A stretch of 33,541 nucleotides of DNA, from positions 1-33,541 of the forward strand of contig JAKARO010000022.1 in the NCBI GenBank assembly GCA_021821885.1, read 5' to 3'. This DNA comes from Pseudomonadota bacterium. Lineage in GTDB: Bacteria > Pseudomonadota > Gammaproteobacteria > Acidithiobacillales > Acidithiobacillaceae. How positions within the stretch are numbered: position 1 is the first letter of the stretch; every line of letters begins with the position of its first letter. Positions 1-33,541 of the stretch are shown here, one piece after another. Under the pieces are notes generated by a model. It did no database searches. It had not been told where the DNA came from and was given only the letters and a program-made list of their open reading frames with translations. The position numbers were made by a program, and so were the translations under genes.

Positions 1-146
1 TCCATGATGGCCTTGTCGGTTTCAATGGTAGCGACCACATCGCCCCTTTCCACCCGCTCCCCAGGCTTTTTTTCCCAGGAGACCAGTACCCCTTCGGTCA
101 TGGTATCGGACAGCTGGGGCATCTTGATGACGTACGGTTCAGCCAT
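1..146 (-). CDS. pdhC: Dihydrolipoamide acetyltransferase (E2) of pyruvate dehydrogenase, N-terminal fragment
   Basis: This is the first 48 codons of a gene that runs off the left edge on the minus strand. The translation begins MAEPYVIKMPQLSDTMTEG and reaches ETDKAIM, a lipoyl domain whose lipoate-accepting lysine is Lys45 in the DKA motif. In E2 this swinging arm carries the acetyl group from E1 to the acetyltransferase core and then passes electrons to E3. The gene follows pdhA and pdhB on the same strand with a 53-nt gap, so it is the third gene of one operon. The order E1-alpha, E1-beta, E2 supports pyruvate dehydrogenase. An acetoin or branched-chain complex cannot be excluded from the lipoyl domain alone. 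The catalytic domain lies outside the window. Confidence 0.88.
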   Translation of the reverse strand, partial: MAEPYVIKMPQLSDTMTEGVLVSWEKKPGERVERGDVVATIETDKAIM

Positions 147-167
147 GATTCACCATCTAGGTACAGG

Positions 168-194
168 CCGGGGCATGCGGTTGCGCATCCCCGG
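168..194 (-). other. Intercistronic hairpin between pdhB and the E2 gene
   Basis: CCGGGG and ATGCG (168-179, with a bulged C at 174) pair with CGCAT and CCCCGG (184-194) around a 4-nt loop. The 11-bp stem fills most of the pdhB-E2 gap. There is no U-tract after it in the direction of transcription, so it is more likely an mRNA processing or stability element than a terminator. The role is inferred. Confidence 0.45.
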
Positions 195-199
195 GCTGT

Positions 200-1180
200 T
201 TACTTGCCAAGAATTTTCCGCGCTGCGGCGAATACCTCGCCGGCATTGGGAATGGCCGCCTTTTCCAGCTGGCGGTTGTACGGGATGGGCACATCCCTCG
301 CATGGACGCGTATGGGGGCGGCATCAAGATCAAAAAAACATTCTTCGCTGAGAATGGCGAGGACCTCGCTGCCCACCCCTACCGGCGCCTCATCCTCTTC
401 GACCACCAGTGCGCGGTGAGTGCGGCGGACACTGGCTGCAATCCCTGCGCGGTCCAGAGGCTTGAGCGCTCTCAGGTCTACCACTTCTGCCTCAATACCG
501 AGTTCCTTCGACAGCCGGTCGGCTGCTTCCAAAGCCCAGCGGACACTAATGTTGTAGGCAAAAATGGTGAGATCGCGGCCAGGCCGGATGGTTTCGCACC
601 CCTCCAGCGGGGTAAAGAACTCGTTTTCCGGAACCTCGCCCTTCAGGTTGTACATGCTTTCATGTTCAATAATGACAACCGGATCGTCGCAGCGCACCGC
701 ACTCTTGAGAAGTCCGTATGCGTCGCGCGGTGTCGATGGCGTGACCACCCGGAGACCGGATATGCCCATGAATACCTTTTCCATCCGTGCGGAATGCTGG
801 GCGCCCAGCTGGTGCGCAGTGCCGCCCGGCACACGCATCACGAAAGGACAGCGGATTCGGCCGCCAGACATGTAGTGGACCTTGGCGGCGTTATTCATGA
901 GCTGGTCCATCGCCAGCCAGGCGAAATTGACACTCATGATTTCCACGATCGGCCGGCACCCCACCATGGCAGCCCCGACTCCAATCCCGGTATAGCTGTT
1001 CTCGGAAATGGGGGTATCAATGACCCGCTGTTCTCCATATTTGGCAAACAGCCCGGTTGTTGCCTTGTAGGTGCCACCTGCAACCCCGATATCTTCGCCC
1101 ATGGCAAAAACCAGGGGGTCACGCGCCATTTCCTCGTCATGGGCTCGCAGGATTGCCTGCCAGTACATCATTTCAGCCAC
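200..1180 (-). CDS. pdhB: Pyruvate dehydrogenase E1 component, beta subunit
   Basis: The product is 326 residues, the normal length for the beta subunit of an alpha2beta2 E1. It starts at GTG (MAEMMYWQAILRAHDEEM), 13 nt inside the end of pdhA, so the two subunits are probably translated together. Family landmarks are visible: the GEDIG segment near residue 29, the ISENSYTGIGVGAAMVG region that contacts thiamine diphosphate, and the C-terminal transketolase-like domain with VVDLRALKPLD. With the alpha subunit it decarboxylates pyruvate and transfers the acetyl group to lipoyl-E2 in the cytoplasm. The E1-beta subunits of acetoin and 2-oxoacid dehydrogenases are close relatives. The E2 next door and the alpha-subunit sequence favour pyruvate. 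Confidence 0.93.
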   Translation of the reverse strand: MAEMMYWQAILRAHDEEMARDPLVFAMGEDIGVAGGTYKATTGLFAKYGEQRVIDTPISENSYTGIGVGAAMVGCRPIVEIMSVNFAWLAMDQLMNNAAKVHYMSGGRIRCPFVMRVPGGTAHQLGAQHSARMEKVFMGISGLRVVTPSTPRDAYGLLKSAVRCDDPVVIIEHESMYNLKGEVPENEFFTPLEGCETIRPGRDLTIFAYNISVRWALEAADRLSKELGIEAEVVDLRALKPLDRAGIAASVRRTHRALVVEEDEAPVGVGSEVLAILSEECFFDLDAAPIRVHARDVPIPYNRQLEKAAIPNAGEVFAAARKILGK

Positions 1181-2154
1181 GGTTTCGGGCCTCCGTCAGC
1201 ATATACATAGCGCTCCAGGTCTTCCACCCGTGGTTCTGGACTCTCCAGGGCAAACCGGACTATCTCATTCTCAATCTCGTTCTGGATGTCCAGGTCCATT
1301 TTCTGGAAGTCCTCTTCCGAGAGGATATTTGCAGCTTCCAGCCGGGTCCTGTAGATGCTTATGGGATCGCGGCGCGCCCACTGTTCGACCTCTTCCCTGC
1401 TGCGGTAGGCGCCCGAATCAGACATGGAATGTCCGCGCAGGCGGTAGGTCATGAGTTCCAGGAAATAGGGCTGGCGTTTTTCCCGCACATGGGTCACCGC
1501 CTTTTCCGCTTCGGACATGACCACATCAATGTCCTGGCCGTCGCACTGGGAGGCAGCGATCCTGTATGGCGCTACCCGAAGGTACTGGCTGGTTTCCACT
1601 GTGGCGCGCTCAATGGCGGTACCAATTCCATAGAGGTTGTTTTCGCAGACGAAGAGGACAGGAAGCTGCCAGAGGCTGGCCATGTTCATGGTTTCATGAA
1701 ATGTCCCCTGGTTGTTGGCGCCATCGCCGAGAAAGCAGATGGAAATTTCGTCCCCGCCTTTCATCTGGATGGCCTTGGCAAACCCGGCTGCCAGAGGGAA
1801 AGGTCCGCCTACAAGGGCGTAGCCCCCCATGAAACGGGAGTCCGGGTCAAAGAGGTGCATCGACCCGCCGCGACCGCGCGAACACCCCGTTTCCTTTCCA
1901 TAGAGTTCGGCCATGGCCGCTTTTGGATCCATTCCGGATTTGATGGCATGGATGTGGTCCCGGTACCCGGTAATCACATAGTCGTGTCCGGGACGTGCCT
2001 TTTCCAGCACACCAATGGCGCAGGCTTCCTGGCCCGGATACAGGTGCAAGAAACCTCCGATCTGCCGTTCCTGGTAGGCCTCGGCACAGCGCTCCTCAAA
2101 GCGGCGGGCAAAAAGCATTTCCCGTAGCAGGCGCTTCTGGTCGGTAGCGTCCAT
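1168..2154 (-). CDS. pdhA: Pyruvate dehydrogenase E1 component, alpha subunit
   Basis: The product is 328 residues. The thiamine diphosphate/Mg2+ motif is GDGANNQG at residues 143-150, closing with ENN at 171-173. The regions GYRDH (63-67), GRGGSMH (94-100) and YRLRGHSMSDS, the loop region that carries the phosphorylation sites in mitochondrial enzymes, are all present. The ATG at 2154 has a strong ribosome site (AGGAGG, 2158-2163). It is the first gene of the pdhA-pdhB-E2 operon and its stop overlaps the pdhB start. It forms the E1 active site together with the beta subunit. A two-subunit E1 differs from the single-chain AceE of E. coli. AcoA of acetoin dehydrogenase is the main alternative identity. 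Confidence 0.93.
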   Translation of the reverse strand: MDATDQKRLLREMLFARRFEERCAEAYQERQIGGFLHLYPGQEACAIGVLEKARPGHDYVITGYRDHIHAIKSGMDPKAAMAELYGKETGCSRGRGGSMHLFDPDSRFMGGYALVGGPFPLAAGFAKAIQMKGGDEISICFLGDGANNQGTFHETMNMASLWQLPVLFVCENNLYGIGTAIERATVETSQYLRVAPYRIAASQCDGQDIDVVMSEAEKAVTHVREKRQPYFLELMTYRLRGHSMSDSGAYRSREEVEQWARRDPISIYRTRLEAANILSEEDFQKMDLDIQNEIENEIVRFALESPEPRVEDLERYVYADGGPKPWLK

Positions 2155-2198
2155 GGTCCTCCTGAATCTTTAGTCTGAAAACTGGATTAATCCCATCA

Positions 2199-2228
2199 AT
2201 AATGGCAAAGGCCCCTTGGCAGCGTCAA
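2199..2228 (-). promoter_or_regulatory. Probable sigma-70 promoter of the pdh operon
   Basis: On the minus strand, TTGACG (2228-2223) is followed after 18 nt by CATTAT (2204-2199). These match the consensus at 5/6 and 4/6. The site lies about 45 nt before the pdhA start codon and no other promoter-like pair in the gap is as good. Confidence 0.5.
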
Positions 2229-2322
2229 GGTGCTGTCTGGGTATCCAGTGAACTGGCAGAAACCCTGATGGTCTGGCAGACGGGCAATTCTGGGGGGCAG
2301 GTGTTCCGGACGGAAACCCTGT

Positions 2323-2589
2323 TCAGTTGCCGTTCAGGCTGCGTTCGATATTGGGAAGTTCGGCGCCAATGCCCGCCCCCACCGCTCCTCCGACCGCGGC
2401 GCCGAGCGCAGGATTGCCACCGGCGATCGCCCCGGGAACGGCTCCGCCGGTTGCCCCAATGGCACCTCCGCCCAGGGCGCGCTGTCCGGCCGGACTGATG
2501 CGGGCGCAGCCCGCCATTGCAGGCATGCAGAAGGCCAGAAGAACGGCTTTCCAGGATGCGGCGTTTGTGATTTTCCGGTTTCCCGCCAT
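2323..2589 (-). CDS. Small glycine-zipper lipoprotein
   Basis: This 88-residue protein begins MAGNRKITNAASWKAVLL and has a lipoprotein signal ending in PAMAGC, with the cysteine as predicted lipid anchor. The mature part is a Gly/Ala repeat (GGGAIGATGGAVPGAIAGG and following) typical of glycine-zipper domains, which insert into or pack against membranes. The tail is short and polar (LPNIERSLNGN). An upstream in-frame ATG at 2652 would add 21 residues before the signal peptide and overlap the previous gene, so I chose the internal ATG. Its ribosome site is weak. The gene lies 38 nt after the secreted protein gene at 2628-2960 and may share its transcript. The exact function is unknown. Related small lipoproteins are often envelope-stress or outer-membrane structural proteins. 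Confidence 0.7.
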   Translation of the reverse strand: MAGNRKITNAASWKAVLLAFCMPAMAGCARISPAGQRALGGGAIGATGGAVPGAIAGGNPALGAAVGGAVGAGIGAELPNIERSLNGN

Positions 2590-2627
2590 GCTTCGGGCTT
2601 GTCGTGCCTCAGAAAGGGCATCTCCTG

Positions 2628-2960
2628 TCAGTGGTCCCAGCCACGATGCCACCGCCAGTCCCCCCTGCCTTCATCTTCGTGTCTCCAGCGGGGCCGGTAG
2701 CGGCGCCAGTCGGGGCGCTCCGGAACAACGTAGGCGGCGGGAGGCGGTGCATAGACAACCTGGGGGGGTGGCGCGTAGTAGCGGGGCTGTTCTCCACCAA
2801 CGTAGAAATTGAGGCCGGGAACCGCAAGCCCGAGGGCAAGATCTCCCAGATCGCCACCGTCGTCTGCCATGGCGGGCAGGCTGGCTCCAAGGAACGTGAA
2901 GGCGGCGAGAGCCATGGACAGCCACCGTGCTGGCCTTAGGTAAAGGATCCGGATATTCAT
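2628..2960 (-). CDS. Secreted Pro/Tyr/Arg-rich protein of unknown function
   Basis: The product is 110 residues. The start at 2960 is set by GAGGAAACAGC directly before ATG. The N-terminus has a clear signal peptide: basic MNIRILYLRPARW, a hydrophobic stretch, then LPAMA before DDGGD, giving cleavage near residue 31. The mature protein has a short Gly/Leu segment, a proline-tyrosine run (YYAPPPQVVYAPPPAAYVV) and an Arg/Trp/His-rich tail ending RWHRGWDH. I recognise the general style of small exported PPPxxY proteins in proteobacteria but not a named family. Upstream is a very good sigma-54 promoter match and a candidate activator site, so its expression is probably conditional. It may be cotranscribed with the glycine-zipper lipoprotein downstream. 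Confidence 0.75.
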   Translation of the reverse strand: MNIRILYLRPARWLSMALAAFTFLGASLPAMADDGGDLGDLALGLAVPGLNFYVGGEQPRYYAPPPQVVYAPPPAAYVVPERPDWRRYRPRWRHEDEGRGDWRWHRGWDH

Positions 2961-2994
2961 GCTGTTTCCTCGTTTCATAGGGTGATAGAATTTA

Positions 2995-3010
2995 AGCACA
3001 TATCGTGCCA
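2995..3010 (-). promoter_or_regulatory. Sigma-54 (RpoN) type promoter for the secreted protein gene
   Basis: The minus strand reads TGGCACG-ATAT-GTGCT. The sigma-54 consensus is TGGCACG-N4-TTGC(A/T). All positions match except one T, and the invariant GG and GC are exactly 10 nt apart. The predicted start of transcription, near 2984, leaves a 24-nt leader before the ATG at 2960. The assignment is from sequence only; rpoN is not in this window. Confidence 0.65.
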
Positions 3011-3088
3011 TGCACTGCGTGCAGTAAAAACAGGCCACTGGTGACGCGCGACTATGCCGTAGTGTTGCCATTTGCCTACAGATTTTGG

Positions 3089-3103
3089 GGTTATTTCATA
3101 ACC
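3089..3103. promoter_or_regulatory. Perfect inverted repeat, candidate activator binding site
   Basis: GGTTAT-TTC-ATAACC is a perfect 6-bp inverted repeat with a 3-nt centre in an AT-rich patch. Its centre is about 110 nt upstream of the transcription start predicted from the sigma-54 promoter, a usual distance for a sigma-54 enhancer-binding protein site. The function is inferred from position. Confidence 0.4.
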
Positions 3104-3281
3104 TTCTGAAAACAAAAGGCTGTTATTTTGTTGAAAAGTTGAAGATCCGCTGTTCCGGGCGGAGAAACGGCGGGCCGGCAGCTGCCTTGCGCCAGGCGCC
3201 GGATATTCCTGGAATTCTGGATGGGCCAGCGGTTTGCGGGTTCCGCTACCCGGGCCGTGCCTGGAGAAGACGGCTGGTGGA

Positions 3282-4442
3282 TCATGGATCTTGTCTACCG
3301 GTTCCATAGGCTTTGATGGCCTCCAGAACGAGATGCTGGATATTTTTTCCGGCCGTTCTTATTGCCGCCTCCATTTCAGGGGGGGGCAATTTGTTTTCAA
3401 GTGCAGACAGGGCGGTGTAGGCCGCAAGGATGGGGTGATCCTCTGCTGTTTCCTGTGCGCGGAGGAAAGATGCCAGGGGACAGCGGGAAAGGAAGGCCGA
3501 CAGGGACATTTCTCTTCCTTCATGCCGCAAGCCATACAGGAGAGGCCGCCGCAGCAGGTATCCCGCATAGGCACCGAGAATGGTCCGGGGTATCCCGGGT
3601 GCAGTGGGGGTGGCCTCCGGCAGCGCTGGATCCAGCAGAAACGCAATGGCATCGGGCTCTGGCATCGGGTAGGCCAGGGCGTATCCCTGTACCAGGTCCA
3701 GACCGAGCGTTGCCATTGCGTCCAGAATGGCAGGGGTTTCCACTCCCTCAACGACCAGGGTGGTGCCAAGCCCATCAGAGAGGAACTGGATGCCCTGAAT
3801 AAAAGCCAGGTTTTTAGGGTCGGCATCCAGATCGCTGACAAGTCTCTGGTCCAGTTTTATTTTCTGTATGGGAAGGGTTTTGAGCCGAAGCAGGGAAGAA
3901 TAGGCGCTGCCAATGTCGTCCAGGGCAATGTGCGCTCCGGTTGCCCGAATCGACTGAAGGCGCTGTACCGCCACACTTCCATCGAGGAAATCTCCACCTT
4001 CCAGAAGTTCCAGCGTGATCCTTTCCGGTTTTATGCGGGTAGATCCGATAACCCCCAGGAAGCAGGCGCTGCAGTCATGGTCTTCCATGAATCCTGCATC
4101 CACGTTGAAAGAAAGGTCGAGGACAATCCCAGACTGGTCAAGTTTTTCCAGAAGGTGGATCCCCGCCACGAGCATCATGCGGCTAAGCTCCCGCCGCTCC
4201 GGAACGTCCAGGGTCGCCAGAAATTGTTTTGGGGCAAAAATCTCCCCCGCAGCGTTCTGTATGCGTGCGAGGGCTTCTACGGCGGTGAAACGTCTCTGGG
4301 TGAGAGAATAAACTGGCTGAAAATAGGCTACCACATCATCCGGAAACCGCCATTTCTGGCCATTTCCAGAAATGGCGCCGATGGGTGCGGAAGCCTTTCG
4401 CCGCTGGCCTGTTATGGGTGCTGAGGCAGGCTGGTAATCCAT
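3282..4442 (-). CDS. EAL-domain cyclic-di-GMP phosphodiesterase with extra C-terminal region
   Basis: From the ATG at 4442 the protein has 386 residues. An EAL domain spans about residues 35-270 and keeps the residues used for metal binding and hydrolysis: Glu56 of the EAL motif, Asn113, Glu145/Glu148 in LELLE, Asp175-Asp176 in LDDIGSAYSSL, Lys196, Glu232/Glu235 in VVEGVET, and Gln252 in VQGY. It should be able to linearise c-di-GMP to pGpG. No GGDEF, PAS or membrane segment is present, so it is probably cytoplasmic. Residues about 272-386 form a C-terminal region I do not recognise, with Leu-rich helices and a Cys at 321. A longer reading from TTG at 4529 is open but would begin inside the predicted promoter. 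The ribosome site before 4442 is weak. Confidence 0.85.
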   Translation of the reverse strand: MDYQPASAPITGQRRKASAPIGAISGNGQKWRFPDDVVAYFQPVYSLTQRRFTAVEALARIQNAAGEIFAPKQFLATLDVPERRELSRMMLVAGIHLLEKLDQSGIVLDLSFNVDAGFMEDHDCSACFLGVIGSTRIKPERITLELLEGGDFLDGSVAVQRLQSIRATGAHIALDDIGSAYSSLLRLKTLPIQKIKLDQRLVSDLDADPKNLAFIQGIQFLSDGLGTTLVVEGVETPAILDAMATLGLDLVQGYALAYPMPEPDAIAFLLDPALPEATPTAPGIPRTILGAYAGYLLRRPLLYGLRHEGREMSLSAFLSRCPLASFLRAQETAEDHPILAAYTALSALENKLPPPEMEAAIRTAGKNIQHLVLEAIKAYGTGRQDP

Positions 4443-4524
4443 GATTCCATCCAGTTCCTGAAATTCAGAATGCGCCTCTATGCCGGACCGGGCAGACCCG
4501 GTTTTCCGGGAAAATTTTATTCCC

Positions 4525-4555
4525 TGCAATATAGGCAGATCTGCCCATATTGCAA
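4525..4555 (-). promoter_or_regulatory. Promoter embedded in a 30-bp near-perfect palindrome (candidate operator)
   Basis: Arms 4525-4539 and 4540-4554 are reverse complements at 14 of 15 positions and meet at the perfect core GGCAGATCTGCC. On the minus strand the same stretch reads TTGCAA (4555-4550), 16 nt, then TATATT (4533-4528), a plausible sigma-70 promoter for the EAL gene. A dimeric regulator bound here would cover both the -35 and -10 elements. No U-tract follows, so a terminator is unlikely. Confidence 0.55.
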
Positions 4556-4594
4556 GGCGGGGAAGTGCCTGTCCTTTCCTGCCGGTTTTCCCGG

Positions 4595-5629
4595 TCAGGG
4601 AAGTACGGCAATCTGGCCGATACCCAGGGTTTCAGGAAAACCGTGCATGACATTCATGTTCTGTACAGCCTGTCCCGCCGCCCCTTTTACCAGATTGTCG
4701 ATAACCGAAAGAATGACAATCTGCCCTGGACGGGGCTGGTGAAGAGCGATACGGCACAGGTTTGCTCCCCGGACACTGCGGGTGGCAGGATGCCCCCCAA
4801 AGGGGAGAACATCCACAAAAGGCTCGTCGCCGTAGGCCTTCTGGTAGATTGCCTGCAGTTCACCATTGTCCATCGGGACATGGAGTCGTGCATACAGCGT
4901 CGCATGGATTCCCCGGATCATGGGCATCAGGTGGGGAGTAAACTGGAGCTCGACCGGATCGCTGGCGATCCGGGAAAGCACCATCTCAATTTCTGGGCGG
5001 TGGCGGTGGCCGCTGACACCATAAGCCTGAACGCTGTCGCCGACCTCGGGGAATATCAGCGAAACCTTGCCAGTGCGGCCGGCCCCGCTGACACCGGACT
5101 TGCAGTCGGCGATCAGGGTGGAGCGGTCGATCAGGTCCGCCTGCAGAAGGGGGGCAAGGCCCAGCAGTACGGCTGTAGGATAGCACCCGGGGTTGGCGAC
5201 AATGCGGCTGTTCCGGATTTCCGTGCGAAACAGTTCCGGCAGCCCGTAAACGGCCTCAGCCAGCGTTTCGGGGGCCGTGTGCGGCTGGTCATACCACTTC
5301 GCAAACACCTCCTGGTCCTGCAGGCGGAAATCTGCGCTGAGATCAACCAGTCTGGCCCCGGCGTCCAGGAGTTTCCCGGCCATTTCCATGGCAACCCCAT
5401 GGGGAGTCGCAAAAAAGACAAGATCAAGATTGCCGAGCCTGTCCATGTCCGGCTCCGTGAATATGAGATCGCAATGTCCCCGGAGACTGGGAAAAAGGGC
5501 ATCTACCCGGATACCGGTCTCGCTGCGCGACGTAATCCCGGCAATTTCCACTTCCGGATGGGACAGTAATAGCCGGAGCAGTTCCACACCCGTATATCCG
5601 GTGCCTCCTACAATAGCTGCCTGGATCAT
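4595..5629 (-). CDS. argC: N-acetyl-gamma-glutamyl-phosphate reductase
   Basis: The product is 344 residues, the usual length. It catalyses the NADPH-dependent reduction of N-acetylglutamyl-5-phosphate to the semialdehyde, the third step of arginine synthesis. The N-terminal Rossmann motif is GGTGYTG (8-14). The catalytic cysteine is Cys149 in NPGCYPTA, and the histidine of [12 protein letters not shown] completes the usual active site. An AGGAG ribosome site precedes the ATG at 5629. The gene follows rpsI on the same strand, separated by a rho-independent terminator, so it probably has its own promoter or depends on read-through. No other arginine gene is in the window. Confidence 0.96.
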
Positions 5630-5662
5630 CGCTCAACTCCTGGACAAAGAACCTCTAACGGA

Positions 5663-5688
5663 AAAAGCCGCCCATGTAGGCGGCTTTT
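5663..5688 (-). terminator. Rho-independent terminator after rpsI
   Basis: GCCGCC (5667-5672) and GGCGGC (5679-5684) form a stem around a 6-nt loop, flanked by A5 on one side and T4 on the other, so it could act in both directions. On the minus strand it ends in a U-tract and lies 22 nt after the rpsI stop codon. Confidence 0.85.
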
Positions 5689-5710
5689 CAGGGCATATCC
5701 GGAAAACGGA

Positions 5711-6097
5711 TCAGCGCTTGGAGAACTGGTGGCTCCGGCGTGCCTTGTGCCGGCCGACCTTTTTCCGTTCGACCTCACGTGCGTCCCGCGTTACAAACCC
5801 TGCGCTACGCAGGGGACGGCGCAGGGATTCGTCATAGGCCATAAGGGCTCTGGTAATGCCATGCCGGATGGCACCGGCCTGGCCACTTGCGCCACCACCA
5901 CTGACATTGACCAGAATGTCAAACTGGGAATGATGACCCGTCAGCTCCAGTGGCTGCATGACGACCATGCGGGATGTTTCGCGGCCAAAATATTCCTCTA
6001 TGCTCCGCTTATTGATGACAATTTTTCCATTGCCACGCCGGAGGTATACGCGTGCGGTTGCACTTTTCCGCCGTCCAGTTCCGTAATACTGTTCCAT
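5711..6097 (-). CDS. rpsI: 30S ribosomal protein S9
   Basis: The product is 128 residues. It opens with [19 protein letters not shown] and ends in the typical basic tail [14 protein letters not shown], whose last residues reach the P-site tRNA in the ribosome. The conserved [15 protein letters not shown] segment is present. The start is 12 nt after the rplM stop, the standard rplM-rpsI operon order in bacteria. A strong terminator follows. Confidence 0.98.
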
Positions 6098-6109
6098 GAA
6101 TTGACCGCC

Positions 6110-6538
6110 TTAAATGTCAAGAGGCTGTGGCTGCTGCGCCATATGCGGGTGCTGGGGTCCAGCGTACACCTTCAGTTTCCGGTACATGGCACGTCCCAGG
6201 GGGTTTTTGGGGAGCATGCCCTTCACTGCCAGTTCAATAACGCGCTCAGGGTGTGTCTCGATCATTTTCTCGAAAGACGCGCTTTTGAGGTTTCCCACAT
6301 AACCGGTGTGCCGGTGGTACATCTTGTCTTTTGACTTGTTGCCAGTCACCGCCACCTTTTCGGCGTTGACGATGACTATGTAGTCGCCAATGTCGGCATG
6401 GGGGGTGAATTCTGGCTTGTGTTTACCCCGCAGGCGGCGCGCAATCTCGGAAGAAAGGCGTCCAAGCACCTTGTCGGTAGCGTCTACGACGAACCAGTCC
6501 CCCTGTACTTCGTGAGACTTGGCGGAATAGGTCTTCAT
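6110..6538 (-). CDS. rplM: 50S ribosomal protein L13
   Basis: The product is 142 residues, the same length as in E. coli. It begins [20 protein letters not shown] and contains the L13 signatures [18 protein letters not shown] and [20 protein letters not shown]. The start at 6538 is set by homology and by a GGAG ribosome site. The reading frame is open upstream for 60 further codons, but these include the promoter and are not coding. It is the first gene of the rplM-rpsI operon. L13 is an early 23S rRNA-binding assembly protein and in E. coli represses its own operon. Confidence 0.98.
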
Positions 6539-6577
6539 GAGGAAACTCCGGTCACGGGTATCTCTATAAGGCGCGGA

Positions 6578-6606
6578 ATCGTATCGAATAGGTGCCGTCC
6601 TGTCAA
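6578..6606 (-). promoter_or_regulatory. Sigma-70 promoter of rplM-rpsI
   Basis: On the minus strand, a perfect TTGACA (6606-6601) is followed by a 17-nt spacer and TACGAT (6583-6578). The bases after the -10 are GC-rich (TCCGCGCC), the kind of discriminator linked to stringent control of ribosomal genes. The start codon is about 40 nt downstream. Confidence 0.75.
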
Positions 6607-6722
6607 CAGGACTCCGGATTGCAGGCGAGTACAAGCGTGTCCCCGCAGCTTCCACCCAACGGCCGGACGGGAGCATTTTCAGTTCCGGTATGGGTGCCCG
6701 GTACTGCCAGAAAATCACGGGC

Positions 6723-6751
6723 TTCCGGACCTGTCGGTGGATACCTTTAAT
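6723..6751 (+). promoter_or_regulatory. Possible promoter of the pgi leader
   Basis: TTTAAT (6746-6751) matches the -10 consensus at 5/6. A poor -35 (TTCCGG, 6723-6728) lies 17 nt upstream. The predicted transcript would start near 6758 and run through the terminator and alternative hairpin described separately. Support is weak because of the -35. Confidence 0.3.
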
Positions 6752-6783
6752 TTCCGGCGGAAAAAATGTTCTCCAGAGGCATT

Positions 6784-6806
6784 TTCCCCGGGCGCCGGGA
6801 ATTTTT
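6784..6806 (+). terminator. Intrinsic terminator-like hairpin in the pgi leader
   Basis: TTCCC-C-GG (6784-6791, one bulged C) pairs with CCGGGAA (6795-6801) around a tight loop and is followed by TTTTT (6802-6806). It faces the plus strand, yet no plus-strand gene lies upstream (that side is antisense to rplM). It therefore looks like an attenuator for pgi or the end of a short RNA. Confidence 0.5.
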
Positions 6807-6823
6807 GTTCACCAAAATTCCGG
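6795..6823 (+). promoter_or_regulatory. Alternative hairpin that would disrupt the pgi leader terminator
   Basis: CCGG-G-AATTTT (6795-6805, one bulged G) can pair with AAAATTCCGG (6814-6823). It uses the 3' arm and U-tract of the terminator at 6784-6806, so the two structures are mutually exclusive. A further small hairpin, GCAGGC-AAA-GCCTGC, lies at 6898-6912, close to the pgi ribosome site. Confidence 0.4.
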
Positions 6824-6937
6824 TTCAGGCGTGGGAGGGAGCGCCGCATGGCTTGCCCGCCAGGGTCCCTTCACCTAATCTCACCAGTAACGGGCAGGCA
6901 GGCAAAGCCTGCAGCATACATCAGCAAGGAATCTGGC

Positions 6938-8575
6938 ATGTCGGAAACGGCTTTATTGGATCTTGCGCCCTGGCGCGCCCTGAAGGAACAGAGAACCCGC
7001 TGGGGAAACCGGACTCTCGAAGCGCTGTTCCGGGAACAGCCGGGACGTGCCAGGGAATTTAGCGCCGAAGCCTGCGGCATCTACCTGGATTACTCCAAAA
7101 ATTGGCTGACCCCGAAAATTTTCGGACTCCTTATGGACCTTGCCCGTGCCTGCGGCCTTGAGGCACAGCGCGATGCGATGCTTGCCGGAGACCACATCAA
7201 CCGCACCGAAGACCGGGCGGCCTTTCACGTTGCCCTGCGTGCACCGCCTGGAACTGTGATGTGTGTAGATGGCGAGAATGTGGTGCCGCAGGTCCGGGAA
7301 GTCCTGCAGCATATGGCAGATTTTGCCGAAAAGGTCCATTCCGGGAGCTGGCGTGGCGCTACAGGCAAGCGTATCCGTCAGGTAGTCAACATTGGTATCG
7401 GAGGATCCTATCTTGGGCCGGAAATGGCGTATGGCGCGCTCCGCCGGTGGCGGCGTCCAGACCTCCGCGTGCATTTTCTGGCCAATGTGGATGGGGCAGC
7501 TTTCCGTGACATCTCCAGCCAGCTGGACCCGGCTGAAACCCTGTTTGTTGTGGCTTCCAAGACCTTTACCACACTGGAAACCATGACCAATGCCCGGCTG
7601 GCCCGCCAGTGGATAGCCGGGGCTCTGGGGGAAACGGCGATTCCACGCCATTTTGTCGCCGTTTCCACCAATGCAGAGGCGGTGCGATCCTTTGGGATGG
7701 ACCCCGCACACATGTTTGGTTTCTGGGACTGGGTCGGGGGCCGCTATTCCATGGACTCGGCCATTGGGCTTTCTACCATGCTCGCTACCGGCAATGGGGC
7801 TTTCCAGGAGATGCTGCGGGGATTCCATGCCATGGACCACCATTTTTGCGAGACCCCCCTGGAACAGAACCTTCCCGTGCTGTTAGGAATGGTTGCCATC
7901 TGGAACAACAATTTCTGGGATGCGGAGAGCCAGGCGATACTGCCCTACGCCCATGATCTGGCCCGTCTGCCGGCGTACCTGCAGCAGCTGCAGATGGAAA
8001 GTAACGGGAAATCCGTGGATATGAACGGGCAGCCTCTCCCCGTTCGCAGCGCCCCCATCATCTGGGGAGAGCCAGGCACGGACGGCCAGCACTCCTTCTA
8101 TCAGCTGCTGCATCAGGGCACACGGCTCGTTCCGTGTGATTTTATCGGTTTCTGCCAGCCCCTGAGCGACCTTGGTGATCAGCATGACCTGCTGATGGCC
8201 AACATGGTTGCCCAGGCAGAAGCGCTGGCTTTTGGCAACTCGGATGAAGCGCTGCGGAAACAGGGAGTTCCGGAATGGCAGATTCCACACCGGTTCTCGC
8301 CGGGAAACCGGCCGAGCAACGTACTGCTGGCTGACGCGCTCACCCCCTATACCCTTGGCGCGCTGCTCGGGCTGTACGAGCACAGCGTCTTTACCCAGGG
8401 GGCCATCTGGAATATCGACTCCTTCGACCAGTGGGGCGTGGAGCTGGGAAAAGTGCTTTCCAGGCGCATTCTCCAGGACATGCGCGGAGAGGCCACCCAT
8501 CCCCATGATGGCTCGACCCTTTCCCTGCTCCGGCGCTACCAGGAAAAGCGGCATTCTGGCAGCGCCGGAGAATAG
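6938..8575 (+). CDS. pgi: Glucose-6-phosphate isomerase
   Basis: The product is 545 residues, typical of the long bacterial/eukaryotic PGI family. It interconverts glucose 6-phosphate and fructose 6-phosphate. Both family signatures are present: [15 protein letters not shown] in the middle, and near the C-terminus the stretch from [12 protein letters not shown] to [10 protein letters not shown], which carries the catalytic lysine region. The sugar-phosphate loop is SKTFTTLET and the catalytic Glu lies in the [10 protein letters not shown] segment. The start [12 protein letters not shown] has AAGGA 8 nt upstream. The frame is open far upstream, but that part is antisense to rplM. A structured leader precedes the gene and a probable terminator follows. 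Confidence 0.97.
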
Positions 8576-8585
8576 ACGGGAAAAA

Positions 8586-8607
8586 TTCCCGGCCATCGGG
8601 AACTTTT
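8586..8607 (+). terminator. Probable rho-independent terminator after pgi
   Basis: TTCCCG (8586-8591) and CGGGAA (8597-8602) form a 6-bp stem with a 5-nt loop, followed by CTTTT. It lies 11 nt after the pgi stop codon. The stem is short, so termination may be partial. Confidence 0.45.
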
Positions 8608-8658
8608 GGGGCGTCCGGGCTTCCAATTTTTATTCTTCCGCCCACGCCCCGTTCCCGC

Positions 8659-9828
8659 ATGAAAAAATCTGCCCTTCTCGCTGCCACTGCTGCCCTGGCG
8701 GCAGCCCGCAGCGGATATTCGATGGTTCCGCCACCACCGCCAGTTCCACCACCCCCACCGCTGCCTGCCCCCAGGCTTTCCGGGGTGCAGGCAGCGGTAT
8801 TGCTGGATCTGGACAGCCACCAGGTGCTCCTGGACCAGGGAGGGGACCGCGAACTCCGTCCTTCTGGTCTGGTCAAGCTGATGACGGTGTACCTGCTTTT
8901 CCAGGCGGAAAGTCAGGGTCTGCTGAAGAAAGAACAAAAAATTCCCGTATCCGCAGAAGCCTGGCATGCTGCAGGCTCAAGAATGTTCATTCAGCCTGGA
9001 CTCCCGGTAACAGCGGGCCAGCTGGCAAAAGGGCTTCTGATTGATGGCGGCAACGATGCAGCAGTCGCTGTTGCCCAGGCAGTAGCGGGCAGCGTGGGTG
9101 CTTTTGTCGATCTCATGAACCGTAAAGCGGCTGAACTGGGTCTTTCTGGGACGCATTTCAGCAATCCGGATGGCCTGCCTGGGCCTGGGCAGCAAAGTAC
9201 AGCCCTGGAAATTGCCCGTCTGGCACAGATTCTGGTCCTGAAATATCCGCAGGTACTGGGGATTGCAGGAGGGACCAGCTATACCTACAACGGGATTACC
9301 CAGTACAACTACAATCCGCTGGCCGGGCGGGCAGGGATCAACGGTCTCGGTGTCGGGCGTGCCTCTGCCCACCGGTGGAATCTGGCCCTAAGCTCCAGCC
9401 GGAAAGGGCGCACTCTCATTGCTGTCATCCTGGGCGCACGTTCCCGTGCGGCAGCTGGCCGGGATGGCAGCATCCTCCTGCACTATGGATTTCACGCCTG
9501 GCGGGACCGCCAGGTCTATCCGGCTGGTGCCGCCGTTGCGGAACCTGAACGGACAGACTGGAATCCCGAAAAATTGCAGGTGTTGACTTCCAGGGCCGTA
9601 ACGGTTTCAGTCCCCTATCCCGGAACAGGAGAAGTCCAGGAGCAGTTCCGGATAAAACGGGACCTGCGTGCGCCGGTCCGGAAAGGACAGACAGTCGGAA
9701 ATCTCTGTCTGCGATGGAAAGGGCAGCTGCTCAGGACTGTTCCAGTAATAGCAGGAAACCGTGTGGCTCCGGCAGGATGGTTTACCCGGTTCTGGCAGGA
9801 GCTTCGCCAGAGAAAATCCCTGCTCTAG
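8659..9828 (+). CDS. DacA/PBP5-like D-alanyl-D-alanine carboxypeptidase homologue with all active-site motifs lost
   Basis: The product is 389 residues. An N-terminal export signal (MKKSALLAATAALAAA) is followed by a proline run (residues 24-38). Residues about 41-285 have the fold signature of low-molecular-weight penicillin-binding proteins, and about 305-370 match the PBP5 C-terminal domain. The three catalytic motifs are all changed: SxxK reads GLVK (70-73), SxN reads GGN (130-132), and KTG reads GVG (231-233). Surrounding residues (LMTVYLLF, NDAAVAVAQ, FSNPDGLPG) remain conserved and the frame is intact. Acylation by penicillin or peptidoglycan is therefore not expected; it is probably a scaffold or peptidoglycan-binding pseudoenzyme. 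It follows pgi by 83 nt, across a possible terminator. No clear ribosome site precedes the ATG. Confidence 0.85.
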   Translation: MKKSALLAATAALAAARSGYSMVPPPPPVPPPPPLPAPRLSGVQAAVLLDLDSHQVLLDQGGDRELRPSGLVKLMTVYLLFQAESQGLLKKEQKIPVSAEAWHAAGSRMFIQPGLPVTAGQLAKGLLIDGGNDAAVAVAQAVAGSVGAFVDLMNRKAAELGLSGTHFSNPDGLPGPGQQSTALEIARLAQILVLKYPQVLGIAGGTSYTYNGITQYNYNPLAGRAGINGLGVGRASAHRWNLALSSSRKGRTLIAVILGARSRAAAGRDGSILLHYGFHAWRDRQVYPAGAAVAEPERTDWNPEKLQVLTSRAVTVSVPYPGTGEVQEQFRIKRDLRAPVRKGQTVGNLCLRWKGQLLRTVPVIAGNRVAPAGWFTRFWQELRQRKSLL

Positions 9829-9908
9829 CGTATGGAGGACAGGGCCGGCTCCCGTTCCCCGGGAAACTGTTTATGACAGAAACCGGTGCGGGATTTGCGG
9901 GGTAGCCG

Positions 9909-11570
9909 TCAGTCCCGGTCCGGCACATGGAGCATCCCTTCTTCACTGGGGCCTGGAACCGGAGGGGGGGAGCCGCAGTCACTGTCCAGACTGGCCATGC
10001 GCAGGTCCAGATCGGTGAACAGGGCCTGGAATACCCCTGCATCTATGCGTCCTTCCCGGTAGGCTTCACGCAGGTTTGCCATCTGCAGGTTCAGCAGTCT
10101 GGCCCGAAGCTGCCGGCATTCCAGCCGGTAGCGCTGTACGGCATCCACGTGAATCTGCCCCAGTTCGGCTTCTGCCGCATCCAGCTGTTTCTGGTAATCC
10201 TCTTCCGCCGAACGCATGACCGGTTCTGAAAACAGTTCTGTGCTGCGGAGACGCTCCAGTTCGGGAAGCATCTGGGCGATGTTGCGCCAGCGGCTGCTGG
10301 CAATTTCGAGAGCACGGAAACCCTGTCCTTCTACCAGTCCCAGGTAGCGGACCAGCGGAGTCATGCTCATGCCCTGAACAATAATGGTCAGCAGGACAAA
10401 GCCGAAAACCAGATTTACGATCAGGGCGTGTCCAGGGAGCGAGGCTGGCAGGCTCATGGCCAGAACCATGGAAAGTCCTCCCCGAAGCCCACCCCATGTC
10501 AGGACCATGGCCCAGCTGCGCGGGAGAGAGCGTGCCCCCATCTTTAGCAGCGCGGATACCCCCGCAGCCAGGCTTCCACGGGCAAGGGTGGCCGCTACCC
10601 AGGAAACCAGGATTAACGGCCAGATGTGGAGCAGCGCCGGAATCTGGATCTCAAATCCCATGAGGAGAAAAACCATGGAATTGAGCAGGAATCCGAGGTA
10701 CTCCCAGAAATCGCGCAGGACGGCCTGGCGCCGTATGGCAAGAGTTTCTTCAGAGATCCTGGCGCTGAATACCAGTCCTGCTGCCACCGTGCTGATGACG
10801 CCGGAGACACCCATCTGGCTGGCTATGAGAAAAGACGCATAGGCGATGACAGTTGTCAGCGTGATTTCCACCATGGCGTCATCACTGCGCCGTATGACCT
10901 GGGTGAGTATCCCTCCAACCATTGCGCCTACCAGAAAACCGCCACCTACCAGCCACAGAAATTCGGCAACCAGGTCGACAGGGGCATTGGCCCGGTGGCG
11001 GAGATACGTAAGAACGAGTCCAAAAAAAACAATCGCGGTGCCATCGTTAAAAAGGCTTTCTCCCTCAAGAATAAGGAGGAGGCGCCGTGGTATTCCCAGG
11101 CTGCGGAAGAGGGCGACCACCGTGATGGGATCCGTGGCGGCTATGGCTGCGCCAAAAATGAGGGCGAGGGGCCAGTTAATGGGCAGTATCAGACTGGTTG
11201 GGAGAGACTGCAGTGTTTTCGCCGCCAGGATCAGGATGGCCGCAGTAAGGCCAATGCCCAGAATGACTCCGGGGAGAGCCAGTGTCAGGATGGAAAAGCG
11301 TTCACGCCAGAGCTCCATGGCCCGCATGTTGATGGAAGCCTCGAACACGAGTCCTGGAAGAAAAATGGTAAAAAGTGTCTGGCGGTCCAGTACTGGCGCT
11401 GAAAGCAGGTGAAGTGTGCCCAGACCGAGTCCTGCAAGTACCAGAGAAACGGTGTAGGGCATACGCAGCCGCCGGGCGCCTATCGCCACCAGTGCCACGA
11501 CCAGAAAGAGAACGAGGACGGTATTCTCGATGGAAAGGTGCTGGATCTGCTGGATGAAGCTGTCAGGCAT
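9909..11570 (-). CDS. CPA1-family Na+(K+)/H+ antiporter
   Basis: The product is 553 residues, starting MPDSFIQQIQHLSIEN (AAGGAA 9 nt upstream; the longer open frame upstream overlaps a relic gene). About 12 hydrophobic helices fill residues 12-380. CPA1 landmarks include AATDPITVVALF and GESLFNDGTAIVFFG, with the acidic residues used for cation/proton exchange, and WGGLRGGLSMVLAM. The last 170 residues are a cytoplasmic helical domain rich in Glu, Arg and Leu (LPELERLRSTELF, YQKQLDAAEAELGQI), probably regulatory. It sits in the inner membrane and would support pH and ion balance, which fits an acidophile. It converges with the PBP5-like gene. NhaP/YjcE-type naming cannot be refined without alignment. 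Confidence 0.9.
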   Translation of the reverse strand: MPDSFIQQIQHLSIENTVLVLFLVVALVAIGARRLRMPYTVSLVLAGLGLGTLHLLSAPVLDRQTLFTIFLPGLVFEASINMRAMELWRERFSILTLALPGVILGIGLTAAILILAAKTLQSLPTSLILPINWPLALIFGAAIAATDPITVVALFRSLGIPRRLLLILEGESLFNDGTAIVFFGLVLTYLRHRANAPVDLVAEFLWLVGGGFLVGAMVGGILTQVIRRSDDAMVEITLTTVIAYASFLIASQMGVSGVISTVAAGLVFSARISEETLAIRRQAVLRDFWEYLGFLLNSMVFLLMGFEIQIPALLHIWPLILVSWVAATLARGSLAAGVSALLKMGARSLPRSWAMVLTWGGLRGGLSMVLAMSLPASLPGHALIVNLVFGFVLLTIIVQGMSMTPLVRYLGLVEGQGFRALEIASSRWRNIAQMLPELERLRSTELFSEPVMRSAEEDYQKQLDAAEAELGQIHVDAVQRYRLECRQLRARLLNLQMANLREAYREGRIDAGVFQALFTDLDLRMASLDSDCGSPPPVPGPSEEGMLHVPDRD

Positions 11571-11636
11571 CGCGGTTTCCTTCGACAAACTTCCCGGTAG
11601 GGTACGCGAATTTCTCCGCAGGGGCAGCCCCAGTCC

Positions 11637-12240
11637 GTCAGGCAGCCGGCGCCACGGACATCCTGATAACGGGGGATCTTGCGCCCAGCTTTTTTCTCGG
11701 GCTGTCAATTAAGGATATTGATCGGACTGCTTTCCACGTTTCCCCCCAGGCACAGATACGGCTTTCAAATGCGTCGCGGCCGGGGCGCTGGAGAAGCGCA
11801 GGGATCAGGAGAATCCCCGCAGCCAAGGCGGTGTGTGCCTCCAGGTCCAGGTTAGGGGGAACCATTGGAAAGAATGGGAAATGCGTGCCATCCCTGTCGC
11901 CACCGGACGGTACGCCATTGTGCCGGCAGTTCCCCGTGCCGGAAAGGGCTTGACCATGTAGTTGCCGGCACCTGCATCCAGCGCATCACGGGTATTGAGG
12001 AGGATAACCGGCAGGATTGGGCCCAGGCTGCACAGATCCTGGGAGAATGAGAAGACCTTCGTCGCCTGGTAGCCCGAGGTCCAGAAGCAGAACTTCATGC
12101 CCGACGGGATAGAGGACTGTGCGTGCGGCTCTGGCAGTCCTGATCCGGTCCGCGGCATGTCCACCGTCACGCAGCGCCACACAGCTGGCGTCTCGCCAAG
12201 CATCGGGCCGTCTTTGGCCAGCAGCAGAAGCACTCTGTCT
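11637..12240 (-). pseudogene. Decayed OmpR/QseB-type response regulator
   Basis: Fragments of one response regulator lie in order on the minus strand but in different frames: RVLLLLAKDGPMLGE (receiver start, near 12238), ALRDGGHAADRIRTARAA and EVLLLDLGLPGDEGL (phospho-acceptor Asp region), PVILLNTRDALDAGAGNYM with VKPF (receiver end; several residues missing relative to the family), then LQRPGRDAFESRICAWGE, NVESSPIN and DVRGAGCL, remnants of a winged-helix DNA-binding domain. At least four frame changes are needed, so no functional protein is made. No partner histidine kinase remains. The whole 11571-12505 gap contains nothing else I can support; 12241-12505, between the relic and prs, looks non-coding. 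Confidence 0.8.
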
Positions 12241-12505
12241 TCCAGGCCTTTTTTATGCCGACAGCGGGGCCTGTTTCCGCGGACATGCCGGTTTCCCATG
12301 GCTGCCGGCGAAAAGCAACCTGGACGGGGACCAGGGCCGGAATCGGCCACGTCCCGGATGGATGGCCATAATGCTTGGGTTCTGCAGCCACGCAGATGGC
12401 ACTACGTTTCCCTCCAGCCTCCTGCGGACATCTTGGGTGTATCAGAAGGTTATGAAGGCCATCCGGAGATTCCTGGCGGGGACCCGGGGATCCCGGTGGG
12501 GTGCT

Positions 12506-13453
12506 TCAGTCCATGAAGAGGGAACTGACTGAATCCTCTTCAGCAATGCGGCGGATGGTTTCAGCCAGGAGCTCCGCTACGGACAGTATCCGGATTTTGC
12601 TGCAGGAACGGGCTTCCGGGCGCAGGGGAATGGTATCGGTCACGACCAGCTCGTCCAGGGCTGAGCCCGTGATGCGTTCGATGGCTTTCCCGGACAGTAC
12701 CGGGTGCGTGCAGTAGGCACTCACCCGCAGGGCACCCTGGGCCTTTAGGGCATGGGCTGCCTCACAGAGGGTGTTCGCAGTATCTACCATGTCGTCCACA
12801 AGGACACAGCTGCGTCCTGTGACATCCCCTATGATGTTCATGACCACCGATTCATTGGGCCTTGGTCGCCGCTTGTCGATGATGGCGAGATCTACTTCCA
12901 GACGCTTTGCGATGGCCCGTGCCCGGACGACTCCCCCGACATCGGGTGAGACGACCATCAGATTTTCAGGATTCTGGCGCCAGATATCCCCAAGCAGGAT
13001 GGGAGAGGCATAGATATTGTCGACGGGGACGTCGAAAAAGCCCTGGATCTGGTCCGCATGGAGATCCATCGTCAGGACACGGTTCGCCCCCGCACGGGTC
13101 ACCAGGTCTGCAACCAGCTTGGCAGTAATGGCCGTGCGTGAGCGTGACTTGCGGTCCTGCCTCGCATACCCAAAATAGGGCATGACCGCCGTGATGCGGC
13201 TGGCTGATGCCCGCTTGAGGGCGTCGATCATGGTCAGCAGTTCCATCAGGTGGTCGTTGGTAGGAGCACACGTGGGCTGGATGACAAATACATCGTGACC
13301 ACGGACGTTCTCCAGAATTTCGACAAACACTTCGCCATCGCTGAATCGGCTAACCTCGGCCCGACCCAGGGGAATCTGCAGGAAACGTACGACCTGGGCC
13401 GCCAGCTCGGGATTGGCATTCCCGCAGAAGACCATGAGATTACCGTGAGACAT
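12506..13453 (-). CDS. prs: Ribose-phosphate pyrophosphokinase
   Basis: The product is 315 residues, identical in length to E. coli Prs. It makes PRPP from ribose 5-phosphate and ATP for nucleotide, histidine and tryptophan synthesis. Visible features are the start [18 protein letters not shown], the catalytic region [19 protein letters not shown], the [17 protein letters not shown] segment and the PRPP-binding loop [14 protein letters not shown]. The ATG at 13453 matches the family N-terminus and has AGGGGA upstream. It lies 42 nt after tRNA-Gln(UUG), in the conserved proteobacterial order ispE-tRNA-Gln-prs. Confidence 0.97.
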
Positions 13454-13495
13454 AGAGTACGACTTCCCCTGAGCTACCTGCCACAGCATGGTAAA

Positions 13496-13570
13496 TGGTT
13501 GGGGCGCCAGGATTCGAACCTGGGAATGCCGGAATCAAAATCCGGTGCCTTACCGCTTGGCTACGCCCCA
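13496..13570 (-). tRNA. glnU: tRNA-Gln (anticodon UUG)
   Basis: This is a 75-nt cloverleaf with encoded CCA. The acceptor TGGGGCG pairs with CGCCCCA, the anticodon stem CCGGA/TCCGG encloses loop TTTTGAT (anticodon TTG), and the T-arm is CCAGG-TTCGAAT-CCTGG. The D-stem has only 3 bp and the variable loop is 5 nt (CATTC). It begins 5 nt after ispE ends and is probably processed from the ispE-prs transcript. Confidence 0.97.
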
Positions 13571-13575
13571 GTCAC

Positions 13576-14424
13576 TTATTCTTTGGAGAGATCATGGAGT
13601 GGGTGCCTGTTGGAGCCCTTTACCGTCCAGGCCTTCCAGGAGGGATCCAGATGCGCCATAAGAGAAGCACCGTCACTGCCTTCCGGCAGCCGGCCAAAAC
13701 AGCAGGCTCCACTTCCTGTCAGCATGGCACCGGAGAGCTTTTCCGAAACCATCCAGGACAGACAGGCATCGATATCCCGGTAACGTGATCTCACCAGGGG
13801 TTCCAGGGTGTTTTCCTGTGCCCCATCCAGAAACGCGCCTATTGTGATGGGCGGGTGTTGGCGTGTCAATTGAGGATCGTCAAAGATCTCCGCCGTGCTT
13901 ACGGAAATCCCGGGATGCACCAGAAGGTAGGAATGCTCCGGAAGGGCTGGAACCGGAAACAGCTTTTCACCAATCCCCTCCGCCCAGGCGCTCTGGCCGA
14001 AGATGAAGATGGGGACGTCGGCGCCCAGCCTGATTCCCAGTTCCATGAGTTCCTGGCGTGTCAGTCCACAGCCCCAAAGCTGGTTGAGTACGATCAGTGT
14101 GGTTGCCGCATCGGAAGATCCTCCCCCTATTCCCCCTCCTGCGGGCAGGTGCTTCTCCAGGGCGATGCGGATGCCTTCCCGCAGGCCGCATTCCTCCGCA
14201 AGGAGTCTGCCTGCGCGGAGTGTCAGCTCACGTTCCGGAGGAATGTCGGGCAGCCCCCCATTGCAGGAGAAATGCCGTGGAGGAGCGGAGTCGAAGGACA
14301 GGTAGTCCGAGAGATCCACAAACTGGAATACGCTCTGCAGCAGATGGTAGCCATCGTGCCGCCGGCCCACCACTCTCAGCATGAGGTTGAGTTTCGCTGG
14401 CGCAGGGTAGCGGTCTGCCGTCAT
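13576..14424 (-). CDS. ispE: 4-diphosphocytidyl-2-C-methyl-D-erythritol kinase
   Basis: The product is 282 residues. It phosphorylates CDP-methylerythritol in the MEP pathway of isoprenoid synthesis. It is a GHMP kinase: Lys11 in PAPAKLNLMLRVVGRR, the ATP loop PAGGGIGGGSSDAA at 94-107, catalytic Asp136 in LGADVPIF, and the C-terminal glycine motif LTGSGACCFG. The ATG overlaps the lolB stop as ATGA, so translation is probably coupled. The tRNA-Gln(UUG) gene follows within 5 nt. Confidence 0.97.
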   Translation of the reverse strand: MTADRYPAPAKLNLMLRVVGRRHDGYHLLQSVFQFVDLSDYLSFDSAPPRHFSCNGGLPDIPPERELTLRAGRLLAEECGLREGIRIALEKHLPAGGGIGGGSSDAATTLIVLNQLWGCGLTRQELMELGIRLGADVPIFIFGQSAWAEGIGEKLFPVPALPEHSYLLVHPGISVSTAEIFDDPQLTRQHPPITIGAFLDGAQENTLEPLVRSRYRDIDACLSWMVSEKLSGAMLTGSGACCFGRLPEGSDGASLMAHLDPSWKAWTVKGSNRHPLHDLSKE

Positions 14425-15062
14425 GATCCGCCCCCCAGGCGCCAGTGGGTGATCGCCAGCCGGAGCCGCAGGCCGCCAGGCCCACTGGCCTCCAGCAGTC
14501 TGGGCATCTTCAGTCCTCCAACCTGGCCATAGTTCAGATATGCGACATCCCAGGCGCCAGACTGCAGGCGCAGGGGGAGGCCATGGGCATCCTTTTTCAC
14601 GGTCTCGCTGGATCCCCTCAGGCCCAGCATCCAGTTCGGGAAGACGCGTACCGGAAGGGAGACCCCAAGGATCCGCCGGAGCAGGATTCCCGGATCCCGC
14701 GCCTCCTGGGGCGGCCTGCTTGCGGTGACCAGTATGGCATGGTGTCCATCATAGCTGAGGCGGGCCACAGTGTGTCCGAGAGGACCATAGATGGAAATTT
14801 TCTCGTGACCAGACGTCTGGATCCAGCGGAAAGAAAAGGCATGGCTGCCGGAAGGCGAAACCAGGGACGCCTCCCCTCCGGCACTCCAGTCCCGGAGGCC
14901 TGCCAGCACCTGTTCACGCTGGGTGGCAGTCAGGACCGGAGAGCGCAGGTGTGACGGAGGGGCGATGGAGGCGCATCCAGCCAGCATCGCCAACGAGAAG
15001 GCGGTGCCCGCGATCCGGAGCCGGGCTTGCCTGGGCCGGTACACGAAGGACAGTCTGTTCAT
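14421..15062 (-). CDS. lolB: Outer-membrane lipoprotein receptor LolB
   Basis: The product is 213 residues. A lipoprotein signal ends in LAMLAGC, with lipid attached at Cys30. LolB receives lipoproteins from periplasmic LolA and inserts them into the outer membrane. The body shows LolB features: the WSAGGEASLVSPSGSHAFSF strand region, then GPLGHTVARLSYDG, and a C-terminal block with WDVAYLNYG and LPRLLEASGP-like residues (seen here as MPRLLEASGPGG). Its ATG overlaps the stop of the TPR gene and its own stop overlaps ispE. lolB upstream of ispE is a common proteobacterial order. Confidence 0.92.
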   Translation of the reverse strand: MNRLSFVYRPRQARLRIAGTAFSLAMLAGCASIAPPSHLRSPVLTATQREQVLAGLRDWSAGGEASLVSPSGSHAFSFRWIQTSGHEKISIYGPLGHTVARLSYDGHHAILVTASRPPQEARDPGILLRRILGVSLPVRVFPNWMLGLRGSSETVKKDAHGLPLRLQSGAWDVAYLNYGQVGGLKMPRLLEASGPGGLRLRLAITHWRLGGGS

Positions 15063-16720
15063 TGCTGCTGAAGATCCTCATGGAGAATGGAAGAGTGGGG
15101 ATGGGCACCGAGGGCCTGGCGCCAGATCTCGCGTGCTTCCGGGTGTCTGCCCAGGTCCCAGAGTACCTGGCCCAGGTGGTGGGCAACCACGGGACTGCTG
15201 CCAAGCGCTGCATGGGCCTCCTGCAGGTATTTGAGCGCCCGCTCCTGTCTGCCCTGGAGGTGGCAGAGCCAGCCCATGCTGTCCAGAATCCCGGGATCGT
15301 ATGGCGCAAGGCGGAGTGCCTTGCGGAGATATTCCGCAGCTTCTTCCATCTGTTTGTGGTGTTCCAGAAGGCTGTAGCCAAGGAAATTGTAGGACTGCGC
15401 GTTCGCGGGCTCCAGCCGGATGGCTTCCTGCAGGGCTGTTTCCATGGCGTCCTGGTCTCCCAGGTGCTCCGCAAGGACACCTTTTTCATACCAGAGCTCC
15501 CCATTCCGGGGAAGCCGCCGTATGCCGGTATCCAGCGCTTCGAGCGCCGCATGGGATTTCCCGGCTTCCTCAAGCAGCCTGGCCTCGAGGAGCGGGATTC
15601 GGGGATCTTCCGGATGGCCGGGAACCAGTCCTGCCAAAAGGTGCAGAACCTTTTTCTGCTGTCCGAGGTGAAACCTGCAGGCCAGGGCCTGCAGTCCTGC
15701 CCGGACGGCATAGGGCCCTTTGGGTATCTGGCTGAACCATCCTAGTGCCCGCTGCCAGTGATGCTCCTTCTCTGCAAGCCGGCCAAGATAGTATCGGGGA
15801 GCAATGGACCCGGGCAGAAGTTTCCGGGAGCCTGCCAGGGCGTGCCGGGCGATGCCAGGATTCCCCTGCTTCAGGGCCAGCACCCCGAGTGCCAGCTGGA
15901 TGCCGGGATTGTCCGGCATCTGTTCACCCAGCTGCCGGTATATCCGGTAGGCCTGCGCCATGCCACCCAGATGGAGGTACAGGCCGGCCTGGTACTGCCA
16001 GGCATGAATGGCACCAGGGTGGCGGCTGCTGAAGGTTCCGATCTGCTGCAGGGCTGCCTGTGTCTGCCCCTGAAGACGGAGGGATTCCGCCAGATAGATG
16101 GCGGCTTCCTGCCAGCCAGGCCGCAGGGCCAGTGCCCTGTGGAATTCGGGGGTGGCAGCGTCCGTCTGCCCCTGGAGCATGTCCAGTCTGCCCAGGGCAA
16201 AATGTGCCGTCGCATCCTCCGGATGGTGGAGGATAAAGCTGTGAAGGAGGCGCCGGGCATCTCCCGGGTGGCCATGCGTGCCGAGCAGCTCGGCAAGCTG
16301 CTCGGTGATCCGGGCGTTCTGCGGGAAACGGGCGGTCGCCGCCTGGAGGAGCCGGATGGCCTTCTGGTCCTGGCCGCTGGCCAGAAACAGCGCAGCTTCA
16401 TAGCGTGCCGCATCGGGATCTTCCGGATCCGCAAGGTGCCAGCGCTTTGCCCACGCCAGGGCTGCCCGCAGATCCCCAAGGCGCGCGGCGGCACGTGTGG
16501 CCGCGGCAAGGAGCTGGGGCTGTGGCATCAGGGAAAGGACTTTCTGCCAGGCGGGAATGGCCAGCCCCGGAACGCGGGCCTCACCCGCAAACTGGGCTAC
16601 CAGCAGGTAGTACAGGTCTCTCCCGGTCAGGAGGGTGCCGGCGGCACTGGTCCTCAGGGGGAGGCTGATCACCAGGCACAGTACCAGGCCCGCCGCCAAC
16701 CGCCAAAACGCCTTTGCCAT
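15059..16720 (-). CDS. Exported TPR-repeat protein
   Basis: The product is 553 residues from the ATG at 16720 (MAKAFWRLAAGLVLCLV). The N-terminus is a signal peptide ending near LRTSAAG. The rest is an array of about a dozen TPR units; examples are DATAHFALGRLDMLQGQTDA, NAQSYNFLGYSLLEHHKQME and PGILDSMGWLCHLQGRQERA. These make a superhelical protein-binding surface, probably periplasmic. The frame is open for about 400 more codons upstream, but that part is antisense to hemA. A homologous TPR gene commonly precedes lolB in beta- and gamma-proteobacteria, so a role in envelope assembly is reasonable but unproven. The stop overlaps the lolB start (ATGA). Confidence 0.85.
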   Translation of the reverse strand: MAKAFWRLAAGLVLCLVISLPLRTSAAGTLLTGRDLYYLLVAQFAGEARVPGLAIPAWQKVLSLMPQPQLLAAATRAAARLGDLRAALAWAKRWHLADPEDPDAARYEAALFLASGQDQKAIRLLQAATARFPQNARITEQLAELLGTHGHPGDARRLLHSFILHHPEDATAHFALGRLDMLQGQTDAATPEFHRALALRPGWQEAAIYLAESLRLQGQTQAALQQIGTFSSRHPGAIHAWQYQAGLYLHLGGMAQAYRIYRQLGEQMPDNPGIQLALGVLALKQGNPGIARHALAGSRKLLPGSIAPRYYLGRLAEKEHHWQRALGWFSQIPKGPYAVRAGLQALACRFHLGQQKKVLHLLAGLVPGHPEDPRIPLLEARLLEEAGKSHAALEALDTGIRRLPRNGELWYEKGVLAEHLGDQDAMETALQEAIRLEPANAQSYNFLGYSLLEHHKQMEEAAEYLRKALRLAPYDPGILDSMGWLCHLQGRQERALKYLQEAHAALGSSPVVAHHLGQVLWDLGRHPEAREIWRQALGAHPHSSILHEDLQQQ

Positions 16721-16751
16721 TCCTGTCTCTGCCTTCCCTGCAATGGAAGGC

Positions 16752-16780
16752 ACGATACCGCCAGTGGCAGTGGCTTGCAA
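16752..16780 (-). promoter_or_regulatory. Possible promoter of the TPR-lolB-ispE-prs operon
   Basis: On the minus strand, TTGCAA (16780-16775), a 17-nt spacer and TATCGT (16757-16752) each match the consensus at 4/6. The site lies in the 81-nt divergent gap with hemA, about 30 nt before the TPR start codon. Confidence 0.4.
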
Positions 16781-16801
16781 TCCTGTTCTCCCTCGGTGAG
16801 A

Positions 16802-18106
16802 ATGCCGCCTAATCATCGTCGCCCTGCAGGGACGGTCTGCGCCATTTTCTGCTTCGGTCTGAATCACCATAGTGCCCCCATAGAGGTCCGGGAAAAGGTC
16901 GCCTTTGCTCCAGAACAGCTGGAGCCGGCCTACAGGGATCTTCTGGCCCGCGATCTGGCCAGGGAAGCCCTCATTGTTTCCACCTGCAACCGCACCGAAA
17001 TCTATACCTTCGCCGGAAATGGCCCACAGGAAAAACGCATGCGGCAATGGCTCTGCGCTTTCCATGACGTGGACCCCGGGCAGATCGAGGGGCATGATTT
17101 TTCCTGCCACGACGGGGAAGCGGTCCAGCACCTGTTCCGGGTGGTCTGTGGGCTGGATTCCATGATTATTGGCGAGCCCCAGATTCTTGGCCAGGTGAAG
17201 GATGCCTACCAGATCGCTGCCGACAGCAGCAGTACCGGTCCGGTACTCAACCGTCTTCTTCACTGGGCGTTCCGGGTCGCCAAGCGGGTGCGCACCGAAA
17301 CGGCAATTGGCTCCGCTCCGGTGAGTGTGGCCTATGCAGCTGTGTCCCTGGCCAGGGAGATTCTCGGCGGGCTTCAGGACCGGTCCATTCTGCTGGTCGG
17401 TGCGGGGGAAACCATGGAGCTTGTGGCTACCCATCTGCGCGAACATGAAGTCGGTGGTTTTCTGGTTGCCAACCGCAGTCCGGAGCGGGCCAGAGCCCTG
17501 GCCGAAAAATTTTCGGGATCGGCCCATGGCCTGGAAGACATCCCCCGGCTCCTGTCCGGTGCCGACCTTCTGGTAAGCTGCACTGCCAGCAGCCAGCCCA
17601 TTCTCCCTGAAGAGATGGTCCGTCAGAGTCTTGCGGACCGCCAGGGCGGGAACCTTATGCTGCTGGATCTTGCGGTACCCCGCGATATTGATCCGGAAGC
17701 AGGCCGCCTTCCCGGCTGCCACCTCTATACCCTGGACGATCTCAGTGATATCGCCCAGGCCGGCATCCGGGCCCGGCGAGAAGCGGCAGCAGAGGCGGAG
17801 GAAATAATCCATCAGGAAGTCAGTGATTTTCAGCACTGGCGTGACAGTCTCGAGGTAATTCCGGCCATTCGCCGCCTGCGTGAACGGGTAGAGGCGGCGC
17901 GTCTCGCAGAGCTCCGCCGTTTCCGGCACTACCTGGATCAGGGGCAGGATCCCCAGGCCGTTCTGGATGCTTTTTCCAAGGCGTTAATGAACAAGATGCT
18001 GCACGATCCGATTTCCACGCTGCGCCAGCCCTGCCAGGAAGCGACAAGTGAGTCGCTGGTCGCCTCACTGGATATTCTTTTCCATCTGAGTGCTGCTGAG
18101 GGATGA
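16802..18106 (+). CDS. hemA: Glutamyl-tRNA reductase
   Basis: The product is 434 residues. It reduces glutamyl-tRNA(Glu) to glutamate-1-semialdehyde, the committed step of C5 tetrapyrrole synthesis. The catalytic cysteine is Cys62 in STCNRTEIY. The [20 protein letters not shown] block, the NADPH-binding [14 protein letters not shown], and the C-terminal dimerisation helices are present. The start [10 protein letters not shown] at 16802 has GGTGAG just upstream. The family core begins around residue 14 ([13 protein letters not shown]), so the N-terminus is slightly long. It is divergent from the TPR gene and heads a five-gene run; its stop overlaps the prfA start (ATGA). Confidence 0.96.
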
Positions 18107-19200
18107 GTCTGGGACCGCGCCTGAAGCGGCAGCTGGACCATCTGGGTTTTCGCGCCGAAGAGCTGGAGCGTGCCCTGGTCCAGCCGGAAGTGTCTGCTGA
18201 TCCCCAGCGTTTTCAGGCGCTGTCGAGGGAACTGGGGGAGATCCATCCCGTGCTCCTGCTGCTCCGGCGTCACGAAGCTCTCGACCGCCAGCGGGAAGAA
18301 GCCGTGCATCTGCTGCAGGAAAATCCAGACGCTGAACTGCGTGAGCTGGCGGAGGAAGAAGTCCGGTCGGTGGAAGAGGGCCTGTCTGCCCTGGAAGAGG
18401 AACTCCGTCTGCGCCTTCTTCCCCGCGATCCCAACGATGAGCGCAACGTGTTTCTGGAAATCCGGGCCGGTACCGGAGGGGAAGAGGCAGCCCTTTTTGC
18501 GGGGGACCTCGCACGCATGTACAGCCGTTATGCAGAAAACCGGGGATACCGCGCTGCCATTATCTCTGCCTCTGAATCGGAACGTGGCGGCTACCGGGAA
18601 ATCGTTCTTGAAATCAGTGGAAAAGGAGCCTATTCCCGGTTCAAGTTTGAGTCCGGTGGGCACCGGGTCCAGCGGATTCCGGAGACCGAAACCCAGGGCC
18701 GCATCCATACCTCGGCCTGTACGGTAGCGGTGATGCCGGAACTGGAAGAGGTCGATGCGGTGGAAATCAACCCGGCGGATTTGCGGGTTGATACCTTTCG
18801 TGCCAGTGGCGCTGGCGGACAGCATGTGAACAAGACGGACTCGGCCATCCGCATTACCCATCTTCCCTCCGGCCTTGTGGTCAGCTGCCAGGAAGACCGC
18901 TCCCAGCACAAAAACCGTGCCAAGGCCATGGCACTTCTCCAGTCCCGTCTGCAGGACATGGAACGCGAAAAGCAGCAGACGGCCACGGCACAGACCCGCA
19001 GGCTGCTGATTGGATCGGGGGACCGGTCGGAACGTATTCGCACCTATAATTTTCCCCAGGGGCGGGTTACGGACCACCGCATCAATCTGACGCTATACCG
19101 CCTGGAAGCGGTTCTGGCAGGCGATCTGGATGTCCTCGTAGAACCGCTGGTTCAGGAATACCAGGCAGATCTTCTGGAGAAACTGGGGGAAGATGCCTGA
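18103..19200 (+). CDS. prfA: Peptide chain release factor 1
   Basis: The product is 365 residues. It reads UAA and UAG stop codons and triggers peptide release. GGQ lies at 238-240 within [15 protein letters not shown], and the codon-recognition tripeptide of the PxT type is PET at 193-195. The usual RF1 start near [19 protein letters not shown] and the [21 protein letters not shown] block support the call. It overlaps hemA by 4 nt and the next gene, prmC, by 8 nt. hemA-prfA-prmC is a widespread order and prmC modifies this protein. Confidence 0.98.
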
Positions 19201-20077
19201 TTTCCTGGAGAAGCCTTCCGAAGAAGCCAGTGTTGCCCGCTGGCAGCGGTTTCTGGGGCTGGCCCTGACCCGCACGAGTGATCTCCCCGACCGGGAAGCC
19301 CAGTGGATCCTCCAGGCCGTACTTGGCTGGAATGGAACGGATCTGTTCCGCTACGCCGGATGCCCGCTGCCGGCATCTGCCGGTCCTGCCATCACGGATA
19401 TCCTTTGCCGGCGCCTGCAGGGGGAGCCCCTGGCCTACTGCCTGGGCAGATGGTCCTTCATGGATCTGGATCTCCAGGTGTCTCCCGATGTCCTCATTCC
19501 AAGACCGGATACGGAAACCCTGGTCCGCTGGGCCATCGGGCAGATTCCACCCGGCAAACCGTGGCGTGTCCTGGATCTTGGTACCGGGTCTGGAGCGGTG
19601 GCGCTGGCCATCGCCCATGCCCGGCCAGAGACGGAAATCTGGGCGGTTGAACAGAGCGCGGAAGCCCTGGGGATCGCAAGGAAAAACGGGGAAATTCTGG
19701 GGCTCCATGTCCGCTGGTGCTGCGGCGACTGGTGCGCCCCTCTGCCAGGAGATCTCGGCTTTGACCTGGTCGTCGCCAACCCTCCCTATCTGGCGGATTC
19801 GGATCCCCATCTGGAGGGACTATGCCATGAGCCCCGTATGGCCCTGGTGTCCGGGCCGGAAGGGAATGAGTGTTTTGGTGCGATTCTGGAACAGGTCCGG
19901 CCCCATCTCCAGCCCAATACCCGGCTTGCCCTGGAGCATGGCTGTGACCAGGGCAGATCCGTACGGGGTCTCCTCCAGCAGTATGGCTGGGATGAAATTT
20001 TCACTCTGGGCGACCTGGCGGGAAGAGACCGTGTAAGCGGTGGCATCTGGAAGAGGCAGAATGCCGGAGCTGCCTGA
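19193..20077 (+). CDS. prmC: Release factor glutamine methyltransferase
   Basis: The product is 294 residues. It methylates the glutamine of the GGQ motif in RF1 and RF2 using S-adenosylmethionine. The SAM-binding motif is [15 protein letters not shown] and the catalytic NPPY is at 196-199. The PrmC-specific stretch before the methyltransferase domain ([14 protein letters not shown]) is present. The start overlaps prfA by 8 nt and the end overlaps mutM by 17 nt. The C-terminus after [12 protein letters not shown] carries a short tail beyond the family's usual end, where the mutM ribosome site lies. Confidence 0.96.
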
Positions 20078-20873
20078 AGTCGAGGTTGCGCGGCAGGGAA
20101 TCGCTCCCCATGTCGAAGGGCGGAAGATTGCTGGTGCTGCCGTGCGGGATGGCCGGTTGCGCCAGCCAGTCAACCCCGATTTCTCCAGGCGAATCGAAGG
20201 CCAGAAGCTGCAGGTGCTCTGGCGGCGGGGAAAATACCTGGTCGGTGATCTGGAGCAGGGTCAGCTACTGATCCATCTGGGCATGAGCGGGCACCTGCGG
20301 ATTCTGTCTTCCCAGACACCACCGGCTGCCCATGACCATGTGGATATCCATTTTGCAGGAGAAATCTGTCTCCGCTTCCATGACCCCCGGCGCTTCGGCC
20401 TGATCCTCTGGGGGGAAGATTTCCGTACGCATCCACTACTCCGGAACCTGGGGCCAGAACCTCTCGGTCCGGATTTTTCCGGATCCCACCTGTTTCGGCG
20501 CAGCCGGGGACGCACGCAGGCCGTGAAGGCTTTTCTCATGGATGCCCAGACCGTGGTGGGCGTCGGCAATATCTACGCCAATGAATCCCTTTTTCTGGCC
20601 GGCCTTGATCCCAGGCGTCCGGCTGGCGGACTGGGACTGACGCAATGCCGGCGACTGGCTGCATCGGTCAGGGAAGTCCTGTCGGAGGCCATAGCACAGG
20701 GCGGCACGACCCTGCGGGATTTTGCAAGACCGGATGGCAGAAACGGGTATTTTCGACTATCTCTGCGTGTGTATGGAAAAGAGGGGGAGCCATGCCCCCG
20801 CTGTGCGCGTCCACTGGCGGGACTGCGGATCGGTGGGCGGGCTTCCGTTTTCTGCACCCACTGCCAGCGCTAG
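20061..20873 (+). CDS. mutM: Formamidopyrimidine-DNA glycosylase (8-oxoguanine repair)
   Basis: The product is 270 residues. It excises 8-oxoguanine and formamidopyrimidines and cleaves the abasic site. The N-terminal PELPEVE gives the catalytic proline (Pro2 in the precursor) and Glu3, and Lys58 (RRGKYL) is the conserved lysine. The helix-two-turn-helix VVGVGNIYANESLF and the C-terminal zinc finger with cysteines 245, 248, 265 and 268 are intact. The start at 20061 is fixed by the need for MPELPEVE; a longer frame from 20040 is not used. It lies inside the prmC 3' end and 13 nt before the dynamin-like gene. Confidence 0.98.
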   Translation: MPELPEVEVARQGIAPHVEGRKIAGAAVRDGRLRQPVNPDFSRRIEGQKLQVLWRRGKYLVGDLEQGQLLIHLGMSGHLRILSSQTPPAAHDHVDIHFAGEICLRFHDPRRFGLILWGEDFRTHPLLRNLGPEPLGPDFSGSHLFRRSRGRTQAVKAFLMDAQTVVGVGNIYANESLFLAGLDPRRPAGGLGLTQCRRLAASVREVLSEAIAQGGTTLRDFARPDGRNGYFRLSLRVYGKEGEPCPRCARPLAGLRIGGRASVFCTHCQR

Positions 20874-20886
20874 TGTCCGGAGAAAC

Positions 20887-23655
<2,769 letters not shown>

Positions 23656-23659
<4 letters not shown>

Positions 23660-24222
23660 TGGTTCTCCGGCTGGTAATGGATAAGGGCATAATGGCTTTT
23701 GCCACAGTGTCCCTGGCGGTAGAGGGTCCATGGCGCGGGCAGTTCCGTGGAGGACCACTGCTCTGCGGCCGAGCTTTCCAGGTACACCCATCCGGCGGGA
23801 CGCAGTGGCCCGCCGTTTCTGAGGATATAGGGTGCCAGGCGCTGTGGCCAGCCCTGCCCAAAAGGGGGATCCAGCAGGATCAGGTCGTAGACCCCGGTCT
23901 GGTTCCCGAGAAGGTGAAGGGCATCCCGGTCGGCCAGACAGCCGGGGTCCAGGCCGCACAGCTGGAGATTGCGCAGAAGACCCTGGCGGTGCCCGGGATC
24001 TTTCTCGGCAAAATGCACCACGCCGGCGCCCCGGGACCAGGCCTCCAGACCCAGGGCTCCGCTCCCGGCAAAAAGATCGAGGACGGCTGCGCCCGCAAGA
24101 TGGGGGCCAAGCCAGTTGAAAAGGCGCTCGCGGACGACGCCCGGGGTGGGGCGGATGCTGCTGTCTCTCGGGGTCCAGAGCTGGCGTCCCCGGCAGCGCC
24201 CGGCAATGATCCGGATGCTCAG
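23656..24222 (-). CDS. rsmD: 16S rRNA (guanine-966-N2)-methyltransferase, apparent CTG start
   Basis: From CTG at 24222 the product is 188 residues, the normal length. It begins LSIRIIAGRCRGRQL (Met in place of the first Leu when initiating), matching the family N-terminus IRIIAG-x-RGR. The SAM motif is DLFAGSGALGLEA (49-61) and the catalytic motif is LLDPPFG (DPPF at 118-121). It methylates G966 of 16S rRNA. No ATG, GTG or TTG lies in frame before the conserved N-terminus, and AGGA sits 4 nt before the CTG. An internal GTG at 24021 would remove the whole SAM motif and is not credible. It overlaps coaD by 4 nt and is divergent from ftsY. Confidence 0.88.
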
Positions 24223-24249
24223 GTGTTCCTGCCCCCCCGATCCTGCGGA

Positions 24250-24278
24250 TTGTTCCCCGCCGCCCTTCGGGGGATAAT
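24250..24278 (+). promoter_or_regulatory. Possible promoter of ftsYEX
   Basis: TTGTTC (24250-24255), a 17-nt spacer and GATAAT (24273-24278). The -10 is good (5/6) and the -35 weak. It lies in the rsmD/ftsY divergent gap, about 35 nt before the ftsY start. Confidence 0.4.
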
Positions 24279-24312
24279 GGGATAGATCATGTCTGGAGGT
24301 TGACCCGAAACC

Positions 24313-25422
24313 ATGGTTTTACAATGGTTGAAGCGTAACAAAAGCCCAGCTGCAGGGGAATCTCCCGGATCTGCCGGGGAAGGCGATGGTGGGGGATCCG
24401 CATGTACTGGGGATACCGGAGAATCCCTCGACCCCGGAATCTTGCCCGCCAGCCTGCCGGAAAATCCGCCATCTCCCGGGAACCCGGCGGCAGCCAGAAA
24501 AGGCTTTCTGTCCCGCCTGCGGGAGGGGCTGGACCGGAGCCGGGACCAGCTTGTTTCCGGTATGGAGCGAATCCTGCTTGGCAGGAAAGCCATTGACGGG
24601 GAACTGCTGGAAGATCTGGAGGCCCTTCTGCTCCAGGCAGACATGGGCATGGAGGCCACGCGCCAGATCATGGACCAGGTGACCCGGCAGGTGGAGCGAC
24701 GGGAACTGGCCGATCCGGCAGCCCTCAGGTCGGCCATCCGCGAAGCGCTCCTTGAAATTCTCCGGCCCCATGTCCAGGAGTGGGTCCCCACAAAGGGCCG
24801 GACCCAGGTGCTGCTCATGGTGGGCATCAATGGGGCGGGGAAAACCACGACCATAGGAAAACTGGCTGCCCGCTGGAAATCGGAGGGTTTCAGTGTTCTT
24901 CTGGGGGCCGGTGACACGTTCCGCGCCGCTGCCGTCGAGCAGCTGCAGGGGTGGGGGCAGAAAGTGCAGGTCCCGGTCGTCGCCCAGGGCAGCGGAGCCG
25001 ACAGCGCCTCCGTCCTGTTCGACGCCTTTTCTGCCGCGAGGGCGCGGAGCGTGGATGTCCTGATTGCGGATACGGCCGGCCGTCTGCATACCCAGGGCCA
25101 CCTTATGGAAGAGCTCCGGAAGGTCAAGCGTGTGCTCACCAAGCAGGACCCGTCGGCTCCCCAGGAAATCTGGCTGGTACTGGATGCGGGTACGGGCCAG
25201 AACGCCCTGCGCCAGGTAAAGGAATTTCATGAAGCGGTGGGGCTCACGGGCATCTGTATCACCAAGCTGGACGGTACGGCAAAGGGGGGCATGGTTGCGG
25301 CCATCGCCAGCACGCTCCCGCTCCCGATCCGTTTTGTCGGGGTAGGCGAGGGAGTGGACGACCTGCGTCCCTTTGATGCCGAAGCTTTTGTAGACGCCCT
25401 TTTTTCGGGATCCGGTGCATGA
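24313..25422 (+). CDS. ftsY: Signal recognition particle receptor FtsY
   Basis: The product is 369 residues. It docks SRP-ribosome complexes at the inner membrane for cotranslational insertion. After a short Gly/Pro/acidic N-terminal region (residues 8-60; shorter than the E. coli A domain) come the N-domain helices and the SRP GTPase G domain: G1 GINGAGKTTT (171-180), DTFRAAA, DTAGR, TKLDGTAKGG and the closing GVGEGVDDLRPF. The start MVLQWLKRNK is basic and amphipathic, suiting membrane contact. A GGAGG lies slightly far (14 nt) upstream. Its stop overlaps ftsE (ATGA). ftsY-ftsE-ftsX-rpoH is the classical proteobacterial order. Confidence 0.97.
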   Translation: MVLQWLKRNKSPAAGESPGSAGEGDGGGSACTGDTGESLDPGILPASLPENPPSPGNPAAARKGFLSRLREGLDRSRDQLVSGMERILLGRKAIDGELLEDLEALLLQADMGMEATRQIMDQVTRQVERRELADPAALRSAIREALLEILRPHVQEWVPTKGRTQVLLMVGINGAGKTTTIGKLAARWKSEGFSVLLGAGDTFRAAAVEQLQGWGQKVQVPVVAQGSGADSASVLFDAFSAARARSVDVLIADTAGRLHTQGHLMEELRKVKRVLTKQDPSAPQEIWLVLDAGTGQNALRQVKEFHEAVGLTGICITKLDGTAKGGMVAAIASTLPLPIRFVGVGEGVDDLRPFDAEAFVDALFSGSGA

Positions 25423-26087
25423 TCGAATTTGTCAACGTCACCAAGCATTATCCTGGCCGCCGCCATGTTCTGCGGGAAGTGAACCTGCGGCTTGGCCAGG
25501 GGGAAATGGCCCTGCTTACAGGGCCTTCCGGAGCCGGCAAGAGTACCCTTCTCAAGCTGCTGACCCGTCTGGAAGACGTGAGTCACGGAACCCTTATGGT
25601 CGGAGGTATCGATCTGGCCACGTTGCGGCGCCGGCACATTCCGGCCTACCGTCGCCGGATTGGGGTTGTCTTCCAGGACCACAAGCTGCTCATGGACCGG
25701 GACATTTTTTCGAATGTCGCGCTTACCCTGCAGGTGGCCGGAGTGTCTGGCCGGCTGGTGGAAAGCCGGGTCCGGGCAGCCCTGGAGAGAGTCGGGCTTG
25801 GAGACCGCTGCCGGGAATTCCCGGAGACCCTTTCCGGAGGAGAACAGCAGCGGGTAGGAATTGCCCGTGCCATTGTCCACACCCCAGAAATCCTGCTGGC
25901 GGATGAGCCTACCGGCAACCTGGATCCTGCCCTGAGTACGGAGATCCTGGATCTGTTCCGCGATTTCCATCACCATGGCACCACCGTGCTGGTGGCTACC
26001 CATGACCAGGCGCAGGTAGAGCGTCTCGGCATGCCGGTCCTGCATCTGGAGCACGGGCGGCTGATGGTGCCAAAGGAGCTTTCGTGA
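25419..26087 (+). CDS. ftsE: Cell division ATP-binding protein FtsE
   Basis: The product is 222 residues, a single ABC ATPase domain. Walker A is GPSGAGKST, the signature LSGGEQQR, Walker B ILLADEPTGNLD, and the switch histidine lies in VLVATHD. With FtsX it forms a divisome complex that activates peptidoglycan hydrolases at the septum rather than transporting a substrate. It overlaps ftsY by 4 nt and ftsX by 4 nt (GTGA). Confidence 0.97.
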   Translation: MIEFVNVTKHYPGRRHVLREVNLRLGQGEMALLTGPSGAGKSTLLKLLTRLEDVSHGTLMVGGIDLATLRRRHIPAYRRRIGVVFQDHKLLMDRDIFSNVALTLQVAGVSGRLVESRVRAALERVGLGDRCREFPETLSGGEQQRVGIARAIVHTPEILLADEPTGNLDPALSTEILDLFRDFHHHGTTVLVATHDQAQVERLGMPVLHLEHGRLMVPKELS

Positions 26088-26989
26088 ACCTCCATGTCCG
26101 CATTCAGGCCCTGCGCAATGCCCGGGATACCCTGCTCCGGCAGCCTGCGGCGACGCTCCTGACCATTCTCGCCCTGTCGGTGGTTCTGGCGCTTCCCGTA
26201 GGGCTTTTTACGGTTCTGGGGAACCTGCAGAATCTTTTGGGCCACTGGCGCAACCAGGCCCAGATTTCTCTCTACCTGCACAGAAACGCGGGACCCGAGG
26301 CCACTGCCAGACTCCAGGCGCGCCTGGAACGCAGTCCGGGTGTCGTAGGCGTACGGTATGTGGACCAGACTGAGGCCCTGGCAGAATTCCAGCACTATTC
26401 GGGGATGACGGCCGCCATCCGGACCCTGGGAGAAAATCCCCTGCCTGCCTCACTGATCGTGGAACTCGATCCCCTTGCACAGAGTCCACAAAGCCTGGCG
26501 GCGAGTGTTCAGCGGTGGAGCCAGGATCCCGCCGTTGCGAGTGCCCAGTCGGACCTTCAGTGGGTTGCGCGGCTGCAGGCGATAGTCTATCTGGGCACCC
26601 GGGCTGTCTGGGCCCTGGCCCTTCTTCTGGCCCTTGGCGCCGTGCTGGTCATGGGCAATACCATCCGGCTGCATATTGCCCAGCGGCGGGATGAGATTGA
26701 TATCAGTGCCCTGGTGGGAGCTACGCGCAGCTTCATCCGGCGCCCGTTCCTGTATCAGGGACTGATCCAGGGCGTTCTGGCAGGTGCCCTGGCCTGGCTG
26801 ATCGTGACGGCTGCCATCTGGTATCTCCAGGGTCCGGTAACCCGGCTGGCCACTCTTTATGGCACCCGGTTTCCCCTGGTCGGCCTGACCCCTGGGCAGG
26901 GCCTGGCCCTGGTCGGCCTGAGTGCTTTTCTGGGCTGGCTTGGTTCCCGGTTGGCCGTGGGGCGCCATCTGGACAATACTTTCTCTTGA
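26084..26989 (+). CDS. ftsX: Cell division protein FtsX
   Basis: The product is 301 residues, starting at GTG with AAGGAG 7 nt upstream. It has an N-terminal transmembrane helix (about residues 22-46), a periplasmic domain with the FtsX-typical VRYVDQTEALAEF and LPASLIVEL stretches, and three further helices in the C-terminal half. This is the FtsX/MacB-type permease layout. It is the inner-membrane partner of FtsE. Its stop codon lies within the predicted heat-shock promoter of rpoH. Confidence 0.95.
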   Translation: MNLHVRIQALRNARDTLLRQPAATLLTILALSVVLALPVGLFTVLGNLQNLLGHWRNQAQISLYLHRNAGPEATARLQARLERSPGVVGVRYVDQTEALAEFQHYSGMTAAIRTLGENPLPASLIVELDPLAQSPQSLAASVQRWSQDPAVASAQSDLQWVARLQAIVYLGTRAVWALALLLALGAVLVMGNTIRLHIAQRRDEIDISALVGATRSFIRRPFLYQGLIQGVLAGALAWLIVTAAIWYLQGPVTRLATLYGTRFPLVGLTPGQGLALVGLSAFLGWLGSRLAVGRHLDNTFS

Positions 26990-27013
26990 AAAGGGCAGAC
27001 CAGACATCCATAT
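26985..27013 (+). promoter_or_regulatory. Sigma-32 (heat-shock) type promoter of rpoH
   Basis: CTTGAAA (26985-26991) is the exact sigma-32 -35 core. After 14 nt comes ATCCATAT (27006-27013), which matches CCCCATnT at all but the first two positions. The -35 overlaps the ftsX stop codon. Transcription would start near 27020, about 80 nt before rpoH. The match to a housekeeping promoter is poorer, because the best -10-like hexamer (TATAGC) is 19 nt away from TTGAAA. Confidence 0.55.
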
Positions 27014-27099
27014 AGCCAGGACATCCCGGGTTCCTGGGGGCAGAACAAAACCTTCTCCCTTTTTGCTGGTCTAACCGCATGGGATTGTGGAGGATTTCG

Positions 27100-27957
27100 A
27101 TGAACGATTTGGCGGTCATGAACAGGGATCTGGCCAGTGTAGACGGAATGTCCGCCTACCTGCGATTTGTCAACGCACAGCCACTACTGGGTGCGGAAGA
27201 GGAGCAGGACCTGGCCAGACAGCTGCGGGAGAACGGGGATGTGGAGGCAGCAAAGCAGCTGGTGCTGAGCCACCTCCGTTTTGTGGTCCGTGTGGCACGG
27301 GCCTATCGGGGGTATGGTCTTCCCGAGGCAGACCTGATCCAGGAAGGGAATATCGGGCTGATGAAGGCAGTCCGGCGTTTTGATCCGGAACATGGCGTGC
27401 GTCTCGTATCTTTTGCGGTGCACTGGATCAAGGCCGAAATGCACGAATTCATCCTGCGCAACTGGCGGATCGTCAAGGTGGCGACTACCAAGGCGCAGCG
27501 GAAGCTGTTTTTTAACCTGCGTTCCAGCAGGACGGAAACGGGATGGATGGACCAGGAGGAGAGTGCCGCCATTGCCCGTGATCTCGGGGTGAGCAAGGAA
27601 GCTGTCCTGGAAATGGAAGGCCGCATGGCGGGATACGACTATTCTCTCGACTATGATGCGGGGGATGAGGAAGGTCACGGCCGGACCTTTGAGCTGGAGG
27701 ACCCCTCGGTTTCTTCTGTCGACCAGTTCATTGACCGGGACTGGGACCAGCACCGTCAGGAAGGCTTGCGCACGGCTCTGGCCGCCCTTCCGGCACGGGA
27801 CCGGTATATCATTGAGCACCGGTGGCTCAGTGAGGAGCCCAAAACCCTGCAGGCGCTGGGAGATGAACTGGGAGTATCTGCGGAGCGTGTCCGCCAGCTG
27901 GAAAAAAGCGGGATCGGCAAGCTGCGGCAGCACCTGCTGGAGCAGCCACAGGCCTGA
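27100..27957 (+). CDS. rpoH: RNA polymerase sigma-32 (heat-shock sigma factor)
   Basis: The product is 285 residues. Region 2 carries DLIQEGNIGLMKAVRRFDP and VSFAVHWIKAEMHEFILRNW. The RpoH-specific box QRKLFFNLRSSR follows, and region 4.2 is LGVSAERVRQLEKSGIGKLR. It directs transcription of chaperone and protease genes such as the hslVU pair that converges with it here. The start MNDLAVMNRDLAS has a strong GGAGG site; an upstream in-frame ATG (27079) lacks one. The 110-nt gap from ftsX holds a sigma-32-type promoter and inverted repeats, for example CCAGGA/TTCCTGG at 27016-27037. It is the last gene of ftsYEX-rpoH. Confidence 0.97.
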   Translation: MNDLAVMNRDLASVDGMSAYLRFVNAQPLLGAEEEQDLARQLRENGDVEAAKQLVLSHLRFVVRVARAYRGYGLPEADLIQEGNIGLMKAVRRFDPEHGVRLVSFAVHWIKAEMHEFILRNWRIVKVATTKAQRKLFFNLRSSRTETGWMDQEESAAIARDLGVSKEAVLEMEGRMAGYDYSLDYDAGDEEGHGRTFELEDPSVSSVDQFIDRDWDQHRQEGLRTALAALPARDRYIIEHRWLSEEPKTLQALGDELGVSAERVRQLEKSGIGKLRQHLLEQPQA

Positions 27958-28061
27958 TCCGGCAAGGGGTTTTCCGGGCCCGCAGCTGTGCTCCGGCTTG
28001 TCTGGATGGCGCTGAAGGTCCTCTGTGCCCTGCTGGAGGACCGGAGTCGAAGGGCAGCCCC

Positions 28062-29396
28062 CTAGAGGATGTAGCGGGACAGGTCCTCATCCGCCGCCAG
28101 ATCTCCCAGGCGTGCATTGACGTATCTGGCGTCGATCCCGATATGGTGGCCAGGGCAGTCCGGGGCCTCGAATGCAACGTCTTCCAGAAGCCGTTCCATA
28201 ATGGTGTGCAGGCGGCGCGCGCCGATGTTCTCGATGCGTTCGTTTACCTGCTGGGCGACCTCGGCGATACGGCGGACCCCATCCTCCGTAAAGTGCAGTT
28301 CAACGCCATCCGCCGCCAGAAGCGCACTGTACTGCCGTACGAGAGCGTTTTCCGGCTCCCGGAGGATACGTTCCAGATCGGCTGCCTGTAGCGGCTGCAG
28401 CTCGACACGGATGGGCAGGCGGCCCTGCAGTTCTGGAATCAGGTCCGAAGGCCTGCTGAGATGGAACGCCCCTGAGGCAATGAAAAGGATATGGTCGGTC
28501 TGGACTACCCCATAGCGGGTGCTGACACTGGAGCCCTCCACGAGCGGCAGAAGGTCCCGCTGTACGCCCTCCCTGGAGATGTCGGGTCCTCCCTGGCCGC
28601 TGCCGCTCCGCGGAGTAACCTTGTCAATTTCGTCAATGAAAACGATTCCGTTGGCCTGGAGCCGTTCCATGGCCATTGTGCGGACCTCATCTTCATTGAC
28701 CAGCCGGCCGGCCTCCTCTTCCTGCAGAAGGTTCCGGGCCTCAGCTATGGTGACCTTCCGGCCTGTGGTTTTCTGGGGGCCTCCCATGCTGCCGAAAAGA
28801 TCCCGCAGCTGGGCGCTCATTTCTTCCATCCCGGGAGGGGTCATGATTTCAATGTTCGGTTTGGGGGAAGACAGCTGGATTTCGATTTCCTGCTGGTCCA
28901 TCCGGCCTTCCCGCAGCATTTTGCGGAATTTCTGCCGGGTTCCCTCATTTTCCCGGGGGAGCGTACTGTCCTTTGGCCCGGGGAGCAGTATGTCCAGGAT
29001 GCGTTCCTCTGCCAGTTCCTCCGCCTGCTGGCGGTGGGCCTGCTGCCGTTCCGTCCGTACCATGTTCACGGCAATTTCGGCGAGATCCCGGATGATGGAT
29101 TCCACATCCTTGCCCACATACCCGACTTCAGTGAATTTGGTGGCCTCTACCTTGATAAAGGGGGCATGGGCCATCTGGGCAAGGCGACGGGCAATTTCTG
29201 TTTTTCCAACCCCGGTGGGTCCGATCATCAGGATGTTCTTGGGGGTGATTTCCTGGTGCAGGGGCGGGGGAACCTGGGCCCGCCGCCAGCGGTTGCGCAG
29301 TGCGACCGCTACCGCCCGTTTCGCTTCGGCCTGACCGATAATGTACTTGTCCAGCTCCTGGACGATTTCCCTCGGTGTCATGTGACTCATGTTCAT
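28062..29396 (-). CDS. hslU: HslU, ATPase subunit of the HslVU protease
   Basis: The product is 444 residues from the ATG at 29396 ([19 protein letters not shown]). That ATG overlaps the hslV stop as ATGA; ATGs at 29390 and 29381 are alternatives. It is an AAA+ unfoldase with Walker [10 protein letters not shown], pore loop GYVG, Walker [10 protein letters not shown], sensor region [20 protein letters not shown], and the C-terminal tail SRYIL that inserts into HslV to activate it. The I-domain is in the middle (about 110-240). It unfolds substrates for HslV. It converges with rpoH, which is expected to control it. Confidence 0.97.
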
Positions 29397-29935
29397 GCCA
29401 GTTCTTCCAGGGTGCGATAGTGGTTGGTATAGATGCAGATATCGCCAGCGATATCCAGCGCGTGCCCGACAATCTGCCGGGGTGCGAGATCGCCGTGTTC
29501 CAGGAGGGCCCGGGCAGCGGCCATGGCATAGGGGCCCCCCGAACCAATGGCAAGGATGCCATGCTCGGGTTCCAGCACATCGCCCTGTCCCGTAATAATG
29601 AGACTCTGGTGCCGGTCCGCGACTGCCAGCATGGCTTCCAGACGCCTCAGAATCCGGTCGGTCCGCCACTCCTTGGCCAGTTCCACGGCCGCCTTGGCCA
29701 GCTGCCCGGGATGGGCTTTCAGTTTGCCTTCAAAACGCTCCAGAAGGGTAAAGGCATCGGCTGTGGCGCCGGCAAATCCGGCCAGAACCCCGGCGTCCAG
29801 ATGCCGTACTTTGCGGGCATTGCCCTTCATCACGGTGTTGCCCAGCGTGACCTGTCCATCCCCGCCCATGGCCACGGTGCTGCCGCGGCGAACGGAGAGA
29901 ATGGTGGTGCCATGCATGGTCTGGGATTCATTCAT
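29393..29935 (-). CDS. hslV: HslV, peptidase subunit of the HslVU protease
   Basis: The product is 180 residues, a proteasome-beta-type peptidase. The N-terminal sequence [17 protein letters not shown] places the catalytic Thr after MHG, so the first residues must be removed to expose it. [26 protein letters not shown] and [14 protein letters not shown] are conserved family blocks. It overlaps xerC by 4 nt and hslU by 3 nt. A precursor of more than one residue before the catalytic Thr implies a processing step. Confidence 0.97.
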
Positions 29936-30873
29936 TGGGGATCCTTTCCGTCTCCGGGATTCCGGCCGTGGGCACGCGGGTGGCTGCGGTCATAGACCTG
30001 GGCCAGATGCTGGTAATCCAGATGGGTATAGATGGCGGTGGTATCAATATGTGCGTGCCCCAGAAATTCCTGCACGGCCCGGAGATCACCCGAAGACTGG
30101 AGCAGGTGGCTGGCAGCACTGTGCCGCAGGGTATGGGGATGGAGATGGCGGGAAAGCCTTGTGGATCCGGCTTTTTCTACCAGGAGCTGGATGCTTCGCA
30201 CACCGAGGCGTTTTCCCTGCTGGCCAATGAACAGGGCCGTTTCTCCATCCCGCAGGCAGCAGGCGCGCAGGGGAAGATAGGCGGAAATCGCCTCAAGCGC
30301 AGCCTGTCCCACCGGCACGATACGCTGCCTGCTACCTTTTCCCAGAACGCGCAGCAGGCCTTCTTTCCGGTCAAGGCCGTCAAGGTCTGTCCCCGCCAGT
30401 TCCGACACCCGGAGGGCACTGGAATAGAGCAGCTCCAGAATGGCCTGGTCCCGCCGTTCCCGAAAGCGTGACGGCTCCGTTTCCCCGTAGGGTTCCCCGG
30501 GCGGGGGTTCCATGAGCTGGCGGGCCTGGTCCACGGTCAGCCAGTCTGGCAGATACTGGTCGGCCCTGGGCATGGGCATGCCACGGCTGGGATCGGAAAG
30601 CCCCGGATGGTCATGGCGGAGCCAGCGGTACAGGGCCCGCAGCGCGGCAAAGCGGCGGCGAAGACTGCTCACCGCTACACCGCGGCTGCGTTCCTGAACG
30701 AGAAAATGGCGTACACAGGCCGGGTCCACTTCCTCAATCTGCAGCCGGCCCTGCTGCAGGAGAAACGCCTTCCAGCGCCTGAGGTCTTCTGCATAGGCCC
30801 GTGCCGAAGCCCGGGCTACCCGCCCGGGCAGAATGGCGAGAAAGGCATCGATAAGGGCTGCGGTTGCGGGCAT
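29932..30873 (-). CDS. xerC: Tyrosine recombinase XerC
   Basis: The product is 313 residues. With XerD it resolves chromosome dimers at dif. The catalytic set is complete: Arg155 ([11 protein letters not shown]), Lys179 (GKGSRQR), His247 and Arg250 ([12 protein letters not shown]), His273 (LGHAHI) and the nucleophile Tyr282. The N-terminal SAM-like domain occupies about residues 1-90. Its position after dapF and DUF484 is the classic proteobacterial xerC location, which supports XerC over XerD or a phage integrase. The following hslVU resembles the xerC-hslV-hslU order of Bacillus. Confidence 0.96.
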
Positions 30874-30876
30874 GGA

Positions 30877-31548
30877 TCAGGAAAGGCAGCGTTCCAGTGC
30901 CGTGCTGGCCAGACAGGCAATCTGGTCCAGGAGATCGGTGCCTGCTCCGGGGACATATCGTTCCGGATCCCGGCTTGCGAGTACGATGGCTCCGAGAAGG
31001 TGCTGCCCCTCCAGTGGAATGAGGGCAAAGGAGTGCAGTTCCCCGGGAGGGGTATCCGGGAACAGCTGCTGGCGTACCCCCGCTGAGGGGGTAATGCCTG
31101 TGGCTGCTCCGGAGTTCCCGCCGCGCAGCTCTTCCAGCGTGGCTGCCGGAACCGTTCGCACCCGTGGCAGGGGGGCTGCCGAATGGACCGTGACCAGGGC
31201 TATGGCCTCGACCTGGAACCCCCCCCTGAGCTGGTCCAGGATCGCGGACACGGTTCCGGAACAGTCCCGGGCCGCGAGCAGGGCTGTGGCAAGGTTGCCG
31301 AGGTGCGACGCGAGCAGGGCATTCTGCTGGGCAGTTTCCAGGAGGAGAGCAATGCGGTTCTGGAGCGTGTTCCGCTCCTGGCGGAGTGTCTGAACCTGCC
31401 TCTCCAGCAGGGAGCTGGCAGCGCCAAGACCCAGATGGGGCAGGGTCAGTTCCTGCAGGAGTTCCTGTTCGTGAAACAGGAAGTCCGGGTTTGCCCTCAG
31501 AAAGCCGCGCAGCTCTTCTGCGAGATTCGTTCCCTCTTCGCTACCCAT
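30877..31548 (-). CDS. DUF484 family (GAF-like) protein
   Basis: The product is 223 residues. The N-terminal helix block VAxFLRxNPDFL-type (here LRGFLRANPDFLFHEQELL) is the hallmark of DUF484. It is followed by a coiled-coil segment (LLERQVQTLRQERNTLQNRI) and a GAF-like domain with FALIPLEGQHLLGAIVLASR. The function is unknown; the family is almost always encoded beside xerC. It begins 3 nt after the 58-residue ORF and ends 3 nt before xerC, so it is clearly in the same operon. Confidence 0.93.
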   Translation of the reverse strand: MGSEEGTNLAEELRGFLRANPDFLFHEQELLQELTLPHLGLGAASSLLERQVQTLRQERNTLQNRIALLLETAQQNALLASHLGNLATALLAARDCSGTVSAILDQLRGGFQVEAIALVTVHSAAPLPRVRTVPAATLEELRGGNSGAATGITPSAGVRQQLFPDTPPGELHSFALIPLEGQHLLGAIVLASRDPERYVPGAGTDLLDQIACLASTALERCLS

Positions 31549-31551
31549 GCC

Positions 31552-31728
31552 CTAGTCATCCTCCCAGTGGGCTTCTGCATAATGCTCTGTTCCGGCATGA
31601 ATTTCCAGACGGGCCAGCAGCCGGGCCAGCAGTTCGCCTTCCCCGTCTTCCAGTTTTTTCAGGAAAGCAATTTCCGCTTCCGCTGCCTGCAGGTTTCTGG
31701 CTATGGCTCTCAGGGTTTCCTCACGCAT
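31552..31728 (-). CDS. 58-residue small acidic helical protein between dapF and DUF484
   Basis: A complete ORF begins at ATG 31728 with GGAGG 7 nt upstream and ends at TAG 31552. The product begins MREETLRAIARNLQAAEAEI and ends HYAEAHWEDD. Most of it is predicted amphipathic helix with heptad-like leucines (LLARLLARLEI). It has no signal peptide or lipobox and is acidic. The start overlaps the dapF stop by 8 nt and 3 nt separate its stop from the DUF484 start, so it is embedded in the operon. I do not recognise the family. The strong ribosome site and tight spacing argue that it is real. Confidence 0.75.
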   Translation of the reverse strand: MREETLRAIARNLQAAEAEIAFLKKLEDGEGELLARLLARLEIHAGTEHYAEAHWEDD

Positions 31729-32605
31729 CCTGGTTCCTCCTTCCGGTATCTGCCCAGATCCCGTCGAAAACCACCCGGGCCGGGCCTGTCATGTGAAGAT
31801 GTGTGCCGGGGCCTTCCCAGCAGATTTCCAGATCGCCGCCAGGAAGGCTGACAGTGGTGCGGGGCCCAAGGAGTCCCCACTGCCGTCCAGCCACCATGGC
31901 CGCGCAGGCATTGCTGCCGCAGGCAAGTGTTTCTCCGGTCCCCCGTTCCCAGGTGCGCAGGCGCAGATGGCCGGAATCCAGAATTTCCAGAAAACCGACA
32001 TTGCACCGTTCGGGAAAATCGGCATGGTGCTCAAGCCGGGGTCCCAACTGTTCCACCGGTGCGCGTTCTACGCTATCCACAAGCAGGAGGGCATGGGGGT
32101 TGCCCATGCCGACAGCGGCAATTTCCATTTTCCGGCCGTCGACTTCCAGGGGGTATCGGGTTTTGGATTCCGGGGCGCGGAACGGGATTGCAGGCGGATC
32201 CAGATGGGGAATGCCCATGTCCACTTCCACCAGTCCGCTTTCCAGAATATGCAGGACCATCTGTCCGGCCGCTGTTTCGACCCGGATGGTATTTTTGTCC
32301 GCCAGTCCGGCACGGCGCACGAACACCGCAAAGCAGCGGGCGCCGTTGCCGCACTGGGCGACTTCGCTGCCATCCGCATTAAAAATCCGGTAACGGAAAT
32401 CACAGCCGGGATCGCGGGCTGCCTCGACCAGCAGGATCTGGTCGCACCCGACACCGTAATGGCGGTCGGCAATACGCCGGCAGTCCTCGGGACGGAGGCG
32501 GAACGGCTGCCGTACACCGTCGAGAACCACAAAATCGTTGCCCAGCCCCTCCATTTTGGTGAAAGACCACTGGCGGGGCGTGGATCCTGGATTGGGGGTG
32601 TCCAT
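31721..32605 (-). CDS. dapF: Diaminopimelate epimerase
   Basis: The product is 294 residues. It converts LL- to meso-diaminopimelate for lysine and peptidoglycan. The two catalytic cysteines are Cys85 (QCGNGARC) and Cys229 (ETLACGSNACA), the acid/base pair of this cofactor-free racemase. The N-terminus SFTKMEGLGNDFVVLDG matches the family but is preceded by about 12 extra polar residues. The ATG at 32605 has only a distant GGAGG (about 17 nt). A promoter with an internal palindrome lies about 110 nt upstream. It is the first gene of dapF-small ORF-DUF484-xerC-hslV-hslU. Confidence 0.97.
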   Translation of the reverse strand: MDTPNPGSTPRQWSFTKMEGLGNDFVVLDGVRQPFRLRPEDCRRIADRHYGVGCDQILLVEAARDPGCDFRYRIFNADGSEVAQCGNGARCFAVFVRRAGLADKNTIRVETAAGQMVLHILESGLVEVDMGIPHLDPPAIPFRAPESKTRYPLEVDGRKMEIAAVGMGNPHALLLVDSVERAPVEQLGPRLEHHADFPERCNVGFLEILDSGHLRLRTWERGTGETLACGSNACAAMVAGRQWGLLGPRTTVSLPGGDLEICWEGPGTHLHMTGPARVVFDGIWADTGRRNQDA

Positions 32606-32709
32606 GCTCTGCAGTCTACCAGCCTCCCGGGAAGCTGCACAGCACAGTCCAGCCTGCCCTGCCAGATGTTTCTGGATAGCGGTTCTTGACGCAGGGTGAA
32701 GGCCACCGT

Positions 32710-32738
32710 ATTTTATACCGACCGGGCGGTATGGTCAG
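32710..32738 (-). promoter_or_regulatory. dapF operon promoter with palindromic operator in its spacer
   Basis: On the minus strand, CTGACC (32738-32733) and TAAAAT (32715-32710, 5/6) are 17 nt apart. The spacer region (32715-32732) reads ATACCGACCGGGCGGTAT on the plus strand, an 18-bp palindrome with one mismatched pair. The sequence resembles operators of TetR-family repressors such as NemR, placed to block both promoter elements. No TetR gene is in the window. Confidence 0.5.
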
Positions 32739-32785
32739 ATGCCGGGGCGCTGTCTCGGGGGGTGGCACGGGAGATTTGAGGGATG

Positions 32786-32824
32786 CTTTTCCGTAGCGGA
32801 AAAGTTTCCATTCCGGATCCGGAA
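32786..32824. repeat. Two adjacent inverted repeats downstream of tRNA-Gln(CUG)
   Basis: CTTTTCC-GTAGC-GGAAAAG (32786-32804) and the perfect 14-bp palindrome TTCCGGATCCGGAA (32811-32824) lie just after the tRNA 3' end. Neither is followed by a U-tract on the minus strand. They may help end or process the tRNA transcript. Confidence 0.4.
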
Positions 32825-32829
32825 GGAGG

Positions 32830-32903
32830 TGGCTGGGGGACGTGGATTCGAACCACGGTTAGCGGAGTCAGAGTCCGCTGTCCTACCGCTAGACGATCCC
32901 CCA
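32830..32903 (-). tRNA. glnV: tRNA-Gln (anticodon CUG), tRNA-Glu-like body
   Basis: This is a 74-nt cloverleaf with encoded CCA. The acceptor TGGGGGA pairs with TCCCCCA, the anticodon stem GCGGA/TCCGC encloses loop CTCTGAC (anticodon CTG), and the T-arm is CGTGG-TTCGAAT-CCACG. The D-stem is extended (GTCT with GGAC) and the variable loop is only 4 nt (TAAC, nucleotide 47 absent). Both features are shared with tRNA-Glu and differ from tRNA-Gln(UUG) at 13496-13570. Confidence 0.95.
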
Positions 32904-32916
32904 AAAAGAGCGGCAG

Positions 32917-32946
32917 ATGATAGCCGGAGGGTGGGAATCCTGTCAA
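32917..32946 (-). promoter_or_regulatory. Promoter of tRNA-Gln(CUG)
   Basis: On the minus strand, a perfect TTGACA (32946-32941) is followed by an 18-nt spacer and TATCAT (32922-32917, 5/6). A GC-rich discriminator (CTGCCGC) and a start about 7 nt before the mature tRNA fit a stringently controlled stable-RNA promoter. Confidence 0.8.
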
Positions 32947-33015
32947 ATGCCGGGAATTTGGTGTATCAGCGCGGCGGTTTTGTGGGGGCGTTGCAAAAAA
33001 GATGTTGTGAAAATG

Positions 33016-33068
33016 TTGCAAAGACCCTGTGGCGGTGCTATAAAACGCATCGTTGTACTTTAACAACG
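33016..33068 (+). promoter_or_regulatory. Porin promoter and 5'-leader hairpin
   Basis: TTGCAA (33016-33021), a 17-nt spacer and TATAAA (33039-33044). The transcript would start near 33051, exactly where the hairpin CGTTGT-ACTTTA-ACAACG (33051-33068) begins. A hairpin at the extreme 5' end is known to stabilise abundant porin mRNAs such as ompA. GTTGCAAA occurs twice nearby (from about 32990 and at 33015). Confidence 0.6.
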
Positions 33069-33089
33069 GCTCATGAGGAGGAGCTAGTC

Positions 33090-33541
33090 ATGAAAAAGAA
33101 TCTTGTAGCTTTTGCGGTCGCGGCGGCTGTCCTGGTGCCTGGCGCCGCTTTCGCCGCCAGCAGTAACAGCGACACCGGCCCGGTCCTGTATGGCTATGCC
33201 CAGATCACGGGTGCCCAGCAGTTTGCCACGGGTCCCAGCTCGTCCAATGGCCTCATCTTTGGTGCCAACCGCATCCGCCTCGGCGTCAAGGGCGAGGCCG
33301 TCAAGGGCGTCACCTACAACATCATGGCCGGATGGGACAATGCCATCATTACCGGCAGCACAGGTTATCCTGGCGGCAATCTGCTCAACAACGGGCTCGG
33401 CAACGGCGGCAACGCCCAGATCCTGGACGCCTGGCTGAACTATGCCCCCGTGCCTTTTGCCCAGCTGGAAGCCGGCAAGTTCAAGCAGCCGGTAGGCAAT
33501 GAATACGTCGACACCGCGGGCAACGAGCTGCCGTTCATTTT
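33090..33541 (+). CDS. Outer-membrane porin, OprO/OprP-like, N-terminal part
   Basis: The gene is cut by the right edge; 150 residues are visible. AGGAGGAG lies 6 nt before the ATG. The signal peptide MKKNLVAFAVAAAVLVPGAA ends FAA, then a barrel-like alternating pattern begins (VLYGYAQITGAQQF, NRIRLGVKGEAVKGVTYNIM). The segment FAQLEAGKFKQPVGNEY resembles the G-(K/R)-FK-x-P-x-G strand of phosphate-selective porin O/P family proteins. It would be a trimeric outer-membrane channel. The strong ribosome site, good promoter and leader hairpin suggest high expression. Substrate selectivity cannot be judged from this part. Confidence 0.85.
   Translation, partial: MKKNLVAFAVAAAVLVPGAAFAASSNSDTGPVLYGYAQITGAQQFATGPSSSNGLIFGANRIRLGVKGEAVKGVTYNIMAGWDNAIITGSTGYPGGNLLNNGLGNGGNAQILDAWLNYAPVPFAQLEAGKFKQPVGNEYVDTAGNELPFI

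Follow-up and report, generated by a model that had tools for sequence, protein, structure and literature searches.

The locus studied here raises the question of why a gene of the PBP5 type should persist intact when the residues of the active DD-carboxypeptidases are absent from it, and what its product could then be doing. The window (the whole stretch of DNA that was analysed, 33,541 nucleotides) contains at 8659..9828, on the forward strand like the other features located below unless stated, an ORF of 389 codons plus stop without any internal stop, whose product, a presumably inactive homologue of the S11 carboxypeptidases, is referred to as pseudo-PBP5. A sequence-only reading had recognised in it a PBP5-family gene with GLVK, GGN and GVG in place of SxxK, SxN and KTG, and this description was confirmed by the ORF, by Pfam and by an alignment with 34 canonical relatives (30-36% identity to the window protein), which constituted our comparison set.

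Homology to the S11/PBP5 proteins by descent follows from two Pfam models that both exceeded their cut-offs: Peptidase_S11 at residues 44-261 (E 8.5e-47, 160.1 bits, cut-off 27.6) and PBP5_C, the PBP5 C-terminal domain, at residues 283-369, i.e. 9505..9765 (E 2.2e-8, 34.5 bits, cut-off 21.2). None of the protein's four Pfam matches (E up to 1) is to LppC. NCBIfam equivalogs remained far from their cut-offs (DacD, 178 of 610 bits; DacA, 155 of 694), and the nearest solved relatives by sequence were carboxypeptidases of the PBP5/PBP6 type. Given so strong a match to the S11 model, such genes may be annotated as DD-carboxypeptidases. The translation begins with a signal-peptide-like N-terminus (8659..8721, approximate, delimited by eye), which resembles those of the orthologues, and continues with a Pro-rich linker at about 8725-8772, located between the signal peptide and the domain, that the orthologues share and the paralogues have more weakly. 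The C-terminal helix (9778..9822, residues 374-388), taken from the AlphaFold2 secondary structure, is a possible membrane anchor. Its helical moment was reached by at most 4% of shuffles in 17/17 sequences of the second genus and by 6-34% of shuffles in nine other sequences (L090 left out), the window copy standing at 34%; membrane anchoring of the latter is possible by analogy only.

An AlphaFold2 model, for which the input was the window protein together with the 34 canonical relatives, reached a pLDDT of 84.3 and a pTM of 0.80, with a lower mean pLDDT (78) in the block formed by residues 231-240, where the KTG motif formerly lay. Best Foldseek matches were E. coli PBP6 (3itb_D; TMq 0.81, TMt 0.89, rmsd 2.2) and PBP5 structures, and the structures of E. 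coli and P. aeruginosa PBP5 and of E. coli PBP6 gave TMq values of 0.72-0.82 against the model. Pseudo-PBP5 is predicted to adopt a PBP5-type fold, toward which the alignment of canonical relatives may have biased the model. With PBP5/DacA, PBP6/DacC and DacD it would share the fold (PDB 3itb, 4k91, 1nzo), besides the sequence family, the C-terminal domain, an N-terminus resembling an export signal and the C-terminal helix, but it differs from them in lacking the SxxK Ser, the SxN Ser, the KTG Lys-Thr pair and the Arg at position 266.

The replacements, as read from the translation, the orthologues and the canonical alignment, are GLVK for SxxK at residues 70-73 (8866..8877), GGN for SxN at residues 130-132 (9046..9054) and GVG for KTG at residues 231-233 (9349..9357). 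Residues 70 and 130, each Ser in 34/34 canonical relatives, are both Gly, and residues 231/232 are Gly/Val instead of the Lys/Thr found in the same 34/34. The claim that all catalytic side chains had been removed holds for both serines and for the KTG Lys-Thr pair, but not for K73 (the Lys of SxxK), N132 (the Asn of SxN) and G233 (the last Gly of KTG), which are retained. A misplacement of the motifs through a shifted alignment was considered and excluded, as the flanks of all three are gap-free (K-L-M-T, G-N-D-A and G-L-x-x-G); the model, in which residues 73-85 and 132-143 are predicted to be helical and 227-234 to form a strand, also contradicts this idea. Further losses in the same alignment affect position 218, Arg in 34/34 canonical relatives and Tyr here, and position 266 (9454..9456), where the Arg of 34/34 is replaced by Ala, as in 27/27 orthologues; we take these two positions to correspond to Arg198 and Arg248 of PBP5. 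Arg248 of PBP5 is described as making a bidentate contact with ligand carboxylates (PMC4979060). The loss of the Arg at 266 argues against a plain retention of the D-Ala-D-Ala binding mode.

The complete protein was used as a query against 29 genomes of the window's family, belonging to four genera. Orthologues, distributed over the four genera, were identified in 27 of them, i.e. the window's own and 26 others at 56-63% identity; completeness is 61% and 71% in the two genomes where none was found. Each of the 27 has an intact frame and carries PSGLVK, GGN and GLGVG, so that the serines of SxxK and SxN and the Lys-Thr of KTG are uniformly replaced by Gly, Gly and Gly-Val; since the same pattern recurs in every orthologue, it represents more than chance. 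Canonical S11 genes exist alongside. The window's genome codes for three S11 genes, the two others having normal motifs, and our check of paralogues, which covered 22 loci of the window's genus and, from the other three genera, L134, found SxxK and SGN together with KTG or KSG in those 22. In another family of the same order, represented by two genomes, there was one match each to pseudo-PBP5, and the single S11 match fetched from that family has normal SxxK and SxN. All 80 outside relatives have SxxK and SxN, while the KTG pattern was recognised in 75/80, the remaining five, which fall within the 34/34 above, aligning with Lys and Thr. A degenerate DNA pattern for P-S-G-L-V-K-L-M-T, which covers the GLVK-type motif and would be escaped by divergent pseudo-S11s with other motifs, was found in 2/369 genomes of the class, namely that of the window and another from the same family.

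Whether such a gene is maintained or is instead a decaying gene or a recent mutant can be addressed from this distribution and from substitution rates. dN/dS was estimated following Nei-Gojobori for the 96 of 351 pairs of pseudo-PBP5 sequences with dS of 0.05-1.5, none of which includes the window copy, and gave a median of 0.138. In three close genomes the values of pseudo-PBP5 (0.064-0.081) compare with those of the dacA paralogue in the same genomes (0.061-0.093), and in the second genus one part gave about 0.12-0.45, the highest values occurring at very low dS, and another part 0.06-0.13. The orthologues of pseudo-PBP5 evolve under purifying selection. For the window copy no dN/dS can be given because dS between it and the orthologues approaches saturation (pS 0.66-0.79, pN 0.26-0.33); this circumstance, together with the longest terminal branch in the pseudo-PBP5 clade (0.57), is what could be held in favour of decay. 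Against it stand the excess of pS over pN in this very copy, the fact that all 27 orthologues have undisrupted frames with the same motif changes, and the low dN/dS, so that decay or recent mutation is rejected at the level of the family and practically no credence is left for it. The earlier proposal of a maintained pseudoenzyme is supported in each respect in which it could be checked: the GLVK/GGN/GVG pattern is fixed across species and genera, none of the 27 orthologues keeps SxxK, SxN and KTG, and dN/dS is low.

In a tree of 65 sequences, the 27 pseudo-PBP5 sequences form a single clade (support 100/100, stem length 1.16), within which the three genera represented by at least two members are each monophyletic (89/82 for the window's genus). 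This clade joins the long S11 paralogues of the family itself (42 rows, 100/100), apart from the outside relatives, in a tree whose long branches meeting were flagged by the program and which leaves the nearest paralogue of the clade undecided. The monophyly of the clade, combined with its occurrence as 27/27 orthologues, points to a single origin. The simplest reading is that one duplication of a DacA-like carboxypeptidase preceded the split of the sampled family members and was followed by vertical descent.

Lacking both the nucleophilic and the SxN serine as well as the KTG Lys-Thr pair, pseudo-PBP5 would have lost the acyl-serine DD-carboxypeptidase and penicillin-binding reaction. For E. 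coli PBP5, one report (PMC2909392) states, citing earlier work, that S44G abolished penicillin binding and carboxypeptidase activity, and itself found that the mutant protein lost its septal concentration and spread evenly in the envelope. S44G is the same Ser-to-Gly change of the nucleophile as that of pseudo-PBP5, but a single and laboratory-made one that is not known to confer a new role. Because this change kills the E. coli enzyme, the loss of carboxypeptidase activity in pseudo-PBP5 is, by analogy, near certain, short of new chemistry. The loss of septal localisation suggests in turn that a dead PBP5 cleft binds pentapeptide poorly, and the ancestral mode of finding pentapeptides probably does not apply unchanged in pseudo-PBP5. 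New chemistry could be imagined around Ser69, one residue ahead of the old nucleophile (PSGLVK), acting with the retained Lys73 and Asn132, all three being invariant in 27/27 orthologues and position 69 being Ala in 34/34 canonical relatives. Such a shift by one residue along a helix, however, swings the side chain round by some 100 degrees, and the protein further lacks the KTG Lys-Thr pair and the Arg conserved at 266, which makes a new catalysis very improbable.

What has happened to the former active site bears more directly on function. We counted positions at least 95% conserved in the canonical relatives at which the commonest residue of the pseudo-PBP5 clade is different, and compared a near-site set of our own definition (68-76, 128-134 and 228-241, plus 112, 218 and 266, these last three added post hoc) with all other positions. 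The replacing residue is the same in every sequence of the clade at 10/14 near-site positions and at 2/17 elsewhere (Fisher p 0.001, uncorrected for kinship); without positions 112, 218 and 266 the figures are 8/11 and 4/20 (p 0.007, likewise uncorrected). Identity within the clade averages 0.89 in the near-site set against 0.68 over the other positions, again without correction for kinship, and the corresponding values for the window copy against the other pseudo-PBP5 sequences are 0.84 and 0.55. The old active-site region has been remade into a fixed sequence comprising PSGLVK, GGNDA, GLGVG, A235, W240 and A266. This fixation and conservation is the main argument for a site that would still be functioning: since conservation is on average higher in the rebuilt region than over the remainder of the protein, the cleft most likely still binds something, either a peptide of peptidoglycan or a stretch of a protein. 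It also weighs against the idea of a mere scaffold, according to which the fold and the C-terminal domain mediate contacts with proteins such as class A PBPs or DacA, the cleft is ligand-free and the glycines of the motifs only tidy a dead site. The kept PBP5_C domain and C-terminal helix agree with a scaffold, as does the fact that, relative to the canonical relatives, the motif substitutions go to residues that are non-polar or small in side chain, but an unconstrained site should drift, whereas here the new residues are for the most part fixed; we regard the scaffold as rather doubtful.

The genomic neighbourhood offers indications of a partner. Upstream, the phosphoglucose isomerase gene gpi (6938..8575, Pfam PGI) lies 83 bp from pseudo-PBP5, and gpi is found upstream on the same strand in 20/20 fetched regions, with gaps of 47-173 bp in the eight relatives for which they were computed and three other ORFs intervening in L156. 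Directly downstream stands a class A PBP in 20/27 genomes (17 of the 20 fetched regions and three more genomes, from coordinates), but not in the other seven. The neighbouring class A PBP is a bifunctional protein of about 826 residues with Transgly, PCB_OB and Transpeptidase domains; it retains SGFK and S[HR]N in 19/19 sequences and GKTG in 18/19, the one without it being a copy that is split between frames and ends before this motif. As gpi is equally conserved and has no evident cell-wall role, part of this synteny may be passive.

A class A PBP of the neighbouring type was not found in seven of the 27 genomes, the window's and six of the second genus; the only class A PBP found in these is of a second type, which shares 64-68% identity with the first and does not adjoin pseudo-PBP5. 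These seven genomes fall into four separate groups on the tree of pseudo-PBP5, so the neighbouring PBP seems to have been repeatedly lost while pseudo-PBP5 stayed; incomplete assembly could explain some cases. The link to a class A PBP is not obligate, which counts against tying pseudo-PBP5 to that neighbour. Because pseudo-PBP5 persists where only the 64-68% identical paralogue is present, its partner could be one or the other of the two class A PBPs, or the synthesis machinery more broadly. Where the class A PBP stands in most relatives, the window has a gene for a Na/H exchanger (9909-11708, reverse strand), and the sole class A PBP retained by the window's genome is that of the second type, on contig C22. 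In L152 (G014), which lacks the neighbouring PBP, the ORFs that follow (about 5023-7839) resemble by eye a potassium channel and an RlpA-type protein.

The suggestion that pseudo-PBP5 regulates a true carboxypeptidase finds little genomic support, the adjoining conserved cell-wall gene being a class A PBP (20/27). In no more than 4/20 fetched regions (L147, L151, L153 and L154, of the second genus) does an S11 paralogue occur in the wider surroundings, at a distance of about 8-12 kb, and the dacA of the window's genome lies on another contig beside ORFs that resemble rodA and lipB by eye. Close to that suggestion is the idea of a decoy or competitor that would bind pentapeptide or DacA sites non-productively and so limit carboxypeptidase activity. 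The coexistence of normal-motif paralogues in genomes of the window's genus, the predicted retention of the overall PBP5 fold and the four loosely placed paralogues are compatible with it; since the position mapped to the carboxylate-binding Arg of PBP5 is Ala in 27/27 orthologues and the dacA of the window's genome lies on another contig, we consider a decoy improbable.

The reading that we favour, with confidence a little better than even, is that pseudo-PBP5 is a family-specific periplasmic pseudoenzyme of the PBP5 type, whose re-made cleft would serve binding or regulation in a non-catalytic role, such as the regulation or targeting of peptidoglycan synthesis driven by class A PBPs. The conserved rebuilt site, the kept C-terminal domain and the class A PBP next door argue for this role. 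Since an LpoA/LppC homologue exists in the window's genome, on another contig, an activator of known type is already available to PBP1A, and pseudo-PBP5 would be an additional factor beside it; a replacement of LpoA by pseudo-PBP5 is unlikely on the same ground. Regulators derived from inactive cell-wall hydrolases have precedents in the degenerate LytM factors EnvC and NlpD, which differ from pseudo-PBP5 in having a metalloprotease fold and in regulating amidases. Class A PBPs are themselves regulated by the protein partners LpoA, LpoB, CpoB and CsiV, as described in PMC4632607; these resemble pseudo-PBP5 in the proposed role of a non-catalytic partner, but are not PBP homologues, and LpoA and LpoB are outer-membrane lipoproteins.

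A bolder version, which we put forward only tentatively, is that a PBP5 turned once, by re-specification of its penicillin/D-Ala-D-Ala cleft, into a non-catalytic receptor that senses a peptidoglycan intermediate and controls class A PBPs throughout the family; the fixed cleft residues on which it would draw are Ser69, Gly70, Val72, Gly130, Gly231, Val232, Ala235, Trp240 and Ala266. If this were true, pseudo-PBP5 would be a natural beta-lactam-blind sensor derived from a penicillin-binding protein. Low-mass PBPs have usually been studied as enzymes, and the family-wide loss of single origin, together with a rebuilt site conserved above the rest of the protein, suggests that their scaffold can have a selectable non-catalytic role in the wall. 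Pseudo-PBP5 may also provide a natural system for separating the structural and binding functions of PBP5 from catalysis. Pseudoenzymes and regulators derived from dead wall hydrolases are already known, and a family-wide pseudo-PBP5 is apparently new, no natural example with all three motifs replaced being found among the literature matches listed, which covered few subscription papers. A survey of serine proteases described 42 inactive homologues in five other families, S11 not being among the families named in its available part (PMC2605481).

The class A PBPs of the family show some variation of their own. The neighbouring gene is in two pieces in different frames in L138 (G005; about 5685-8161) and in L143 (G006; about 2493-4503), the latter in a draft that is 69% complete. 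In the first glycosyltransferase motif of the family's 30 class A PBPs (L158-L187), EN occurs in 27 sequences and ED in three, and the second motif is STITEQ or STIPEQ, the usual form being STITQQ. The Glu of the RK[VIM]AE motif is a catalytic residue of GT51 enzymes. This motif is present in 28/30, and the neighbouring class A PBPs of L163 (G026) and L164 (G025) read RKVAQ; with the catalytic Glu replaced by Gln, these two may have lost glycosyltransferase activity.
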